Assembly: GCA_013288945.1 (NCBI GenBank)
Contig: JABDAZ010000001.1
Span: 95,001-159,000, forward strand
DNA: 64,000 nucleotides
Source of the DNA: Bacteroidota bacterium
Lineage (GTDB): Bacteria; Bacteroidota; Bacteroidia; Chitinophagales; Chitinophagaceae
Reading direction: 5' to 3'
The notes under the pieces were generated by a model, which did no database searches, had not been told where the DNA came from, and saw only the letters and a list, made by a program, of their open reading frames with translations. Made by a program: the position numbers and the translations under genes. This document shows, one piece after another, positions 1 to 64,000 of the stretch; positions within the stretch are counted from its first letter, which is position 1; the number at the start of each line of letters is the position of its first letter.

Positions 1-508
<508 letters not shown>

Positions 509-592
509 AATTTTTTTTATTTTTTACTACAGCTTCCCAATATGTAATTGTATTAATGATGATTTAGCTTATTGCTTTTCGTCTTACATTCT

Positions 593-703
593 TATGGTGG
601 TTTTTCCGAGGGTGTTCACCTCTTCCCTTACCGAACAGAGAAGTTAAGCCCCTCATGGCCGATGGTACTGCACCACAATGCGGGAGAGTAGGTAGCTGCC
701 ATA
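593..703 (+). rRNA. 5S ribosomal RNA
   Basis: This stretch of about 110 bases has the terminal pairing expected of 5S rRNA (TATGGTGG at the 5' end, CTGCCATA at the 3' end). It contains the conserved segments CCGAACAGAGAAGTTAAGCCC and GGGAGAGTAGGT in split form. It follows the 23S gene in the usual order. The ends are set from the terminal stem and may be off by one or two bases. Confidence 0.93.
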
Positions 704-710
704 TTCATTG

Positions 711-740
711 AAGCCCTGGATTATATCCGGGGCTTTTTAT
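711..740 (+). terminator. Rho-independent terminator of the rRNA operon
   Basis: An 11-bp stem (711-721 with 725-735, including one G-T pair) with a 3-base loop is followed by a T run. It lies directly after the 5S gene on the same strand. Confidence 0.85.
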
Positions 741-880
741 TTTCAGAACTCCCATCGCTGTTTTTTGGTATTAATGATTTTATTTTCATTTTACTTCTTG
801 CATTTTTTATCTCACTTCTCATTCTTTCTTTACATTTGTTTTCCTGATTTAATTTTTCTTTATTAATAATTTTTGCCATT

Positions 881-2269
881 ATGATTTACCAAAAAATCTG
901 TAATCACTTTTTTTTATTAATAATTTTCATTGCTATTTTTTCAACTTCTGTATTTTCTCAAAATGAAAATGGATGGAATAATTTGTTTGATGGCAAAACG
1001 CTTAATGGCTGGAAAAAATTAGCCGGCACAGCAGATTATAAAGTTGAAGACGGAAATATAGTTGGCACAACCGTTTTAAATTCTGGCAATACTTTTTTAG
1101 TTACAGAGAAAGAATTTGGTGATTATATTTTGGAAATGGATGTGAAGATTAATGATACAACAAGTAACTCAGGAGTTCAGATGCGCAGCCATTATGATCC
1201 AAATGGGCACGATGGAAAAGGATTGGTTTATGGTTGCCAGTTTGAAATTGATCCTTCATCGCGCAAATGGTCTGGCGGAATTTACGATGAGGGAAGAAGA
1301 GATTGGTTATATCCAACTTCTTTAAATCAAAATTCACAGAATGCTTTTAAAGTTGGCGTTTATAATCATATAAAAATGGAATGTATTGGCCATGAAATGA
1401 AGACATGGATTAATAATATTCCGGTGGCAGATATAATTGATACAGTTGATGCAAAAGGCTTTATTGGTTTACAAGTTCATGCAGTTTCAAAACCTGAATT
1501 TGCTGGTGAAAAAGTGTATTTTAAAAATATTAAAATCAAAACAGCCGATCTAAAGCCTGAACCATTTCCAAAAGGAATTTATGTGATTAATTATATCCCA
1601 AACACACTTACTGAATATGAAAAACAAAGTGGCTGGAAATTATTATTTGATGGAAATACAACTGATAATTGGAAAGGCGCTTATAAACCTGGTTTTCCAG
1701 AAAAAGGCTGGCAGGTAAAAGACGGCGTATTAACAGTACTTGCATCGGAAGGAAAAGAAGGTGGCGTTGGTGGAGATATAGTTACGAAAGAAGAATTCAG
1801 CGCTTTCGATATTTCTTTCGAGTTCAAATTAACACCTGGTGCAAACAGTGGAGTAAAATATTTTGTAACATTATCAGAGCATAATGAAGGTTCTGCAATT
1901 GGTTTGGAATATCAGTTGCTTGATGATACACTTCATCCGGATGCAAAATTGGGAAGAGATGGCGATCGCACACTTGCATCATTATATGATTTAATAAAAG
2001 CAAACAAACAAAAACGTTTTATCAATCCGATTGGCCAATGGAACACTGGAAGAATAATTGTTTATCCAAACAATCATGTTGAACATTATTTAAATGGCGT
2101 AAAAGTTTTGGAATATGAACGCGGCTCAAAAGATTTTCGTGATTTGGTTGCCATAAGCAAATATAAAATCTGGAATAATTTCGGCGAAGCTAAAGAAGGG
2201 CATATCTTATTACAGGATCATGGAAATGAAGCAAGCTTTCGAAGTATTAAAATAAGATTGTTGAAATAA
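881..2269 (+). CDS. Secreted protein with two DUF1080 (3-keto-disaccharide hydrolase) domains
   Basis: A signal peptide (hydrophobic stretch at residues 9-24 ending SVFSQ) is followed by two similar concanavalin-like modules, roughly residues 30-225 and 250-460. Each opens with the DUF1080 signature (NLFDGKTLNGWKK; KLLFDGNTTDNWKG) and closes with a segment of the form FRSIKIRLLK or VYFKNIKIK. DUF1080 proteins are exported and several act on 3-keto-glycosides, so a role in carbohydrate turnover outside the cytoplasm is likely; the substrate cannot be read from sequence. The gene stands alone between the rRNA operon and a minus-strand group. A TACATTTG box at 831-838 resembles a Bacteroidota -7 element but lacks a clear -33 partner. 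Confidence 0.85.
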   Translation: MIYQKICNHFFLLIIFIAIFSTSVFSQNENGWNNLFDGKTLNGWKKLAGTADYKVEDGNIVGTTVLNSGNTFLVTEKEFGDYILEMDVKINDTTSNSGVQMRSHYDPNGHDGKGLVYGCQFEIDPSSRKWSGGIYDEGRRDWLYPTSLNQNSQNAFKVGVYNHIKMECIGHEMKTWINNIPVADIIDTVDAKGFIGLQVHAVSKPEFAGEKVYFKNIKIKTADLKPEPFPKGIYVINYIPNTLTEYEKQSGWKLLFDGNTTDNWKGAYKPGFPEKGWQVKDGVLTVLASEGKEGGVGGDIVTKEEFSAFDISFEFKLTPGANSGVKYFVTLSEHNEGSAIGLEYQLLDDTLHPDAKLGRDGDRTLASLYDLIKANKQKRFINPIGQWNTGRIIVYPNNHVEHYLNGVKVLEYERGSKDFRDLVAISKYKIWNNFGEAKEGHILLQDHGNEASFRSIKIRLLK

Positions 2270-2496
2270 GTTTATAAATAATTATCCAATATTACTAATA
2301 AATAAAATCATTCTTTCTCTGCATATTTTTTTCATTTTATTTTTAGAAAATTGTTAATGACGAAATTTTATTTATTAATGAATTCAAATAAATAAAATAA
2401 TTCAATTTCGATTTAATCCAACAATGCATTTTAAAGTGACATAACAATCATTAATAAAATCACCAGTATTAATGTTCGCTTTCTCTACATAAAATA

Positions 2497-2524
2497 AAAA
2501 ATCCTTCCAACCGGAAGGATTTTG
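2497..2524 (-). terminator. Terminator of the RRM protein gene
   Basis: A perfect 9-bp stem (2500-2508 with 2513-2521) and a 4-base loop, read on the minus strand, is followed by a T-rich tract (the A-rich stretch at 2490-2500 on the plus strand). It lies about 30 bases after the stop codon of the minus-strand RNA-binding protein gene. Confidence 0.85.
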
Positions 2525-2551
2525 AAACAAAGATATATTGACTGAAATAAA

Positions 2552-2923
2552 TTAATAATCCCTGTTGTAGCCGCCACCACCGCCACCGCGATCGTAACCA
2601 CCTTTTTTGTAGCCGCCACCGCCTCCGCCGCCACCAAAGCTTCTTTTCTTAAATCCGCCACCACCGCCACTTCCACCTTGTGGCTTAGGTTGAGATTCGT
2701 TCACAATAATTTTACGGCCCAGAACTTCTGTGTCGTAAAGCGCTGTGATTGCAGCTTGTGCCTGTGTGTCGTCTTCCATTTCCACAAAACCAAAGCCTTT
2801 GCTGCGGCCGGAAACTTTGTCCTTCACAATTTTGGCAGAAGCAACAGTGCCGTGTTGTTCAAAAAGATTTCTAAGATCCTCATCGGTCATTTGCCAGGAG
2901 AGGTTGCCTACGTAAATGTTCAT
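2552..2923 (-). CDS. RRM-type RNA-binding protein with Gly-rich tail
   Basis: A single RNA recognition motif covers residues 1-80. It has both ribonucleoprotein signatures, RNP2 (IYVGNLSW, residues 3-10) and RNP1 (KGFGFVEM, about 42-49). The last 40 residues are a Gly-rich, Arg/Lys/Tyr-containing tail of the kind found in cold-induced RNA-binding proteins. The open frame extends upstream to 3088, but the RRM begins at the ATG at 2923, so that start is chosen. The leader is long: the nearest promoter-like box is a weak TATCTTTA at 3048-3055 on the minus strand. A long 5' UTR suggests post-transcriptional control, which is inference. Confidence 0.92.
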   Translation of the reverse strand: MNIYVGNLSWQMTDEDLRNLFEQHGTVASAKIVKDKVSGRSKGFGFVEMEDDTQAQAAITALYDTEVLGRKIIVNESQPKPQGGSGGGGGFKKRSFGGGGGGGGYKKGGYDRGGGGGGYNRDY

Positions 2924-3147
2924 TGTAAAATAATTAAAAATGAAAAAAACAGACCCATCATATAATATAGCTACAATGAACTGAACGAACTTATTAATAG
3001 CAAGCCACGACAGCAAAGAGTAAAAACTAAATATAGAAGAGCTATTGTAAAGATAGGGATTTTTATTACTTATGGAAATTTTGTCCACATTTCCTGAAAT
3101 TGGGGAATAATAATATTTTTGTTTGAAAAAGTTAAGTATAAAATAAA

Positions 3148-3178
3148 AGAAAAAGCCTGCGATTATCGCAGGCTTTGT
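3148..3178 (-). terminator. Terminator of the rpsF-rpsR-rplI operon
   Basis: A perfect 11-bp stem (3152-3162 with 3166-3176) with a 3-base loop is followed on the minus strand by a TTTTCTTTTATTTT-like tract. It lies 25 bases after the rplI stop codon. Confidence 0.9.
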
Positions 3179-3201
3179 ATATTTTCAGATAGCAATTTAA
3201 A

Positions 3202-3648
3202 TTATTCGGCTACTACTTCCAATTCAACTTCGGTTTCATTTCCATGTCCGAAATCAATTTTGGCTTTGTGCGTTCCAAGTTCCTTCACTTCATCAATAAT
3301 ATGTATGCGGCGGCGGTCAATTTCATAACCTTTCTGGTCGCGTATAGCGCGTGCGATTTGCACAGAAGTAACACTGCCAAAAATCTTTCCACTTGTACCA
3401 GCTTTAGCGCCGATTTTTAATGGAGATTCTTTCAGCACTTCAATTACTTTATTAATTTCTGCCAGTAATTTTTCTTCCTTCTTTTTCATCTGTTTCATCC
3501 GTTCTTCCAATTGTTTTAAATTAGAAGGATTGGCTTCAACAGCAAATTTGCGGGGAATTAAAAAATTACGTGCATATCCGTGTTTCACACTCACTTTTTC
3601 GTGAGCGGCACCTAAATTGTCTACGTCTTGTATTAATATAACTTCCAT
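3202..3648 (-). CDS. rplI: 50S ribosomal protein L9
   Basis: The protein has 148 residues, the usual length for L9. The N-terminal rRNA-binding domain carries the family signature (GYARNFLIPRKFAVEA, about residues 24-39). A charged connecting helix follows at about 45-75, then the C-terminal domain (KIGAKAGTSGKIFGSVT onward). It is the last gene of the rpsF-rpsR-rplI operon, starting 7 bases after rpsR, and ends at a strong terminator. Confidence 0.98.
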   Translation of the reverse strand: MEVILIQDVDNLGAAHEKVSVKHGYARNFLIPRKFAVEANPSNLKQLEERMKQMKKKEEKLLAEINKVIEVLKESPLKIGAKAGTSGKIFGSVTSVQIARAIRDQKGYEIDRRRIHIIDEVKELGTHKAKIDFGHGNETEVELEVVAE

Positions 3649-3655
3649 GATTTGC

Positions 3656-3922
3656 TTACTTTAAAAGGTCAGTTACATACGGCAATAACGCCATTTGACG
3701 TGCTTTTTTCACTGCATCAGAAACCTTGCGCTGGTATTTCAGCGAGTTTCCGGTAATGCGGCGTGGCAACAATTTGCCTTGCTCGTTCAAAAATTTTTTC
3801 AAAAACTCAGCGTCTTTGTAATCAATGTATTTAATGCCGTACTTTTTAAAGCGGCAGAATTTTTTGGCGCGCTTCTCAGGCTTAATGGCCGTGAGGTATT
3901 TTATTTCATTTGGTTTTGCCAT
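3656..3922 (-). CDS. rpsR: 30S ribosomal protein S18
   Basis: This is a basic protein of 88 residues with the S18 core ([20 protein letters not shown], then [20 protein letters not shown]). S18 pairs with S6 on the 30S platform, matching its place 3 bases after rpsF. The N-terminal extension contains a lone Cys (KKFCRFKK). Confidence 0.98.
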
Positions 3923-3925
3923 AGT

Positions 3926-4279
3926 TTAAGCCCCCGCTTTTTCAGTTCCTGTAGGTACGCCACTTCTCTTTCTGCCATTGTACTCGACGGCGTATTTATC
4001 GAGTTTTGTAGCCATAAACCGTAAAATAGTTTCATCCCGGAGAATCTGAATTTTCAGTTTCTCATTGAAGTCGGATAGCGCACTGTACTCCAGAACCCAG
4101 TACAAGCCTGTAGTTTTTTTCTGGATTGGATACGCCAGTGATTTAAGACCCCAGGGATTTTCGTGCGTCACTTTACCGCCGTTTTCGGTTACCAGCGTAG
4201 TGAACTTTTTCTGAGCGGCTTTATATTCCTCTTCAGAAAGCACAGGGGTAAAAATCACCATCAATTCGTAATTGTTCAT
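3926..4279 (-). CDS. rpsF: 30S ribosomal protein S6
   Basis: The protein has 117 residues, starting MNNYELMVIFTPVLSEEE and containing the S6 fold segment GKVTHENPWGLKSLAYPIQK that contacts S18. It is the first gene of a three-gene ribosomal operon transcribed leftward. A clear Bacteroidota promoter lies upstream, giving a leader of about 85 bases that could hold an autoregulatory S6-S18 binding structure; I could not identify one by eye. Confidence 0.98.
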   Translation of the reverse strand: MNNYELMVIFTPVLSEEEYKAAQKKFTTLVTENGGKVTHENPWGLKSLAYPIQKKTTGLYWVLEYSALSDFNEKLKIQILRDETILRFMATKLDKYAVEYNGRKRSGVPTGTEKAGA

Positions 4280-4370
4280 TGTGATCCCTGATTTTTTTTG
4301 ATTAAAAATAATTGTTTGAAAAATCCATTAATAGAAGCGTTTATTAATAACAATTTCTACCACGGGGCTG

Positions 4371-4401
4371 CAAAGGTAATGCTTTGAAAGCAACGGGCAA
4401 A
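4371..4401 (-). promoter_or_regulatory. Promoter of the rpsF operon
   Basis: On the minus strand this reads TTTG (4401-4398), exactly 19 bases, then TACCTTTG (4378-4371). That matches the Bacteroidota primary sigma factor consensus (TTTG at -33, TAnnTTTG at -7). Transcription would start near 4364, about 85 bases before the rpsF start codon. Confidence 0.85.
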
Positions 4402-4618
4402 GAATTTTGTAGGAAATGTCTCAACTAAGATTTGTAAGATTAATGAGATTTTTTGGATTAAAAATAGGATAATAGAAAAAAACTTCACAACATATAAAAC
4501 TTCTTCCGAAATCCACATCAAACATCTCACATCGAACTTCTAACATTTTCCGCGCCATCCTGTCAGCAATCTTTAAATGGCATTTATTTTGACCAATGCT
4601 GTGAAAACCAGAATAATT
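4402..4618. other. Intergenic region between divergent rpsF operon and htpG
   Basis: The full divergent gap runs from 4280 to 4618. The rpsF promoter and leader occupy its left part. The rest is AT-rich and contains no ORF I can support. An element reading TTATTTTG at about 4585-4592 may be a degenerate -7 box for htpG. No heat-shock (CIRCE-like) inverted repeat was seen. Confidence 0.5.
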
Positions 4619-6463
4619 ATGCAAAAAGGTTCTATACGCGTTCAAACGGAAAACATTTTTCCGATTATTAAAAAATTCCTGTACAGCGATCACGATATTT
4701 TTTTACGTGAATTAATAAGCAATGCTGTTGATGCTTCGCAAAAATTAAAAACATTATCATCTATCGGCGAAGCAAAAGGCGATTTGGGCGATTTGACAAT
4801 TGATATAAAACTGGATATTGAAAAAAAGACAATTACCATTTCTGATAAAGGAATTGGAATGACCGCTGAAGAAGTTGACAAATATCTAAACCAGGTTGCA
4901 CTTTCTGGCGCTGAAGAATTTGTAAATAAATACAAAGGCCAGAACGAAAATAATATTATCGGCAAGTTTGGGTTGGGTTTTTATTCATCTTTTATGGTGA
5001 GTGAAAAAGTGGAAGTGGTTACAAAAAGTTTTAAAGAAGATGCAAAAGCTGTACGTTGGGAATGTGATGGGAGCCCGGAATTTACTTTGGAAGAAACTGA
5101 AAAAGAATCGCGCGGCACAGATATTATTTTGCACATAAATGATGAAAGCAAAGAATTTTTAGATGCAGAACGCATCCGTGCCATACTTAATAAATTTTGC
5201 AGGTTCCTTCCAATCCCGATTAAGTTTGAAGACAAACAGATTAATAATACAAATCCTGCGTGGACAAAAAAACCAAGCGAATTAACAACGGAGGATTATC
5301 AGAATTTTTATAAAGAATTATATCCTTTCAGCGAAGCGCCTTTATTCTGGATTCATCTTAATGTTGATTATCCATTTAATCTCACAGGCATTTTATATTT
5401 TCCTAAAATAAAACAGAGCTACGAAATACAGAAAGATAAAATTCAATTATACAGCAACCAGGTTTTTGTAACAGATGAAGTGAAAGATATCGTTCCTGAA
5501 TTTTTGATGTTGTTGCATGGCGTAATTGACAGTCCCGACATTCCTTTAAACGTAAGCAGAAGTTATTTACAAGGCGATCCGAATGTGAAGAAGATTAATA
5601 ACCACATTACAAAAAAAGTAGCTGATAAACTTGAAGAAATTTTTAATAAAGAAAGAAAAGAGTTTGAAGAAAAATGGGACAGCCTTGGTTTGTTTGTGAA
5701 GTACGGAATGATGACTGATGATAAATTTTTAGAAAAGGCAAACAAGTTTCAAATCATGGAAGATGCTGACGGCGGAAAATTTTATACGCTTGCAGAATAC
5801 AGAACAGAAACCGAAGCTTTACAAAAAAATAAAGAAGGGAAATTAGTAATCTTATATACAACAAATCCTGTTCAGCAAGACAGTTATATACAGCAAGCGA
5901 AAGCAAAAGGATTTAAAATTGTAAGATTAGAAACACTTGTTGATGCTGGATTTATTAACCAGATGGAATCGAAATGGAACGATGTACATTTTACAAGAGT
6001 TGATAGCGAAATCGCTGATAATCTAATTGACAAACAGGAAATTTCAGAAAGCATTTTAAGTAAAGATGATGAAGAAAAACTTAAAACATTATTTGGTATG
6101 GAAATACCAGCACTAAATGTTTCTGTTGAAGTAAAAGGTTTAAGTACAGACGCACCGCCAGTTGTAGCAACACGCCCGGAGTTTATGCGCCGCATGAAAG
6201 ATATGTCTGCAATGAGCGGACCGATGGGAAGTTTTTATGCAAACATGCCTGATGAAGTAACGCTGACTATTAATGGCAATCATCCAATCTATCAGAATAT
6301 TTTGAAAGAAGATGACAAACAAAAACAAGAAAAAGTAGTTCATAACCTTGCAGATCTTGCATTGCTTTCTCAAGGTTTATTAAAAGGAAATAACCTGACA
6401 CAATTTATAAGCCGCAGCCTAGAATTGATGGAAAATAAAAGCATGCTAAACGCGCAAGCTTAA
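4619..6463 (+). CDS. htpG: Molecular chaperone HtpG (Hsp90 family)
   Basis: The protein has 614 residues with the GHKL ATPase domain at the N terminus: LRELISNAVDASQKL (Asn and Asp that bind ATP-Mg), ISDKGIGMT, and GKFGLGFYSSFMVSEKVEV (the lid region). The middle domain contains the catalytic-loop segment NVSRSYLQGD. The start at 4619 (MQKGSIRVQTENIFP) matches the usual start of this clade; the frame is open from 4577, but that would add 14 residues with no family match. The gene is monocistronic and ends at a strong terminator. Confidence 0.97.
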   Translation: MQKGSIRVQTENIFPIIKKFLYSDHDIFLRELISNAVDASQKLKTLSSIGEAKGDLGDLTIDIKLDIEKKTITISDKGIGMTAEEVDKYLNQVALSGAEEFVNKYKGQNENNIIGKFGLGFYSSFMVSEKVEVVTKSFKEDAKAVRWECDGSPEFTLEETEKESRGTDIILHINDESKEFLDAERIRAILNKFCRFLPIPIKFEDKQINNTNPAWTKKPSELTTEDYQNFYKELYPFSEAPLFWIHLNVDYPFNLTGILYFPKIKQSYEIQKDKIQLYSNQVFVTDEVKDIVPEFLMLLHGVIDSPDIPLNVSRSYLQGDPNVKKINNHITKKVADKLEEIFNKERKEFEEKWDSLGLFVKYGMMTDDKFLEKANKFQIMEDADGGKFYTLAEYRTETEALQKNKEGKLVILYTTNPVQQDSYIQQAKAKGFKIVRLETLVDAGFINQMESKWNDVHFTRVDSEIADNLIDKQEISESILSKDDEEKLKTLFGMEIPALNVSVEVKGLSTDAPPVVATRPEFMRRMKDMSAMSGPMGSFYANMPDEVTLTINGNHPIYQNILKEDDKQKQEKVVHNLADLALLSQGLLKGNNLTQFISRSLELMENKSMLNAQA

Positions 6464-6482
6464 TAACTTTTTATAATCACAC

Positions 6483-6514
6483 AAAGTCCTGAAGCCAATT
6501 CTTCAGGACTTTTT
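6483..6514 (+). terminator. Terminator of htpG
   Basis: A perfect 12-bp stem (6483-6494 with 6501-6512) with a 6-base loop is followed by a T run. It lies 19 bases after the htpG stop codon. Confidence 0.92.
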
Positions 6515-6541
6515 ATTTTAAAAAATTTGTAACTTGCTTAG

Positions 6542-7084
6542 ATGGGATTAATGCAAACAAAACGAAAATTTAAAAATCCTCCACGCACTGCAATGGAAGT
6601 ATTTGAAATGCTTCCGGAAGGCACACTGGCTGAAGTAATTAATAACCTTATCTATATGTCACCCTCGCCTGATTTTGATCATCAATATTTACTTAGCAAC
6701 CTTCATACAGATATTAATATTTTTACCAGAAAATTTAATTCAGGAAAATGTATAGTTTCTCCGATTGATGTTTTTCTCGGAAACAAAAATGCAGTACAGC
6801 CTGATATTGTTTTCATTGCTTCAGACAATAGTGGAATTATACAAAATGGAAAAATAAAAGGTGCGCCTGATTTAATTATTGAAATTTTATCCGGTAATAA
6901 AAAACATGATCTTGTTGTAAAAAAATCCTTGTATGAAGAGTTTGGTGTGAAAGAATATTTTATTATTGATCCATCTGATAAAACTGTGATTAGTTATTAT
7001 TATGATGGAGAAAAATTCATTCTCCAGGAAAGTAAAAAAGGAAAAATAAAATCGAAATTATTAAAGAAAGTTTTTACATTTTAA
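6542..7084 (+). CDS. Uma2 family endonuclease-fold protein (DUF820)
   Basis: This protein of 180 residues has the Uma2/DUF820 layout: an N-terminal segment (PEGTLAEVINNLIYMSPSPD), then the PD-(D/E)XK-like core with VQPDIVFIA (residues about 95-103), GAPDLIIEILSG (about 114-125) and YEEFGVKEYFIIDP (about 137-150). The family has a restriction-endonuclease-like fold, is often present in several copies per genome, and its role is not established. The 3' end overlaps the convergent methyltransferase gene by 11 bases. Confidence 0.85.
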   Translation: MGLMQTKRKFKNPPRTAMEVFEMLPEGTLAEVINNLIYMSPSPDFDHQYLLSNLHTDINIFTRKFNSGKCIVSPIDVFLGNKNAVQPDIVFIASDNSGIIQNGKIKGAPDLIIEILSGNKKHDLVVKKSLYEEFGVKEYFIIDPSDKTVISYYYDGEKFILQESKKGKIKSKLLKKVFTF

Positions 7085-7757
7085 CTTTCTTCTCCAATAT
7101 AGAAGCTTCTAAATATTCAAATTTTTTAACGTGGTAAATTTCTACAAATCCTTCATCAAAAAATAAGGCTTTGTATTGTGGGTTTGCGTATAATATTCTT
7201 ATCGTTCTCGGGTTGTTTTTAAAACTTGCCATTATGTTTTCAACAACGCCATAAGTAATCACTTTGTCAAAAGGGTTAAATAAAAAAATGGTTGTTATAT
7301 CATCCGGAATGTCATATTCAAATGCATCTGCATTAATAACCGTAAAAACTGTAGCTGCATAAAATTTATCTTTAATCCGGTTGATGTTATTAATAGCATC
7401 ATCACACAATTCCTGCGAAAAATCTATACCAATTATTTTTTCAAAACCATAATAAGCAGCAACGGAAATTGCGCGGCCTTTGCCGCAACCAATATCTAAA
7501 AAAGTTTTATTGCCGGGAAATTTTATTACCTGTTTCATTAAATTATCAAGTACAAAATAATTAAGCGGCATATACATTGTTGCGTGTGAAACATCAACTG
7601 TTTCATCTTCCATACTTTTTAAATCATCAATACCAATTGTTGAAAGATGGTATTTTTTTTCACCGATCATTTCATAATAAATAACAAACAATGCGATTTT
7701 TAAATCCCAGTTTTTCAACAAAAAAATAAAGTAATTAAAGTAGCCGGAAACCTTCAT
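7074..7757 (-). CDS. Class I SAM-dependent methyltransferase
   Basis: The protein has 227 residues. Motif I of the Rossmann fold is FLDIGCGKGRAISVA (about residues 87-101), followed by an acidic residue after the next strand (IIGIDFS). A later TTIFLFNPFD segment fits motif IV. The N-terminal 60 residues are helical and specific to this subgroup. The substrate cannot be inferred. The 3' end overlaps the convergent Uma2 gene by 11 bases, and recJ lies upstream on the same strand 24 bases away, so the two may be co-transcribed. Confidence 0.8.
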   Translation of the reverse strand: MKVSGYFNYFIFLLKNWDLKIALFVIYYEMIGEKKYHLSTIGIDDLKSMEDETVDVSHATMYMPLNYFVLDNLMKQVIKFPGNKTFLDIGCGKGRAISVAAYYGFEKIIGIDFSQELCDDAINNINRIKDKFYAATVFTVINADAFEYDIPDDITTIFLFNPFDKVITYGVVENIMASFKNNPRTIRILYANPQYKALFFDEGFVEIYHVKKFEYLEASILEKKVKM

Positions 7758-7781
7758 GAAAGATGAATAATAATTGTAAAA

Positions 7782-9491
7782 TCAATTTTCGGATAATCGC
7801 AAATCGATTATTTTCAGTTGCAATTTTTTCTGTTCGTTCCATTCATTTTCATCAATGGTAAAAATAATATCCAGCGGTTTTTTTAATAAAAGAAAATGAA
7901 ATTTTTCAGCCATATTAAAACCAATTCCACTGATAATAATATTATCCTGCCGCAAAGAAAAACGAATGTGGTTTTCTTTTACAATTTTTGAATAACCATT
8001 ATCGAAAACATTTTTTGCAATAAAAACTGGCCGCATATTTTGCGGGCCAAAAGGTTCCATTTGTACAAGGATATTGTACAAAGAATTATTAATGTCTTTA
8101 AAATTGATTTCTGTATCAATAATAATTTCTGGTATTAATGATGCAGGATCAATTGTATCATTTACTATCTGCTCAAATTTTTTACTGAAATCATCCACTT
8201 TATTAATATGCAATGTCATTCCTGCTGCCGCAAAATGGCCGCCATAGCCAAGCAAATGTTCGCGGCAAGCATGCACCGCTTCATATAAATTAAAACCGGA
8301 AACACTTCTTGCGCTGCCTGCAGCAACTTCGCCACTTTGCGTTAAAACAATTGTGGGGCGATAATATTTTTCTATTAATCTCGAAGCAACAATTCCTACA
8401 ACACCTTTGTGCCAATGCGGTTGATAAACCACAGTTGTCTTGCGGCTCATCATTATTTCATCGCCTTCTATTAATGCAAGTGCTTCTTCTGTAATGGTTG
8501 AATCAGCATCTTTTCTTTCCGTATTATCTGCATGCAACATCTCAGCAAAATTCAATGCTTCTTCATATGTTTTTGCAACAAACATTTGTACCGCTTTTCT
8601 TGCATCATCCATTCTTCCCGCAGCATTAACGCGCGGCGCAATTATGAAAACAAGATTGGTAATATGCAATTGTTTTTTTTGTAAACCGCCTAAAAACATT
8701 AATGCTTTAATGCCGAAATTTGGATCTTCATTTACTTTTTTTAAACCATAAAAAGCCATCGTACGATTTTCACCTGTAAGCGGAACAATATCTGCAGCAA
8801 TTGCAGTTGCAACCAAATCGAGATAAATATTTACTTCATTAATGCCGATGTTTAAATGCTGCGCAAGCGCCGTAATTAATTTGAAACCAACGCCACATCC
8901 GCACAATTCTTTATAAGGATAATTACAATCTTTTTGTTTGGGGTTTAATATTGCAAAAGCAGGCGGCAACTCATCGTCAGGAAGATGGTGATCGCAAACT
9001 ATAAAATCTATATTAATACTTTTTGCATAAGCAATAAGTTCAGTTGATTTGATTCCACAATCGAGAGAAATGATTAATGAAAAATTATTTTCTTTTGCAA
9101 AATCGATTCCCATTTTTGATACGCCGTAACCTTCGCGATAACGATGCGGAATATAAAAATCAACAAGCTCCGGCAAATAAATTTTTTGTAAAAATTGAAA
9201 CATGCATGCAACAGAAGTTGTTCCGTCTACATCATAATCTCCAAACACCAATATTTTTTCTTTAGCCTGAAATGCTGTGTTAATGCGGGTTACAGCTTTG
9301 TCCATATCTTTCATCAACCAAGGATCGTGCAAATCAGAAAGCTGCGGGCGAAAAAATTTTTTTGCTTCATCAAAAGTTTCAACACCACGTTCAACAAGCA
9401 TCCTGCATAAAGATGCATTAATGTTAAGCGCTTGCTGAAGCTGTTTTATTTTGTCTTCATTTACATTTGTAATCTTCCATCTTTTTTCCAT
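7782..9491 (-). CDS. recJ: Single-stranded-DNA-specific exonuclease RecJ
   Basis: The protein has 569 residues with the DHH phosphoesterase motifs in order: FGDYDVDGTTSVA (motif I, about 82-94), LIISLDCG (motif II), FIVCDHHLPDDELP (motif III, the DHH triad) and LVATAIAADIVPL (motif IV). The DHHA1 domain has GYGGHFAAAGMT, and the OB-fold domain follows. RecJ degrades single-stranded DNA 5' to 3' in recombination and mismatch repair. It follows the polyprenyl synthase gene by 33 bases on the same strand, so the two likely share a transcript. Confidence 0.97.
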   Translation of the reverse strand: MEKRWKITNVNEDKIKQLQQALNINASLCRMLVERGVETFDEAKKFFRPQLSDLHDPWLMKDMDKAVTRINTAFQAKEKILVFGDYDVDGTTSVACMFQFLQKIYLPELVDFYIPHRYREGYGVSKMGIDFAKENNFSLIISLDCGIKSTELIAYAKSINIDFIVCDHHLPDDELPPAFAILNPKQKDCNYPYKELCGCGVGFKLITALAQHLNIGINEVNIYLDLVATAIAADIVPLTGENRTMAFYGLKKVNEDPNFGIKALMFLGGLQKKQLHITNLVFIIAPRVNAAGRMDDARKAVQMFVAKTYEEALNFAEMLHADNTERKDADSTITEEALALIEGDEIMMSRKTTVVYQPHWHKGVVGIVASRLIEKYYRPTIVLTQSGEVAAGSARSVSGFNLYEAVHACREHLLGYGGHFAAAGMTLHINKVDDFSKKFEQIVNDTIDPASLIPEIIIDTEINFKDINNSLYNILVQMEPFGPQNMRPVFIAKNVFDNGYSKIVKENHIRFSLRQDNIIISGIGFNMAEKFHFLLLKKPLDIIFTIDENEWNEQKKLQLKIIDLRLSEN

Positions 9492-9524
9492 TTTTCTATA
9501 AGAAAGGTTTAAATAAATTTCACA

Positions 9525-10487
9525 TTAATATTTTCTGTCTGTTGTAAAACGAACAAGTTCTTCAAGCGCTTTTCTTACATCGTTATCTTCAAATTCATAT
9601 AATATCTTAAGCGCTTCATCCCTGTACATATTCATTTTTTCGGTGGCATATTTTATACCGCCATTTTCTACCACTTTATTAATAACATAGCGCACTTTTT
9701 CTGCATCTTTATTTTTGTTTTTGATAATATAAATCAGTTCTCTTTTTTGCGCTTTATCAATTTTATTTAAAGTATAAATTAAAGGGAGAGTGATTTTTTT
9801 TTCTTTGATATCATTGCCTGTAGGTTTTCCAACAGCTTCATTTCCGTAATCAAAAAGATCATCTTTAATTTGAAAAGCTATGCCAACATTTTCGCCAAAA
9901 CTTCTTAATTTTTCAGCAAGCGCTTCATTATTACTGGAAGAAAAAGCGCCGGCAGCGCACGATGAAGCAAGTAGAGAAGCCGTTTTATTGCGGATGATTT
10001 CAAAATAAATATCTTCATTCAAATTGAGCGATCTTGATTTTTCTATCTGCAACAATTCGCCTTCGCTCATTAATCGCACTGCGTTGGAAAGCAATTGTAA
10101 TATGCGGAAATCATTATGATCGAGCGATAATAATAATCCTTTAGCAAGCAGATAATCACCAACCAACACAGAAATTTTTGTTTTCCAAAGTGCATAAGTA
10201 GAAAAAAAATTTCTGCGTTCGAGGGATTCGTCAACTACATCATCATGCACTAAAGTTGCCGTGTGCAAAAGTTCAACAAGCGAAGCAGCGCGGTAAGTTG
10301 ATTCATTAATGTCGCCGCAGAGTTTGGCAGACAAAAGAACAAACATGGGCCGCAATTGTTTGCCTTTGCGGTTTACGATAAAACGCATTATCCTGTCCAA
10401 TAATGGCGTTTGGCTTTTTACGGCCTCTTTGAACTTTTTTTCAAAGATTATCAGTTCGTCTTTTAAGATGTTTTGCGACAGTTGCAT
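9525..10487 (-). CDS. Trans-polyprenyl diphosphate synthase (octaprenyl/IspB type)
   Basis: The protein has 320 residues. The first Asp-rich motif is LVHDDVVDESLERR (about residues 77-90; DDxxD), preceded by GKQLRPMFVLLSAKL. The second Asp-rich motif is QIKDDLFDYGNE (about 209-220). These mark an all-trans long-chain prenyl transferase making the side chain of menaquinone. The window also carries futalosine-pathway genes (mqnB, mqnD), which would use such a product. Exact chain length cannot be told from this reading. Confidence 0.93.
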   Translation of the reverse strand: MQLSQNILKDELIIFEKKFKEAVKSQTPLLDRIMRFIVNRKGKQLRPMFVLLSAKLCGDINESTYRAASLVELLHTATLVHDDVVDESLERRNFFSTYALWKTKISVLVGDYLLAKGLLLSLDHNDFRILQLLSNAVRLMSEGELLQIEKSRSLNLNEDIYFEIIRNKTASLLASSCAAGAFSSSNNEALAEKLRSFGENVGIAFQIKDDLFDYGNEAVGKPTGNDIKEKKITLPLIYTLNKIDKAQKRELIYIIKNKNKDAEKVRYVINKVVENGGIKYATEKMNMYRDEALKILYEFEDNDVRKALEELVRFTTDRKY

Positions 10488-10615
10488 TAATAAAGTATAA
10501 AAGGGGCAAATTACTACTTTACAAATATTTTTAACGCAAGCATCTAATTTAATCTTTGAAGTGTCTGGTAAGAGTAATTACGAATCAAAAATTTATTGTG
10601 TCTTTTGCAAAAAAA

Positions 10616-10646
10616 TTTGGTTTTTACTAACCGTTTGATATTTTTG
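10616..10646 (+). promoter_or_regulatory. Promoter of the OmpA-like gene
   Basis: TTTG (10616-10619), exactly 19 bases, then TATTTTTG (10639-10646) matches the Bacteroidota primary promoter consensus. The start site would be near 10652, leaving a leader of about 45 bases before the ATG at 10697. Confidence 0.8.
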
Positions 10647-10696
10647 CATTTAATTTAACATTGGGTTTAATTCATTCATTCACATAAACTTCAGTT

Positions 10697-12370
10697 ATGG
10701 CAAGTAGAAAGTACGTATTATTTATTGGGTTACTTTGCCTGTTCGCGTCGAACTCGATGGCACAGCAGAATGCCAGCGGGTATGACCTTCGGGACTCCTC
10801 TCTTATACCTGCTAAAAGGTTACCACAGCACAACGAATTTTTAAACAACGCTTATCCTTTTCCAGCCAAACCCCGCAACGAGTGGGAAATTGGTGTTAAA
10901 GGCGGATTAACAACAATTTCTGGTGATGTAAGATCTGTTATTCCAACAGGCGGTTTTGGTTTTCATGCAAGAAAAGCTTTTGGTTATGTGTTTTCTTTGA
11001 GAGCAGAATATGACTGGATGCGTGATAAAGGCCTTAACTGGAGCCCATCTCATGGATATGCTAATAATCCCGTTTTAAATAAATATTACGATCCGGCTTC
11101 AGGACAGGCTGTTTTTTATAATTATAAAACCACCATCCACGAACTTTCATTACAAGGCGTGGTTACTTTGAATAATATCCGTTTCCACAAAGCAAAAACA
11201 GGATTTAATATTTATGCTTTTGCAGGTATCGGTGCTGCAACATACAGTACTTTCTACAATGCGCTTGGTTCTGATGGCCTTCCTTATGATGCGCTTTACA
11301 CACAAGTTGCTGGAATGGCACAAGGTTATAGCAACAGAAAAGATTTGAAGAAAGCTCTAAAAGCTGGAATGGACAAAACTTATGAAACAATGGCAGAAAG
11401 GGATCCTTTGCAACCTACTTTAGGTGGCGCTCCTTTAAAAGCAATTGGTGTTTTAGGTGCTGGCATTCAGTTTAAATTGAATAACAAATTCAATTTGGCT
11501 TTAGAAGATAAATTTACGGTTATTAAAACCGATCTTTTAGACGGCCAACAATGGCAGGAAAATTATAACCCTGCTAGTTCAACAAGCCCTGCACAAACAA
11601 GAGATTATGATTCTTATAACTTTTTGTCTCTTGGTTTAAATTATAATATCGGTAAAAAAGCTGTTGAGCCATTGTGGTGGATTAACCCATTGGATTATGC
11701 TTACAGCGAAATCAATGCTCCACGCCACATGAAATTGCCAAAACCAATTTTGGATGATGCGGATGGCGATGGTGTAACTGATCAGTTTGACCTTGAGCCA
11801 AATACTCCAAAAGGTTGCCCTGTAGATACACACGGTGTTAGCCGTGATACAGATGGTGATGGTGTTCCAGATTGTAAAGACAAGGAATTAATAACTCCGA
11901 CTCAGTGCCAGCCGGTAGATGCTGATGGTGTTGGTAAATGCCCAGAACCAGCTTGTTGCAAAGAGTTGAGAGATAAATTGGATTCTGGTGGTTACGGAAA
12001 CGGCCATGGTAAATGCTCAATTGGTGATTTGCCAAGCATTACTTTCAAAGGAAAATCTGTAACATTAAGCAAAGACGGTAAAGCGTTGCTTGCAAGTGTT
12101 GCTGAAAAATTACGCAACAATCCAAACTGTAAAGTTGCAGTTATTGGTTATGGCGAATCAAGCAAATCTGCTCAGCAATTGAGCTGGGATCGTGTTAACG
12201 AAGTAATTAAATACCTCGTTGAAAAAGAAGGTGTGAGCCAAGACAGGTTTATCTTCAGGTATGGACAGAGTGGCGGTGATGAAAACACTATCGATCTGAA
12301 AGATGGTACTGGTGAAGAAGGACCTAACACAGTTCCTGCGCCGCATCCAAACTTGATGAAAAAGAAATAA
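10697..12370 (+). CDS. OmpA-like outer membrane protein with beta-barrel, thrombospondin type 3 repeats and OmpA C-terminal domain
   Basis: The protein has 557 residues: a signal peptide (to about residue 22, SMAQQ), a beta-barrel of about 300 residues starting WEIGVKGGLTTISGD, Ca-binding thrombospondin type 3 repeats at about 350-400 (DADGDGVTDQFDLEPNTPKG; DTDGDGVPDCKDKE), and an OmpA C-terminal domain at about 440-530. In that last domain the usual peptidoglycan-binding Asp of the TD.xG motif is absent (the segment reads VIGYGESSKS), while the Arg of LSWDRVNEVI is kept. Anchoring to peptidoglycan may therefore be weak. It has its own promoter and terminator and is probably an abundant envelope protein. 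Confidence 0.9.
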   Translation: MASRKYVLFIGLLCLFASNSMAQQNASGYDLRDSSLIPAKRLPQHNEFLNNAYPFPAKPRNEWEIGVKGGLTTISGDVRSVIPTGGFGFHARKAFGYVFSLRAEYDWMRDKGLNWSPSHGYANNPVLNKYYDPASGQAVFYNYKTTIHELSLQGVVTLNNIRFHKAKTGFNIYAFAGIGAATYSTFYNALGSDGLPYDALYTQVAGMAQGYSNRKDLKKALKAGMDKTYETMAERDPLQPTLGGAPLKAIGVLGAGIQFKLNNKFNLALEDKFTVIKTDLLDGQQWQENYNPASSTSPAQTRDYDSYNFLSLGLNYNIGKKAVEPLWWINPLDYAYSEINAPRHMKLPKPILDDADGDGVTDQFDLEPNTPKGCPVDTHGVSRDTDGDGVPDCKDKELITPTQCQPVDADGVGKCPEPACCKELRDKLDSGGYGNGHGKCSIGDLPSITFKGKSVTLSKDGKALLASVAEKLRNNPNCKVAVIGYGESSKSAQQLSWDRVNEVIKYLVEKEGVSQDRFIFRYGQSGGDENTIDLKDGTGEEGPNTVPAPHPNLMKKK

Positions 12371-12390
12371 TCTCGTTATTAATAAAATCA

Positions 12391-12423
12391 AAAACCTTCC
12401 GGCGAAACCCGGAAGGTTTTTTT
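12391..12423 (+). terminator. Terminator of the OmpA-like gene
   Basis: A perfect 12-bp stem (12391-12402 with 12409-12420) with a 6-base loop is followed by further T residues. It lies 20 bases after the stop codon. Confidence 0.93.
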
Positions 12424-12493
12424 ATGTAATCCTTAACTAGTTTTATTTGGGATAAGAAGTAAAACCTTTAATATTTGCGCAAAACCATTAACT

Positions 12494-13375
12494 TTGCACG
12501 CTTCTATGCGATTATTAATAATATTTTTTTTAGCAACTGTTGTTTTATCATCCTGCACCGTTTGGCATAAAGCCCAAAACGGTTTTGGTTTGTTTACAAG
12601 TAAAGACAGTACCAGCTTTAACCGGGTTTTCAAAAGCAAGGATTACGATTTTCAATTGAGGATGGCTGATAAATACTACGACAGGAAAGATTACAATCAT
12701 GCCCAGCAAATTTATGAGGAGCTTTTTCCCATTTTAAAAGGCGGCCCGCAGTTTGAAAACTTGTATTATAAATTTGCTTTTTGCTCATTTTATTTAAAAG
12801 ATTATGCCAACGCAGAAAATCTTTTTAAAGGTTTTGTTGAAGTTTTTCCGAACAGCACAAAAGCTGAGGAAATGGATTATATGCGGGCGTATACGTTTTA
12901 CATGCAATCACCAAAAGCAGAGTTGGATCAAACAAATACAACAAAGACAATTGGTTTTATGCAGGCTTTTATTAATACGCATCCTGGTTCTGCAAAAATT
13001 AAAGATGCAACGGAAATTATTGATAAATGCCACACCAAGCTGGAATTGAAAGAATACGAAAGCGCCCAATTATATTACGACCTTACCCAATATAAAGCTT
13101 CAGCAATCGTTTTTAATTCGTTGCTGAACACCTATCCTGATTCTGAAAAAAGCGATTTATATAAGCTTTACGTTATTAAATCTTATTATGAATATGCCAA
13201 TTTAAGCATCGACGAAAAAAAGGAAGATCGTTATCAGCAGGCAATTACAGAATGTAACGATTTTATTGATCGTTATCCATCAAGCAAATTTATTAAAGAA
13301 GTTCAGACATATTTAAGTTCATCTCAAAACATCATTAAATCTGTAAAAAATGAGCAGGTTAAGAAGGCAAGTTAA
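12494..13375 (+). CDS. bamD: Outer membrane protein assembly factor BamD
   Basis: This is a lipoprotein of 293 residues: an N-terminal hydrophobic stretch ends in a lipobox (VLSSC, Cys at about residue 20). TPR-like helices follow, with family segments DFQLRMADKYYDRKDYNHAQ, IYEELFP and FVEVFPNSTKAEEMDYMRA. BamD works with BamA to insert beta-barrels into the outer membrane. Its last 26 bases overlap the start of rpoZ in another frame. A TAACTTTG box ends about 10 bases before the ATG, so the leader would be very short. Confidence 0.93.
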   Translation: MHASMRLLIIFFLATVVLSSCTVWHKAQNGFGLFTSKDSTSFNRVFKSKDYDFQLRMADKYYDRKDYNHAQQIYEELFPILKGGPQFENLYYKFAFCSFYLKDYANAENLFKGFVEVFPNSTKAEEMDYMRAYTFYMQSPKAELDQTNTTKTIGFMQAFINTHPGSAKIKDATEIIDKCHTKLELKEYESAQLYYDLTQYKASAIVFNSLLNTYPDSEKSDLYKLYVIKSYYEYANLSIDEKKEDRYQQAITECNDFIDRYPSSKFIKEVQTYLSSSQNIIKSVKNEQVKKAS

Positions 13376-13691
13376 CGCGAATACCACCAACGTGGTTGAA
13401 ACAAAAAATTTAACGGACATTAAAGACAAGACAGGAAACTTGTACGAGTCTATTGCGATTATCGCAAAAAGATCCAACCAGATAAACATTTCTTTAAAAG
13501 AAGAATTGCATAATAAACTGGAAGAATTTGCAACGCATACTGACAGTCTGGAAGAAATTCATGAAAACAAAGAGCAGATTGAAATTTCTAAAGCGTATGA
13601 AAGAATGCCGAACTCAGCATTGCTTGCAACACAGGAATTTATGGAAGACAAAATTTACTATCGTAAAAATGAAGATGATTTATTCAGTTAA
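13350..13691 (+). CDS. rpoZ: DNA-directed RNA polymerase omega subunit (RpoZ-like)
   Basis: The protein has 113 residues and resembles the Bacteroidota omega subunit: an N-terminal basic stretch (MSRLRRQVNAN), then GNLYESIAIIAKRSNQINI, the omega core that contacts the beta' subunit, and a C-terminal extension ending in a conserved Tyr/Asp-rich tail. The start overlaps the end of bamD by 26 bases, suggesting translational coupling. The order bamD-rpoZ-coaBC is common in this phylum and supports the call. A strong terminator follows. Confidence 0.88.
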   Translation: MSRLRRQVNANTTNVVETKNLTDIKDKTGNLYESIAIIAKRSNQINISLKEELHNKLEEFATHTDSLEEIHENKEQIEISKAYERMPNSALLATQEFMEDKIYYRKNEDDLFS

Positions 13692-13715
13692 TAATTAATC
13701 ATTCTTATTAATAAA

Positions 13716-13756
13716 AAATAATGCGGCAGATTTAAATACTGCCGCATTATTTTTTT
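13716..13756 (+). terminator. Terminator after rpoZ
   Basis: A 14-bp stem (13716-13729 with 13739-13752, GC-rich core GCGGCAG/CTGCCGC) with a 9-base loop is followed by a T run. It ends the bamD-rpoZ transcript about 25 bases after the stop codon. Confidence 0.92.
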
Positions 13757-13804
13757 GAAGTTTGTACGATAAATCAATAATTAAAAAGCCATAATTTTAT
13801 TGAT

Positions 13805-15004
13805 ATGTTGAAGGATAAAAAAATATTGCTTGGCATAACAGGAAGTATCGCCGCATATAAATCTATTTTATTAACGCGCTTATTAATAAAAGCCGGCGCC
13901 GAAGTAAAAGTGATTATGACGCCTGCGGCAAAAGATTTTGTAACGCCACTTTCTTTATCAACGCTTTCAAAAAATCCGGTGCTTATCGATTTATTTGATG
14001 CAGCTTCCTGGGCAAATCATGTGATGCTTGGCCGTTGGGCTGATGTAATGGTTATTGCGCCGTTAAGCTGCAATACATTGGCGAAAATGACAACTGGCTT
14101 ATGCGATAATTTATTACTCGCAACTTATTTGTCTGCAACCTGTCCCGTTATAGTTGCGCCCGCAATGGATGAAGACATGTGGAAACATTCTACAACAAAA
14201 AATAATCTCAGCAAGCTCGAATCCTTCGGTAATAAAATTATTCCGGTAGAAAAAGGGGAATTAGCGAGCGGTTTATATGGCGATGGAAGAATGGCCGAAC
14301 CAGAAGCCATCATTCAATTTATTGAAAATATTTTTTTTTTAAAGAAGGATTTATTGGGTAAAAAAATATTGGTAACTGCCGGCCCAACGCATGAAGCGCT
14401 CGATCCTGTTCGCTTTATTGGCAATCATTCATCGGGCAAAATGGGCGCTGCCATTGCAAATGAATTTGCCAATCGCGGCGCACAGGTTGATTTGATTTTA
14501 GGCCCGTCTTCTTTGAAAATTAATACACCGAATATTAATGTTATAAATGTTGAATCGGCAGATGAAATGTTTAATGCTGCGGTTGAAAAATTTGCTTCCG
14601 CAGATATTGCTGTAATGAGCGCTGCTGTTGCAGATTATACACCGGCTGAATTTTCAACAAAAAAAATTAAAAAAAATACTGACACGTTTGTTGTTGAATT
14701 AACAAAAACAAAAGACATTTTAAAAACGCTTGGCGCACAAAAAAAGAATGGCCAGTTATTAATAGGTTTTGCATTGGAAAATAACAATGAAAAAGAATAT
14801 GCTTTAAACAAGTTGAAATCAAAAAATGCAGATTTAATGGTGTTGAATTCCTTGAATGATGAAGGCGCAGGTTTCGGTTATGATACTAACAAAATAACTA
14901 TTTTTGAAAAGAGCGGAAAAGAGACTGTTTATGAAAAAAAATCAAAACAACAAGTTGCAAAAGATATCGTTGATAAGATTGTAAACATGATGATGTATGT
15001 GTAA
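13805..15004 (+). CDS. coaBC: Bifunctional phosphopantothenoylcysteine decarboxylase / phosphopantothenate-cysteine ligase CoaBC
   Basis: The protein has 399 residues. The N-terminal flavoprotein half (CoaC) has GITGSIAAYKS at the start, the catalytic His segment (WANHVMLGRWADVMVIAPLS) and PAMDEDMW. The C-terminal half (CoaB) begins near residue 185 with VTAGPTHEALDPVRFI and GNHSSGKMG, the nucleotide-binding signature. Together they carry out two steps of coenzyme A synthesis. The 3' end overlaps the DUF4835 gene by 8 bases, indicating an operon. Confidence 0.97.
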   Translation: MLKDKKILLGITGSIAAYKSILLTRLLIKAGAEVKVIMTPAAKDFVTPLSLSTLSKNPVLIDLFDAASWANHVMLGRWADVMVIAPLSCNTLAKMTTGLCDNLLLATYLSATCPVIVAPAMDEDMWKHSTTKNNLSKLESFGNKIIPVEKGELASGLYGDGRMAEPEAIIQFIENIFFLKKDLLGKKILVTAGPTHEALDPVRFIGNHSSGKMGAAIANEFANRGAQVDLILGPSSLKINTPNINVINVESADEMFNAAVEKFASADIAVMSAAVADYTPAEFSTKKIKKNTDTFVVELTKTKDILKTLGAQKKNGQLLIGFALENNNEKEYALNKLKSKNADLMVLNSLNDEGAGFGYDTNKITIFEKSGKETVYEKKSKQQVAKDIVDKIVNMMMYV

Positions 15005-15920
15005 AAAAGTTTTTTTATCATTAATAATTTGCGTTGCTTTTTTTGCAAAAATAAATGCGCAGGAATTGCAGGCAACAGTTTCTATTCGCGCAAACCGCGT
15101 TCCGTCTTCTGTAGATCATAAAATTTTTCAAACACTTCAAACGGCGTTAAATACTTTTATTAATAATCGCAGATGGACGAACGAAACATTTCAATCCAAT
15201 GAAAAAATTCCTTGTAATTTTTTGATTGATATAAGCCAGGCACTTGATAATAATGAGTTTCAGGCTTCGCTTACTGTGCAGGCTGCAAGGCCGGTTTTTA
15301 ATTCCTCTTACACAAGCCCGTTAATAAATATGATTGATAACGATTTCCTTTTCAGGTATGTTGAATATCAAACATTGGATTTTAGTGAAACGCGTGTGCA
15401 GGGTTCGGAACCTTTTGCGGCAAATCTTACGGCAACAATTGCTTATTATATTTATACGATTTTGGGATTGGATTTTGATTCTTTTTCACTGCGCGGTGGC
15501 GATGCAAATTTTCAAAAAGCGCAAAACATTGTAAACAATGCGCCGGAAGGTGCAAATATTAATGGATGGAAAGCTTTTGATGGCGTACGCAACCGATATT
15601 GGTTGATGGAAAATTTAACCAACACAAAATATGCACTTGTGCATGATGCTGCATATAATTATTACAGGCTTGGTTTAGACCAGATGTATGACAAAGAACA
15701 AGACGCGCGCAGCGGAATTTTAAATGCGCTTAACCAATTAAATACCGTTAATTCAGAAACGCCAAACACCATGGTTCTTCAATTTTTTTTCCAGGGAAAG
15801 GCAAATGAATTATCGAAGGCTTTTAAAAAAGGAACGCCGGATGAAAAAAACCGCGCGCTCGATCTGCTTAGTAAAATGGACATAGGAAATATTAGTTTGT
15901 ATAAACAGGATTTGCAATGA
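14997..15920 (+). CDS. DUF4835 family secreted protein
   Basis: The protein has 307 residues with a signal peptide (about 1-21, ending KINAQ) and the family's characteristic start (ELQATVSIRANRVPSS), followed by PCNFLIDISQALDNNEFQAS. DUF4835 proteins are restricted to Bacteroidota and usually sit next to coaBC. Some current annotations link the family to type IX secretion under the name PorD; I cannot confirm that from sequence. It overlaps coaBC by 8 bases and the next gene by 4 (ATGA). Confidence 0.88.
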   Translation: MCKKVFLSLIICVAFFAKINAQELQATVSIRANRVPSSVDHKIFQTLQTALNTFINNRRWTNETFQSNEKIPCNFLIDISQALDNNEFQASLTVQAARPVFNSSYTSPLINMIDNDFLFRYVEYQTLDFSETRVQGSEPFAANLTATIAYYIYTILGLDFDSFSLRGGDANFQKAQNIVNNAPEGANINGWKAFDGVRNRYWLMENLTNTKYALVHDAAYNYYRLGLDQMYDKEQDARSGILNALNQLNTVNSETPNTMVLQFFFQGKANELSKAFKKGTPDEKNRALDLLSKMDIGNISLYKQDLQ

Positions 15921-16303
15921 GGTTTTTATTTTTATTGCTGTTTATTTTTTTTGCAGCCAGTTGTATTAATAAAGATAAAGTACCAGATGGTGTAATTGTG
16001 CGTGATTCTATGCCGCGCTTATTGTGGGATGTGATCGTTGCAGATCAATATTCAAAACAATATCTTTTAAAAGATTCTTTAAAAACAAACACGCGGTTAG
16101 AAACAATGAAATTGTACCAGCAGGTGTTTCAGATACATCATACTACACGCGATCAATTTGAAAAAAGTTATCAATATTACATTAGCCGGCCAGATTTAAT
16201 GAAGATAATTTTCGACAGCCTTTCTGTCTATTCCAACAAGCAACGCACAGAAATATACAAGCCTATTAAACCAAAAATAGTGTTTAAAGCACAGGCAAAA
16301 TAA
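15917..16303 (+). CDS. DUF4296 family lipoprotein
   Basis: The protein has 128 residues. The N-terminal hydrophobic stretch ends in a lipobox with Cys at residue 16 (FFAASC). The mature part fits DUF4296 (a region beginning PRLLWDVIVADQYSKQYL, then HHTTRDQFEKSYQYYISRPD), a Bacteroidota-specific family of unknown role. It overlaps the DUF4835 gene by 4 bases and is the last gene of the coaBC-DUF4835-DUF4296 set. Confidence 0.85.
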   Translation: MRFLFLLLFIFFAASCINKDKVPDGVIVRDSMPRLLWDVIVADQYSKQYLLKDSLKTNTRLETMKLYQQVFQIHHTTRDQFEKSYQYYISRPDLMKIIFDSLSVYSNKQRTEIYKPIKPKIVFKAQAK

Positions 16304-16356
16304 CTACCATTTTTAAAGATTGTTTAGTTGTATTTTTATAGCATTAATAATTTTAT

Positions 16357-17055
16357 ATGAATAAAATATTTATTAATGCAGATGATGCTGTAAAAGATAT
16401 TGGCAGCGGAAGTACAATTATGCTTGGTGGTTTTGGTTTGTGCGGCATTCCGGAAAATACAATTGCCGCACTCGTAAAAAAAGAAATTAATAATTTAACG
16501 TGCATTTCCAACAATGCCGGCGTTGATGATTTTGGTTTGGGATTATTATTAAAAACGCGGCAAATAAAAAAAATGATCAGTTCTTATGTTGGCGAAAATG
16601 CTGAGTTTGAACGCCAGCTTTTAAGTGGTGAATTAGAAGTTGAATTAATACCACAAGGAACTTTGGCAACACGCATACAAATGGCCGGCATGGGCATTCC
16701 TGCATTTTATACACCTGCAGGATATGGAACTGAAATTGCAAACGGAAAAGAAATACGCGTGTTTAATAATAAACCACACTTGATGGAACTCGCGCTGCAT
16801 GCGGATTTCGCGATTGTTAAAGCCTGGAAGGGAGATTCGTTTGGCAATCTTGTTTTTAGAAAAACAACAAGAAATTTTTCTACATCAATGGCAAAGGCCG
16901 GAAATATTACTATTGCAGAAGTTGAACATTTGGTAGAACCTGGAGAATTAGATCCTGATAATATTCATGTTGCAGGAATTTATGTGCACCGGATTTTCCA
17001 GGGAAAAAATTATGAAAAAAGAATAGAAAGAAAAACAATGCGCATGGCTGATTAA
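16357..17055 (+). CDS. scoA: Succinyl-CoA:3-ketoacid CoA-transferase subunit A
   Basis: The protein has 232 residues and matches the alpha subunit of the SCOT family, with IMLGGFGLCGIPENTIAALV near the N terminus and ELIPQGTLATRIQMAGMGIP in the middle. The enzyme moves CoA between succinyl-CoA and acetoacetate, feeding ketone-body and short-chain acid use. The partner subunit lies 92 bases downstream on the same strand. Confidence 0.95.
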   Translation: MNKIFINADDAVKDIGSGSTIMLGGFGLCGIPENTIAALVKKEINNLTCISNNAGVDDFGLGLLLKTRQIKKMISSYVGENAEFERQLLSGELEVELIPQGTLATRIQMAGMGIPAFYTPAGYGTEIANGKEIRVFNNKPHLMELALHADFAIVKAWKGDSFGNLVFRKTTRNFSTSMAKAGNITIAEVEHLVEPGELDPDNIHVAGIYVHRIFQGKNYEKRIERKTMRMAD

Positions 17056-17147
17056 TAAAATAATTTTCGTCAAACATTATTTTATATGTTTATTAATAAA
17101 TTTTTGTTGATGAATTATTAATAAATCTTTTCTGAAAAAAATAAAAA

Positions 17148-17807
17148 ATGGCTTTAGATAAATTCGGAATTGCAAAACGCATTGCGCAGGAATTGAAAGA
17201 TGGCATGTATGTAAATCTTGGCATTGGTATTCCAACACTTGTCGCCAATTATATTCCTGCTGGCATAAGTATTATGCTGCAATCAGAAAATGGAATGCTC
17301 GGCATGGGCGCTTACCCAACGGAAGAAGAAGTTGATGCAGATCTTATTAATGCCGGAAAAGAAACGGTAACTGTTTTGCCCGGCGGCGTTTTTTTCGACA
17401 GCGCTGAAAGTTTTGGAATGATACGCGCAGGAAAAGTCGATTTAACCGTTCTCGGCGCTATGGAAGTTTCTGAAACCGGTGATATAGCCAACTGGAAAAT
17501 TCCCGGAAAGATGGTGAAAGGAATGGGCGGCGCAATGGATCTTGTTGCAAGCGCACGAAATATTATTGTTGCCATGCAACATACAAACCCGAAAGGAGAA
17601 TCAAAATTATTACCAGCATGCACGCTGCCATTAACGGGCGTAAAATGTGTAAGAAGAATTGTAACCGAACTGGCAGTAATTGATATTACTGAAAATGGTT
17701 TTAAATTAATTGAAAAAGCACCGGGCGTTTCTTTCGAAGAAATTATAAATAAAACCGCAGGCAAACTTATTATAGAAGGTGAAATTCCGGAAATAAAATT
17801 TTATTAA
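17148..17807 (+). CDS. scoB: Succinyl-CoA:3-ketoacid CoA-transferase subunit B
   Basis: The protein has 219 residues and carries the beta-subunit signatures: [19 protein letters not shown] and, soon after, [11 protein letters not shown], where the Glu is the catalytic residue that forms the CoA thioester. The 92-base gap to scoA is filled with repeats of the form TTATTAATAAA and has no ORF. The gene ends 3 bases from the convergent 7TM protein gene. Confidence 0.95.
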
Positions 17808-17810
17808 TAA

Positions 17811-18482
17811 TCAGTTTGCTTTTTCTTCATTAATGCGTTTGGGTTTATAACTCAACGCAGCAAAAGTGTAAAAAAGATAACGAACAAAACCGGCGATATT
17901 TAAAAGCAATTGCGTATCAAAATTTGTCTCGGTTTTTAATTGTGGCGACAGTGTATTTAAAATTTTTATTAATACAGAAATGGAAAAATAAAAAACAGTC
18001 CCAATTGCAATCCACGATAATGGAATGCTGAAAAACTCCATATCATTTTTATTAATCAGCTCAAACAATCCGATAACAGCAATGATGAAAATAATAAGTT
18101 GCTGCAAAATTTCCATCGTTTGTTTTCTTTCAGCCATTCCGTTTAATAAATAATAAGTAACAGCCGAAGAAAGAAAAGCAATCAAAAAAATAGTCAGCAT
18201 ATTTTTTATTTTACCAAAAAAAATTGATCGGAATATTAATAGCAGAATAATAAATTCAGGCAATGCAAAAATGGTAACGATGTTTTTTTGATTAATAATT
18301 ATTAATCCCGGAACGATTATTAAAACGCCTTTAATAAAATTGAGCAAGCAAAGAATCATTAAAAAATTCAGCGCTTCGTTTTGATAAATCCTTTTAAAAA
18401 AAATGAGTACAACAGGTAAAAGTGGCAGGAAAATACATACCAAAGTTAGCGCGTCAATAAAAAAAATACCTGTTTGCGGCAT
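17811..18482 (-). CDS. Seven-helix membrane protein, last gene of the kinase/regulator operon
   Basis: I do not recognise the family. The 223 residues contain about seven hydrophobic segments with short loops, for example FIDALTLVCIFLPLLPVVLI near the N terminus and FVRYLFYTFAALSY near the C terminus, plus a short basic tail. Size and topology match the 225-residue protein at 20137-20814, and the two bracket a histidine kinase and response regulator on the same strand. A role as membrane sensor or accessory partner of the kinase is inferred from context. An 87-base gap separates it from the regulator gene. Confidence 0.7.
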   Translation of the reverse strand: MPQTGIFFIDALTLVCIFLPLLPVVLIFFKRIYQNEALNFLMILCLLNFIKGVLIIVPGLIIINQKNIVTIFALPEFIILLLIFRSIFFGKIKNMLTIFLIAFLSSAVTYYLLNGMAERKQTMEILQQLIIFIIAVIGLFELINKNDMEFFSIPLSWIAIGTVFYFSISVLIKILNTLSPQLKTETNFDTQLLLNIAGFVRYLFYTFAALSYKPKRINEEKAN

Positions 18483-18569
18483 GTTTAAATTTGCTCCGGC
18501 AAGTTGCCGGCCTTTTATAAAAATGGTGGTGTTTTGATTTTATAGAAGGATATTTGACTAACAAATTTA

Positions 18570-19232
18570 TTAATCTATCAGGTTGTTTTTTACTGCAAAA
18601 AAAACAAGGCCAGCCGTATTTTTTGCGCCAAAGCGCTCCATCAGCCGATCTTTAATTGCTTCTACCGTGCGCGGGCTTACGTCTAATTTTTGCGCAATTT
18701 CCTGCGCGGTAAATTCCATGCAAATATATTTTACCACATCGCGTTCGCGGTCTGTAAGCGTTACTTCGGTATTAAGGTTGGGTATTACTTTTGTTCTTGA
18801 ATGTGATTTTTTTAATAAAATCCTGTTTACAAAATTATTGAGGTAATAGCCTTTTGTTGCCACTTCCACAATTGCTTTTTTTATTTCAGAAGGGTCGGCG
18901 CTTTTTAATAAATAACCGTTCGCGCCAATTTCCATCATGTGGCTTACGAAGCGTTCATCTTCATACATCGTTAATGCAATAATGTGAATGTTGGGATATT
19001 GTTTGGCAACAACTTTTGTAGTTTCAATGCCATCTTTTTGCGGCATTCTTAAATCCATTAATATTACGTCTGGTTCTGATGATGCTAATCCGTCTATTAA
19101 TTCCTGGCCGTTTTCTGCTTCCTGAACAAATTTTATATTGGTATAAGGGCGCAACGATAATATAACGCCTTTACGAAAAATTTTGTGGTCGTCTGCAATA
19201 GCAACTTTTATAACATTCATGGAATCTGTCAT
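18570..19232 (-). CDS. NarL/LuxR-family response regulator
   Basis: The protein has 220 residues. The receiver domain (about 1-125) has the acidic pocket in IADDHKIFRKGV, the phosphoacceptor Asp in DVILMDLRMPQKDG (about residue 56) and the Lys in GYLLKSADPSE. The HTH_LuxR domain covers about 150-215, with LTDRERDVVKYICMEFTAQEI then SPRTVEAIKDRL. It lies 35 bases after the sensor kinase gene, so the two form a cognate pair. Two paralogues of the same design lie at 21776 and 23099. Confidence 0.95.
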   Translation of the reverse strand: MTDSMNVIKVAIADDHKIFRKGVILSLRPYTNIKFVQEAENGQELIDGLASSEPDVILMDLRMPQKDGIETTKVVAKQYPNIHIIALTMYEDERFVSHMMEIGANGYLLKSADPSEIKKAIVEVATKGYYLNNFVNRILLKKSHSRTKVIPNLNTEVTLTDRERDVVKYICMEFTAQEIAQKLDVSPRTVEAIKDRLMERFGAKNTAGLVFFAVKNNLID

Positions 19233-19267
19233 CGGTAATGTTATTAAAGATACATAAATCTTATTTT

Positions 19268-20104
19268 CTATTGAGGCTTGGTTTCTTCATCTTTCATTAT
19301 TTCAACAGTTACCTTATAATAAGTTTGCGACAAATCTTTTTCAAAGAAAATTTTTCCATGCAAAACCTTTAACCGGCTTTGTATATTTTTTAATCCGAGG
19401 CCAACGTTGCTTTTATTTAATTTTTCGAAATCGGCTTGCGTTAAGCCTCTGCCATCATGATGCATGCGTATAAAAAATTTATTGCCGCTTGTATTTTGTG
19501 TAAGATGAATAAAGCTTGAGTTGCTATGCTTAAGAATATTATTAATCAATTCCTGTATTACGCGAAAAATAATTAATTCGGTTTCTGGCTGAAGGCGTTC
19601 CCTGTAATCATGAAAACGGGAGCTCGCATTCATGCTTCCGGAACCACTTATTTTTTGAAACAAATCATTAACCGCAGATTCAAGCCCAAAGTTTTTTAAT
19701 GTTGGCGGCATCAGGCTATGAGATATATTCCTGATAAGTTGAATTGTATCGTCGAGTATTTGTTTGGCACTGTAAATACTTTGCAATTGCGAAGCCTTAT
19801 CGAGATTAACAAGATTTTCATTAAGGTAAAGCCTGGCCGTTGCAAGTAACGGGCCGGCGTCGTCGTGTAAGTCAGCAGCAATGCGCTGGCGTTCTTCTTC
19901 CTGCATGCGTATGGATGCATTAAGCAGCATTTTTTGCTGATCCTGTTCCATCGTTTGCAGGCGCATCTGGTAACGTATCACTTTGCGCTGGTGAAAAATG
20001 ATAAATACAATCAGGCCAATCGTTAATGCCAGCATTCCAATAGTTCCAAAAAACAACACTGTTGAAACTTTGCTGTCTGTGGTGGCAATTTGTAATAGTA
20101 TCAT
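19268..20104 (-). CDS. NarL-type (HPK7) sensor histidine kinase without a sensory domain
   Basis: The protein has 278 residues. One membrane helix (about residues 16-38) is followed by a coiled linker, the HisKA_3 dimerisation domain with the phosphoacceptor His in QRIAADLHDDAGPLLATAR (His at about 80), and a HATPase_c domain (VIQELINNILKHS for the N box, HHDGRGL for G1, VGLGLKNIQSRL for G2). Only about 15 residues precede the helix, so there is no periplasmic sensor. Input probably comes from a partner, with the two 7TM proteins of the operon as obvious candidates. It lies 32 bases after the upstream 7TM gene. Confidence 0.93.
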   Translation of the reverse strand: MILLQIATTDSKVSTVLFFGTIGMLALTIGLIVFIIFHQRKVIRYQMRLQTMEQDQQKMLLNASIRMQEEERQRIAADLHDDAGPLLATARLYLNENLVNLDKASQLQSIYSAKQILDDTIQLIRNISHSLMPPTLKNFGLESAVNDLFQKISGSGSMNASSRFHDYRERLQPETELIIFRVIQELINNILKHSNSSFIHLTQNTSGNKFFIRMHHDGRGLTQADFEKLNKSNVGLGLKNIQSRLKVLHGKIFFEKDLSQTYYKVTVEIMKDEETKPQ

Positions 20105-20136
20105 GTAAATTTCTTCGGGTGTTGGGCTAATTTATG

Positions 20137-20814
20137 TTAAAACGATTTTTTGAACATATTCGTATCATCATCAAAATATGCAGGCGCGGCGATTTTCTTA
20201 CTATTTTTTCCCACAACAAAAGCAACTGAAAAGAAAATATTTTTAATTATTTCAAACACGATGTCAATTACCCACAAAGAACTTTTTTGCTTGTCTTCCA
20301 TATCCGATGTATATAGAAAAAGAAATAATGTTCCGGCAAGGTATATTATACAACCCGTAGCCACCCAAAAAGTATAAGATTGATAAATGAGTAAAGTTTC
20401 TGTTTTGCTGATTTCTTCATAAAAAAAGAAAATGCAATAAATAAGAACGAGAACTGCAGTAATTAGTGTAGCCCAAAAATCAAAATTCTTTTTGTGTAAA
20501 AACAGAGTAAAAACTTCAAAGCAAATATTAAGAACAGAGAGTGAGAGTATTAAATTTTTAAACTTTTTATTTTGTATACAAATATAAAAAAAGGCGGAAA
20601 AGAATGCATACTCAATAATTGCAGAAATGCTTATAACTAGCGAAGCATAGTTGTTAAGTACAACCAGTAAAATATTAGTAATTAAAGATACAAGTACATA
20701 TAAAAAAACTACCCTTAGTTCTACTATCTTATTTATTTTCCTGAAGAAAACAAAAAACAGAACTAAGGGTAAAAACTGTGCGATATTGCCAATAAAAAAT
20801 AAAAGTATCTTCAA
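20137..20814 (-). CDS. Seven-helix membrane protein, first gene of the kinase/regulator operon
   Basis: I do not recognise the family. The 225 residues contain about seven hydrophobic segments, and a soluble C-terminal tail of about 25 residues ends DDDTNMFKKSF. It resembles the 223-residue protein at the other end of the operon in size and topology; whether they share ancestry needs an alignment. As the first gene of a 7TM-kinase-regulator-7TM operon it may sense the signal for the sensorless kinase. A promoter-like TATATTTG on the minus strand lies 23 bases upstream of the start. Confidence 0.7.
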   Translation of the reverse strand: MKILLFFIGNIAQFLPLVLFFVFFRKINKIVELRVVFLYVLVSLITNILLVVLNNYASLVISISAIIEYAFFSAFFYICIQNKKFKNLILSLSVLNICFEVFTLFLHKKNFDFWATLITAVLVLIYCIFFFYEEISKTETLLIYQSYTFWVATGCIIYLAGTLFLFLYTSDMEDKQKSSLWVIDIVFEIIKNIFFSVAFVVGKNSKKIAAPAYFDDDTNMFKKSF

Positions 20815-20823
20815 GATAATATA

Positions 20824-20844
20824 TTGAATATTAATTCAAATATA
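20824..20844 (-). promoter_or_regulatory. Promoter -7 box and overlapping inverted repeat before the 7TM/kinase operon
   Basis: On the minus strand TATATTTG (20844-20837) matches the Bacteroidota -7 consensus, though no good -33 box lies 19 bases upstream. An inverted repeat, TTGAAT-4-ATTCAA (20824-20839), overlaps the end of this box and the predicted start site near 20830. That is where an operator would act. The leader to the ATG at 20814 would be about 16 bases. Confidence 0.45.
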
Positions 20845-20891
20845 AAACATTCAACACTTTTTCGGCATAATTTTCTTTTAAAAAATTAACT

Positions 20892-20937
20892 GGTTAAATT
20901 ACCGGCAATATAAATGCGCAATTTGTGGCGGTTAACC
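20892..20937 (-). promoter_or_regulatory. Possible hairpin/attenuator between the 23-codon ORF and the kinase operon
   Basis: GGTTAA (20892-20897) and CCG (20902-20904) can pair with CGG (20929-20931) and TTAACC (20932-20937), leaving a 4-base bulge and a 24-base loop. On the minus strand the hairpin starts at the stop codon of the small ORF. A TTTTTT run follows within about ten bases. It could be a weak terminator or an attenuator separating the ORF from the operon. Confidence 0.35.
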
Positions 20938-21008
20938 TAAAAAGGCCAAACCCACCAAGGTAATAAATTTGCAGAACCGTTTGCTGCTGTAAAAGTTTTG
21001 TTAGTCAT
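20937..21008 (-). CDS. Candidate 23-residue peptide with PWWVWPF C terminus
   Basis: ATG at 21008 opens a 23-codon frame ending with a stop at 20937-20939. The first half is polar and basic (MTNKTFTAANGS). The end is strongly aromatic: Trp at residues 18, 19 and 21, Phe at 23, in the segment PWWVWPF. It lies about 120 bases upstream of the 7TM-kinase-regulator-7TM operon on the same strand. Three Trp codons in six are unlikely in AT-rich non-coding DNA. It could be a peptide signal, a leader peptide or a small membrane-active peptide. It may still be chance: no good ribosome-binding site or exact promoter was found, as is usual in this phylum. Confidence 0.45.
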   Translation of the reverse strand: MTNKTFTAANGSANLLPWWVWPF

Positions 21009-21446
21009 AATAGTAAGTTTTAGATGGTGATTAAATGAGGTTTTAATGATTTAAAATAACCGCTAAAATAAATGGCCACCAATGGCATTGTTTTATCTAA
21101 AAATTGGTAAATTGCCTGTAATGCTTATCTGTTGTGGCTTTGCAGGCAAAACATAGGTTTTGTACGAATCGAAATTGAGGACAAACACTAATTTAAAATA
21201 GTACTTTTACTAACGCTAAATTAGTAATTTTTCAGAAAAGAAAATGAAATTTACGAGGATATGCACATTTAATGTGCTGATGTGTATAAAATACCGGTCA
21301 ACTTTAAAGAAATTAAGGTGTGTGATTATTCCTTCACATTTAAAAGTAAAGAAATATTTGCGGTTGAAAATTTAAAATTGGGATTTTTACCAAGAAGAAA
21401 AAAATGAAGTTGACTGATATCGGATTTTACTTGGTTTTTCCAGGAC
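21009..21446. other. Long intergenic leader between the divergent signalling genes
   Basis: This AT-rich stretch separates the candidate peptide ORF (minus) from ORF A and the first orphan regulator (plus). A 44-codon frame runs from 21404 to 21538 on the plus strand and overlaps ORF A in another frame; nothing favours it as coding. No tRNA, terminator or mobile element was seen. Confidence 0.4.
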
Positions 21447-21617
21447 ATGGAAATAATTTACTGGACGGTAAATTGGGACATTGGATGGTTTGTGTTCAAT
21501 CTTTATCAATCAACTTCGGCCACAAAAATAAACACTAATAAATTTGTGTACAAGCGCATAACTGCCCTTTTTTATAATGCAGTAATTACTTCTACGTTCG
21601 TAGAAACCCTAAGTTGA
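21447..21617 (+). CDS. Candidate 56-residue small protein A, upstream of an orphan regulator
   Basis: This is a short frame with an aromatic and hydrophobic N-terminal half (IYWTVNWDIGWFVFNLY) and a motif TKI, 10 residues, TALF at about residues 26-42. The same motif with identical spacing, including two shared Lys inside the gap, occurs in the 59-residue frame at 22749-22928. Each frame precedes an orphan response regulator. The shared DNA block could equally be a non-coding element. Confidence that it is translated is low. Confidence 0.3.
   Translation: MEIIYWTVNWDIGWFVFNLYQSTSATKINTNKFVYKRITALFYNAVITSTFVETLS
21522..21574 (+). repeat. Copy A of a ~52-base block repeated before the two orphan regulators
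   Basis: This block aligns without gaps to 22830-22882. By eye about 36 of 52 positions agree, with conserved cores ACAAAAATA and AACTGCCCT. It lies about 200 bases before the start of the regulator at 21776. Confidence 0.6.
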
Positions 21618-21655
21618 GCAGATGTATTTACTCATTCAATGCGAAACTACGCATT
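21590..21655. promoter_or_regulatory. Two inverted repeats upstream of the first orphan regulator
   Basis: TTCTACG-TT-CGTAGAA (21590-21605) is a perfect 7-bp dyad with a 2-base centre. AATGCG-6-CGCATT (21638-21655) is a perfect 6-bp dyad, and AATGCG recurs at about 21693. They lie 120-190 bases before the regulator gene. Such compact dyads are typical of binding sites for dimeric regulators, including NarL-type proteins. Confidence 0.45.
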
Positions 21656-21775
21656 AAGATTCCGTATCGTTTTTATGTAGATTATACAAAAAAATGCGTT
21701 CTTGTTACAGAATATTTTGATATTTGATTAGATTATGAGAAATCTATAACCCTTTTATTTTACAAACAACCTGGT

Positions 21776-22435
21776 ATGACTGCTGAATTAGTAATTAAAG
21801 TGTCCATTGCAGACGATCACAAAATTTTTCGCGATGGGATTAAAATGGCTTTAAAGAATAAAGAATACCTGAAAATTTTGTGGGAAGCGGAAGATGGAAA
21901 AGATCTTATGCATAAAATGCAGCTCAAAAGGCCAGACGTTTTATTAATGGATATCAGGATGCCGGAAGTTGATGGCATTAATGCTATCGGAATGTTACGC
22001 AAAGAATATGAAGAAGTAAAAATTATTGTATTAACGATGTACGACGACCAGGAAATGATTTCTAAAATGATGGAACTTGGCGCAAACGCTTATCTCACAA
22101 AAACGACTGACCCCGACGAAATTTACCAAGCCATTTTAACCTGCATGAATGATGATTTCTACTTTAATGATTTGGTAAACAAAGCAGTTTTATCAAAATT
22201 GCAAACCAAGCGGCAGGTTCGTCAGTTTTATCCAAACCCAGTAAAATTTTCTGAAAAAGAAGTACGTATTTTAAAATTGCTCGCGCAGGATAAAACAACA
22301 GAAGAAATTTCTAAAGAAGTATTTTTAAGCCCGCGAACTATTGAAACCATCCGCCAGAATATGAAAACAAAAGTTGGCGCAAAAACAATTGCCGGATTAA
22401 TAATGTATGGAATGCGCAACAAATTGATTGATTAA
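21776..22435 (+). CDS. NarL/LuxR-family response regulator (orphan)
   Basis: The protein has 219 residues. The receiver domain has IADDHKIFRDGI, the phosphoacceptor Asp in DVLLMDIRMPEVDG (about residue 58) and the Lys in AYLTKTTDPDE. The HTH_LuxR domain has FSEKEVRILKLLAQDKTTEEI and SPRTIETIRQNM. No kinase gene is adjacent on this strand. It shares the layout and C-terminal AGLIMYGMRNKLID-type ending with the regulators at 18570 and 23099, so the three are recent paralogues. The long leader (over 750 bases from the last minus-strand gene) and its own terminator mark it as a separate transcript. Confidence 0.93.
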   Translation: MTAELVIKVSIADDHKIFRDGIKMALKNKEYLKILWEAEDGKDLMHKMQLKRPDVLLMDIRMPEVDGINAIGMLRKEYEEVKIIVLTMYDDQEMISKMMELGANAYLTKTTDPDEIYQAILTCMNDDFYFNDLVNKAVLSKLQTKRQVRQFYPNPVKFSEKEVRILKLLAQDKTTEEISKEVFLSPRTIETIRQNMKTKVGAKTIAGLIMYGMRNKLID

Positions 22436-22455
22436 TATGCTTTAATAATAATAAC

Positions 22456-22484
22456 AAAAGCGCCTTTTTTTAAGGCGCTTTTTT
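22456..22484 (+). terminator. Terminator of the first orphan regulator
   Basis: An 11-bp perfect stem (22456-22466 with 22472-22482, core GCGCCTT/AAGGCGC) with a 5-base loop is followed by T residues. It lies 20 bases after the stop codon. Confidence 0.92.
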
Positions 22485-22748
22485 GTTGTTAATACTTTCG
22501 TTTTCATCGTTTGGATTGCCAAAAAAAGTTGAAGCTTTGATTTTGGTATAAAAACACTTGTCTGCTTTAAAAAGGGATCGGAAAACAATTTTCAGGAAAA
22601 AGTTTAATTTTTTCTACGGGAAAGATTTACTGGCCTCAAAGTGTGGGTCCGGTTTTACAAACAGCTTTCAAAGGCGGCCGGAAACGGGAAACCGGACTGT
22701 TTTCATTAATGTACAGATGCGGATATTTCGATTTAAGGTTTACTGGCT
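22485..22748 (+). other. Leader region of the second orphan regulator, with a possible long-range hairpin
   Basis: This stretch has higher GC than its flanks. GTCCGGTTT (22647-22655) and AAACCGGAC (22689-22697) form perfect 9-bp arms 33 bases apart. The word TTTACTGG at 22739-22746 recurs at 21457-21464 in the other leader. Two frames here (22558-22764 and 22643-22912) are open but have no recognisable protein features and disagree with the frame supported by the copy A/copy B comparison. Confidence 0.4.
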
Positions 22749-22928
22749 ATGGGAAACTTTCTAATTCTTATTTTGAAAAACCAACTGCAATTTTTACTTG
22801 CTTCAATTCTAATCGCTCATTATTCTTTTACAAAAATAGACTTGCCCAAGATGCTGAACAAGAGCACAACTGCCCTGTTTTTATCGTTCGGGTTTTACTG
22901 GCGGTATCGTAAAAAAACAGAAACTTGA
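22749..22928 (+). CDS. Candidate 59-residue small protein B, upstream of the second orphan regulator
   Basis: This short frame has a hydrophobic N-terminal half suited to one membrane helix (FLILILKNQLQFLLASILI), then TKI, 10 residues, TALF, and a basic C-terminal tail (WRYRKKTET). The central motif matches candidate A (21447-21617) with the same spacing and frame. It lies 170 bases before the regulator at 23099. It may be a small membrane protein paired with the regulator, or a chance frame over a conserved non-coding element. Confidence 0.3.
   Translation: MGNFLILILKNQLQFLLASILIAHYSFTKIDLPKMLNKSTTALFLSFGFYWRYRKKTET
22830..22882 (+). repeat. Copy B of the ~52-base block repeated before the two orphan regulators
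   Basis: This is the partner of copy A at 21522-21574, with an ungapped alignment and conserved cores ACAAAAATA and AACTGCCCT. It lies about 215 bases before the regulator gene at 23099, a similar distance to that of copy A from its own regulator. Confidence 0.6.
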
Positions 22929-23098
22929 TCGGAAATGTCCGATAACAGGATCGTATACTTAAGCGGAAATTTGTTTTTAGTATAAGCTGAAATACGATAA
23001 TTTCGTGAATATCCTATGGTAACTCATGCAATTTTTATTTCTTTTTGCAGTTAATTGATAAGTATATCCGTGAACCAACAATTTGAAAATACAACCGT

Positions 23099-23770
23099 AT
23101 GAAAAAAACCGAGTTTGACAGTGTTATTAAAGTTATCATCGCCGACGACCATGTTCTTTTCAGGGCAGGTGTAAAAACGGCGCTGTCTGTAAAAAAAGAT
23201 GTGGAACTTATTGCAGAAGCCGACAACGGAATGCAATTATTAAATTTACTCCGTCATTTTGAACCAGATGTAATTTTGCTGGATATACAAATGCCGATTA
23301 TGGATGGCATTCAAACATTGCCGGAAATACGCAAACTATACCCGGATATTAAAGTTATTATTCTCTCTATGCATAATGATCATTCCATGATTTCTAAATT
23401 GATGGAAATTGGTGCAAATTCTTATCTTACTAAAAACTCAGATTCAGAAACGATTTACCAGGCAATAAAAACCTGTTACGAACAGGAATTTTTCTTTAAT
23501 GAACTTACCAACAAAGCATTATTAACAGGCTTGCGAACGAAGCGCCCGGAGAATGGAATGCAGCAGGATGTTAGCTTATCAGAAAAAGAATTAACCGTTT
23601 TAAAATTAATGTGTGAAGAAAAATCTACTAAAGAAATTGCTGATATTGTTGAAATAAGCCCGCGCACGGTTGAAGCCATCCGCGATAAATTAAAAACAAA
23701 AACCGGCTCAAAATCAATGGCAGGTTTGGTTATGTATGCTGTAAAAAACAGGATTATTTCTCAGCCGTAA
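23099..23770 (+). CDS. NarL/LuxR-family response regulator (orphan)
   Basis: The protein has 223 residues. The receiver domain has IADDHVLFRAGV, the phosphoacceptor Asp in DVILLDIQMPIMDG (about residue 60) and the Lys in SYLTKNSDSE. The HTH_LuxR domain has LSEKELTVLKLMCEEKSTKEI and SPRTVEAIRDKL. It is the third member of the local regulator set and lacks an adjacent kinase. One sensorless kinase for three regulators suggests cross-phosphorylation or control by other means, which is inference. It ends at its own terminator. Confidence 0.93.
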   Translation: MKKTEFDSVIKVIIADDHVLFRAGVKTALSVKKDVELIAEADNGMQLLNLLRHFEPDVILLDIQMPIMDGIQTLPEIRKLYPDIKVIILSMHNDHSMISKLMEIGANSYLTKNSDSETIYQAIKTCYEQEFFFNELTNKALLTGLRTKRPENGMQQDVSLSEKELTVLKLMCEEKSTKEIADIVEISPRTVEAIRDKLKTKTGSKSMAGLVMYAVKNRIISQP

Positions 23771-23796
23771 TAAATTTTCAGAAAAATAATATTAAT

Positions 23797-23825
23797 AAAA
23801 AATCCCGGTTATTCCGGGATTTTTT
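23797..23825 (+). terminator. Terminator of the second orphan regulator
   Basis: An 11-bp stem (about 23798-23808 with 23814-23824, core ATCCCGG/CCGGGAT) with a 5-base loop is followed by a T run. It lies 27 bases after the stop codon. Confidence 0.92.
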
Positions 23826-23859
23826 ATTTTTTATAATTGATTAATCAGAACTTTCATTA

Positions 23860-24702
23860 ATGAATACATACATCAATTTTAATGGTTCAATAATACGATC
23901 AGATAAAAAAGTTATTGGCGCCGATAATCGCGGGTTGCGATATGGCGATGGATTATTTGAAACCATTAAAATGATTAATAATAAAATTATTTTATCAAAA
24001 TATCATTTTGAAAGATTGTTTGCCGGATTAAAATTGTTGCAATTTGATTTGCCTGTTTTTTTTAACGAAGAAAATTTGACGCAACAAATTGTAACGCTTT
24101 GTAAAAAAAATAATCATCAAAAAGCGGCAAGAATACGGTTAATGATTTTTCGCGGAAATGGTGGTTTGTTTGATCCGGAAAATCATTTCCCGAATTATAT
24201 AATTCAAAGCTGGCCGCTTGCTTTGGAAAATAAAAACATTAATGAAAATGGTTTGGTTGTTTCAATTTTTCCCGATGGAAAAAAAGCTTGTGATAATTTC
24301 AGCAATATAAAAACCAATAATTTTTTAGTGTATGCAATGGCTGCATTGTTTGCAAAAAAAAATCAGTTGAATGATTGCCTTATTTTAAATTCTTACGATC
24401 GTATTTGCGAAAGTACAATTGGAAATGTTTTTTGTATAAAAGATGGAATTATTTCAACGCCACAATTGGCTGAAGGCTGCGTTGCTGGTGTAATGCGCCG
24501 TTTTTTACTTGATAAATGCAAAGATGAAAATTTTATTATTAATGAAACGCAACTGGATTTCGATGCTTTAAAAAATGCAGATGAAATATTTTTATCGAAT
24601 GCGATTTATGGGATAAGATGGATAAAAAAAATGGATGAAAATGGATATGGTAATTTATTAACAACAGATATTTATAACAAACTTCTTAAAAATCTTTCCT
24701 GA
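23860..24702 (+). CDS. Class IV PLP-dependent aminotransferase (BCAT/aminodeoxychorismate lyase family)
   Basis: The protein has 280 residues with the fold-type IV layout: NRGLRYGDGLFETIKMINNK at about 24-43, the PLP Lys in SNIKTNNFLVYAMA (Lys about 150), the conserved Glu in ICESTIGNVFCI, and a C-terminal FLSNAIYGIRWI segment. It could be a branched-chain aminotransferase-like protein or a PabC-type 4-amino-4-deoxychorismate lyase. The short length (280) and the folate/pterin genes further along favour PabC, but the context is not tight. Sequence alone does not separate the two. Confidence 0.8.
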   Translation: MNTYINFNGSIIRSDKKVIGADNRGLRYGDGLFETIKMINNKIILSKYHFERLFAGLKLLQFDLPVFFNEENLTQQIVTLCKKNNHQKAARIRLMIFRGNGGLFDPENHFPNYIIQSWPLALENKNINENGLVVSIFPDGKKACDNFSNIKTNNFLVYAMAALFAKKNQLNDCLILNSYDRICESTIGNVFCIKDGIISTPQLAEGCVAGVMRRFLLDKCKDENFIINETQLDFDALKNADEIFLSNAIYGIRWIKKMDENGYGNLLTTDIYNKLLKNLS

Positions 24703-24761
24703 TTTTTTCAACTTTTTTTCAAACTTCTTGTTTTATTTATCTTGTAAAATCATTAATAAAA

Positions 24762-26072
24762 ATGAAAGAAGCAGTTAATATATTTTGGTTCCGGCGCGAT
24801 TTGCGTTTGAATGATAATGCAGGATTATACCATGCATTAAAAAGTGAAAATCCTGTGGTTCCCATTTTTATTTTTGATAAAAATATTCTCGATGAGTTAG
24901 AAGATAAACATGATCGTCGCGTAGAATTTATTCGCGCAGCGTTGGAAGAAATGCAGGAACAATTAATAAAAATTGGTTCATCACTTGAAGTATATTATGG
25001 TTATCCTGGTGACGTTTATAAAAAGCTGATTGAGAAATATAAAATAGAAAAAGTTTTTACAAATAGTGATTATGAACCTTCAGCTATTGAACGCGATGAA
25101 GCGATTAATAAAATGTTGCAGAAAGAAAAAATTTCAATGCACAGTTTTAAAGATCAAGTAATTTTTGAAAAGAACGAAGTGCTGAAAGATGATGGAAAAC
25201 CGTACACCATTTTTACGCCCTACAGCAACCGCTGGAAAAGTATAGTGAATGAATTTTACCTGAAGCAATATCCAACAAAAAAAAATTTTAAAAATTTTTT
25301 TAAGCAAGCTGCAAAAAGAATTCCTTCATTGGATTCGATGGGGTTTAAAGAAGTTGACAAATCATTTCCATCAAAAGAATTGAATAAAGAAATTATAACG
25401 CATTATAAAAAAGATCGAGATTACCCGGGAATACACGGAACGAGCAAACTCGGTGTGCACCTGCGTTTCGGCACTATCAGCATTCGCGAACTGGCAAAAA
25501 AAGCATCATCATTAAGCGACGTTTATTTGAAAGAATTAATTTGGCGCGATTTCTATCAAAGCATATTATTTCATTTTCCAAAAGTTGGCAAAGGCAAAGC
25601 TTTTAAAGTGGAATATGATTTTATTGAATGGAGAAATAATGAAAAAGAATTTCAACATTGGTGCAATGGAACAACTGGTTACCCAATTGTAGATGCAGGA
25701 ATGCGCGAAATAAATGAAACCGGTTTTATGCATAACCGCGTGCGCATGATTGTTGCTTCATTTCTTTCGAAACATTTATTAATAGACTGGCGCTGGGGCG
25801 AAGCTTACTTCGCAAAAAAATTATTGGATTATGATCTCGCTGCAAACAACGGTGGTTGGCAATGGGCTGCCGGCAGTGGTTGCGATGCCGCACCATACTT
25901 CCGTATTTTTAATCCGTATTTACAAACAAAAAAGTTTGATCCTGATTTAAAATATATCCGCAAATGGGTTCCGGAATTTGAAGAATTTACTTATCCCAAA
26001 CCGATTGTTGAGCATGAATTTGCACGCAAAAGAGTGCTAGAAGTTTATACAAAAGCAGTTAAGCAGAAATGA
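24762..26072 (+). CDS. Deoxyribodipyrimidine photolyase / cryptochrome family
   Basis: The protein has 436 residues. The N-terminal alpha/beta domain begins WFRRDLRLNDNAGLYHAL. The FAD-binding domain has GTSKLGVHLRFGTIS, ELIWRDFYQSILFHFP, YPIVDAGMREINETGFMHNR, RMIVASFLSKHLLIDWRWGE and the diagnostic DYDLAANNGGWQWAAGSGCD. These are class I CPD photolyase features, including the Trp-rich active-site region. The enzyme repairs UV dimers with light. It stands alone and converges on mqnD. Confidence 0.93.
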   Translation: MKEAVNIFWFRRDLRLNDNAGLYHALKSENPVVPIFIFDKNILDELEDKHDRRVEFIRAALEEMQEQLIKIGSSLEVYYGYPGDVYKKLIEKYKIEKVFTNSDYEPSAIERDEAINKMLQKEKISMHSFKDQVIFEKNEVLKDDGKPYTIFTPYSNRWKSIVNEFYLKQYPTKKNFKNFFKQAAKRIPSLDSMGFKEVDKSFPSKELNKEIITHYKKDRDYPGIHGTSKLGVHLRFGTISIRELAKKASSLSDVYLKELIWRDFYQSILFHFPKVGKGKAFKVEYDFIEWRNNEKEFQHWCNGTTGYPIVDAGMREINETGFMHNRVRMIVASFLSKHLLIDWRWGEAYFAKKLLDYDLAANNGGWQWAAGSGCDAAPYFRIFNPYLQTKKFDPDLKYIRKWVPEFEEFTYPKPIVEHEFARKRVLEVYTKAVKQK

Positions 26073-26136
26073 ATATAAAATTAAAAATATTGAATGTGAA
26101 AGTGATTTGCTTATTAATGAATTCCACTTTTAAATT

Positions 26137-26928
26137 TTACATTTCTCTATAAACTTTCAGCAACATTTCAATTGCATTTTTTCCGTCTTCTCCAAGTGTG
26201 ATTGAATAATTATTTACATACAAATCGATGTGCTGGCGCATTACGTGCTCTTCCATTTCCTGCGAATGTTGTTTTACATAATCGGGCAATTGCGGATAAT
26301 TGCTGAATGCAAACTCAACACTTTTTTTTATTAATGCATTTATTTTTTGTTGAATTTCATTATCAAATTTTTTATTCATAACAATCCCACCAAGCGGAAT
26401 TGGGCAGCCAGTTTTTTGTTCCCAAAATTCTCCGAGGTCAATTAATTTTATTAATCCTCTTTGCTGATAGGTAAAACGGTTCTCATGAATGATAACACCA
26501 CAATCAACTTTGCCTGATAAAACAGCATCTTCAATTTCATTAAAAACTAAAAACTGTTTTTTTACAGCTTGCGGAAATGCTAGTAAAAATAATAAATGCG
26601 CAGTTGTATTTTTTCCCGGAATGGCAATGGTGCAATCATTAATAACAGAAAGATCAATTTGTTTTTTTGCTATTAATAATGGGCCAACGCCTTTGCCCAG
26701 CGCCCCGCCGGCATCAAGCAAATCATAATTATTTAAAACAAGCGGAAGCACGCCGTAGCTAATTTTAGAAATATCAAGCTTGCCTTGTAAAGCCCACTGG
26801 TTAAGGGTTTGCACATCTTCTAAAACAGTTTCAAATTCAAAATCTCCTGTGTCAATTTTTTTATTAACGAGTGCATCAAAAATAAAAGTATCGTTTGGGC
26901 ACGGGCTAAATCCTAAAGTAAGCTTCAT
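26137..26928 (-). CDS. mqnD: 1,4-dihydroxy-6-naphthoate synthase (futalosine menaquinone pathway)
   Basis: The protein has 263 residues and starts KLTLGFSPCPNDTFIFDALV, the MqnD signature, with a periplasmic-binding-protein-like fold (ISKISYGVLPLVLNNYDLLD; GVGPLLIAK; CGVIIHENRFTYQ). MqnD converts the cyclic de-hypoxanthine futalosine product to dihydroxynaphthoate. It overlaps the upstream mqnB gene by 23 bases. The two genes together show that menaquinone is made through futalosine rather than the MenFDHCEB route. Confidence 0.95.
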   Translation of the reverse strand: MKLTLGFSPCPNDTFIFDALVNKKIDTGDFEFETVLEDVQTLNQWALQGKLDISKISYGVLPLVLNNYDLLDAGGALGKGVGPLLIAKKQIDLSVINDCTIAIPGKNTTAHLLFLLAFPQAVKKQFLVFNEIEDAVLSGKVDCGVIIHENRFTYQQRGLIKLIDLGEFWEQKTGCPIPLGGIVMNKKFDNEIQQKINALIKKSVEFAFSNYPQLPDYVKQHSQEMEEHVMRQHIDLYVNNYSITLGEDGKNAIEMLLKVYREM

Positions 26929-27586
26929 CTTTTTTTATAATTTCTTGTAAAATAAAAATCAGTTTTTCATTAAGCGTATGAATAGCATCTTTAAAATTCC
27001 ATTTTGTTTTATCACGTTCACCAATATAATTTGATATTGATCTTAACTGTAAAAAAGGAATATTTTTTTGCAGGCAAACATAATGACACGCAGCGCCTTC
27101 CATGCTTTCAACAACCGGCGCATAGTTTTGTTTATAAAAATTTATTCTTTCTGCATTCGTAGTTATTTCATTATTAGTTATGCTGCGCACTTCATCAAGC
27201 ATTGATAATGCCAACAATTTTTTATTTGGGTTCAATAAAGTTCCATTAATAAATGGCGCATCGTTTTCATTCATCAGATTCAAATCAAAAATTGTTTTGA
27301 ATGTATTGTTTTCAACCACGCCAACATCGCCGAAAAAATCATCTTTAATTACTACAACTTCACCCAAATTTTTATTTGAAAAACATCCTGCAATACCAGC
27401 TTGTAAAATAATGTCAGGTTTTTTTTTATTAATAAAATCGGTTAAAAAATAAGTTGTGGAAACAGAACCAATTCCGGTTATTAATACTTTTATTTCATGA
27501 TTTTTTAGTGCATCATTTTCTTCATTAATAAAATCAATGGTTTGTTGAATTTCTTTACTCGTTGCGGCTGTAATCAAAATATACAT
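26906..27586 (-). CDS. mqnB: Futalosine hydrolase
   Basis: The protein has 226 residues of the nucleoside phosphorylase/hydrolase fold: VLITGIGSVSTTYFL, DIILQAGIAGCFS, and the substrate-site segment PVVESMEGAACHYVC followed by LRSISNYIGERDKTKWN. MqnB removes hypoxanthine from futalosine. The frame is open upstream to 27793, but the family starts at MYILITAATSKE, so the ATG at 27586 is used; the longer form would run through the divergent queD promoter. It overlaps mqnD by 23 bases (operon). Confidence 0.93.
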   Translation of the reverse strand: MYILITAATSKEIQQTIDFINEENDALKNHEIKVLITGIGSVSTTYFLTDFINKKKPDIILQAGIAGCFSNKNLGEVVVIKDDFFGDVGVVENNTFKTIFDLNLMNENDAPFINGTLLNPNKKLLALSMLDEVRSITNNEITTNAERINFYKQNYAPVVESMEGAACHYVCLQKNIPFLQLRSISNYIGERDKTKWNFKDAIHTLNEKLIFILQEIIKKDEAYFRI

Positions 27587-27623
27587 GGTGCAAATATCGT
27601 AATCGCGGCGCATTTCAGCAGCA

Positions 27624-27654
27624 CTTGGCTTTCCTTTGCTATGCATTATCTTTG
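27624..27654 (+). promoter_or_regulatory. Promoter of the first QueD/PTPS gene
   Basis: CTTG (27624-27627), 19 bases, then TATCTTTG (27647-27654) fits the Bacteroidota consensus with one mismatch in the -33 box. The start site near 27660 lies downstream of an in-frame ATG at 27636 and so selects the ATG at 27669 as the start codon. Confidence 0.7.
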
Positions 27655-27668
27655 CAAAAATTTTTTTA

Positions 27669-28079
27669 ATGATATACCTGACGCGTGTGGAACATTTTAA
27701 CGCAGCGCATAAATTATATAATCCTGCATGGAGCAAGGAAAAAAATGAAATTGTTTTTGGCAAATGTGCAAACGAAAATTGGCACGGGCACAATTATGAA
27801 TTGTATGTAACTATAAAAGGCGAGCCAAATGCCGACACTGGTTTTTTGTACGATGTAAAAAAATTGAGCGACACGATTAAAGAACATGTGATTGAATTGC
27901 TTGACCATAAAAACCTGAATATTGATGTTGAATTTTTGAAAGATAAAATGTGCTCAACAGAAAATTTGGTGATTGGAATTTGGCAACAATTAATAATGCA
28001 TTTACCAACAGAAGTAAAATTGCACGCGATTAAATTATATGAGACGCCAAGAATTTTTGTTGAATATTTTGGTGAGTGA
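27669..28079 (+). CDS. 6-pyruvoyl-tetrahydropterin synthase / QueD family protein, copy 1
   Basis: The protein has 136 residues. Zn-binding His residues appear in HFNAAHKLYN (start) and WHGHNYEL. The catalytic Cys is in VFGKC, the active-site Asp-His in LLDHKNLN, and the substrate Glu in KLYETPRIFVEYF. The family includes QueD (queuosine precursor) and PTPS (pterin) enzymes acting on dihydroneopterin triphosphate. A second copy follows 68 bases downstream and folE after that. The start at 27669 is fixed by the promoter; an upstream ATG at 27636 would add 11 unrelated residues. Confidence 0.9.
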   Translation: MIYLTRVEHFNAAHKLYNPAWSKEKNEIVFGKCANENWHGHNYELYVTIKGEPNADTGFLYDVKKLSDTIKEHVIELLDHKNLNIDVEFLKDKMCSTENLVIGIWQQLIMHLPTEVKLHAIKLYETPRIFVEYFGE

Positions 28080-28147
28080 TAAATTTATTAATGTCATAAA
28101 AACGACGATATTTTTTTATAAGAATTTTTAATTTGAAGCGCTTTATT

Positions 28148-28561
28148 ATGAATAAAAAAGTAGCAGTTTTTCGCAAAGAACATTTTAACGCGGCGCATCG
28201 TTTATTTAATCCTGCATGGGATGAAAAGCAGAATGATGCAGTGTTTGGTAAGTGTAATAATCCAAATTACCACGGGCACAATTATGAACTGGAAGTAAAA
28301 GTTGTGGGCGAACCTGATCCGGAAACAGGTTATGTTTTTGATTTAAAAAAACTATCAGACATTATTAATGAAAATGTTTTAGAAAAATTGGATCATAAAA
28401 ATTTAAACCTTGATACAGTTTATTTTGAAAACATTAATCCAACTGCTGAAAATATTGTTATAGTTATTTATGAAATTTTACGGGAGAAAATCGATGAAAA
28501 ATTTGATTTACAAATCCGTTTGTATGAAACCGAAAGAAATTTTGTTGAATACCCGGTTTAA
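28148..28561 (+). CDS. 6-pyruvoyl-tetrahydropterin synthase / QueD family protein, copy 2
   Basis: The protein has 137 residues with the same motifs as copy 1: HFNAAHRLFNPAW, VFGKC, YHGHNYELEV, KLDHKNLNLD and RLYETERNFVEYP. All catalytic and metal residues are kept in both copies, so neither looks degraded. The start is placed at the ATG at 28148; a TTG at 28133 is also in frame. Tandem copies of this family usually point to two different products, for example one for queuosine and one for a pterin, but I cannot assign them. Confidence 0.9.
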   Translation: MNKKVAVFRKEHFNAAHRLFNPAWDEKQNDAVFGKCNNPNYHGHNYELEVKVVGEPDPETGYVFDLKKLSDIINENVLEKLDHKNLNLDTVYFENINPTAENIVIVIYEILREKIDEKFDLQIRLYETERNFVEYPV

Positions 28562-28713
28562 TGTGCAAATGTGAAAATGGCTCAATTGCACAATGATTTT
28601 AATGCAGAATATAACGAGAAAGCAACTAAAGAATTATATTAATATGCAAATGTGAAAATGGCTTAGTTACACAATTGAGTAATTTTCAAATTTCAAATTT
28701 TCAAATTAACAAA
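28562..28713 (+). repeat. Intergenic repeat unit (GTGAAAATGGCT type), two copies before folE
   Basis: Two related copies of a GCAAATGTGAAAATGGCT word occur about 80 bases apart (at about 28564 and 28644), followed by a run of TTTCAAATTTTCAAATT. The same vocabulary recurs in the gaps at 49.9-50.0 kb and 54.3 kb. Confidence 0.6.
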
Positions 28714-29310
28714 ATGGCGTATAAAAAAACAGAAGAGTACGACGAAAAAGTTACCTCCGCATTGCTTGAAAATTATAAAGATTGTTTATCATTATTAGGT
28801 GAAGATCCGCAACGCGAAGGCTTATTGAAAACGCCGGAGCGCATTGCGAAAGCCATGCAATTTTTAACCCAGGGATATACGCTTGATGCAAAAGCAATTT
28901 TAAATTCTGCAAAATTTCATGAAGATGTGAGCGAGATGATTATTGTAAAAGATATAGAATTGTACAGCATGTGCGAACATCATATGCTTCCATTTTTTGG
29001 CAAAGCACACGTTGCTTATATTCCCAATGGATGGATTACCGGGCTTAGTAAAATTGCACGTGTTGTTGATACTTTTTCGCGCAGGTTGCAAGTACAGGAA
29101 AGATTGACAACGCAAATTTTAGAAGTGATTAAAGAAACGCTAAACCCGCTTGGAGTGGCCGTTGTTATTGAAGCTTCGCATCTTTGCATGATGATGCGCG
29201 GCGTGCAAAAACAAAATTCTGTTACCACAACTTCTGCTTTTTGGGGTGAGTTTGAAAAGAACGAAACACGCAGCGAGTTTATAAAACTTGTATCAGCAAA
29301 ATTGCATTAA
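28714..29310 (+). CDS. folE: GTP cyclohydrolase I
   Basis: The protein has 198 residues. Zn-site and catalytic residues are visible in [20 protein letters not shown] (Cys and His), [20 protein letters not shown], and the second Cys in [13 protein letters not shown]. It makes dihydroneopterin triphosphate, the substrate of the QueD/PTPS proteins directly upstream. The frame is open from 28675, but that stretch encodes repeat sequence, and the protein matches the family from [11 protein letters not shown] at 28714. Confidence 0.96.
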
Positions 29311-29402
29311 TACGATTTTATTTTTTATAACGTGCCGCAAAGATTTTCTTTTTTGAATGATGTCTTTGTGGCATATTTGTTTTTGAAAAACGCCAGAGAA
29401 TT

Positions 29403-30293
29403 ATGAAACATGCGTATATTTTTCCGGGACAAGGTTCGCAATTTCCGGGTATGGGTAAAAGCCTTTATGAAAATAGCGCTTTCGCAAAAAAACTATTTGA
29501 GCAGGCAAATGAAATATTGGGCTTCCGCATTTCCGATATCATGTTTAATGGAAATGAAGAAGATTTACGCCAGACAAAAGTTACACAACCTGCCGTTTTT
29601 ATTCATTCTGTAATAGCATTTAAAAGTATTGAAAACAATAAACCAGACATGGTTGCAGGACATTCTTTAGGAGAATTTTCTGCACTTGTTGCAAATGGTG
29701 TTTTAAGTTTTGAAGATGGTTTGCGATTGGTTTCCATTCGCGCGCTTGCTATGCAAAAAGCTTGTGAATTAAATCCTTCAACAATGGCTGCAGTGCTGGC
29801 TTTGGATGATAGTAAAGTAGAAGAAATTTGTAAAAAAGTTTCTGATGAAACCGGAGAAATTGTTGTTCCTGCAAATTATAATTGCCCCGGACAATTGGTA
29901 ATAAGCGGCACTTTAAAAGGAATCGAAATTGCATGCGAAGCAATGAAAGTTGCAGGTGCAAAAAGGGCTTTGGTATTGCCGGTTGGTGGCGCATTTCATT
30001 CTCCATTAATGGCGCCTGCGCAAACTGAATTAAACGATGCTGTTAAAAAAATTACTTTCTATAATCCAACAGCATCGGTTTATCAAAACGTAGTTGCAAA
30101 AGCTGTTGTTGATAAAGAAGAAATAAAAAAGAATTTGGTTGATCAATTAACTGCCGCTGTTAAATGGTCGCAAAGTGTGCAGGCAATGATAAAAGACGGC
30201 GCATCAAAATTCACTGAAATCGGCCCTGGCAAAGTGTTGCAGGGTTTGGTACTAAAGATTAATAAAGAAGTGCAGGTTGATGGTGTTAGTTAA
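29403..30293 (+). CDS. fabD: Malonyl-CoA:acyl carrier protein transacylase
   Basis: The protein has 296 residues. It starts YIFPGQGSQFPGMGKSLYE, has the catalytic Ser in VAGHSLGEFSALVA (about residue 87), the catalytic His in GGAFHSPLMAPA (about 200) and the C-terminal FTEIGPGKVLQGLV. It loads malonyl groups on acyl carrier protein in fatty acid synthesis. It stands about 90 bases after folE and is probably transcribed on its own. Confidence 0.97.
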   Translation: MKHAYIFPGQGSQFPGMGKSLYENSAFAKKLFEQANEILGFRISDIMFNGNEEDLRQTKVTQPAVFIHSVIAFKSIENNKPDMVAGHSLGEFSALVANGVLSFEDGLRLVSIRALAMQKACELNPSTMAAVLALDDSKVEEICKKVSDETGEIVVPANYNCPGQLVISGTLKGIEIACEAMKVAGAKRALVLPVGGAFHSPLMAPAQTELNDAVKKITFYNPTASVYQNVVAKAVVDKEEIKKNLVDQLTAAVKWSQSVQAMIKDGASKFTEIGPGKVLQGLVLKINKEVQVDGVS

Positions 30294-30443
30294 TAATAGT
30301 TTTTTATTTAAATTGTACATCATAAATTTTTTCTTTTTTTCTATCACGCTTTCTTTAAATTTCATTTGTATTCAATAAAAATTATTTTTTGATTTCTATA
30401 TTTTATTGAATTCAAATGGCACATTAACCTTCTCAACATTTAA

Positions 30444-31943
30444 ATGAAACGTACTGATACTTTCAACTTACTTTTTTTATTTGCGGCAATTGTTATTATT
30501 TTCTACCCGGTTTTTTATACAGAATATTTATATACTGATGAAGCTTCGCAACTCTGGTATTTTAAAGATGGATTAAATTTTCACGCATCAGTTCCGCAAG
30601 GGCGTTTTCTTACTTATAAAATTTTTGAGTTTGTATTCAGCCACATTAAAACCATTCACGGTGTAATTTACTCACGTATATTTTCTTTGGCTGGATGGAT
30701 TTTGTGCATTCCAGTTTGGTATTTTATTATTAATAAAATAATTGAAAAAAATAACCTTCCAAAAATTTTTACGCTGCTGTCATTAATCTATTTAATAAGC
30801 ATGCCACCGTTTGCAATATCCATTGGCTGGGCATCTTGTATGGAACTTTTTGTTGCTTGCACAAGCGGTTTAGTTTCTGGTTATATTCTTTATAATTCAA
30901 TAAAATATAATGGCAATCTGGTGCACGTTTCAACAACTGCAATTTTGTTATCAATTGTTTTTGGAGTAGCATCTTTGTTTACTTATCAAAATGGGTTTGG
31001 TTGTTTTTTTATTCCATTTTTTATCCAGTTTATTGCGGCTAAAAAGTTTTCGAAAAACATTAATATCGGCTTGGGCTTTTCATTAATGATTTATGTTTTT
31101 TATTTTATACTCTTTAAATATAGTTTAAGAACAAACGGCATGGAAGCCAGCGCCAGAAGCACTTTCGCCATTAATCCAATTAATAAAATAATATTTTTAT
31201 TTACGCGCCCGTTGGCAACAGCTTTTCATTTTACATGTTTATTTAATGAAGAAAATATTTTCGGAGAAATTGTTTATATGATTCTTGCAGCTATTTGGCT
31301 GCTCATTTATTTTATCAATCAAAAATCAAAATCAGTAATTAATAAATTGTCTTTTCTGTTTGGCATTATTATTTTCTTCGTACTTATTTATTTGCCATCA
31401 TTAATCGTTCAGGAAAATTATTCTTCAAACCGGACTTTGCTTGCTTTAAATTTTGTAACGCTTCTGTTGCTTGCAGAAACTTTTTTTTCATTGATAAAAA
31501 AAGAAAAACTGCAATTTATTATTGCAACAATTTTATCATTAATGTTTATAATAAATGGCTGGTATAATTTTAATAACCAGTTTTCAAAACCATTATCAAA
31601 AGAATATAGTTTGCTTAAAAATTTTGTGTTGAACAATTATACACCACATACAACTGCCATATATTTTATACAACCTGCAGAAAATACATTTGAAAAAAAA
31701 TATGGAATAACAAGATCGTGGGATGAATTTGGTGTGCCTTCAACCGCAAAAAAATGGGCGCCCGAACCATTAATAAAACAAATGATTTTTGAAAAAACGG
31801 GCAATAGAGAAATGGCGGAGAAGTTAATTGTTATGACTTGGAAAGATGAAGAAGCATTTCAACAATCAGGAAAAAATATTTCCAAAGAAGTTTTGTTTAT
31901 TGATTTTGATAAAATGCTTTCTGCATACCAATTGAGTTTGTAA
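30444..31943 (+). CDS. Polytopic membrane protein, possible GT-C type glycosyltransferase
   Basis: The protein has 499 residues with about 11 hydrophobic segments and a soluble C-terminal domain of about 110 residues. The first non-cytoplasmic loop holds an acidic pair (YLYTDEASQLW) and then PQGRFLTYKIF, an arrangement like the Asp/Glu catalytic loop of GT-C enzymes such as GtrII-like transferases. No confident family can be named. The codons are strongly AT-biased. It converges on the GNAT gene. Confidence 0.6.
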   Translation: MKRTDTFNLLFLFAAIVIIFYPVFYTEYLYTDEASQLWYFKDGLNFHASVPQGRFLTYKIFEFVFSHIKTIHGVIYSRIFSLAGWILCIPVWYFIINKIIEKNNLPKIFTLLSLIYLISMPPFAISIGWASCMELFVACTSGLVSGYILYNSIKYNGNLVHVSTTAILLSIVFGVASLFTYQNGFGCFFIPFFIQFIAAKKFSKNINIGLGFSLMIYVFYFILFKYSLRTNGMEASARSTFAINPINKIIFLFTRPLATAFHFTCLFNEENIFGEIVYMILAAIWLLIYFINQKSKSVINKLSFLFGIIIFFVLIYLPSLIVQENYSSNRTLLALNFVTLLLLAETFFSLIKKEKLQFIIATILSLMFIINGWYNFNNQFSKPLSKEYSLLKNFVLNNYTPHTTAIYFIQPAENTFEKKYGITRSWDEFGVPSTAKKWAPEPLIKQMIFEKTGNREMAEKLIVMTWKDEEAFQQSGKNISKEVLFIDFDKMLSAYQLSL

Positions 31944-31975
31944 AAAAATTTTTATTAATCTTATTAATTAAGACT

Positions 31976-32425
31976 TTAAACATCAATGCTACAGTTTACC
32001 CATTCTGCATCAAAGTTTGCATTGAATTTCTTATAGAAATTAATTGCAGGTTCATTCCATTCCAAGACCTGCCAAACAATGCCTGATAAATTTTTTTCTT
32101 TTGCTTCTTCTATTAATTTTTCTATTAATAATTTTCCAATTCCTTGTCCGCGCATTTTTTCTGTAACTATTAAATCTTCTAAATACATGCGCTGGCCTTT
32201 CCATGTGCTGTAACGAATATAATACAAAGCAAAGCCTTCTACTTTTCCATTTTCTTCAGCCGCAAATGCCCACCACACGGGCGTTTCGCCAAACCCGCTT
32301 TTTATAAAATGATCTAAAGTTACCGTTACTTCGTCAGGCGCTTTTTCATAAACGGCTAATTCATTAATCAATTCTAATAATCTTTTGCAATCATCTTCAA
32401 TAACTCTTCTGATAACAACACTCAT
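31976..32425 (-). CDS. GNAT family N-acetyltransferase (diamine/thialysine acetyltransferase-like)
   Basis: The protein has 149 residues. The acetyl-CoA-binding motif is VTEKMRGQGIGKLLIEKLIE (about 85-104; RGxGIG), preceded by YLEDLIV and followed by WQVLEWNEPAINFYKKFNA. This layout, together with RYSTWKGQRMYLEDL, resembles the spermidine/spermine and thialysine N-acetyltransferase branch. The substrate is not certain. It lies 77 bases after the PLP enzyme gene on the same strand. Confidence 0.88.
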   Translation of the reverse strand: MSVVIRRVIEDDCKRLLELINELAVYEKAPDEVTVTLDHFIKSGFGETPVWWAFAAEENGKVEGFALYYIRYSTWKGQRMYLEDLIVTEKMRGQGIGKLLIEKLIEEAKEKNLSGIVWQVLEWNEPAINFYKKFNANFDAEWVNCSIDV

Positions 32426-32502
32426 AAAAAATTCAATTATTAGTCCGGAAAAAATGTTTGATAATTTTTAATTCTTTTAAAAATATTTTATAAAGATTGC
32501 TA

Positions 32503-33729
32503 TTAAGAAAGTGCATGAATTAAATCAGCAATAATATCCTGGATGTTTTCCATACCAACGCTCATTCTTATTAATCCATCTGTGATGCCATATTTTTCAC
32601 GCAGTTCTTTTGGTACACCATAATGCGTCATTGATGCAGGATGGCTTAATAATGTATCGCATGTTCCGAGGGAAACGGTGCGCGTGCACATGCGTAATTT
32701 ATTCATGAAATTTATTCCTGCTTTCAATCCGTCTTTCAATTCAAAACTCAACATGGCGCCGGGATGTTTCATTTGTTTCATCGCAACTTTATGATCGGGA
32801 TGAGAATCAAGCCCGTTATAATTTACTTTGGAAATAACCGGATGTTGTTTTAAAAAATGCGCCACTTCCATTGCATTGCTGCAATGGCGATCCATGCGGA
32901 CTTCCAAAGTTTTCATTCCATTCGTTAATAAAAAAGCATCGAAAGGATTGCTGTTGCCACCAAGCAAACGATGTGTTTTGGTAGCTTTTGTTTTCATAAA
33001 TTCCAAATCTTTTCCAATCAAAATTCCACCGATTGAAGTGCCGTGGCCATTTAAAAATTTTGTGGTGGAATGAATTACAAAATCAACTTTATAACGAAAA
33101 GGTTGTTGCAAATATGGTGTTGCAAAAGTATTATCGCACGCAACAATAAGATTATATTTTTTTGCAAGCTTGCTCAGTTCATTAATATCAACGCACTGAA
33201 TTGTAGGATTGGCGGGCGTTTCAAGGTAAAGCATTTTTATAGATGGATCTGTTTTCATCGCTTCTTCCGCTTTGTTCAAATCGCGCAAATCTACAATTAC
33301 AGATGTAATGCCAAGATCAGGCAACGCTTTATTAAAAATTTCTTCTGTTCCACCATATAATGAAAAATGAGAGAGAACCGTGTCGCCTGATTTTAAATTC
33401 ATCAGCATTAATGTGCTGATGGCAGACATGCCTGATGAATGTAAAATGGCTTTCAATTGCAAATGATTTCCGAGTTCATCTTTTAATTCATACGCTTCCA
33501 TCGCGGCAATTTTTTCTTCCGCTTCTGTAAAAGTTGGATTGCCCCAGCGTGTATAGATATATCCCGGTTCTTCTCCGCTAAACCTGCGCATTCCCTGCTC
33601 TGCATCGTCGTATACAAATGTGCTGGTTGCATAAATGGGAGTAAGGTGCGCATAATTTGGATCCTGCACATGGCCCGCATGAATTGCCAATGAACTAAAA
33701 CCACTGAGCGGAAATTTTTTATCTGACAT
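32503..33729 (-). CDS. Cys/Met-metabolism PLP-dependent enzyme (methionine gamma-lyase / cystathionine gamma-synthase type)
   Basis: The protein has 408 residues of fold type I. The PLP Lys is in DFVIHSTTKFLNGHGTSIGG (about residue 215), the stacking Tyr in HFSLYGGTEEIF, and the binding Asp in VACDNTFATPYLQ. The C-terminal segment SLGTCDTLLSHPASMTHYGV fits the methionine gamma-lyase/homocysteine-lyase branch. Family members split C-S bonds or join Cys and homoserine; the exact reaction is unresolved. It follows fabH on the same strand after about 100 bases that include a hairpin. Confidence 0.9.
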   Translation of the reverse strand: MSDKKFPLSGFSSLAIHAGHVQDPNYAHLTPIYATSTFVYDDAEQGMRRFSGEEPGYIYTRWGNPTFTEAEEKIAAMEAYELKDELGNHLQLKAILHSSGMSAISTLMLMNLKSGDTVLSHFSLYGGTEEIFNKALPDLGITSVIVDLRDLNKAEEAMKTDPSIKMLYLETPANPTIQCVDINELSKLAKKYNLIVACDNTFATPYLQQPFRYKVDFVIHSTTKFLNGHGTSIGGILIGKDLEFMKTKATKTHRLLGGNSNPFDAFLLTNGMKTLEVRMDRHCSNAMEVAHFLKQHPVISKVNYNGLDSHPDHKVAMKQMKHPGAMLSFELKDGLKAGINFMNKLRMCTRTVSLGTCDTLLSHPASMTHYGVPKELREKYGITDGLIRMSVGMENIQDIIADLIHALS

Positions 33730-33789
33730 AATTTTATTAATAAGAAAGTAAAAACTGTAGATAATAAGATTGGTGAAAAAACAGCTTAA

Positions 33790-33818
33790 AACATTAATGA
33801 ACTTTTGTTCATTAATAA
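33790..33818 (-). terminator. Probable terminator after fabH
   Basis: A perfect 10-bp stem (33793-33802 with 33807-33816, ATTAATGAAC/GTTCATTAAT) with a TTTT loop lies 13 bases after the fabH stop on the minus strand and is followed by TGTTTT. The stem is AT-rich, so termination may be partial. Confidence 0.55.
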
Positions 33819-33828
33819 AAAATTGAAA

Positions 33829-34821
33829 TCAATAACCCCATTTAACCCACGTGGCGCCCCAAGTGAAACCGCCGCCAAATGCAGCAAGCACTAGATTGTC
33901 GCCTTTTTTTAACTGGCTTTCCCAATCGCACAAACACAATGGAATGGTTGCTGCTGTTGTATTTCCATAACGATGGATATTAATCATCACTTTTTCATTG
34001 GAAAGTCCCATGCGTTTTGCAGTGGCATCAATAATACGTTTGTTTGCCTGGTGTGGCACAAGCCATGCAATATCTTCTGACTTTAAATTATTTTTTTCCA
34101 TTAACTCGGCGCTTACATCGGCCATGCGGCTCACGGCATATTTAAATACTGTTTGCCCTTCCTGAAAAATGTAATGATCTTTATTTGCAACAGTTTCATA
34201 AGAAGCTGGTTTTAATGAACCGCCGCCCTTCATATGTAAATAATTTTTTCCGCTGCCGTCGCTTTTTAAAATACTGTCTAATATTCCGAAGCCTTCATAA
34301 TTTGGCTCGAGCAAAACCGCGCCTGCGCCATCGCCAAAAATTACGCAGGTGCTGCGATCGCTGTAATCAACAATGGCGCTCATTTTATCAGAACCTACAA
34401 TAATTATTTTTTTATAACGGCCGCTTTCAATATACATCGCGCCGGTTGTTAATGCATATAAAAACCCGCAACAGGCTGCGCTCATATCATAACCCCAAGC
34501 ATTTTTTGCCCCGATTTTATCACACACAATATTTGCCGTTGCAGGAAAATACATATCGGGCGTAACGGTGGCCACAATCAAACAATCAATCTCCAGCGGA
34601 TCAAGGTTTCTTTTTTTACACAATTCCAAAACTGCGGGAATACACAAATCAGACGTGGCTTTGCCGGTGCCTTTTAATATTCTTCTTTCTTCAACGCCGG
34701 TTCTTGTTTTAATCCATTCATCGTTGGTGTCAACCATTTTTTCAAGGTCGGCATTCGTTAATTTATCTTCAGGTACAAAACCTCCGATGGCTGTAATTGC
34801 TGCGGTTATTTTTTGGCTCAT
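33829..34821 (-). CDS. fabH: Beta-ketoacyl-ACP synthase III
   Basis: The protein has 330 residues with the Cys-His-Asn triad: [12 protein letters not shown] (Cys about 115), [13 protein letters not shown] (His about 256) and [13 protein letters not shown] (Asn about 286). It starts the first condensation of fatty acid synthesis. It is divergent from ruvA across a gap of about 115 bases. Bacteroidota often carry several FabH paralogues, so a special substrate is possible. Confidence 0.95.
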
Positions 34822-34937
34822 TATATTCCGTTCTTATTAATAAATTATTGTGGCAAAGGTGCTTTAAAATTTTTATTTGCTTTGCAAATTTAGGGATGCC
34901 CGTCTTATCTAAACATTTTTCAACTATTTTCGCGATT

Positions 34938-35522
34938 ATGATTGCTTTTTTGAGAGGGGATTTTGTACACAAAACACCTGCAACTGTTTTTATTGATGTT
35001 CACGGAGTTGGCTATGAAGTATTAATAAGCCTGAATACTTTTTCTAAAATTCAACATTTGGAAAAAGGTATTTTGCAAATTTATTTTCATGTGCGTGAAG
35101 ATGCGCAAATACTTTTCGGCTTTTTTGATATTGACGAAAAAGAAATGTTTATTTTATTATTAAGCGTTTCCGGCGTTGGCGCTTCAACCGCGCGCATGAT
35201 GCTTTCTTCTATGAAGCCCGATGAGATTGCGCGCGCCATTTTGCAGGGCAATACAAAACAGTTAGAAAGTATTAAAGGAATCGGAAGAAAATCTGCAGAA
35301 AGAATTATTTTAGAACTCCGCGATAAAGTCGGCAAAAACATACACGAATCAAATAATTCCCCATTGATAAACAATACCTTGGAGCAAGATGCGTTAAATG
35401 CATTAATTGCCCTCGGAATAGCCAGAACTGCTGCCGAAATGGCCATCAAAAAAGTGATGGCTGCCGATGCCGGTTCTGACAAAGTTGAGGACATCATTAA
35501 GAAAGCCTTAAAATCTTTGTAG
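34938..35522 (+). CDS. ruvA: Holliday junction branch migration protein RuvA
   Basis: The protein has 194 residues. Domain I starts MIAFLRGDFVHKTPATVFID and continues GVGYEVLISLNT. Two helix-hairpin-helix motifs follow (LLLSVSGVGASTARMML; QLESIKGIGRKSAERIILEL), and the C-terminal domain III is present (LNALIALGIARTAAEMAIKK). The frame is open from 34797, but the family begins at the ATG at 34938. It is followed by sprA after 34 bases, a gene order often seen in this phylum. Confidence 0.96.
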   Translation: MIAFLRGDFVHKTPATVFIDVHGVGYEVLISLNTFSKIQHLEKGILQIYFHVREDAQILFGFFDIDEKEMFILLLSVSGVGASTARMMLSSMKPDEIARAILQGNTKQLESIKGIGRKSAERIILELRDKVGKNIHESNNSPLINNTLEQDALNALIALGIARTAAEMAIKKVMAADAGSDKVEDIIKKALKSL

Positions 35523-35556
35523 CCTATCGGAACTGATTTCTACCTAACTAATTCTT

Positions 35557-38500
35557 GTGAAGAGTTTGTCCCGTTTCTTATTTCGACTATTTTTTGCAAC
35601 GGTATTGCTAACCGCCGTTTTGTTTGTGCTTTGCGCAAGCGCTTCGGCAAACCCGTATTTTAAAAGCGATACGATTATACCGTTAAAAAGACTGCCCGAT
35701 TCGCTGCATTTTCCCATCAGCGACAGGAGGGGCGATATATTTACTACTCCCGATAATAATCCTTTCAATTTAAAAGACCCGAAAAATATTAAGGATTCGA
35801 TTGAGTATGATCCAAAAACAAAACAATATTTTATTGTTGAAAAAATCGGAACGCATTATTACCGCAAACCAACTTACCTAACCTTTGATGAATATTTGCG
35901 CATCAAATCGCAGCAGCTTGAAGATGATTATTTCCGCAAGCGCGCAGATATGTTAAGCGCATTAAACAAGAAAAAACCGCAACCAAAATTATCAGTTACA
36001 GAAAGTTTATTCAACCGTCTTTTTGGAAACGCAAAACCTGATATTAAACCGCAGGGAAATGTTGATATTACCGCGGGCTATCAAGGACAAAACGTACAAA
36101 ACCCGACACTTCCGGAAAGCGCGCGCAAAACCGGCGGCTTCGATTTTAATATGGATGCAAACGTAAGTGTGCTTGGAAATATCGGCAATAAACTAAAACT
36201 GCCGATAACTTATAACACGCTTGCGAATTTCGATTTTATGAACCAGCTAAAACTGGATTATACCGGCGGCCCGGATGAAATCATTAAAAAAATTGAAGCA
36301 GGAAATACTTCATTCACCACAAAAAGTACATTAATAACCAGCGCGCAATCTTTGTTTGGGTTAAAAACTCAGTTGCAGTTTGGTAAACTTTCTGTTACCG
36401 CAGTAATCGCAACACAGAAATCTCAAAGCCAGTCGCTTGGTTTGCAAGGCGGCGCTGCCACTACAAATTTCCAGTTTAAGGCAGATGATTATGATGAAAA
36501 CCGTAACTTTTTGCTGGCGCAATATTTTAAAAATAATTACAATAAGGCAATGCAAAGATTGCCAATTGTTACTTCACAAGTACAGATTTTGCGCATGGAA
36601 GTTTGGGTTACCAACCGCAATGGAATAACCGGCCAAATACAAGCGAGAGACGTTGTGGGTTTGATGGATTTGGGAGAATCTACTCCGTATAATAAAAATA
36701 TTCATGCACAAAGCGGTTTGGCTTATCCATTTAATGATGCCAATGATGAGTACCGCAGGATTATTAATGACCCTAACAGCCGTGTTTCATCAACAGCTAT
36801 TAATAAATTAAATTCATTAGGCTTAACGCAGGTGCAGGATTTTGAAAAGGTGTATGCAAAAAAACTGGATTCATCGGCGTATACTTTTTCTCCGCAAATT
36901 GGTTTTATTACATTAACGCAACAGTTGCAGCCAGATGATGTGCTGGCAGTTGCTTATCAATATAGTTACAACGGGCAAATTTACCAGGTTGGTGAATTTT
37001 CTCAGGATATCCCGCCAGATACTACGGCCGGAAATTATTCAGGTTCTTCAAAAGTGCTGTACTTAAAATTGCTGAAAGCAACTTCTCAGCGCACCAACCT
37101 TCCTATCTGGAACCTGATGATGAAAAATATTTATACGCTGAAAACCGGCACAGGCAACGTTCTTACAAATGTTCAGCCAGCAGGTTTCCAGTTAAACATA
37201 TTATATGACGAACCAAGCAAAGGGCAAAAAAGATATTTGCCTGCCGGCGATAAAGTTGGCGTTCCATTATTAAGCGTATTGAATTTAGATCGTTTAAACA
37301 GCCACAACGATCCGCAACCGGATGGTGTGTTTGATTATTTGGAAGGTTATACAATCATCTCAACCCAGGGCAGGATTATATTTCCCGTCCTTCAACCGTT
37401 TGGGAGGGACCTTGATTCGCTTGCTTTCCAAAACTCGCAATCCATTGCACCAACCTATATCTTTCATCAATTGTATGATACAATCAAAGCCGTTGCGCAA
37501 ACTTTTGCAAATGTCGATCGGTATATTATTAGCGGTATTGCGAAAGGACAAGCAACTTCAGATATTTCGCTTGGCGCATTAAATGTGCCGCCTGGTTCTG
37601 TTGTTGTAACTGCCGGCGGACAAACATTAAGAGAAAACGTAGATTATATTGTTGATTATAATTTGGGAACGGTAAAAGTTATTAACCAGGCCATCACCAA
37701 CTCCGGCGTGCCCGTTAATGTTAAGTTTGAAAACAACGCAAGTTTTGGCACACAGCAAAGAAGTTTTACCGGCGTTCGCCTCGATTATCTGGCAACAAAT
37801 ACAGCTAAAGAATCCTTTAATATCGGCGCCACTTTTGAGCGTTTAAAAGAACGCCCTTATTTTACCAAAACAAATTATGGTGAAGATCCAATCGACAATG
37901 TGATGTATGGAACTGATATCAATTATCGTTCGCAATTGCCGCAGGTAACGCGTTTTCTTAATAAATTTTATTCAACAAAAGAAAGCAGTACCATCACCGC
38001 TTATGGTGAAGATGCATTTTTAAAACCCGGCCATCCTGCGCAAATTGGTAAAGGCAGCAGCGGAACAATTTATATTGATGATTTTGAAGGGTCGACAAGT
38101 TCCATTGATTTGCGTTTTCCATTAACAAGCTGGGCGCTTGCTTCAACGCCGCAAAACAACGGGCTTTTTCCCGAAGCTACTTTAAATGATTCTCTTGCTT
38201 ATGGATACAACCGCGCAAAATTGGCGTGGTATAATATTGAACCAACCTTGCAGGACAATACAAATTCAAACAACCCGGTTGCCGGTTATCAAAATTTTGC
38301 TGATCCGCGCATCGCCGCCGTGAGTGTGCAACAATTATTTCCGCAACAAACGCCGCAATTCGGGCAAGCGCAATTGGTAACTTTTGACCTTGCTTATTAT
38401 CCAACAGAAAAAGGCCCTTATAATTTTGAAGTTAAGCCAACAGCAATTTCTGCAGGTACAGACCCAAATACAGGAAAATTATTAAAACCAGCTTCGCGAT

Positions 38501-40128
38501 GGGGCGGAATAATGCGTTCAATTGACCAGACAGATTTTGAAACCAATAATATTCAGTATATAGAATTCTGGATGCAAAACCCGTTTTTATTAAACAGGAG
38601 CAGCGCCGGCGGCCAGTTGTATTTTGATTTGGGAAGTGTGTCTGAAGACATTGTTCAGGATGGGAAAAAAATGTATGAAAATGGTTTGCCAACACCAAAT
38701 ATTACTGCAGCCACAGATACATCCGTTTGGGGACGAGTGCCACTCAACCCGATACAAGTTACCAATGCATTCAGTAATGATCCAACAGATCGGCCTTACC
38801 AGGATGTGGGTTTTGACGGCCTTAATGATGATAGTGAAAGGGTTCATTTCAACAATTATTTAAGCCGCGTTGCCGCAAGTTTTGGAACAGGTTCCGGTGT
38901 TTATCAAAAAGCATTGAATGATCCATCAAATGACAACTTTGTAAACTACCGCGATGCAACTTACGATGCAGCAAAAACTGATATTCTTGGCCGTTATAAA
39001 AACATTAATAACCCGCAGGGAAACTCGCCTGTTGCTTCAACCGGTTCGCAATATGTAAGTGCAGCAACCATGTATCCTGACCAGGAAGATTTGAACCATG
39101 ATAATACATTAAACCAGTTAGAAGCTTATTTTGAATACAAAGTAAACCTTGCGCCAGACAGCATGAGAGTTGGATCAAGTTTTATCACAGACAGTATTTC
39201 TTTTACGCCGAGTGGCGGTGTAAACCAATCTTGGTACCAGTTCAGGATTCCTATTAATGCGTATAATAAAAACGTTGGCAACATTCCGGATTTTAAATCA
39301 ATCCAGTTTATGAGAATGTTCCTTAATGGTTTCAGCGATACTTCTGCTGTCGTTTTTCGTTTTGCAGAATTGCAATTAATAAGAGATTCATGGCGCAATT
39401 TCAGTTACGTTTTAGATACTACCGGAAACTATACTTTGCTGCCGGTTACCAGCACAACTTCTTTTAATGTAACGGCTGTTAATATCGAACAAAACAGTAC
39501 GCGCACGCCAATTCCTTATGTAATTCCGCCGGGCATTCAGCGCCAGCAATCATTAAGCACAAACAATACAAATGTGTTGCTTAATGAACAGGCGATGAGT
39601 TTGCAAATATGTAATCTCGCAAATGGCGATGCGCGCGGAGTTTATAAAACAGTAAACCTCGATTTGCGCAAATATGGAAAGATGGATATGTTCATCCATG
39701 CAGAATCTGCGCAAACACAAACAAGCTTTAATGATTTTGATTTGTACGCTGTAATCCGCCTTGGTAGCGACTTTATAAGCAATTATTATGAAATACAAAT
39801 ACCGCTTCGCAAAACAATTTGGGGCGCAACATCTGCTACAGACATTTGGCCGGATTCGAATGCGCTTAATCTAAACCTGAACCGTTTGATACAATTAAAA
39901 ACGGATAGAAATGCGAACGGAACTTCAGGCAATTATTTTAAAGAAACAGATGCGAACGGAAAAATATATGCGATTTTGGGTAACCCGAATCTTGGCCAGG
40001 TGCAGGCATTTTTCCTTGGCGTAAAAAATGTTCGCCAACCAAATCCGATATGTACAGAAATATGGTTTGATGAATTGCGTTTGTCGGAGATTAATGATGA
40101 AGGCGTTGGGCTGCAATTGGAAGGGTAG
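35557..40128 (+). CDS. sprA: SprA, type IX secretion outer-membrane translocon, N-terminal part (frameshifted)
   Basis: This is the first 1523 residues of SprA, the very large beta-barrel through which T9SS cargo leaves the cell. It starts at a GTG, with a signal peptide (to about residue 31, SASANPYF), and includes family segments such as GAKPDIKPQGN-like NAKPDIKPQGNVDITAGYQG, LKTQLQFGKLSVTAVIATQ, and FIDDFEG-type IYIDDFEGSTSSIDLRFPL. The usual length is about 2300-2500 residues. The frame stops at 40126-40128, right after EINDEG, where the family continues with a Gly-Trp-Ala-Ala segment; that continuation is present in the next frame. One base is missing at about 40105. Confidence 0.93.
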   Translation: MKSLSRFLFRLFFATVLLTAVLFVLCASASANPYFKSDTIIPLKRLPDSLHFPISDRRGDIFTTPDNNPFNLKDPKNIKDSIEYDPKTKQYFIVEKIGTHYYRKPTYLTFDEYLRIKSQQLEDDYFRKRADMLSALNKKKPQPKLSVTESLFNRLFGNAKPDIKPQGNVDITAGYQGQNVQNPTLPESARKTGGFDFNMDANVSVLGNIGNKLKLPITYNTLANFDFMNQLKLDYTGGPDEIIKKIEAGNTSFTTKSTLITSAQSLFGLKTQLQFGKLSVTAVIATQKSQSQSLGLQGGAATTNFQFKADDYDENRNFLLAQYFKNNYNKAMQRLPIVTSQVQILRMEVWVTNRNGITGQIQARDVVGLMDLGESTPYNKNIHAQSGLAYPFNDANDEYRRIINDPNSRVSSTAINKLNSLGLTQVQDFEKVYAKKLDSSAYTFSPQIGFITLTQQLQPDDVLAVAYQYSYNGQIYQVGEFSQDIPPDTTAGNYSGSSKVLYLKLLKATSQRTNLPIWNLMMKNIYTLKTGTGNVLTNVQPAGFQLNILYDEPSKGQKRYLPAGDKVGVPLLSVLNLDRLNSHNDPQPDGVFDYLEGYTIISTQGRIIFPVLQPFGRDLDSLAFQNSQSIAPTYIFHQLYDTIKAVAQTFANVDRYIISGIAKGQATSDISLGALNVPPGSVVVTAGGQTLRENVDYIVDYNLGTVKVINQAITNSGVPVNVKFENNASFGTQQRSFTGVRLDYLATNTAKESFNIGATFERLKERPYFTKTNYGEDPIDNVMYGTDINYRSQLPQVTRFLNKFYSTKESSTITAYGEDAFLKPGHPAQIGKGSSGTIYIDDFEGSTSSIDLRFPLTSWALASTPQNNGLFPEATLNDSLAYGYNRAKLAWYNIEPTLQDNTNSNNPVAGYQNFADPRIAAVSVQQLFPQQTPQFGQAQLVTFDLAYYPTEKGPYNFEVKPTAISAGTDPNTGKLLKPASRWGGIMRSIDQTDFETNNIQYIEFWMQNPFLLNRSSAGGQLYFDLGSVSEDIVQDGKKMYENGLPTPNITAATDTSVWGRVPLNPIQVTNAFSNDPTDRPYQDVGFDGLNDDSERVHFNNYLSRVAASFGTGSGVYQKALNDPSNDNFVNYRDATYDAAKTDILGRYKNINNPQGNSPVASTGSQYVSAATMYPDQEDLNHDNTLNQLEAYFEYKVNLAPDSMRVGSSFITDSISFTPSGGVNQSWYQFRIPINAYNKNVGNIPDFKSIQFMRMFLNGFSDTSAVVFRFAELQLIRDSWRNFSYVLDTTGNYTLLPVTSTTSFNVTAVNIEQNSTRTPIPYVIPPGIQRQQSLSTNNTNVLLNEQAMSLQICNLANGDARGVYKTVNLDLRKYGKMDMFIHAESAQTQTSFNDFDLYAVIRLGSDFISNYYEIQIPLRKTIWGATSATDIWPDSNALNLNLNRLIQLKTDRNANGTSGNYFKETDANGKIYAILGNPNLGQVQAFFLGVKNVRQPNPICTEIWFDELRLSEINDEGVGLQLEG
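40105..40106 (+). other. Single-base deletion (frameshift) in sprA
   Basis: After GGC (40102-40104) only two bases, GT, precede TGG-GCT-GCA-ATT-GGA-AGG-GTA-GAT-ATG, which reads WAAIGRVDM and runs straight into the downstream frame. A single extra G would give one frame of about 2410 codons. It is either a real mutation or a base-call/assembly error. Confidence 0.85.
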
Positions 40129-40130
40129 AT

Positions 40131-42791
40131 ATGAAACTTGCTGATCTCGGAACGGTTTATATTTCCGGCAGCCATAAATCTGCAGGTTTCGGAACAATTG
40201 ATCAGCACATTAATGAACGTTCTACAGATAATATTACACAGGTTGATGGCGCCGCAAATTTGCAATTAGGAAAACTGTTGCCAAAAAAAGCAGCCATTTC
40301 TGTTCCGATGTATGCAAGTATCTCTACATTAACAAGCAAGCCGGAATATGATCCGTTTGATTTGGATATAAAATTAAAAGATAAGCTGAAAGCCGCGCCG
40401 GCAAAGGAACGTGACTCGATCAAAGAACAAGCCGTTGATGCCACCACAATTAAAACAGTCAATTTTACCAATGTTAAAAAGAACAATGTTTCAGGTAAAA
40501 AATTAAAACCCTGGAGCATCGAAAATTTTGATTTGAGTTATTCATATACCCGATCAGAACACCATAATGCTATTGCGGTAGAAGATGAATATATTACCAA
40601 CAAAGGTGGCCTGGGTTACAATTATATTCATACACCAAAATTTTTGCAACCATTTCAAAAAAGAATTAAATCGAGATCGAAATGGTATTCGCTTGTTAAA
40701 GATCTCAACATTAATCCGGTGCCATCGGTATTGAGTTTCAGGGCAGATGTGAACCGGCAATTCGGCGCCTATCGTTCACGGAATATTGGCGGCCCGCAAA
40801 ATATTTTGCCGGAAACTTATAATAAGTTTTTCAATTTTAACCGCAACTATGTTTTGAGATGGGATTTGACAAGATCATTAAACCTTGATTTTTCTGCCAT
40901 TAATCTCGCAGTTGTTGATGAAGACAGCGGCAGGCTGAATAAAAATGGCCGCAGCAAAATGTGGAACAATTTTTTAAAAGGCGGCAGAAATCTTTCTTAC
41001 CAGCAAACTACAAATATTTCCTACGCGTTGCCAACGGCAAAACTTCCATTAATAGATTGGACAACCATCCGCGTTGGTTACAGTTCTACTTATAGCTGGA
41101 CGGCTGCATCTTTACTTGCAACAACACTTGGAAATACGTTGCAAAACACGCAGCAAAAAAATGTAACTGCCGAACTTGATTTTACAAAACTCTACACCAA
41201 ATGGCGATGGATGCGCGCGCTCGAAATAAGCCCGGCAAAAAATGCGCCGCCAAAAACCAATACAATCGGAAAAAATACACCTGATGTTCCGAAAAATAAA
41301 AATGATACAACCAAGAATAAAACCGTTTTAAAAAATCCAAACACACCAGCGCAACTTAACGGCCTTGAAAAAGGTTTGGGAAGAATATTAACTGCGTTGA
41401 AACATGTTAATATCAATTATTCTGAAAATTCTTCATCAACCATTAATGGTTATTTAGACAGCACGCAATTGCTAGGAATGGATCTTAAAACCGGTGAACC
41501 TGGTTTGGGTTATATTTTTGGCAAACAACCAGGCAGAGGTTTTGTAGATCACCTTGCGCAAAAAGGATTAATAACGCATGATACAACTTTGAATTTTCAA
41601 AACCTGCAAGCCTTTAATCAGAAGCTGAGCATCACTGCACAAATACAACCCGTAAGAGATTTAAGTATTGATCTAAGCTTTGATAAAAATTTTGGAAAAA
41701 CATATTCAGAATTGTTTAAGGATACAATTGGCAACGGAAGCTATGCGCACCTGAATCCCTATACTGGCGGCACTTTCAGCGTAAGCTTTATTTCTATAAA
41801 AACATTATTTGAAAAAAATTCGCCCGACCAGGTTTCCGGAACTTTTCAAAAATTTGAAGGTTATCGCGCTATAATTTCTGATCGTTTGGGAAATAAAAAT
41901 CCATATTCAGGATCGCAGGGCGCAGATGGATTTTATAAAGGTTACGGGCAATATTCGCAGGATGTATTAATACCTGCATTCATCGCCGCGTACACTGGAA
42001 AAGATCCTAAAAAGATTTCATTAATAGATGAAACAAATTCGAGTATTCGTTCCAATCCTTTTTCCGGTTATTTGCCAAGGCCGAATTGGCGCATCGCTTA
42101 CAATGGTTTAAGCAAACTGCCGTTTTTTGATAAAATTTTTACAAGTTTTAATATAACCAATGCATACACAAGTACGCTAAGTATGGGCGGTTTCACTTCA
42201 TCATTATTATACCAGGATCCTTTTGGCATTCGTTATCCAGGATTTATAGATACAACTTCCGGCAATTTTGTTCCGTTTTTTGCGGTGCCGAACATAACTA
42301 TTACAGAACAATTTGCGCCGCTGTTAAATATCGATATGCAATTTGTAAACCAGTTGCAGGCGCGCATTGGCTTTAATAAATCAAGGCAGTTAAGTTTGAG
42401 TATGATCGATTATCAAATGACCGAAAGCCGCTCAACAGAATTTACAATTGGTGGTGGTTGGAAGAAAAAAGGTTTGCCCATTCCATTTAAAATAAAAATG
42501 CCAGGCAAAACGGAAGCCTCGAAAAAATTAGATAATACATTAACCTTTCGCCTTGATATAAGCATCCGCGACGATGTGACCTCAAACACATATCTCGATC
42601 AAACGGCTGCATTGCCAACAGGCGGACAAAAAGTAATTACCATTTCGCCATCGATTGATTATGTATTAAGCAACCGCATTAATATGAAATTATATTTCGA
42701 TCAAAGAAGGGTTGATCCAAAAATATCAAGCTCGCCGCCAATTACAACAACACGCGGCGGTTTGCAAATACGCATTTCATTAGCGCCATAA
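40131..42791 (+). CDS. sprA: SprA, C-terminal part (frameshifted)
   Basis: This is 886 residues from the ATG at 40131, but true homology already starts at about 40107 (WAAIGRVD before the Met). It carries the remaining SprA sequence: MKLADLGTVYISGSHKSAGF, NLQLGKLLPKKAAISVP, LKPWSIENFDLSYSYTRSEH, SFRADVNRQFGAYRSRN and the final barrel strands ending GGLQIRISLAP. It has no signal peptide, so it could not work alone as a barrel. It should be read as the second half of the same gene. Confidence 0.92.
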   Translation: MKLADLGTVYISGSHKSAGFGTIDQHINERSTDNITQVDGAANLQLGKLLPKKAAISVPMYASISTLTSKPEYDPFDLDIKLKDKLKAAPAKERDSIKEQAVDATTIKTVNFTNVKKNNVSGKKLKPWSIENFDLSYSYTRSEHHNAIAVEDEYITNKGGLGYNYIHTPKFLQPFQKRIKSRSKWYSLVKDLNINPVPSVLSFRADVNRQFGAYRSRNIGGPQNILPETYNKFFNFNRNYVLRWDLTRSLNLDFSAINLAVVDEDSGRLNKNGRSKMWNNFLKGGRNLSYQQTTNISYALPTAKLPLIDWTTIRVGYSSTYSWTAASLLATTLGNTLQNTQQKNVTAELDFTKLYTKWRWMRALEISPAKNAPPKTNTIGKNTPDVPKNKNDTTKNKTVLKNPNTPAQLNGLEKGLGRILTALKHVNINYSENSSSTINGYLDSTQLLGMDLKTGEPGLGYIFGKQPGRGFVDHLAQKGLITHDTTLNFQNLQAFNQKLSITAQIQPVRDLSIDLSFDKNFGKTYSELFKDTIGNGSYAHLNPYTGGTFSVSFISIKTLFEKNSPDQVSGTFQKFEGYRAIISDRLGNKNPYSGSQGADGFYKGYGQYSQDVLIPAFIAAYTGKDPKKISLIDETNSSIRSNPFSGYLPRPNWRIAYNGLSKLPFFDKIFTSFNITNAYTSTLSMGGFTSSLLYQDPFGIRYPGFIDTTSGNFVPFFAVPNITITEQFAPLLNIDMQFVNQLQARIGFNKSRQLSLSMIDYQMTESRSTEFTIGGGWKKKGLPIPFKIKMPGKTEASKKLDNTLTFRLDISIRDDVTSNTYLDQTAALPTGGQKVITISPSIDYVLSNRINMKLYFDQRRVDPKISSSPPITTTRGGLQIRISLAP

Positions 42792-42813
42792 AAACTTATT
42801 AATAAACTTTTGC

Positions 42814-42856
42814 CAGTTGGCGGATTAATAAATTGAAAATATTAATCCGCCAACTG
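42814..42856 (+). terminator. Long perfect hairpin after sprA
   Basis: A 17-bp perfect stem (42814-42830 with 42840-42856, core GTTGGCGGATTAATA) with a 9-base loop lies 23 bases after the stop codon. It has no T run on the plus strand, so it may act as an mRNA 3'-end stabiliser or as a terminator with help. Confidence 0.55.
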
Positions 42857-42917
42857 CATCTGCCAACCATCATCTCATTTCTCTCCGCTATCTTTATATA
42901 AATACTTTAATCAACAC

Positions 42918-43835
42918 ATGCAAAACCTGGTTTCCATTTGCATTCCTGCATATAAGAGAACAATATTTTTAAAACGGTTGCTGGATTCAATCGCCACTCA
43001 AATCTATAAAAATTTTGAAGTAATTGTTACAGATGACAGCCCGGATGATGATGTAAAACAATTGTGTGATTTGTATACTAATCAATTCACTTTATTTTAT
43101 TACCGGAATATTAAACAACTAGGAACGCCTGAAAACTGGAACGAAGCGATAAGAAAATCGAATACGCCATGGATAAAAATAATGCATGATGATGATTGGT
43201 TTACTGATGAAAAAAGTTTGCATGAATTTATTAATGCGATCGAAAAAAATCCATCATCATCATTTATTTTTTCTGCGTATAAAAATGTTTTTATTAATGA
43301 AAATAAAACGAAAGATATTTTTATTAATACCTTTCGTTACAACATGCTTTGCAAAAAACCCGTCACACTTTTTTCTGAAAATAGTATTGGCCCGCCAAGT
43401 TGTGTAATTTTTAAAAAGAATAATATTTTGTTCGATAACAAATTTCAATGGGTTGTGGACTTTGATTTTTACATCCGTTATTTATTGTCGGCAAAACCAT
43501 TTTATATAAAAAAAGTATTAATAAATATCGGCATCAGCGATACGCAGGTAACGCAACAAAGTTTTAGAAAACCGGAAATAGAAATTCCAGAAAATTTTTT
43601 GCTGCTGCAAAAAGTTGGCTCAGCGCAGTTAAAAAATATTTTGGTTTTTGATGCTTGGTGGCGCTTAATAAGAAATTTGAAAATTAAAAATATAGCGTAT
43701 ATAAAAAGCTTTGGTTACAATGGAGATGTGCCAGAAAAAATTATTTCCATCATAAATTTTCAAAATAAAATCCCTTCATCAATTTTAAATATTGGCATCG
43801 TTTCAAAGTTATTAATGTTGATTTGTTTTCTGTAA
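42918..43835 (+). CDS. Glycosyltransferase family 2
   Basis: The protein has 305 residues and is of the GT-A fold: LVSICIPAYKRTIFLKRLLDS at the start, the nucleotide-binding Asp in EVIVTDDSPDDD, and the metal-binding motif in IKIMHDDDWF (about residues 88-97). The C-terminal 100 residues are variable and probably bind the acceptor. It lies near two GT4 genes and a YfhO protein, consistent with surface glycan synthesis. The acceptor cannot be read. Confidence 0.88.
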   Translation: MQNLVSICIPAYKRTIFLKRLLDSIATQIYKNFEVIVTDDSPDDDVKQLCDLYTNQFTLFYYRNIKQLGTPENWNEAIRKSNTPWIKIMHDDDWFTDEKSLHEFINAIEKNPSSSFIFSAYKNVFINENKTKDIFINTFRYNMLCKKPVTLFSENSIGPPSCVIFKKNNILFDNKFQWVVDFDFYIRYLLSAKPFYIKKVLINIGISDTQVTQQSFRKPEIEIPENFLLLQKVGSAQLKNILVFDAWWRLIRNLKIKNIAYIKSFGYNGDVPEKIISIINFQNKIPSSILNIGIVSKLLMLICFL

Positions 43836-43947
43836 AGTGCGCCAGTAAAGCGTTTCAGCCGAAATTATTTTTTTGTAAATAAGTGTATAATCGTTTGCAT
43901 TTATTAGATAAGTGAAAGATTATATTTACTTTGCGCAAAAAACTAAA

Positions 43948-44880
43948 ATGAGAAAATTATTTACAACCTTGTTCCTTTTTTCAGCAATTACGTTGCTGTT
44001 TACCAACTGTAAAAAAGATAACCCAACAGTTTTACATCCTCCGGTTGCAGTAGCTGGCGCAGCACAAACCATTCAATTGCCAATTGATTCTGTTACATTA
44101 TCAGGCTCTGGTAAAAGTGTCGACAGTAAAATCACCGGTTATTTATGGAGTGAAATTTCTGGCCCCAATGTTCCCGTTATTGCCAGTGAAAGTTCGCCAA
44201 CAACAATAGTTCGCGGCATGATTGCAGGAACTTACACTTTCCAGTTTTTAGTGATCGATAGTTTAGGTTTGTCTGGTGTTGATACAATGTCAGTTGTTGT
44301 AATGCCTTCCTTGGTTGATACACTTATTTTGCAACCTTCCAATAATCCTGACGAAATGATTTTTGCAGGAAATGCTACAGATAATTATTCCAATACAAAT
44401 GTTACCGAAACAGTTGCTGGCGCGTGGACACAGAATAGTTTATTAGATGTAATCCGCGGCGTATTTAAATTTGATTTGAGTGCAATACCTGCTAACGCAA
44501 CAATTATTTCTGCGAAACTTTCTCTGTATTCTAATCCTGTTCCTTTGAATGGAGATTTGATTCATGCAAATTCTGGCCCGACAAATCAATTCTATATTCA
44601 GCGTATTAATAGCAGTTGGAATTTAAGTTCTACTTTTCAAAATCAACCAAGTGTTGATACAACCAACGAAGTTCTTATTCCACAAACCAATTTACCTTTT
44701 CTTGATGTAACAGATGTTGATGTTACAGGTATGGCATCACAAATGTATACAGGTACAAACTATGGTTTTATGATTCGCCTTCAAAATGAAACGATTTATA
44801 ACGACAGGGATTTTTGTTCAAGTAAAAATGCAGATGCAACAAAACATCCTAAACTTGTAATAATTTATCAGCTTAAATAA
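43948..44880 (+). CDS. PKD-domain lipoprotein with DNRLRE-type domain
   Basis: This is a lipoprotein of 310 residues with the lipobox at LLFTNC (Cys about 21) followed by KKDN. A PKD/Ig-like domain covers about 30-125 (VAVAGAAQTIQLPIDSVTLS; GTYTFQFLVIDSLGLSG). The C-terminal part (about 130-305) has the DNRLRE layout of repeat-containing adhesins: an early RGVFKFDLSAIPANATIISA and a late YGFMIRLQNE then HPKLVIIY. It is probably a surface-exposed structural protein. The frame is open from 43912, but the signal peptide starts at 43948. Confidence 0.8.
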   Translation: MRKLFTTLFLFSAITLLFTNCKKDNPTVLHPPVAVAGAAQTIQLPIDSVTLSGSGKSVDSKITGYLWSEISGPNVPVIASESSPTTIVRGMIAGTYTFQFLVIDSLGLSGVDTMSVVVMPSLVDTLILQPSNNPDEMIFAGNATDNYSNTNVTETVAGAWTQNSLLDVIRGVFKFDLSAIPANATIISAKLSLYSNPVPLNGDLIHANSGPTNQFYIQRINSSWNLSSTFQNQPSVDTTNEVLIPQTNLPFLDVTDVDVTGMASQMYTGTNYGFMIRLQNETIYNDRDFCSSKNADATKHPKLVIIYQLK

Positions 44881-44889
44881 AATAAATAT

Positions 44890-46080
44890 TCAGGATAAAA
44901 AAAGAATTCTATACTCTTTTATAAATTTTGTTTTCGTAAATCTCCGGCTTGCATAATCATATGCATTGCCGGAGATTTTTTTTAGAAGATATGTATCGTT
45001 TGTAAGCAGTTTAATTTTTTGTACAGCAAGTTTAATAACCTCATTTTCATTTTCAATGGCATTAATAAGCAATGCATTTTCTTCGTTTGTTAAATGCATT
45101 TTATTTCCCGGCAAAGCAGTTACAACCGGCACACAACCACAAGCCATCGCTTCTTTTATAAACATCGGGAAACCTTCATATGCAGAAACGAGTAAAATAA
45201 TATTTGCATTGTTGTATAATTTATACATGATTTTTTTATCACTGATTTCTCCATGTATCAATGAATATTGTTTTGTCAATTCACTCAATTCATCTTGCAT
45301 AGTTCCTGCAAAATGAAAATTAACAGGAATATTTTCATTAATACATTGCTTCACAATTTCATTAATAAGATGAATTCTTTTTTGTGGCCCGCCGCGGCCT
45401 GCATATAATATTTTTAATGGCAATGAAAAATCTTTTTCCTGTAGTGGTTGAATGTCAACGCCTGGTTCAATAAATAAAATTCTTTCTGTGTATTTTTTTT
45501 CAATGTTGTATTCTAAATATTGTTTTTCAATATTTGATAATGTAAATGAATCATAAACAATTCTGTTTGTAAGAAATTTATAATTAGCTAATCCAAAAAA
45601 TTCCATTCCTCTTTTTCCAAAAGTAAAATTGTGCAATAATTCTATCGTAGATAAATGCCTTTTTAAAAACGGAAGCATGTCATAAAAAAAAGTGCTGTTT
45701 GCGCCAAACACGTGCGCTTTTTTATGGCGATTAATATAAAAAACAAAATAGTGTACGGTAAATAATCGGAAAAATAAATTATCGCACCAAAAATGAATAT
45801 CACTTGATTCCGTATTTGAAATTGAAAAAAATTCATCTTTTAATTTGTTGTTGATCGACTTTCTGGTAAAGAAAACTTGCTTAAATGTATCATCAATACT
45901 ATTAAGAATATCTAAATGAATTCGCTGTGCGCCTCCGATTGCATAGCGATCAAAAAAGAAAAATAAACCGGTTGGGTTTTTCTTTTTTAATAATGCGAAT
46001 GGATATAAAAATAGTAATGCAAACGGATAAGTTATCCATAGCAAAATTTTGAAAATTTTTATTTTTGTAAGGTTATGCAT
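44890..46080 (-). CDS. Glycosyltransferase family 4
   Basis: The protein has 396 residues. The C-terminal nucleotide-sugar domain has PLKILYAGRGGPQKRIHLIN and the E-x7-E motif in VSAYEGFPMFIKEAMACGCV (about 320-340). The N-terminal half has a hydrophobic segment (ILLWITYPFALLFLYPFALL) that could associate with the membrane. The start at 46080 gives an 8-base overlap with the upstream GT4 gene; the longer frame from 46131 would overlap by 59. It is co-transcribed with the next gene. Confidence 0.87.
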   Translation of the reverse strand: MHNLTKIKIFKILLWITYPFALLFLYPFALLKKKNPTGLFFFFDRYAIGGAQRIHLDILNSIDDTFKQVFFTRKSINNKLKDEFFSISNTESSDIHFWCDNLFFRLFTVHYFVFYINRHKKAHVFGANSTFFYDMLPFLKRHLSTIELLHNFTFGKRGMEFFGLANYKFLTNRIVYDSFTLSNIEKQYLEYNIEKKYTERILFIEPGVDIQPLQEKDFSLPLKILYAGRGGPQKRIHLINEIVKQCINENIPVNFHFAGTMQDELSELTKQYSLIHGEISDKKIMYKLYNNANIILLVSAYEGFPMFIKEAMACGCVPVVTALPGNKMHLTNEENALLINAIENENEVIKLAVQKIKLLTNDTYLLKKISGNAYDYASRRFTKTKFIKEYRILFLS

Positions 46081-47185
46081 TAATAAAATCTGCTGCTTTT
46101 TTTGTAGTATATCCCCAATAAAAATGTTCAAAATAAATTGGCGGAATATCTTTTTTGATGGAAGATGATTTGATAATCAGCTCCACAAAATTATACCAGT
46201 CATTATCGTTTGATAATAATAATTTCTCATTGCACCAATTGGTATTAATTCCTGTAGCGCCAAGTTTTGTTGAAACGGCATTCAAATTATTGCCTAATGC
46301 TTCCACCAGTTTTGTTTTTATTCCGCCGCCTTCTGTAATTGAATTTAAAAAAATATCTGCGCCTTTAAAGTATAAACCAACATCGTCAACAAACCCTGCG
46401 AAAATAACATTGGTATATTTTTTACTTGTAATCTCCACCGGAATATCTCTTCCGCAAATAATTATTTTATATAAAAAACCATTTTGCTTTTGTAGAATTG
46501 GATTAATAATATCTGTGATAATTTTAAGCGCTTCAATATTCGGACGATAATTAAATGCGCCATTAAAAAATAAAATAGTTTCTTCTTTTTTTATGGCATA
46601 CAAATTCCTGATTTCATCTTTGCAGCGTTGTATGTCTATTGTTGACGGAGCTTTATCCCATTCAATTCCATACGTCATCGTAATGCATTTTGCAGCATTT
46701 AATTTAAATGAATTGATTGCATAATTTCTATCATCATCATGGATAAAAAAATTATAATCTGCATTGCGGTGCGTCCATTTTTCATATTGCCACAAAATTT
46801 TCCACCACCATTTGCCCAACGTTTTCCAACGCAGGCCTTCTATATTATGCGAATGAACAATCAATTTAACGCCGCAAAATTTTTTTAATAAAACACCAAG
46901 CCAACCGTAATAAGGATGTTCAATAAGCAAATGCGTTGCGTTATTTTTTTTAATGATTTTTCTTATCAAAAAAAAATAAAAAATATTAATGTAACGCAGC
47001 TGTGAGTTGGAAAGAATATTTAAAACTTTATAATCCGGCGCAGCCGAAGGATCATTTTTTTTTGTGGTTACACAAATGAGTTGAAGATGTTTTGAAAAAT
47101 AATTGTTAAACAAAGCAACACCTTTTTGGCCGCCAACTTTTGCCGGTAAAAAAGGATAAGAAACAATGCTTATTACTGTTGCCAT
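46073..47185 (-). CDS. Glycosyltransferase family 4
   Basis: The protein has 370 residues of GT-B fold. The N-terminal domain has LPAKVGGQKGVALFN. An acceptor-side LIVHSHNIEGLRW segment follows, and the C-terminal domain has ILFFNGAFNYRPNIEALKII, VIFAGFVDDV and FLNSITEGGGIKTKLVEALG, as in GT4 enzymes. It is upstream of and overlaps a second GT4 gene. With YfhO and the GT2 gene it forms a surface-polysaccharide type cluster. Confidence 0.87.
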   Translation of the reverse strand: MATVISIVSYPFLPAKVGGQKGVALFNNYFSKHLQLICVTTKKNDPSAAPDYKVLNILSNSQLRYINIFYFFLIRKIIKKNNATHLLIEHPYYGWLGVLLKKFCGVKLIVHSHNIEGLRWKTLGKWWWKILWQYEKWTHRNADYNFFIHDDDRNYAINSFKLNAAKCITMTYGIEWDKAPSTIDIQRCKDEIRNLYAIKKEETILFFNGAFNYRPNIEALKIITDIINPILQKQNGFLYKIIICGRDIPVEITSKKYTNVIFAGFVDDVGLYFKGADIFLNSITEGGGIKTKLVEALGNNLNAVSTKLGATGINTNWCNEKLLLSNDNDWYNFVELIIKSSSIKKDIPPIYFEHFYWGYTTKKAADFINA

Positions 47186-47199
47186 TAAAAAATTGATAT

Positions 47200-47230
47200 A
47201 AAAAACCGCTGAGTTTTTCTCAACGGTTAA
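47200..47230 (-). terminator. Terminator of the YfhO gene
   Basis: On the minus strand, AACCGTTGAG (47228-47219), a 5-base loop and CTCAGCGGTT (47213-47204) form a 10-bp stem with one G-T pair, followed by TTTTTA. It lies about 20 bases after the YfhO stop and before the GT4 pair. Confidence 0.85.
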
Positions 47231-47247
47231 TGTTTTTTTGAATGTTG

Positions 47248-49770
47248 TTATGCTGTTGGCCGATCTTTATTTTTCCAAGCCATCGCAATGGCCGCGATTA
47301 ATAAAAGATACGCAATGATGGATGAAAGAACGGTGATTGTATTTGATAATTTATAAACAGCAGGCTCAAAGCGAAACTGAATAATATGATCGCCAGCGGG
47401 AACCGCCATACCTCTTAATATATAATTCACTTTCACGTAATCAGCTTTGGTTCCATCTAAATATGCGTTCCAGCCTTTATCATAATATACTTCGCTAAAC
47501 ACTGCAAACTGGTTTGACTTTGCAGAAAATTTATACGTTACCGTATCATTATTATTTGCAGTTAAAGCAATATTTGCTGCACTATCAAACTGTGGTAAAA
47601 ACTTTATGTACTTTTCATATTTCTGTTGCACGATTGCCGTGTCGTGCACATTAATACTGTCAAGCGCTTTCATTTCTTCATCGCCATTTTTTACATAATG
47701 AATATTTTTTACCAGCCAGCAAGGCCCGAATGCACCTGAATTTAACATCGCTGTAGGTTGCCCGTTTTGCGGGTTTTTTTGGATTACATATTTTGTATTC
47801 AGCATATTAATAACCATCAAATTTCCTTTCATTAATTGATGTTCAATAATATCCTGGTACAAACCAAGTTTTGCCGGAGAATAACCACCGATAGAATTAT
47901 GATGATAAGAAACGCGCGAATCCTGCGACCAGCCTTGTTCTGCGCCGGGATCAAACACACGGAAATTGTGATCAGGATCTTTACTTATTTGCATATCTGC
48001 TTGCGTAGGAACAAATGACGATTCAGAATCTGCAGGTTCTAAAAAATTATCATCATTCAAATAAATTCTTCCTTCAGCTAATAAATCATAACTGCTTAAA
48101 ACTATTAATCCTGCAATTACAACAACTGGTTTTATTTTATCTTTTAAAAATAAAACGATTAATGAAGCAGCGAGCGCGATTAATATAATTGTTCTTAATA
48201 AATCATACCCGAAAAGCGATTGCCTGTCTGCCTGCAAACCTTTTATTAATCCACTGCTTATTTCATTGGCTTGTTGCACCATTTCCGGCGTCGCTTGCTT
48301 ACCGCGGCCTTGTGTTAACTGGCTTACGAAACTTTCTTTAATGTTATTATCGTTAAATCCTTTGTAATCGTTGGTAAAATAAATGACTGCTAAAATAACA
48401 AGCAATCCTGCAGTTATATATGCAGCAGGTTTTAGTTTGTTCCAGGTAATATCTTTTTTTTCTTTAGTGAACAAAAGTTCATTTAAGCCGAGCGCGGCAA
48501 GCAATGGAAAAACAAGTTGTGGCATTACCAATGCAATTGTTGGCGCGCGGAATTTATTATAGAACGGCAAGTAATCAAACAAAAAATAATTGAACATGGA
48601 AAAGTTTTTTCCCCAAGCCATTAATATGCCAAGCAGCGCCGCGCTTAATATCCACCACTTGTGCCAGCTTTTTACATATACCATTCCGACTATAAAAAGA
48701 AAACAAATAATTGCGCCAAGATAAACCGGCCCGGATGTGCCACGTTGTTGCGCGCCCCAATAGGAATATACATTAACCATGCGCAATGCATTGTCTTCCG
48801 GAATGCCCACCTCTGCTGCTTTTTCTGAAAATTTTGAACTGCCTGAAATTTGTTTTCCATCAGAACCGCCACCATAAATTCCAGGAACGATTAATGTAAA
48901 AGTTTCAGGAATTCCATAGCTCCAGTCGAACGCATAATCTTTATCGAGGCCGCCTTTGGTTTTATTTTTTATATCAATATTTGTAAGTTCTGTTTTGCCA
49001 CCGCGCATCGTTTCTTTGCTGTATTCCTGCAATGGCAAAAGGCTTATTGCATATGTTCCAAAGCCAAGCAAACCTGCAACAACGGCGATGGCTATACCAA
49101 CAAATGCGTTTTTAATTTGCTGTTGTTTATAACTATAAATTAAAAATGCAATCGTTATAAAAACGAGCATAATACCTGTATAATAAATCACCTGCACATG
49201 CTGCGTACTAATCTGGAAACCAAAAAAGATCGCAAACAAAGCTGCACCAATCAGGTATTTGCGCTGGTAGATTAATAACAAACTTGCAATAACTGCAGGC
49301 GCATAACCAATCGCGTACAACTCAGTCTCATGGCCAACTGCGACGAGTATCGGGTTAAAAGTTGCATAGCCATATGCAAGCGCAGCCATTATGCCAATCC
49401 ATGGATTTACGCGCAACACTTGCGTAAGAATATAAAAACAAATGCAAGCGAGAAAGAAAAAACAAATGGGTTTTGGCAAATTTAATGTCAGCAAATAACT
49501 CAAATAACCTGTTGCAATTTTAGAGCTTGCATCCAATGCAAAAGTGTATGCTGGCATGCCGCTGAATGTACTTTCCGACCACAACGGAAAATGGCCATTG
49601 CGTTCTTTATATTCAATAGATTGTTGCGCCGTTCCCTTCCAGCCAATTACGTCCGACTGTGAAACTACTTTTCCATCAAGTGCAGGTTTGCCGTAAATAA
49701 CGGCGACAATTAAAAAAATAAGAACAGCAATAACGTGTGGCAGCGCTTTTTTCAGCAATGATGAATTCAT
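47248..49770 (-). CDS. YfhO family integral membrane protein
   Basis: The protein has 840 residues with about 12 membrane segments in the first 550 residues, then a large soluble domain and one or two final helices (LSNTITVLSSIIAYLLLIAA). It matches YfhO, a GT-C-like family that adds sugars to cell-surface polymers (lipoteichoic acid in Firmicutes; substrate unknown here): VLIFLIVAVIYGKPALDGKV at the start, with GWKGTAQQSIEY and YLLTLNLPKPI near it, and the C-terminal NYILRGMAVPAGDHIIQFRF. The ATG at 49770 is preferred over 49797 because it starts directly before the first helix. Confidence 0.85.
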   Translation of the reverse strand: MNSSLLKKALPHVIAVLIFLIVAVIYGKPALDGKVVSQSDVIGWKGTAQQSIEYKERNGHFPLWSESTFSGMPAYTFALDASSKIATGYLSYLLTLNLPKPICFFFLACICFYILTQVLRVNPWIGIMAALAYGYATFNPILVAVGHETELYAIGYAPAVIASLLLIYQRKYLIGAALFAIFFGFQISTQHVQVIYYTGIMLVFITIAFLIYSYKQQQIKNAFVGIAIAVVAGLLGFGTYAISLLPLQEYSKETMRGGKTELTNIDIKNKTKGGLDKDYAFDWSYGIPETFTLIVPGIYGGGSDGKQISGSSKFSEKAAEVGIPEDNALRMVNVYSYWGAQQRGTSGPVYLGAIICFLFIVGMVYVKSWHKWWILSAALLGILMAWGKNFSMFNYFLFDYLPFYNKFRAPTIALVMPQLVFPLLAALGLNELLFTKEKKDITWNKLKPAAYITAGLLVILAVIYFTNDYKGFNDNNIKESFVSQLTQGRGKQATPEMVQQANEISSGLIKGLQADRQSLFGYDLLRTIILIALAASLIVLFLKDKIKPVVVIAGLIVLSSYDLLAEGRIYLNDDNFLEPADSESSFVPTQADMQISKDPDHNFRVFDPGAEQGWSQDSRVSYHHNSIGGYSPAKLGLYQDIIEHQLMKGNLMVINMLNTKYVIQKNPQNGQPTAMLNSGAFGPCWLVKNIHYVKNGDEEMKALDSINVHDTAIVQQKYEKYIKFLPQFDSAANIALTANNNDTVTYKFSAKSNQFAVFSEVYYDKGWNAYLDGTKADYVKVNYILRGMAVPAGDHIIQFRFEPAVYKLSNTITVLSSIIAYLLLIAAIAMAWKNKDRPTA

Positions 49771-50136
49771 AATTGATTGGATAATTATTCCCGGCAAAAT
49801 AATGCTATTTTGAGCAGAAATGCGAGTTGTGATTGTGAAAATTATTAATGCTCAAATCGCAAATGTGAAAATGTGAAAATGTGAAAATTTGAAAATGGCT
49901 CAATGAGATTAATAGTTTGTATGATTTGATAATGAAAGAAAACAAAATTCATACGATCCAATGAAGATGATTAATGAACCAAAAGATCGGACAATAATTT
50001 AATGTGAAAATTGTGGAAGTGTGGAAATGTGAAAATGAATTTATTAATGATGATAATTGGTTTATTTGATAATCTGCGAATATGAAAATGATTTCGAAAA
50101 TATTTTTTTACTTTTTATTTTTTACTTTTTTAACCC
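49771..50136. repeat. Intergenic repeat region (GAAAATGT tandem and related words)
   Basis: This gap of 366 bases holds a short tandem array of 8-base units (GAAAATGT and near copies) at about 49862-49899, followed by ATGGCTCAATGAGATT. At about 49985-49997 the word GATCGGACAATAA occurs, and at about 50000-50040 further GTGAAAAT/GTGGAAAT copies. The same words appear before folE and next to sucC. No gene is supported; a 64-codon frame from 50057 overlaps the next gene in another frame. Confidence 0.7.
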
Positions 50137-50418
50137 ATGTATTTGCTCCGGTTTTTTTCGCGCGTGGTTTTTATTTTTAATCTTTGTTATTTGGTGGCAA
50201 TTATTATTCAGCGCATTCCAAATCCGCCGCTGGGCGAATTTATTTCATTAATAATTGTGTTGGGTTATCCGGTAGCTATAATCGCAAACGGTGTTATTAA
50301 TATTATTAATGCAATCTTTTTAATTTTCGCCAAACGCTTGCTGACAGCGGTTCCGCGGTGGTTGGTTATTGTTAACTTTATTTTTTTAATCATACAATTA
50401 ATATTTTTTTTTAAATGA
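50137..50418 (+). CDS. Small membrane protein upstream of the queuosine precursor transporter
   Basis: The protein has 93 residues with three predicted membrane helices, including VVFIFNLCYLVAIII, FISLIIVLGYPVAIIANGVI and WLVIVNFIFLIIQLIFFF. I do not recognise the family. It overlaps the transporter gene by 4 bases (ATGA), so the two are translationally coupled. An in-frame stop lies 6 bases before the ATG. A neighbouring frame encodes a hydrophobic stretch starting at about 50092 that would join this one if the T7 run at about 50152 were one base shorter, so the true N terminus is unsure. Confidence 0.65.
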   Translation: MYLLRFFSRVVFIFNLCYLVAIIIQRIPNPPLGEFISLIIVLGYPVAIIANGVINIINAIFLIFAKRLLTAVPRWLVIVNFIFLIIQLIFFFK

Positions 50419-51191
50419 TCAACAACATTTTAAAAGACAAGCCCACCAAATTATTCATGGGTTTTTTAGCATTTTTTTGTTGCAACGCATTAATAGCAGA
50501 AGCAATCGGCACCAAACTTTTTTCCCTCGAAAAAGTGTTTGGGTTTCAGCCAGTCAGTTTCACGATGTTTGGGCAAAGTGGTTTGGCATTTACATTAACC
50601 TGCGGCGTTTTATTATGGCCGCTTGAGTTTGTAATAACAGATATTATTAATGAATTTTACGGTCCAAAAGCTGTGCGCAGGATTTCTATAACAGCCGTCA
50701 TTCTTATATCGTACGCGTTTTTAATTTATTTTTTAGCTATTAAAGTTCCTGCCGCAGATTTATGGATACAAAGCAGCAGCAAGCAAGGCGTTGATAATAT
50801 TCAGAATTCTTTCAATGCAATTTTCGGGCAAAACATGCGTATTATTATTGGCAGCTTGGTTGCATTTTTAGTAAGCCAGGTTGTTGATGTGACTGTGTTT
50901 CATCAAATAAAAAAGAAAACGGGCAACAAACATTTGTGGCTGCGCGCAACAGGTTCTACACTGGTTTCTCAATTGGTAGATAGTTATATAGTTTTGTTTA
51001 TTGCGTTCAGTTCTATTTTTACATGGCAACAAATACTTGCATTTGGCATGATGAATTATATCTACAAATTCACGGTTGCAATCATTCTTACACCATTAAT
51101 ATATTTTGTAGAAAAAAGAATTGAAAATTATGTTGGCCATGATGTGGCGCATGATATGAAGCAGGTGGCGATGGGAGTGGAGAATGCGTAG
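50415..51191 (+). CDS. Queuosine precursor transporter (YhhQ/QPTR family)
   Basis: The protein has 258 residues and about six membrane segments. Family marks include IAEAIGTKLFSL near the N terminus, the central PLEFVITDIINEFYGPKAVRR (Asp, Asn and Glu typical of the family) and LVSQLVDSYIVLFIAF. Members import queuine, preQ0 or preQ1. The two QueD/PTPS genes at 27.7-28.6 kb could belong to the same pathway. It overlaps the small membrane protein gene by 4 bases. Confidence 0.9.
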   Translation: MINNILKDKPTKLFMGFLAFFCCNALIAEAIGTKLFSLEKVFGFQPVSFTMFGQSGLAFTLTCGVLLWPLEFVITDIINEFYGPKAVRRISITAVILISYAFLIYFLAIKVPAADLWIQSSSKQGVDNIQNSFNAIFGQNMRIIIGSLVAFLVSQVVDVTVFHQIKKKTGNKHLWLRATGSTLVSQLVDSYIVLFIAFSSIFTWQQILAFGMMNYIYKFTVAIILTPLIYFVEKRIENYVGHDVAHDMKQVAMGVENA

Positions 51192-51220
51192 GCTAAGTAT
51201 GAACTATAAACTATGAGTTA

Positions 51221-51268
51221 TGGGTTTGAGTTATGAGTTATGAGTTATGAGTTATGAGTTATGAGTTA
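51221..51268 (+). repeat. Tandem repeat of a 7-base unit (GAGTTAT)
   Basis: About six head-to-tail copies of GAGTTAT follow one degenerate copy just after the transporter gene. Related single units (TATGAATTATGAGGTATGAG) occur in the gap beside sucC at about 54225-54250. Confidence 0.85.
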
Positions 51269-51313
51269 TGTAATTTGAGATCGCAAGTTGATAAATGTAT
51301 TTCACTTCATAGT

Positions 51314-52012
51314 TTATACTTTATAGTTTATACTTCGTTGAAGTCTGATTGCCCGCATGGCTAAACGAACGGCGACATAAAAAGATGCGAACGCGCCGAA
51401 GGATAATAATCCTGTTGAAATATATTTTGTGACTTCCCTGTTTTGTTGAAGAAAAATACACAAATCAAAACTGCCGTGAAAAAAGACGGCGATTAATAAA
51501 CCTTTTATTAATAACCAGGTAGATTTTGATGGATTGAATTTTGCCAAGCCTGCATAATAACCCATTAACACTGCAAACGCAGCATGCGCCGGCACTGATA
51601 AAAAGAAACGTATAAAACCTGTTTGAATGCCATATTGATAAACGTATTCTATGTTTTCAACCGTTGCAAAACCCATGCTCACCATCACGGCATACACAAT
51701 GCCATCAAAGGGTTCATTAAATATTTTTTTTGGATAAGCATATAAACGCAGCATTAGAAATTTACAACCTTCTTCATTTAATGCAACAACGATGTATGCA
51801 AAAAATGCATACCATAAAATAATATGCTCCGAATTTTTTTTGAGTAAATCGCCCACCAGCAATTGAATGATTAATGCTGGAACTGTACTAAGCATTCCGA
51901 GAAAAAAAGAAATGGCCAAAGAGACAAGCGGCTCTTTTTCATACTTATCTTTTGAATAAATAAAAAGGCAAATAGCGATGCCCGGCGCAATGGCCAATGC
52001 GAGTAAAAACAT
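51314..52012 (-). CDS. PrsW family intramembrane metalloprotease
   Basis: The protein has 232 residues and about seven membrane segments. The metal-ligand motifs of the PrsW/CPBP-like families are visible: VALNEEGCKFLML (EExxK), GFATVENIEYV, PAHAAFAVLMGYY and FFHGSFDLCIF (two His motifs). PrsW proteins cut membrane-bound proteins such as anti-sigma factors. No such partner lies next to it. It is divergent from the 52129 gene. Confidence 0.88.
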   Translation of the reverse strand: MFLLALAIAPGIAICLFIYSKDKYEKEPLVSLAISFFLGMLSTVPALIIQLLVGDLLKKNSEHIILWYAFFAYIVVALNEEGCKFLMLRLYAYPKKIFNEPFDGIVYAVMVSMGFATVENIEYVYQYGIQTGFIRFFLSVPAHAAFAVLMGYYAGLAKFNPSKSTWLLIKGLLIAVFFHGSFDLCIFLQQNREVTKYISTGLLSFGAFASFYVAVRLAMRAIRLQRSINYKV

Positions 52013-52128
52013 GTGATCAAAAATAGCAGATTGAAGTGATGTTGTAAAATGAAAAACTTTCGATTTTATTTAACAAAAACTTTGATAAACATCAATCATT
52101 AATGATGCCGTTAATATTAATTTAGTTG

Positions 52129-52851
52129 ATGCTTTTTAAATACACTGCTTATTCTTTATTTTTTATCAGCTCTATCATTTCATTTTGTTTTGCGCAGCAA
52201 ACTTTGCATGGAAAAATTTATAATGCAAAAGGCGATGAAGTATTGGTTGCTGTTACTGTTCAAAATAAAACAAACAAAAGATTCGGTTCGTCTGATTTGG
52301 GAGGCAATTATAAAATCACGGCATCTGAAGGCGATTCACTTATTTTTTCTTCGGCTGCATATTTTTCAGATACTGTTGTGGTAACTTTTTTTATGCTGAA
52401 TGCCGGTTACGATATTTCTTTAAAACCTCATGAAAGAACATTGGCGACAGTTACCGTAAATGAAACAAACAATTACGAATTGGATTCATTAAACCGGCGC
52501 GCGTATTATAAAGATTTTTATAACGAACCAGCTCCTTCATTAACAAATAAAAGCAGAAGCCCGTCGTCAGACGGTGTGGGCGTGAGTTTCAGCCCGCTAA
52601 CTTTTTTTTCTTCGCAGGAAAAAGAAAAAAGAAAACTGCGTAAAAGGCTTGCCTATGATGAAGAACAATATTATATCGATTACAGATTTTCTGCAAATTA
52701 TGTTTCAAAATTTACTGGCTTAAAAAATGACTCACTAAAAATATTTATGAAACTATATCGCCCAACATATAAATTTTGCAGAAAAGCTTCACCGCAGGAT
52801 ATGTTGTTTTATGTAAATGATAAGATGAAAATTTTTATGAAGCGCGAATAA
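52129..52851 (+). CDS. Secreted protein with carboxypeptidase-like regulatory domain
   Basis: The protein has 240 residues with a signal peptide to about residue 22 (FCFAQQ). An N-terminal CarboxypepD_reg-like beta-sandwich covers about 24-100 (TLHGKIYNAKGDEVLVAVTV; GGNYKITASEGDSLIFSSA). A low-complexity linker follows (SRSPSSDGVGVS), then a basic helix (EKEKRKLRKRLAYDEEQYYID) and a helical C-terminal domain. This layout recurs in Bacteroidota proteins of unknown role. A TTG three bases earlier is also in frame; the ATG at 52129 is preferred. Confidence 0.75.
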   Translation: MLFKYTAYSLFFISSIISFCFAQQTLHGKIYNAKGDEVLVAVTVQNKTNKRFGSSDLGGNYKITASEGDSLIFSSAAYFSDTVVVTFFMLNAGYDISLKPHERTLATVTVNETNNYELDSLNRRAYYKDFYNEPAPSLTNKSRSPSSDGVGVSFSPLTFFSSQEKEKRKLRKRLAYDEEQYYIDYRFSANYVSKFTGLKNDSLKIFMKLYRPTYKFCRKASPQDMLFYVNDKMKIFMKRE

Positions 52852-52870
52852 TATTGCTCAATGAAGTATC

Positions 52871-52898
52871 AATGTACAAGTGTGCGACGCCACTGAAG
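52871..52898 (+). repeat. 28-base repeat flanking sucC, left copy
   Basis: This stretch (core AAGTGTGCGACGCCACTGAAG in split form: AAGTGTGCGACG, CCACTGAAG) is perfectly repeated in inverse orientation at 54396-54423. The two copies flank sucC. The word GATCGGACAATAA follows at about 52917. Confidence 0.85.
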
Positions 52899-52927
52899 CC
52901 GATTGAAGTATTAATGATCGGACAATA

Positions 52928-52964
52928 AAAAAACCGTCATCAATAAATTTGATAACGGTTTTTT
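52928..52964. terminator. Bidirectional terminator between the 52129 gene and sucC
   Basis: A 16-bp stem with one mismatch (52928-52943 with 52949-52964) and a 5-base loop has a T run on either strand (AAAAAACCG/CGGTTTTTT ends). It lies between convergent genes and can serve both. Confidence 0.85.
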
Positions 52965-52979
52965 ATTAATAAATTATTT

Positions 52980-54191
52980 TTACGCAACTGCTTTATTAAC
53001 GAGCGCTGCAGCTTCACTTAATAAAATTGCAGACTGAACTTTCAACCCACTTTCATCAATTAATTTTTTTGCAACATCCGCATTTGTTCCCTGCAAGCGC
53101 ACAATGATTGGGATATTAATATTTCCAATAGAAGTATATGCATCGATAACACCTTGCGCCACACGATCGCAACGAACGATGCCACCAAAAATATTAATAA
53201 GAATCGCTTTCACTTTCGGATCTTTTAAAATAATGCGAAAGCCAGCTTCAACAGTTTGTGCATTTGCGGTGCCGCCAACATCTAAAAAGTTTGCAGGTTG
53301 GCCGCCACTTAGTTGAATCATATCCATCGTTGCCATTGCAAGCCCGGCGCCATTTACCATGCAACCAACATTGCCATCAAGCTTCACAAAATTCAGATTA
53401 TATTTTCCTGCTTCCACTTCCGTCGGATCTTCTTCGCTTATATCGCGCATCGCTTCCAAATCTGCGTGGCGCATTAATGCGTTGTCATCTAAATTCATTT
53501 TGCAATCAACCGCAATCATTTTTTCATCACTTGTTTTAAACAATGGATTTATCTCCAGCATACTGCAATCCAAACCAACATATGCGTTGTATAAATTGGT
53601 AACAAACTTCACGCAGTTTTTAAAAGCTTCGCCACTTAATCCAAAATTAAAAGCAATTTTGCGCGCCTGAAAAGGTTGCAATCCGCCACCAGGATGAACC
53701 CATTCTTTATAAATTTTTTCAGGTGTGTTGTGCGCTACTTCTTCAATGTCCATCCCGCCTTCGGTGCTGTACATAAAAACATTTTGCCCTTTTGCACGAT
53801 CCAACAAAATTGATAAATAAAATTCCTTTACCGGGTTTGCGCCGGGATAATAAACATCCTGCGCAACCAATACTTTATTAACCACTTTACCAGCAGGCCC
53901 GGTTTGAATGGTTATTAATGTGCCGCCTAATAAATTGGATGCAATCTGTTTTACATCTTCCGCGCTTTTGCCAACGGCAACGCCACGTTGTTCTGTTCCT
54001 TTTATTTTTCCTTTGCCGCGGCCACCAGCGTGTATTTGCGCCTTCACTACTGCAAAATTATTTCCGTATTGAACTTTTAAATTTTTATATGCTTCTTCCG
54101 CAGCATCTGCGCGGTCCACAGGAATGCCTTCCTGCACCGGAACATTATATTTTTTCAACAATTCTTTCGCTTGATATTCGTGAAGGTTCAT
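52980..54191 (-). CDS. sucC: Succinyl-CoA synthetase (ADP-forming) beta subunit
   Basis: The protein has 403 residues. The ATP-grasp domain starts MNLHEYQAKELLKKYNVPVQ and has VVKAQIHAGGRGKGKIKG. The C-terminal ligase domain has GNVGCMVNGAGLAMATMD, FLDVGGTANAQTVEAGF and ILINIFGGIVRCDRVAQG. It forms succinate and ATP with SucD in the citric acid cycle; sucD is not next to it, as is common in this phylum. Repeats bracket the gene on both sides. Confidence 0.97.
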   Translation of the reverse strand: MNLHEYQAKELLKKYNVPVQEGIPVDRADAAEEAYKNLKVQYGNNFAVVKAQIHAGGRGKGKIKGTEQRGVAVGKSAEDVKQIASNLLGGTLITIQTGPAGKVVNKVLVAQDVYYPGANPVKEFYLSILLDRAKGQNVFMYSTEGGMDIEEVAHNTPEKIYKEWVHPGGGLQPFQARKIAFNFGLSGEAFKNCVKFVTNLYNAYVGLDCSMLEINPLFKTSDEKMIAVDCKMNLDDNALMRHADLEAMRDISEEDPTEVEAGKYNLNFVKLDGNVGCMVNGAGLAMATMDMIQLSGGQPANFLDVGGTANAQTVEAGFRIILKDPKVKAILINIFGGIVRCDRVAQGVIDAYTSIGNINIPIIVRLQGTNADVAKKLIDESGLKVQSAILLSEAAALVNKAVA

Positions 54192-54483
54192 TGTGTAAAG
54201 TTTTAACGAAAATAAGAAAATAAGTATGAATTATGAGGTATGAGTTATGAATTGATAATGGATAAATTTATTAATGGATTTATTTTTCCTCATTATCAGT
54301 TCATCAAATAGGAACATTAATAAATTCATTTTCACATTTCCACATTTTCAAATTTTCACATTTTTTATTGTCCCAACTTTTTGTTCATTAATGATCTTCA
54401 GTGGCGTCGCACACTTGTACATTAGTTCATTATTAACCAAATTAATTTAAAATCATTTTCATTATCAATTAAAAAATTATCAT
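54192..54483. repeat. Repeat-rich gap upstream of sucC
   Basis: From left to right this gap contains TATGAATTATGAGGTATGAG-type units, an inverted set of CACATTTCCACATTTTC words (about 54329-54357, the reverse of the GTGAAAAT repeats elsewhere), TTATTGTCCC (reverse of GGACAATAA), and the right inverted copy of the 28-base repeat at 54396-54423. No gene is supported. Confidence 0.75.
54396..54423 (-). repeat. 28-base repeat flanking sucC, right (inverted) copy
   Basis: This is a perfect reverse complement of 52871-52898, about 1.5 kb away on the other side of sucC. Confidence 0.85.
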
Positions 54484-57270
54484 TTACCTGATAATCGTAA
54501 CAGATCCGCTCATCTGCGTCCGTCCATTTTTCGGATTAATAATCCAGTAATAAGTCGCGACTGGCAAGGGTTTGCCATTATAAGTTCCATCCCACGGCGT
54601 TGGATAATTTGTTGTGTGATAAACCATTTGGCCGTAACGATTAAACACACTCACATCAGCGCCGGGATAAGAATCTAAAAATTTTATAACCCACGTATCA
54701 TTAATACCATCGCCATTTGGTGAAAATGCATTTGGTATAATTGGTTTTTTAAGCACGCTTACAAGTACATGGCTGCTATCAACACAACCATCAAAAGAAG
54801 TTACGATTAACGTGTATTCAATATCATTAACAGGAGAAACTTTTGGTGTTGCAATTGTATTATTATCAATCGCAGAATCCGGCAGCCACAAATAAGTAAT
54901 GTTGTTTCCAGAGCCGCTTCCTTCGAGCGTTATAAAGCCACCTTCCAAAACAGTTCTGTCAGGCCCAGCATCTGCAGTTGGTTGCGGATAAACATTTATA
55001 GTTTGATTAATAGATGCACTGCAACCGCCGCTCGCATTAAAAGTATACGTGAGCGTATCAATTCCTGCTGATGCAATTTGTGGGTTAAACAATCCAGCCG
55101 CATTAATGCCGCGTCCGCTGTAAGCGGCGCCGCCACTCATCCCTGTCGTTTCGCGCGCTTGCGCAATAGAAAACGGTGAAACAGATTCGCAAACCGGATT
55201 CAATGCATCAAACTGCAATTGCGGGCTTGCATTAATCGTAATTGTTTGCTGCGTTTCATTTACACAACTGATGCCGGAATAAACAATATATTTTATCTGG
55301 TAAGATTTTGTAAGCGGGTTGCCAAAATCAGGATAGGTAAAACTATATTGTTTGCCAGCGGCAGGAAAACTGTCTGTTGTTTTATTAATCGGATCATTTA
55401 AATAATCCCAATAAATTTCTACTTTAATAATATTTCCAAAATCAACCGTTGAATTATCTGTAATAGTTATGGCTTTATTGCTGCACAAATATCCGTTTCC
55501 ATTAATAGAAAATTTTGCAACAGGCACAGCGCCATTTACCGTAAATGTTTTTGTTGTATCACTTACGCATTCATCTTTTGATGTAACAGTTAACTGCACA
55601 TTATAAACACCAACACTTGTATAATGATGCTGCGGATTTTGTTGTGCCGATGTATTTGGATTGGCTTGCGTTGCATTATTATCGCCAAAATTCCAAAGCC
55701 ATGTAAACTGCGACTGGCTTGCATCTGCAATGGTTGATGAATCTGTAAATTGTGCGAATGGATCACTTAAACAAACTTGTGGCGTACCAAAATTTGGTTG
55801 TGGCAAAACATGAATAACAATTTGTTTTATTAATGTATCACTTACACAACCCAGATTTGTTTGTGTAAATAAACTCACATTATACGTTCCTGCAGATGGA
55901 AATAAATGTGATGGATTTTGTAATGAAGAACTGTCTCCGTCACCAAAATTCCAATGCCAGTTTGTTAATGTTTCTCCTGCAATTGTTGATTGATCTGAAA
56001 AATTAATATTACTGTTCTCACATGCCGGAGATAATAAAGAAAATTGAGTAACAGGATTTGGATTAATAATAACATTTGTAGTTGCACTGTTTAAACAACC
56101 AATATTTGAAACTGCTGAAACGCTGTAGCTGCCTGCATTTGCAGCTTGCGCATTTGATAATGTAACTGATTGCCCTGTTGCAGAAAAATTTTGCGGGCCA
56201 GTCCATTGATAGGAAATTGTATCAACATTTGGAGCAACTGAAGTTGCTGAAAGAATTACATTTTGCCCCGCACAAACGGGAGAATTATTAATAGCAGTTG
56301 GCACAGGTTTTTTATCAATATAAATAGAAACAGGATTTGATGCAACACGGCATGTTGCAATGCCAAGGTTTCCGTTTTCTGCAACTGTTAAACGGTATTT
56401 ATAATAACCCGGCGCAGTTGGCTGGCGCGTGTATGAAGAAGTTGTTGCGCCTGCAATATCATTCCATGTTGTGCCGCTGTCTGTACTTAATTGCCATTGA
56501 AAAGATGGCGCAACATAACCTGAAGAAACCGTTGAGTTAAATGATAAAACAGTCGGATCATTTTCACACAAATTTGTTGATGTGCTACCATTGCTGCCAA
56601 TGATAGAAGCCGTTACCAGCGGGCCACACGGTCGAAATGTAATATCATCCAAAGCCAAATCATTGCCACATCCGCCCGGCGCATTATTGCGCATGCGCAG
56701 CACAACATCACTCACGCCGGCAGGCATTGCAAAATAAAATCCAAACTGCTTCCACGTTGCAGAGTTTGCAGTTGGAATATCGCCGCTATTATAACTTTGA
56801 ATTACAGTTCCAGTAGTAGTTTCAATTGTAAAAGTAATGTTCGGCTGAATGCCCGCATTCATACACGAACCGGGAACAAGCATATTTAAAATCCACGCAG
56901 CAAATTCGAATGTTGTATTCGGGCACAAACCTTTTACCGTATCTAAATAAAAATCGCTTGGTTGATTTGATGCATTAATAAGCATAAAATATCCATTCGC
57001 ATTTCCTGTATGATCGTGAACGGTTTGCCATGTGGCGCCAAAACATCCGGAAGTAAAATTGGTTAATGTATAAAAACCATCGCCGGGGCAGGAGCCAAAA
57101 AAATATTGATAAGAAGTAGTAGCTGCGGCAAGCTGTGGGCCAGGATTATTGCCAGAACCAAAATTGATATTAATAACAGGATCACCCAAACTGCCTGTGC
57201 AAAGTTGCGCGTTTGCAAAAGTAATTGTTATAAAAAGAAAAAATAAAGCAATCGCAAATCGTTTCCCCAC
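54484..57270 (-). CDS. Large secreted PKD/Ig-domain protein with gliding-motility-type (CHU_C, type B) T9SS C-terminal domain
   Basis: The protein has 928 residues with a signal peptide to about residue 21 (TFANAQL). An N-terminal domain with GSLGDPVININFGSGNNPGP covers up to about 215. Ig-like segments follow (SFQWQLSTDSGTTW). PKD domains include LTNWHWNFGDGDSS and FTWLWNFGDNN. The C-terminal 85 residues start PNAFSPNGDGINDTWVIKF and continue NRYGQMVYHT and PWDGTYNGKPLPVATYYWII, the type B domain that targets cargo to the type IX secretion system. It is the likely client of the SprA translocon encoded in the same window. It is probably an adhesin or a structural surface protein; no catalytic domain was seen. 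Confidence 0.9.
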   Translation of the reverse strand: MGKRFAIALFFLFITITFANAQLCTGSLGDPVININFGSGNNPGPQLAAATTSYQYFFGSCPGDGFYTLTNFTSGCFGATWQTVHDHTGNANGYFMLINASNQPSDFYLDTVKGLCPNTTFEFAAWILNMLVPGSCMNAGIQPNITFTIETTTGTVIQSYNSGDIPTANSATWKQFGFYFAMPAGVSDVVLRMRNNAPGGCGNDLALDDITFRPCGPLVTASIIGSNGSTSTNLCENDPTVLSFNSTVSSGYVAPSFQWQLSTDSGTTWNDIAGATTSSYTRQPTAPGYYKYRLTVAENGNLGIATCRVASNPVSIYIDKKPVPTAINNSPVCAGQNVILSATSVAPNVDTISYQWTGPQNFSATGQSVTLSNAQAANAGSYSVSAVSNIGCLNSATTNVIINPNPVTQFSLLSPACENSNINFSDQSTIAGETLTNWHWNFGDGDSSSLQNPSHLFPSAGTYNVSLFTQTNLGCVSDTLIKQIVIHVLPQPNFGTPQVCLSDPFAQFTDSSTIADASQSQFTWLWNFGDNNATQANPNTSAQQNPQHHYTSVGVYNVQLTVTSKDECVSDTTKTFTVNGAVPVAKFSINGNGYLCSNKAITITDNSTVDFGNIIKVEIYWDYLNDPINKTTDSFPAAGKQYSFTYPDFGNPLTKSYQIKYIVYSGISCVNETQQTITINASPQLQFDALNPVCESVSPFSIAQARETTGMSGGAAYSGRGINAAGLFNPQIASAGIDTLTYTFNASGGCSASINQTINVYPQPTADAGPDRTVLEGGFITLEGSGSGNNITYLWLPDSAIDNNTIATPKVSPVNDIEYTLIVTSFDGCVDSSHVLVSVLKKPIIPNAFSPNGDGINDTWVIKFLDSYPGADVSVFNRYGQMVYHTTNYPTPWDGTYNGKPLPVATYYWIINPKNGRTQMSGSVTIIR

Positions 57271-57375
57271 AATAAAAATTTATTAAAACAGCATTTTGAT
57301 AACGGGTAAAAATAATCAATTAATAATTGTTTTCTGCATGCATAAATGTTGAAGCTGCTTGCAGTTTTGCTTTCT

Positions 57376-57383
57376 TATATTTG
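57376..57383 (+). promoter_or_regulatory. Promoter-like -7 box upstream of the purine nucleoside phosphorylase gene
   Basis: TATATTTG exactly matches the Bacteroidota -7 element. No convincing TTTG lies 19 bases upstream. It would leave a leader of about 85 bases. Confidence 0.4.
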
Positions 57384-57475
57384 CGGCTTTAAATGTAAGC
57401 GATAAGATGAGTGATGTAAGATGTGTTTTTTGAAACCTGATTTTTTTATTTAAAACTTTTTACTTTTTATTTATA

Positions 57476-58294
57476 ATGAACATTATTAATCAAATTAAAG
57501 AAGCAACGGATTTTATAAAAACAATTTATAAAGAAAAACCGCAGGTTGGCATTGTGCTTGGCAGTGGTTTGGGAAATTTGTCAACCAATATTGAAGTAGA
57601 AGTTGAAATTGATTATAATAAAATTCCGCACTTTCCAATATCAACTGTTAAGGGCCATTCTGGTAAATTAATTTTTGGGAAAATGAATGGAAAAAAAGTA
57701 GCAGCAATGGCTGGCCGCTTTCATTATTATGAAGGTTATTCGGCGCAGCAGGTTGTTTTTCCAATTCGTGTTTTAAAAATGCTTGGCATTGAAACATTAT
57801 TAATATCAAATGCTGCTGGCGCGATGAACACTTCTTTTAAAGTGGGCGATTTGATGATTATTAATGATCACATCAGTTTGTTTACCGTAAACCCGTTGCT
57901 TGGTGAAAATTGTGATGAACTCGGCCCGCGTTTTCCAGACATGAGCGAACCGTATAAAAAAGATTTGATTAATAAAGTTAAATCGATTGCATTCAAATTA
58001 AATATTCCTTTGAAAGAAGGTGTGTATGCCGGCGTAACAGGGCCAACTTTTGAAACACGTGCAGAATATAAATTGCTGCACATAGTTGGCGGCGATGCAG
58101 TCGGAATGAGTACTGTGCAGGAAGTGATTGCTGCAGCACATATTGGTTTGCCGGTTTTTGCTATCAGCATTATTACAGATATTGGCATTCGTGAAGATGA
58201 TAATATTATTACGCATGAAGAAGTGCTGCAAGCCGCAAAGGACGCAGAACCCAAGCTCACGGCTATTTTCAAACAACTTATCAGTGAACTGTAA
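57476..58294 (+). CDS. Purine nucleoside phosphorylase
   Basis: The protein has 272 residues of the trimeric PNP type: VGIVLGSGLGNLSTNI, FPISTVKGHSGKLIFG, GRFHYYEGYSAQQVVFPIRV, SNAAGAMNTSFKVGDLMII, and the purine-site VTGPTFETRAEYKLL then GMSTVQEVIAA. It splits inosine or guanosine to base and ribose-1-phosphate. The porin gene starts 34 bases downstream on the same strand. Confidence 0.95.
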   Translation: MNIINQIKEATDFIKTIYKEKPQVGIVLGSGLGNLSTNIEVEVEIDYNKIPHFPISTVKGHSGKLIFGKMNGKKVAAMAGRFHYYEGYSAQQVVFPIRVLKMLGIETLLISNAAGAMNTSFKVGDLMIINDHISLFTVNPLLGENCDELGPRFPDMSEPYKKDLINKVKSIAFKLNIPLKEGVYAGVTGPTFETRAEYKLLHIVGGDAVGMSTVQEVIAAAHIGLPVFAISIITDIGIREDDNIITHEEVLQAAKDAEPKLTAIFKQLISEL

Positions 58295-58328
58295 TATTAA
58301 CTTTCCAATAACCGCAGTAAAGCGCTTA

Positions 58329-60389
58329 ATGATTAATTTGTCAGGAATATTTTTATTGGTGAATAAGAAAAATAGAACAATTGTTTTTTTATCGGCGTTT
58401 TTAATGATGGCATTTTTTTGCGCGAAGGCGCAAGATCCAACATCAAGATTTAAATCATTGGGCGGTGGCGGCAAAGCTTCTGGTGGCGATACTTTATTAA
58501 AGCACCGTACATCATCAGAAGATTCTATTACCATAAGTTTTCGTTATCTCGATAGCAGCAGGCTTAAAAAAATTGATTCTTCTATTTATGATTTCAGAAA
58601 AAAATTTCCATTGCCATGGTATTATAATGATCTTGGCAATTCCGGAACGGCGGCTGAAAATTTAATTTTTACGCCATTAATAAAATCGGGTTGGGATGAA
58701 GGTTTGCATGCGTATGATATTTATATGCTCACTCCAGAAAACACAAAATTTTATAACACCACAAGGCCTTATTCAGAGTTGGGTTATATGATTGGCAGCA
58801 AGTCGGAGCAATTGATTGATATAAATTTTACGCAAAACATTAAGCCCAATTGGAACTATGCTTTTCAATACCGCTTAATAAATTCGCCCGGCACTTTTAA
58901 CAGCCAAAATACAAACCATAACGGTTACCGGTTAAATTCGTGGTACCAATCCAACAGCAAACGTTATCAGGCTTTCCTGGTTATTATTGCAAACAAATTG
59001 GCATCTTCAGAAAATGGCGGACTTGTAAACTGGCGCAGTATTGATTCAAATACATTGCGTACAAATTTGCAAACTGTTCTTGATAATGCAAGCCCCGGAA
59101 GCAACAGTATTTTTTCTACAACAATTTATACGGGTACAAAATATACCACTTCCACTTTTATGTTGCGGCAGCAATATGATATTATTGGCAAGAAAGATTC
59201 CATAGTTACAGACTCTACAGTTACGCAATTATTTTATCCGCAGGTGCGCGCGGAACATACAATTTCTTACAACACTTTTAATTACCGTTTTTTTGATACG
59301 CGGCCTGATACTGCTTTTTATGATCGAACGTATGGTTATGTTTTTCCCGGCCCGTATATTATCGTTCCAACATTTCCTTCTGATACTTTTTACCGGCAGG
59401 ATAAATGGAAACAACTTGTTAATGATTTTTCTTTGTATCAATTTCCTGATCCAAAAAATCCGCAACAGTTTATTAAAGTTGGCGCAACGCTTGAAAATTA
59501 CAGTGGCGATTTTGACAGCACAAGCCGTACTTTTTTTAACGCATTTATTCATGGTGAATATAGAAACCATACGCGCAATCAAAAATGGGATATTGAAGCA
59601 TACGGAAAATTTTATTTAAGCGGATACAACGCCGCAGATTATAATGCATCAATAAGTTTGAAAAGATACCTCAGCAAAAAACTTGGTTTTTTAGAAGTTG
59701 GTTTTCAAAATGCAGACAGAACGCCTTCGTTTGTATTTACGCGATCCAGCAGTTATAGCACCGGAACGCAAACTTTTAATAAAGAAAATGTAACCAATCT
59801 TTTTGCTTCCATCGATCAGCCAAAATTTGGTTTGAAATTATCCGGCAATTATTATTTGATAAGCAACTACGCATATTTCGAAGCAAACTCAAAACAAAAT
59901 CAGCAGTCTTCCTTATTTAATATGCTGCAGATTAATGCACAAAAAATAACGCATTTAAGTAAATATTGGGTTTGGCGCGCAACCGTTCAGTTGCAACAAA
60001 AAGCTGGTGCTTCACCGGTTAACGTGCCTTTGTTTTTAACGTTTGATCAAATTGCTTACGAAGGGAAATTGGGTTTAAAAAATCTTAATATAAATTTCGG
60101 GTTAGAGTTAAGATATTATTCGGCATATAAAGCAGATGGATACGATCCGGTGTCCGGCCAGTTTTATACACAAAACGATACAACGCTCCGCATGAAACTG
60201 CCAGACTTAACGCCGTATGTAAATTTCAGGATAAGAAGTTTTACAGCATATGTGCGCGCAGAAAATATTAATACTGCAAAGCTTAGTGGCACTGGCTTTG
60301 GCTTTACCAATTATAATTTTGTAGCTCCAAATTATCCAAACACAGGTTTGAGAATTCGCATTGGAATTTATTGGGGTTTTGTAAATTAA
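58329..60389 (+). CDS. Putative porin (Bacteroidota-specific outer membrane barrel)
   Basis: The protein has 686 residues. An N-terminal signal region (basic NKKNR then IVFLSAFLMMAFFCAKAQ) is followed by SITISFRYLDSSRLKKIDSS, FPLPWYYNDLGN, and the family landmark TRPYSELGYMIGSKSEQLID with FTQNIKPNWNYAFQYRLINS. Many alternating beta-strands follow, ending TGLRIRIGIYWGFVN, a typical barrel closing strand. It probably forms a large outer-membrane pore. The frame is open from 58128 inside the PNP gene; the ATG at 58329 precedes the signal sequence. Confidence 0.85.
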   Translation: MINLSGIFLLVNKKNRTIVFLSAFLMMAFFCAKAQDPTSRFKSLGGGGKASGGDTLLKHRTSSEDSITISFRYLDSSRLKKIDSSIYDFRKKFPLPWYYNDLGNSGTAAENLIFTPLIKSGWDEGLHAYDIYMLTPENTKFYNTTRPYSELGYMIGSKSEQLIDINFTQNIKPNWNYAFQYRLINSPGTFNSQNTNHNGYRLNSWYQSNSKRYQAFLVIIANKLASSENGGLVNWRSIDSNTLRTNLQTVLDNASPGSNSIFSTTIYTGTKYTTSTFMLRQQYDIIGKKDSIVTDSTVTQLFYPQVRAEHTISYNTFNYRFFDTRPDTAFYDRTYGYVFPGPYIIVPTFPSDTFYRQDKWKQLVNDFSLYQFPDPKNPQQFIKVGATLENYSGDFDSTSRTFFNAFIHGEYRNHTRNQKWDIEAYGKFYLSGYNAADYNASISLKRYLSKKLGFLEVGFQNADRTPSFVFTRSSSYSTGTQTFNKENVTNLFASIDQPKFGLKLSGNYYLISNYAYFEANSKQNQQSSLFNMLQINAQKITHLSKYWVWRATVQLQQKAGASPVNVPLFLTFDQIAYEGKLGLKNLNINFGLELRYYSAYKADGYDPVSGQFYTQNDTTLRMKLPDLTPYVNFRIRSFTAYVRAENINTAKLSGTGFGFTNYNFVAPNYPNTGLRIRIGIYWGFVN

Positions 60390-60513
60390 AATTATAGATT
60401 ATTAATATTATCTAACCGCGCTGTATGTTTTTTAAAAAAAAAATTTGAAAATTAAATTCAAGCTCAAGCTTCGCTCATAAATCCAATTTAACTTTCTTTG
60501 TCGTAAATAATAT

Positions 60514-60521
60514 TAACTTTG
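60514..60521 (+). promoter_or_regulatory. Promoter-like -7 box upstream of the HYC_CC_PP gene
   Basis: TAACTTTG matches the Bacteroidota -7 element and lies 16 bases before the ATG at 60538. The -33 region is poor. Confidence 0.4.
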
Positions 60522-60537
60522 CAACGTTATTAATACA

Positions 60538-60921
60538 ATGAAAAAATTATTCACCACCATATTGGCTTTTGTTTACATCGCTGTTGCAAGTGGTGTTGCG
60601 GTGAATATTCATTATTGCATGGGCAAATTAACGGGCGTTGATTATTCATACAATAATGACGATACCTGTGGCAAATGCGGCATGCAAAATAAAAAAGGTT
60701 GCTGTCACAATGACTTTAAAATTGTAAAAATTTCTGATGATCAACAAATCGCAAAAGCGAATGTTGATTTTTCGCAGTCACCGGTTTTATTAAACAGTTT
60801 TGTTATTAATCTTTCTCAAACAATACAAGGCAGCGAAAATTTCATAGCTCGCCAATACCATTCTCCGCCTGATTATAAAGGTGCTGACATTTATTTATAC
60901 AATTGCGTTTTCAGGATTTGA
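60538..60921 (+). CDS. HYC_CC_PP family small Cys-rich exported protein
   Basis: The protein has 127 residues and carries the three marks that give the family its name: NIHYCMGKL (HYC, about 26-34), KKGCCHND (CC) and QYHSPPDY (PP). An N-terminal hydrophobic helix (TTILAFVYIAVASGVAV) suggests export or anchoring. Four further Cys and the TCGKCGM motif suggest metal or thiol chemistry. The family is found in Bacteroidota beside heavy-metal genes; its role is not established. The next gene codes for an HMA-domain protein. Confidence 0.85.
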   Translation: MKKLFTTILAFVYIAVASGVAVNIHYCMGKLTGVDYSYNNDDTCGKCGMQNKKGCCHNDFKIVKISDDQQIAKANVDFSQSPVLLNSFVINLSQTIQGSENFIARQYHSPPDYKGADIYLYNCVFRI

Positions 60922-61063
60922 TTTTTTTCTTTCTCCATTTTATGATGCGTGAATTCTTCACGCAATTTCGTAATCAATAAAATTTACAATCAACTTTCAG
61001 ATCATTATTAATGATTTTCATTTTTTGAAATTTCATTAATAGTTCTGATTAAAATATATAATC

Positions 61064-61615
61064 ATGAAAAAGATTTTTTTATCGTTAATGATAATTTTAC
61101 TGGCATTAATAACAAATGCACAAGCTGAAAAAGCGCAATTCCAGGCAAGCGGGCTAACCTGTTCTATGTGCAGCAATGCGATTAATAAAGCATTGAAAAC
61201 TGTTCCGTTTATTGAAAGTATTAATACCGATTTAAATAAAAATTTGTTTGAAATAACATTCAAAAAAAATGTGCCGGTTGATTTGGATGCGATTAAGAAA
61301 AAAGTGGAAGACGCTGGTTTTTCCATTGCAAAATTCTGGATTGTTGCAGATTTTAAAAATGTAAAAATTGATAAAGAAGAACATGTTGCCGTTGGCAATT
61401 TCAATTTTCATTTTATGAATGTGAAACAGCAAACATTAAATGGCGAACAACGTTTGCAATTGATAGATAAAGATTTTGTTTCTGCAAAAGAATTTAAAAA
61501 GAACAATGCATACACTTCTATGCCTTGCTATCAAACAGGAACAATGGCTGAGTGCTGCAAATCTGCTGATGCAAATTTAAATGCATCAAATAGAATTTAT
61601 CATGTAACAATTTAA
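61064..61615 (+). CDS. Secreted heavy-metal-associated (HMA) domain protein
   Basis: The protein has 183 residues with a signal peptide (to about residue 22, TNAQAEK). The HMA domain at about 24-92 has the metal motif GLTCSMCSNAINKAL (CxxC) and the usual ending FSIAKFWIV. The C-terminal part contains further Cys residues (SMPCYQTGTMAECCKSADA) not found in plain HMA domains. It is likely a periplasmic copper or other soft-metal binder. The neighbouring HYC_CC_PP, TlpA-like and CDF genes support a metal-handling role. Confidence 0.85.
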   Translation: MKKIFLSLMIILLALITNAQAEKAQFQASGLTCSMCSNAINKALKTVPFIESINTDLNKNLFEITFKKNVPVDLDAIKKKVEDAGFSIAKFWIVADFKNVKIDKEEHVAVGNFNFHFMNVKQQTLNGEQRLQLIDKDFVSAKEFKKNNAYTSMPCYQTGTMAECCKSADANLNASNRIYHVTI

Positions 61616-61624
61616 TGGTGAATA

Positions 61625-61671
61625 GTGAATGGCCAATAGTAAATTTTTTTAGTTGGCCATTCACTTATTTT
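61625..61671 (+). terminator. Hairpin after the HMA gene, probable terminator
   Basis: A 12-bp perfect stem, GTGAATGGCCAA (61625-61636) with TTGGCCATTCAC (61653-61664), has a 16-base loop that contains a T run, and the stem is followed by TTATTTT. The words also resemble common GTGAATGG intergenic repeats, so it may be a mobile repeat used as a terminator. Confidence 0.6.
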
Positions 61672-61682
61672 AATTGATTAAC

Positions 61683-62531
61683 ATGATGAAAAAAATATTT
61701 TGTTCAGTCATTATTTTATTAATGTGCATGCACATTAATGCGCAGGAATTGTATGTTTCAACAGAACCTGCGAGCAACATGGCTGCGGGAAGTATTGGCG
61801 TGCGTTTGAATACGAAAATTTTCAGCATGAAATATGAAAGCGTTTATGCTGTAAGATTTGACCCTGAAGTGATGTTTGGCATAAGTAAAAAATTAATGGT
61901 TCATATTAATGCATACACTTCAAACATGTATCAGCAACATTTAAGATTTGAAGGAACGAGTTTGTATGCCAAGTATCGCTTTTATTCAAGTGATGATATT
62001 CAAACGCATTTCAGAATGGCAGCTTTTAGTAAAATTTCTTTTATTAATAATCCGCAACAATTGCAGGTTGGAAATAAATTTTATAACAACGATGAAATAG
62101 ATTTGGATGGAAATAATTCCGGCTTGCTTGCAGGAATTGTTGCTACGCAATTGTTGCACAAACTCGCATTATCATCTTCCGCAGCATTCGAAAACCGTTG
62201 GAATAATTTGGATGCATCAAAGTTGCCGGCACAATCTTCCAAGGCAGTTAATTATACATTATCCGCCGGATATCTTTTGCTGCCGCGGGTTTATACAAAT
62301 TATCATCAAACCAATTTTAATTTGTATTGTGAATTTTTGGGTTCGTCTTCTTTAGATAAAAAATCTTATTACATTGATGCGGCACCAGCTGTTCAGTTTA
62401 TTTTTAACAGCATTTCACGGCTCGATTTTTCTTACCGCACGCAATTGTTTGGCAACATGCAACGTTTAACAAACAATAATTTTTTAGTAAGATTTGAATA
62501 TAATTTTTTGAATGTTTTTAAAAACAGGTAA
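61683..62531 (+). CDS. Outer membrane beta-barrel protein in the metal cluster
   Basis: The protein has 282 residues with a signal peptide to about residue 20 (MHINAQEL). The rest consists of amphipathic beta-strands (ASNMAAGSIGVRLNTKIF; SLYAKYRFYSS; VNYTLSAGYLLLPRVYTNY) and ends in an aromatic-rich strand (FLVRFEYNFLNVF), typical of outer-membrane barrels. I cannot name the family. It lies between the HMA and TlpA-like genes, so it may serve in metal passage or sensing at the outer membrane. A TTG at 61674 is in frame; the ATG at 61683 begins the signal sequence. Confidence 0.75.
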   Translation: MMKKIFCSVIILLMCMHINAQELYVSTEPASNMAAGSIGVRLNTKIFSMKYESVYAVRFDPEVMFGISKKLMVHINAYTSNMYQQHLRFEGTSLYAKYRFYSSDDIQTHFRMAAFSKISFINNPQQLQVGNKFYNNDEIDLDGNNSGLLAGIVATQLLHKLALSSSAAFENRWNNLDASKLPAQSSKAVNYTLSAGYLLLPRVYTNYHQTNFNLYCEFLGSSSLDKKSYYIDAAPAVQFIFNSISRLDFSYRTQLFGNMQRLTNNNFLVRFEYNFLNVFKNR

Positions 62532-62595
62532 TGAAAATAATGATTTCAATATTAAAATTTATTCAGTCTTTATTCATCAAAAAAGATTGCTGTAA

Positions 62596-63079
62596 ATGAA
62601 AAAAAACAATTTTTATAAGTGTATTAATGTGCGTTGTGTTGGCAAGTTTTTCTCAAATAAAAAAAGGAAAACCTGCGCCGGAAATTTCATTAATAAATAT
62701 GGAAGGCAATCAAATAAATTTATCTGATTTAAAAGGCAAAGTTGTATTGATAGATTTTTGGGCAAGCTGGTGCGGCCCTTGCAGAAACAATAATCCGCGC
62801 TTAATAAAATTATATCAAAAATATCATGACAAAGGCTTTGAAATTTTAGGCGTTTCTATTGATAATAATGCGCAGGATTGGAAGCAAGCTGTTAATGAAG
62901 ATCATCTTGAATGGATTCAGGTTGATGATAAAAATGGCTGGAATGCATCAACCGCCAAAGTGTATAATGTAAATGCAATCCCTTCATCTTTTTTAATTGA
63001 TAAAGATGGAATAATCCGTGAAATAGATTTGGAAGGAAGGCAATTGGAATCGAAAATAAAATCTTTATTAAAAAAATAA
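62596..63079 (+). CDS. TlpA-like thioredoxin-family protein, frameshifted in its signal peptide
   Basis: The thioredoxin-like domain has LSDLKGKVVLIDFWASWCGP then CRNNNPRLIKLYQKY (catalytic WCGPC) and the cis-Pro segment NAIPSSFLIDKDG. This is the periplasmic TlpA/ResA type, used for disulphide reduction. The continuous frame starts at the ATG at 62627, which cuts the signal peptide in half. A run of eight A follows the ATG at 62596; with seven A the frame reads MKKTIFISVLMCVVLASFSQ, a normal signal peptide, joined to the rest. So one base seems to have been added at about 62599-62606. Confidence 0.85.
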
Positions 63080-63081
63080 TT

Positions 63082-64000
63082 TCAGCAATCAGGTTCTTCA
63101 CATTGAACCGTTTCTACTTCCACTTCTAAAGTTGCGTGGTTTATATTAAGATGTTCGAGTTCGTGTTTTACGGTATGTTTTAATTTTTCTATTCCTGTCA
63201 TGTCTGCATTTTTTCCAACAACCAAATGTCCCGTTAATGCATTTTCATTTGTACTCAACGCCCAGATATGAATGTGGTGAAAATCTTTTACACCATTAAT
63301 AGCAGATATTTTTTGTTTCACATTATTCAAGTCAATATTTTCCGGCACACCATCCAAAGACAGGCGCAGGCTGTCTTTGAGCAATTGCCACGTGCTTATT
63401 AATATTACAATGCCAATCACTAAACTCAATACTGCATCAATCCAAAAATAATGTGTGTAATAAATGATAACGCCGCCAACAACCAAACCAGCAGAAACAA
63501 TGGCATCTGATAATAAATGTAGAAAAGCACTTTTTGCATTTAAGTCGCTGTCTTTGCTGCGAAAAAAAAGCATCGCTGTAATTGCATTAATCGCAATACC
63601 AATTGCTGCAACAATAGAAACCGTTATTCCCGGAAGCGGCTCTGGCGCAAACATTCTATGTATCGCTTCATAGCTTATTGCGCCGATAGAAATCAATAAA
63701 ACAAATGCATTAAAAAGCGCAGCGAGAATAGTCGTTTTTTTATAACCGTAAGTATATCGCTCATTAGATCTCACTTTTACCAAACGAAATGCAAACAGCG
63801 AAAGGCCAAGGCTTGCAACATCAGCAAGGTTATGCCCTGCATCAGATAATAATGATAATGAATGAATGGTTAATCCAACTACAACTTCTATAATTACAAA
63901 TACAAAATTTAAAATAATGCCAACAACAAAGGCACGGTTTACATCTTTTAAATTTACCTGGTGATGGTGATGGCCTAGCAACCTGTGACTATGTTCATGA
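63082..64000 (-). CDS. Cation diffusion facilitator (CzcD-type zinc/cadmium exporter), partial at the window edge
   Basis: At least 306 residues are visible. The frame stays open to the right edge, and the residues before the TTG at 63981 (HEHSHRLLGHHHH) continue a His-rich N terminus typical of CzcD, so the start probably lies outside. The transmembrane core has SLLSDAGHNLADVASLGLSL (HxxxD) and FLHLLSDAIVSAGLVVGGVI (second HxxxD). The cytoplasmic domain has GVKDFHHIHIWALS. It exports Zn and related ions. It converges on the tlpA-like gene with 2 bases between stops. Confidence 0.93.
   Translation of the reverse strand, partial: HEHSHRLLGHHHHQVNLKDVNRAFVVGIILNFVFVIIEVVVGLTIHSLSLLSDAGHNLADVASLGLSLFAFRLVKVRSNERYTYGYKKTTILAALFNAFVLLISIGAISYEAIHRMFAPEPLPGITVSIVAAIGIAINAITAMLFFRSKDSDLNAKSAFLHLLSDAIVSAGLVVGGVIIYYTHYFWIDAVLSLVIGIVILISTWQLLKDSLRLSLDGVPENIDLNNVKQKISAINGVKDFHHIHIWALSTNENALTGHLVVGKNADMTGIEKLKHTVKHELEHLNINHATLEVEVETVQCEEPDC

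Follow-up and report, generated by a model that had tools for sequence, protein, structure and literature searches.

A 23-codon Trp-tailed gene beside a seven-helix protein, kinase and regulator operon in Chitinophagaceae: a probable derivative of a long precursor family and a candidate peptide signal

Introduction

Agr-type cyclic peptide systems bring together a peptide precursor, multi-TM proteins, a kinase and a regulator in one locus. Another arrangement is that of the streptococcal pheromones SHP and XIP, which are encoded by ORFs of ~20 residues, have a pair of Trp close to the C-terminal end and act on the cytoplasmic Rgg/ComR. In the ComQXPA system of Bacillus, as presented in parts of PMC4008528, the precursor is small and variable and carries a Trp near its C-terminus, and the multi-helix sensing part is also variable. 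For the Bacteroidetes, a census reports homologues of the Nis, Cia, Qse and Fus quorum-sensing two-component proteins (passages of PMC8895600, in which the present locus is not described), and the titles and abstract openings listed by searches of the open-access literature yielded no description of the system treated here.

The locus was analysed in a 64-kb window, i.e., the whole stretch of 64,000 nucleotides of a Chitinophagaceae assembly, where the 23-codon ORF MTNKTFTAANGSANLLPWWVWPF precedes an operon with the order 7TM1 - kinase - regulator - 7TM2 (20814-17811, minus strand; Table 1), 7TM1 and 7TM2 being homologous multi-helix membrane proteins.

Comparison with described systems

The likeness to ComQXPA lies in the domains of the kinase (HisKA_3 and HATPase_c; PF07730 and PF02518) and of the regulator (receiver and GerE; PF00072 and PF00196), as well as in the presence of Trp among the 5-10 residues that end the precursor, given that the window ORF has its three Trp at the third, fifth and sixth places from the C-terminal end. 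On the other hand, the isoprenyl transferase ComQ (PF00348) is absent from the locus, the two PF00348 genes of the assembly (73% complete) being placed ~10 kb away in the window (9525-10487) and on another contig. In addition, the precursors have 15-23 or 118-135 residues here, compared with 52-73 in ComX, the four short and three long ones that were scanned do not match the Pfam family ComX (PF05952) above the cut-off, and the multi-TM part is made up of two separate proteins, whereas in ComP it forms the N-terminus of the kinase. The kinase has a single hydrophobic stretch in the close relatives and two in the locus L051, with the seven-helix proteins encoded by separate genes. Because the locus departs from ComQXPA in ComQ, in the match to ComX, in the length of the precursor and in the fusion of the multi-TM part to the kinase, it is not a member of that system. 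ComX-ComP-ComA is its nearest working parallel.

The locus resembles Agr in that a precursor, multi-TM proteins, a kinase and a regulator are found together, but neither 7TM protein matches AgrB in Pfam at E <= 1, nor any family above the cut-off, and a Cys occurs within the last 25 residues of just two of 36 long precursors (described below), so there is no conserved thiolactone Cys. SHP and XIP are comparable in the length of the ORF (~20 residues) and in the pair of Trp close to its C-terminal end, and differ in that the genes linked to the ORF here encode membrane proteins together with a kinase and a regulator of the NarL type.

The short gene and its operon

The earlier note on this DNA had described a 23-codon ORF with three Trp just 5' of the operon and on the same strand, and an operon of 7TM protein, kinase, regulator and 7TM protein in which the kinase lacks a sensor domain; both descriptions hold, the latter at the Pfam cut-off. 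The ORF runs from an ATG at 21008 to a TAG stop at 20937, with no in-frame ATG, GTG or TTG in the 14 codons that separate it from the previous stop, and its end lies 122 nt from the TTG with which the 7TM1 gene starts. No match to the 23-mer was found in Pfam or PHROGs, nor was a recognisable export signal, and none of the operon genes is obviously that of an exporter, a protease or a modifying enzyme. Similarly, 7TM1 matches no family of Pfam, NCBIfam or PHROGs above the cut-off. Among the solved structures of the PDB, neither 7TM1 nor the long precursor has a relative by sequence (best E 0.35-0.57).

Table 1. Positions of the features of the locus in the window
Feature	Position	Strand	Remark
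23-codon gene MTNKTFTAANGSANLLPWWVWPF	20937..21008	minus	derived from the Trp-tailed precursor family, without the body
Conserved region 5' of the precursor gene, reaching exactly to the ATG	21006..21147	minus	nhmmer profile
TATATTTG box, match to TAnnTTTG, before the 7TM operon	20837..20844	minus	
7TM1, seven-helix membrane protein, candidate receptor	20137..20814	minus	
One-TM histidine kinase, HisKA_3 and HATPase_c, without a sensor domain above the Pfam cut-off	19268..20104	minus	
NarL/LuxR-type response regulator, receiver and GerE	18570..19232	minus	
7TM2, homologue of 7TM1, membrane protein with several helices	17811..18482	minus	hhalign probability 97.8
Orphan response regulator, divergent and conserved beside the locus	21776..22435	plus	93% mean identity, 4 loci

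A short ORF of this kind can arise by chance, and dinucleotide shuffles of the stretch from the ATG to the 7TM gene gave P = 0.036 at the window locus for an ORF that is 15-25 codons long and has at least one Trp in its 11 C-terminal residues, and P = 0.028-0.058 for the equivalent ORF at five related loci, the criterion having been widened post hoc from the last 9 residues, at which the locus L016 fails. An ORF of 15-25 codons with at least three Trp in the last nine residues arose in none of 5000 shuffles. Multiplied over the six loci, the chance probabilities would give 4e-9 under independence, which does not apply to these loci. Against chance, the short ORF is unimpressive at a single locus; its recurrence in six of the seven closest operons is impressive.

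Divergent from the locus are two orphan regulators of the NarL type (21776-22435 and 23099-23770), the first of which may be a target of the system or a partner in it. At the related locus L015 (genome G010), an in-frame TGA occurs a few codons before the point at which the 7TM1 of the relatives ends, and shortens the protein at its tail alone.

Conservation of the short form

A similarity search with the peptide in 58 genomes, including its own, returned only noise beyond the window copy (best E = 0.085), and the short-form homologues were found by gene position, through a search with 7TM1 and the subsequent reading of the upstream sequence. A short Trp-ended ORF is present at the same place in six of the seven closest operons, window included, the seventh (L017) having a long gene. 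The six ORFs, MTNKTFTAANGSANLLPWWVWPF in the window and MTTKRNSSTRNGFLPWSF, MISKQLLSANGVTSLPWWQLFF, MTTKRNQNNFWPFPIPGLGR, MTNKKLSFPIIWPWS and MTNKRNTSCTSSFWPWGGWGR elsewhere, have 15-23 codons, an ATG, an MxxK N-terminus and a Trp near the end (at L016, the sole Trp is the 10th residue from the end), with no body. Trp makes up 12 of the 72 residues in their last 12 positions. A start-site pattern derived from the short ORFs occurs in four of 33 genus genomes, once in each and always at this locus, compared with one occurrence of the reversed pattern in the same 33 genomes. The earlier note had named the loss of the frame in relatives that keep the operon as the observation that would speak against it, and in these closest operons the frame is kept, its tail having diverged strongly, with the one exception given above.

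Phylogenetic trees of 49 loci were based on 7TM1 and on 7TM1 plus the kinase, the latter missing for seven of the 49. The short-form loci are monophyletic in both (UFBoot 100), and the long-form L017 is the sister of this clade, with a support of 99 and 100, respectively. This placement of the short loci in a single clade, next to a long-form sister, indicates that the body was lost once. No strong match to the long precursor was found in the five other short-form genomes, and two of these five have weak matches (E 7e-6 and 1.7e-5) to lipoprotein-like relatives.

Derivation from a long precursor family

Among 52 loci with 7TM1, the gene is preceded by a long gene in 43, by a short ORF in six, by a contig edge in two and by a gene of the CPxxC type (see below) in one. 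The 36 long genes that were read out in full encode proteins of 118-135 residues, with one of 145 whose start is uncertain, and consist of a conserved body followed by a tail that varies in length and sequence. These tails are often rich in Trp at the end (for example, LPSWWPF, ILPSWLWPF, SWWKWIFGW and EWTWF), with Trp at 61 of the 432 positions within the last 12 residues of the 36 precursors and at four of the 4117 positions elsewhere; all but one (35/36, the exception being L069) have at least one Trp in this segment. The family body, ~100 residues with the pattern GEEISHELGAKMV...ILAQPGC...GIVADR, is absent from the window ORF, which is a derivative of the Trp-tailed precursor family and not a typical member of it.

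The connection between the two forms comes from the non-coding DNA. A nucleotide profile (nhmmer) was built from the 150 nt upstream of the gene plus the start codon (153 nt) in 34 of the 36 long genes, L064 being left out for its uncertain start and L062 for being cut by the contig end, with no short locus included. Its sole significant match in the 64-kb window (E = 1.5e-16; next best 0.31) ends with the last column of the profile on the ATG of the short ORF, which indicates that the short ORF starts where the long gene starts, with the body missing. The profile is also significant at the short loci L014 (2.4e-8), L016 (3.6e-6) and L019 (0.0026), and it misses significance at the other two, marginally at L018 (E = 0.033) and clearly at L015 (E = 0.78). 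On these sequence comparisons, it is near certain that the short ORF is a gene, and that it derives from a precursor gene of ~120 residues in the Chitinophagaceae.

The long precursor has no match above the cut-off in Pfam or NCBIfam, and sub-threshold ones alone in PHROGs; the Pfam scan covered three of the 36 long precursors and the four of the six short ORFs with at least 20 residues, none of which passed the cut-off. The predicted structure of the long precursor has a pLDDT of 51 (five sequences).

Relatives with CPxxC tails across the phylum

The profile of the body matches 21 of 395 sampled genomes of the phylum at E <= 1e-4. The weaker relatives of the body were collected from 29 loci (L106-L131 and L151-L153), which were reduced to 26 once three overlapping ones had been dropped. 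A CPxxC-like motif is found at the C-terminus in 23 of the 26, and an ORF of at least 170 residues with at least three hydrophobic stretches lies within the next 1.4 kb in all of them. The joint profile of these membrane proteins matches 7TM1 (hhalign 99.5). Downstream and on the same strand, the 7TM1 profile is matched at 20 loci, the kinase profile at 20, both at 14 and at least one of them at all 26, in stretches that are short, so that the kinase may lie past their end. The four CPxxC relatives that were scanned have no match above the cut-off in Pfam or NCBIfam.

An N-terminus resembling a signal peptide, a membrane anchor or a lipobox was recognised by a simple hydrophobicity rule in nine of the 26 relatives, a feature equally compatible with a tethered partner and with a released signal. 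Loci of the CPxxC type also occur inside the Chitinophagaceae, and the assembly of the window has one on contig C13 (L129).

Rates of change in the operon

Over six loci (five of the short form and the long-form L046), the mean identity is 42% for 7TM1 (29-54%) and 35% for 7TM2, against 86% for the kinase and 92% for the regulator; at the same six loci, the neighbouring CoA-transferase has a mean identity of 83%. Fast 7TM proteins beside a conserved kinase and regulator are what would be expected if the 7TM proteins read a changing peptide. Against this reading, fast evolution relative to cytoplasmic proteins is common among membrane proteins, and the bias of the variable residues of 7TM1 towards the outer side is not significant (p = 0.06).

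A possible mechanism and its alternatives

The ORF is likely to be a peptide signal that acts through the adjacent 7TM proteins, kinase and regulator, in a manner like that of ComX by analogy and not by homology. The peptide-signalling layout proposed in the earlier note gains from the homology of the start codon, the short ORF in six of the seven operons, the Trp-tailed precursors and the fast 7TM proteins, and loses the hairpin that had been thought to begin at the stop codon of the ORF, where folding is no stronger than in shuffled sequence (z = -0.34). The proposal draws on what is observed of gene homology, conservation, tail composition, gene order and the contrast in evolutionary rates. 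A body of ~100 residues was lost once, in an ancestor of the six sampled loci, leaving a short N-terminus and a Trp-rich C-terminal tail, which is taken as the functional part. The tail, whole or trimmed, would be the signal perceived by the downstream seven-helix protein or proteins, and these would control the sensor-less one-TM kinase, which in turn would phosphorylate the NarL-type regulator. We infer the translation of the ORF, the crossing of the membrane, the release of the peptide, its binding to 7TM1/7TM2 and the subsequent flow of the signal, in a working similar to that of ComX-ComP-ComA with the multi-TM sensing part split from the kinase.

The main rival is a cis-acting microprotein, in which the peptide, like the long protein, would serve as a subunit bound to the 7TM proteins or to the kinase of the same cell and would not be released as a signal; in that case the Trp-rich end would anchor at the membrane interface and the body, where present, would add a sensing function. 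The aromatic end suits such an interface, the genes are closely adjacent, no export machinery is seen, and the lipobox-like or hydrophobic N-termini of nine of the 26 relatives suggest a tethered partner in those lineages. However, a variable tail behind a conserved body, together with the rate contrast of the 7TM proteins, is the prediction for a ligand that determines specificity, whereas a subunit would more often be conserved, and this alternative is considered unlikely, although it deserves to be kept in mind. A short, variable, Trp-rich tail behind a leader-like body would also suit the precursor of a bioactive peptide, antimicrobial or otherwise, with the linked two-component system sensing its production; this is improbable, since no modification, transport or immunity gene was seen by eye among the ORFs of at least 90 residues at ten loci, the Pfam scan having covered those that neighbour the locus in the window.

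The clustering of Trp codons just 5' of the operon recalls a leader peptide, a role that the earlier note had also considered, which here would control the operon by ribosome stalling (Trp attenuation). It is disfavoured and very improbable, because a promoter-like box lies between the ORF and the 7TM gene and the homologous genes encode proteins of ~120 residues. The box, TAnnTTTG, which we take to be the Bacteroidota -7 promoter element, is present at the 7TM1 gene in 49 of 49 loci, in 45 of them as TATATTTG, as raw counts. It is placed 21-51 nt 5' of the 7TM1 match in 48 of the 49, with L066 scored on a second, downstream copy (the upstream copy is seen under L033, from the same genome). 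This suggests that the peptide gene and the receptor genes can be transcribed separately, which argues against attenuation. Moreover, the folding z-scores are weak (-0.34, -0.92 and -1.33), with no strong terminator or antiterminator hairpin after the ORF, and the related genes elsewhere end in Cys-Pro motifs, not in Trp. Finally, a chance ORF or a decaying remnant of the long precursor gene, to which the absence of the body and the ease with which one such ORF arises would point, is hardly credible when six loci retain the ATG, the MxxK, 15-23 codons and a Trp-bearing end despite 7TM1 identities of 29-54% among five of them and L046.

A wider reading, in which peptide signalling is extended to the relatives of the body, is put forward tentatively. 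The Bacteroidota may have a widespread and unnamed peptide-signalling system, in which a small body protein ends in a tail that differs between types (rich in Trp in one type of the Chitinophagaceae, CPxxC in others inside and outside the family). Seven-helix receptors encoded as separate proteins would read it and would in turn drive a kinase that lacks a sensor and a regulator of the NarL type. One clade would have deleted the body, leaving a gene for a tail of 15-23 residues. If true, the whole phylum would have a candidate language between cells, based on seven-helix receptors that stand alone, and the natural deletion of the body would expose which part is the signal and point to the few residues worth synthesising. 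Even without signalling, there remains a small-protein family that lacks a Pfam or NCBIfam model and is tied to a two-component system, with genes of ~20 codons among the members of the precursor family.

Other observations

The window assembly also has a long precursor on contig C81 (L104/L075), with its own copy of the divergent regulator. The locus is thereby present twice in this assembly, compared with a single time in each of the other genomes in which it was found. This long-type locus is 93% identical to the genus genome G018 over 2384 bases, and the contig is suspected of being misbinned or foreign and is not counted as a second module of this organism. A probe with one window gene has no match in G018, and none in G010 either, so it says little on C81. 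Two records, L050 and L051, are labelled Beijerinckiaceae and Williamsia yet present the gene set of the Bacteroidota loci, and are probably mislabelled or mixed bins.

At many loci (for example, L051, L063 and L080), the TATATTTG box lies within an inverted repeat, the arms of which vary and stay complementary, and which is absent elsewhere; its mean score is 15.9, compared with 11.5 in shuffles, and it is strong at some loci. The matches in Rfam are all below its threshold. The non-coding block upstream of the short gene (21009-21147) includes GGCAATTTA, TTG, a T-run and GGGGTTATTT, and is similar by eye in most loci. TAnnTTTG is marked in blocks of this type at just one of the loci compared, and the promoter of the precursor gene is possibly of a different type.
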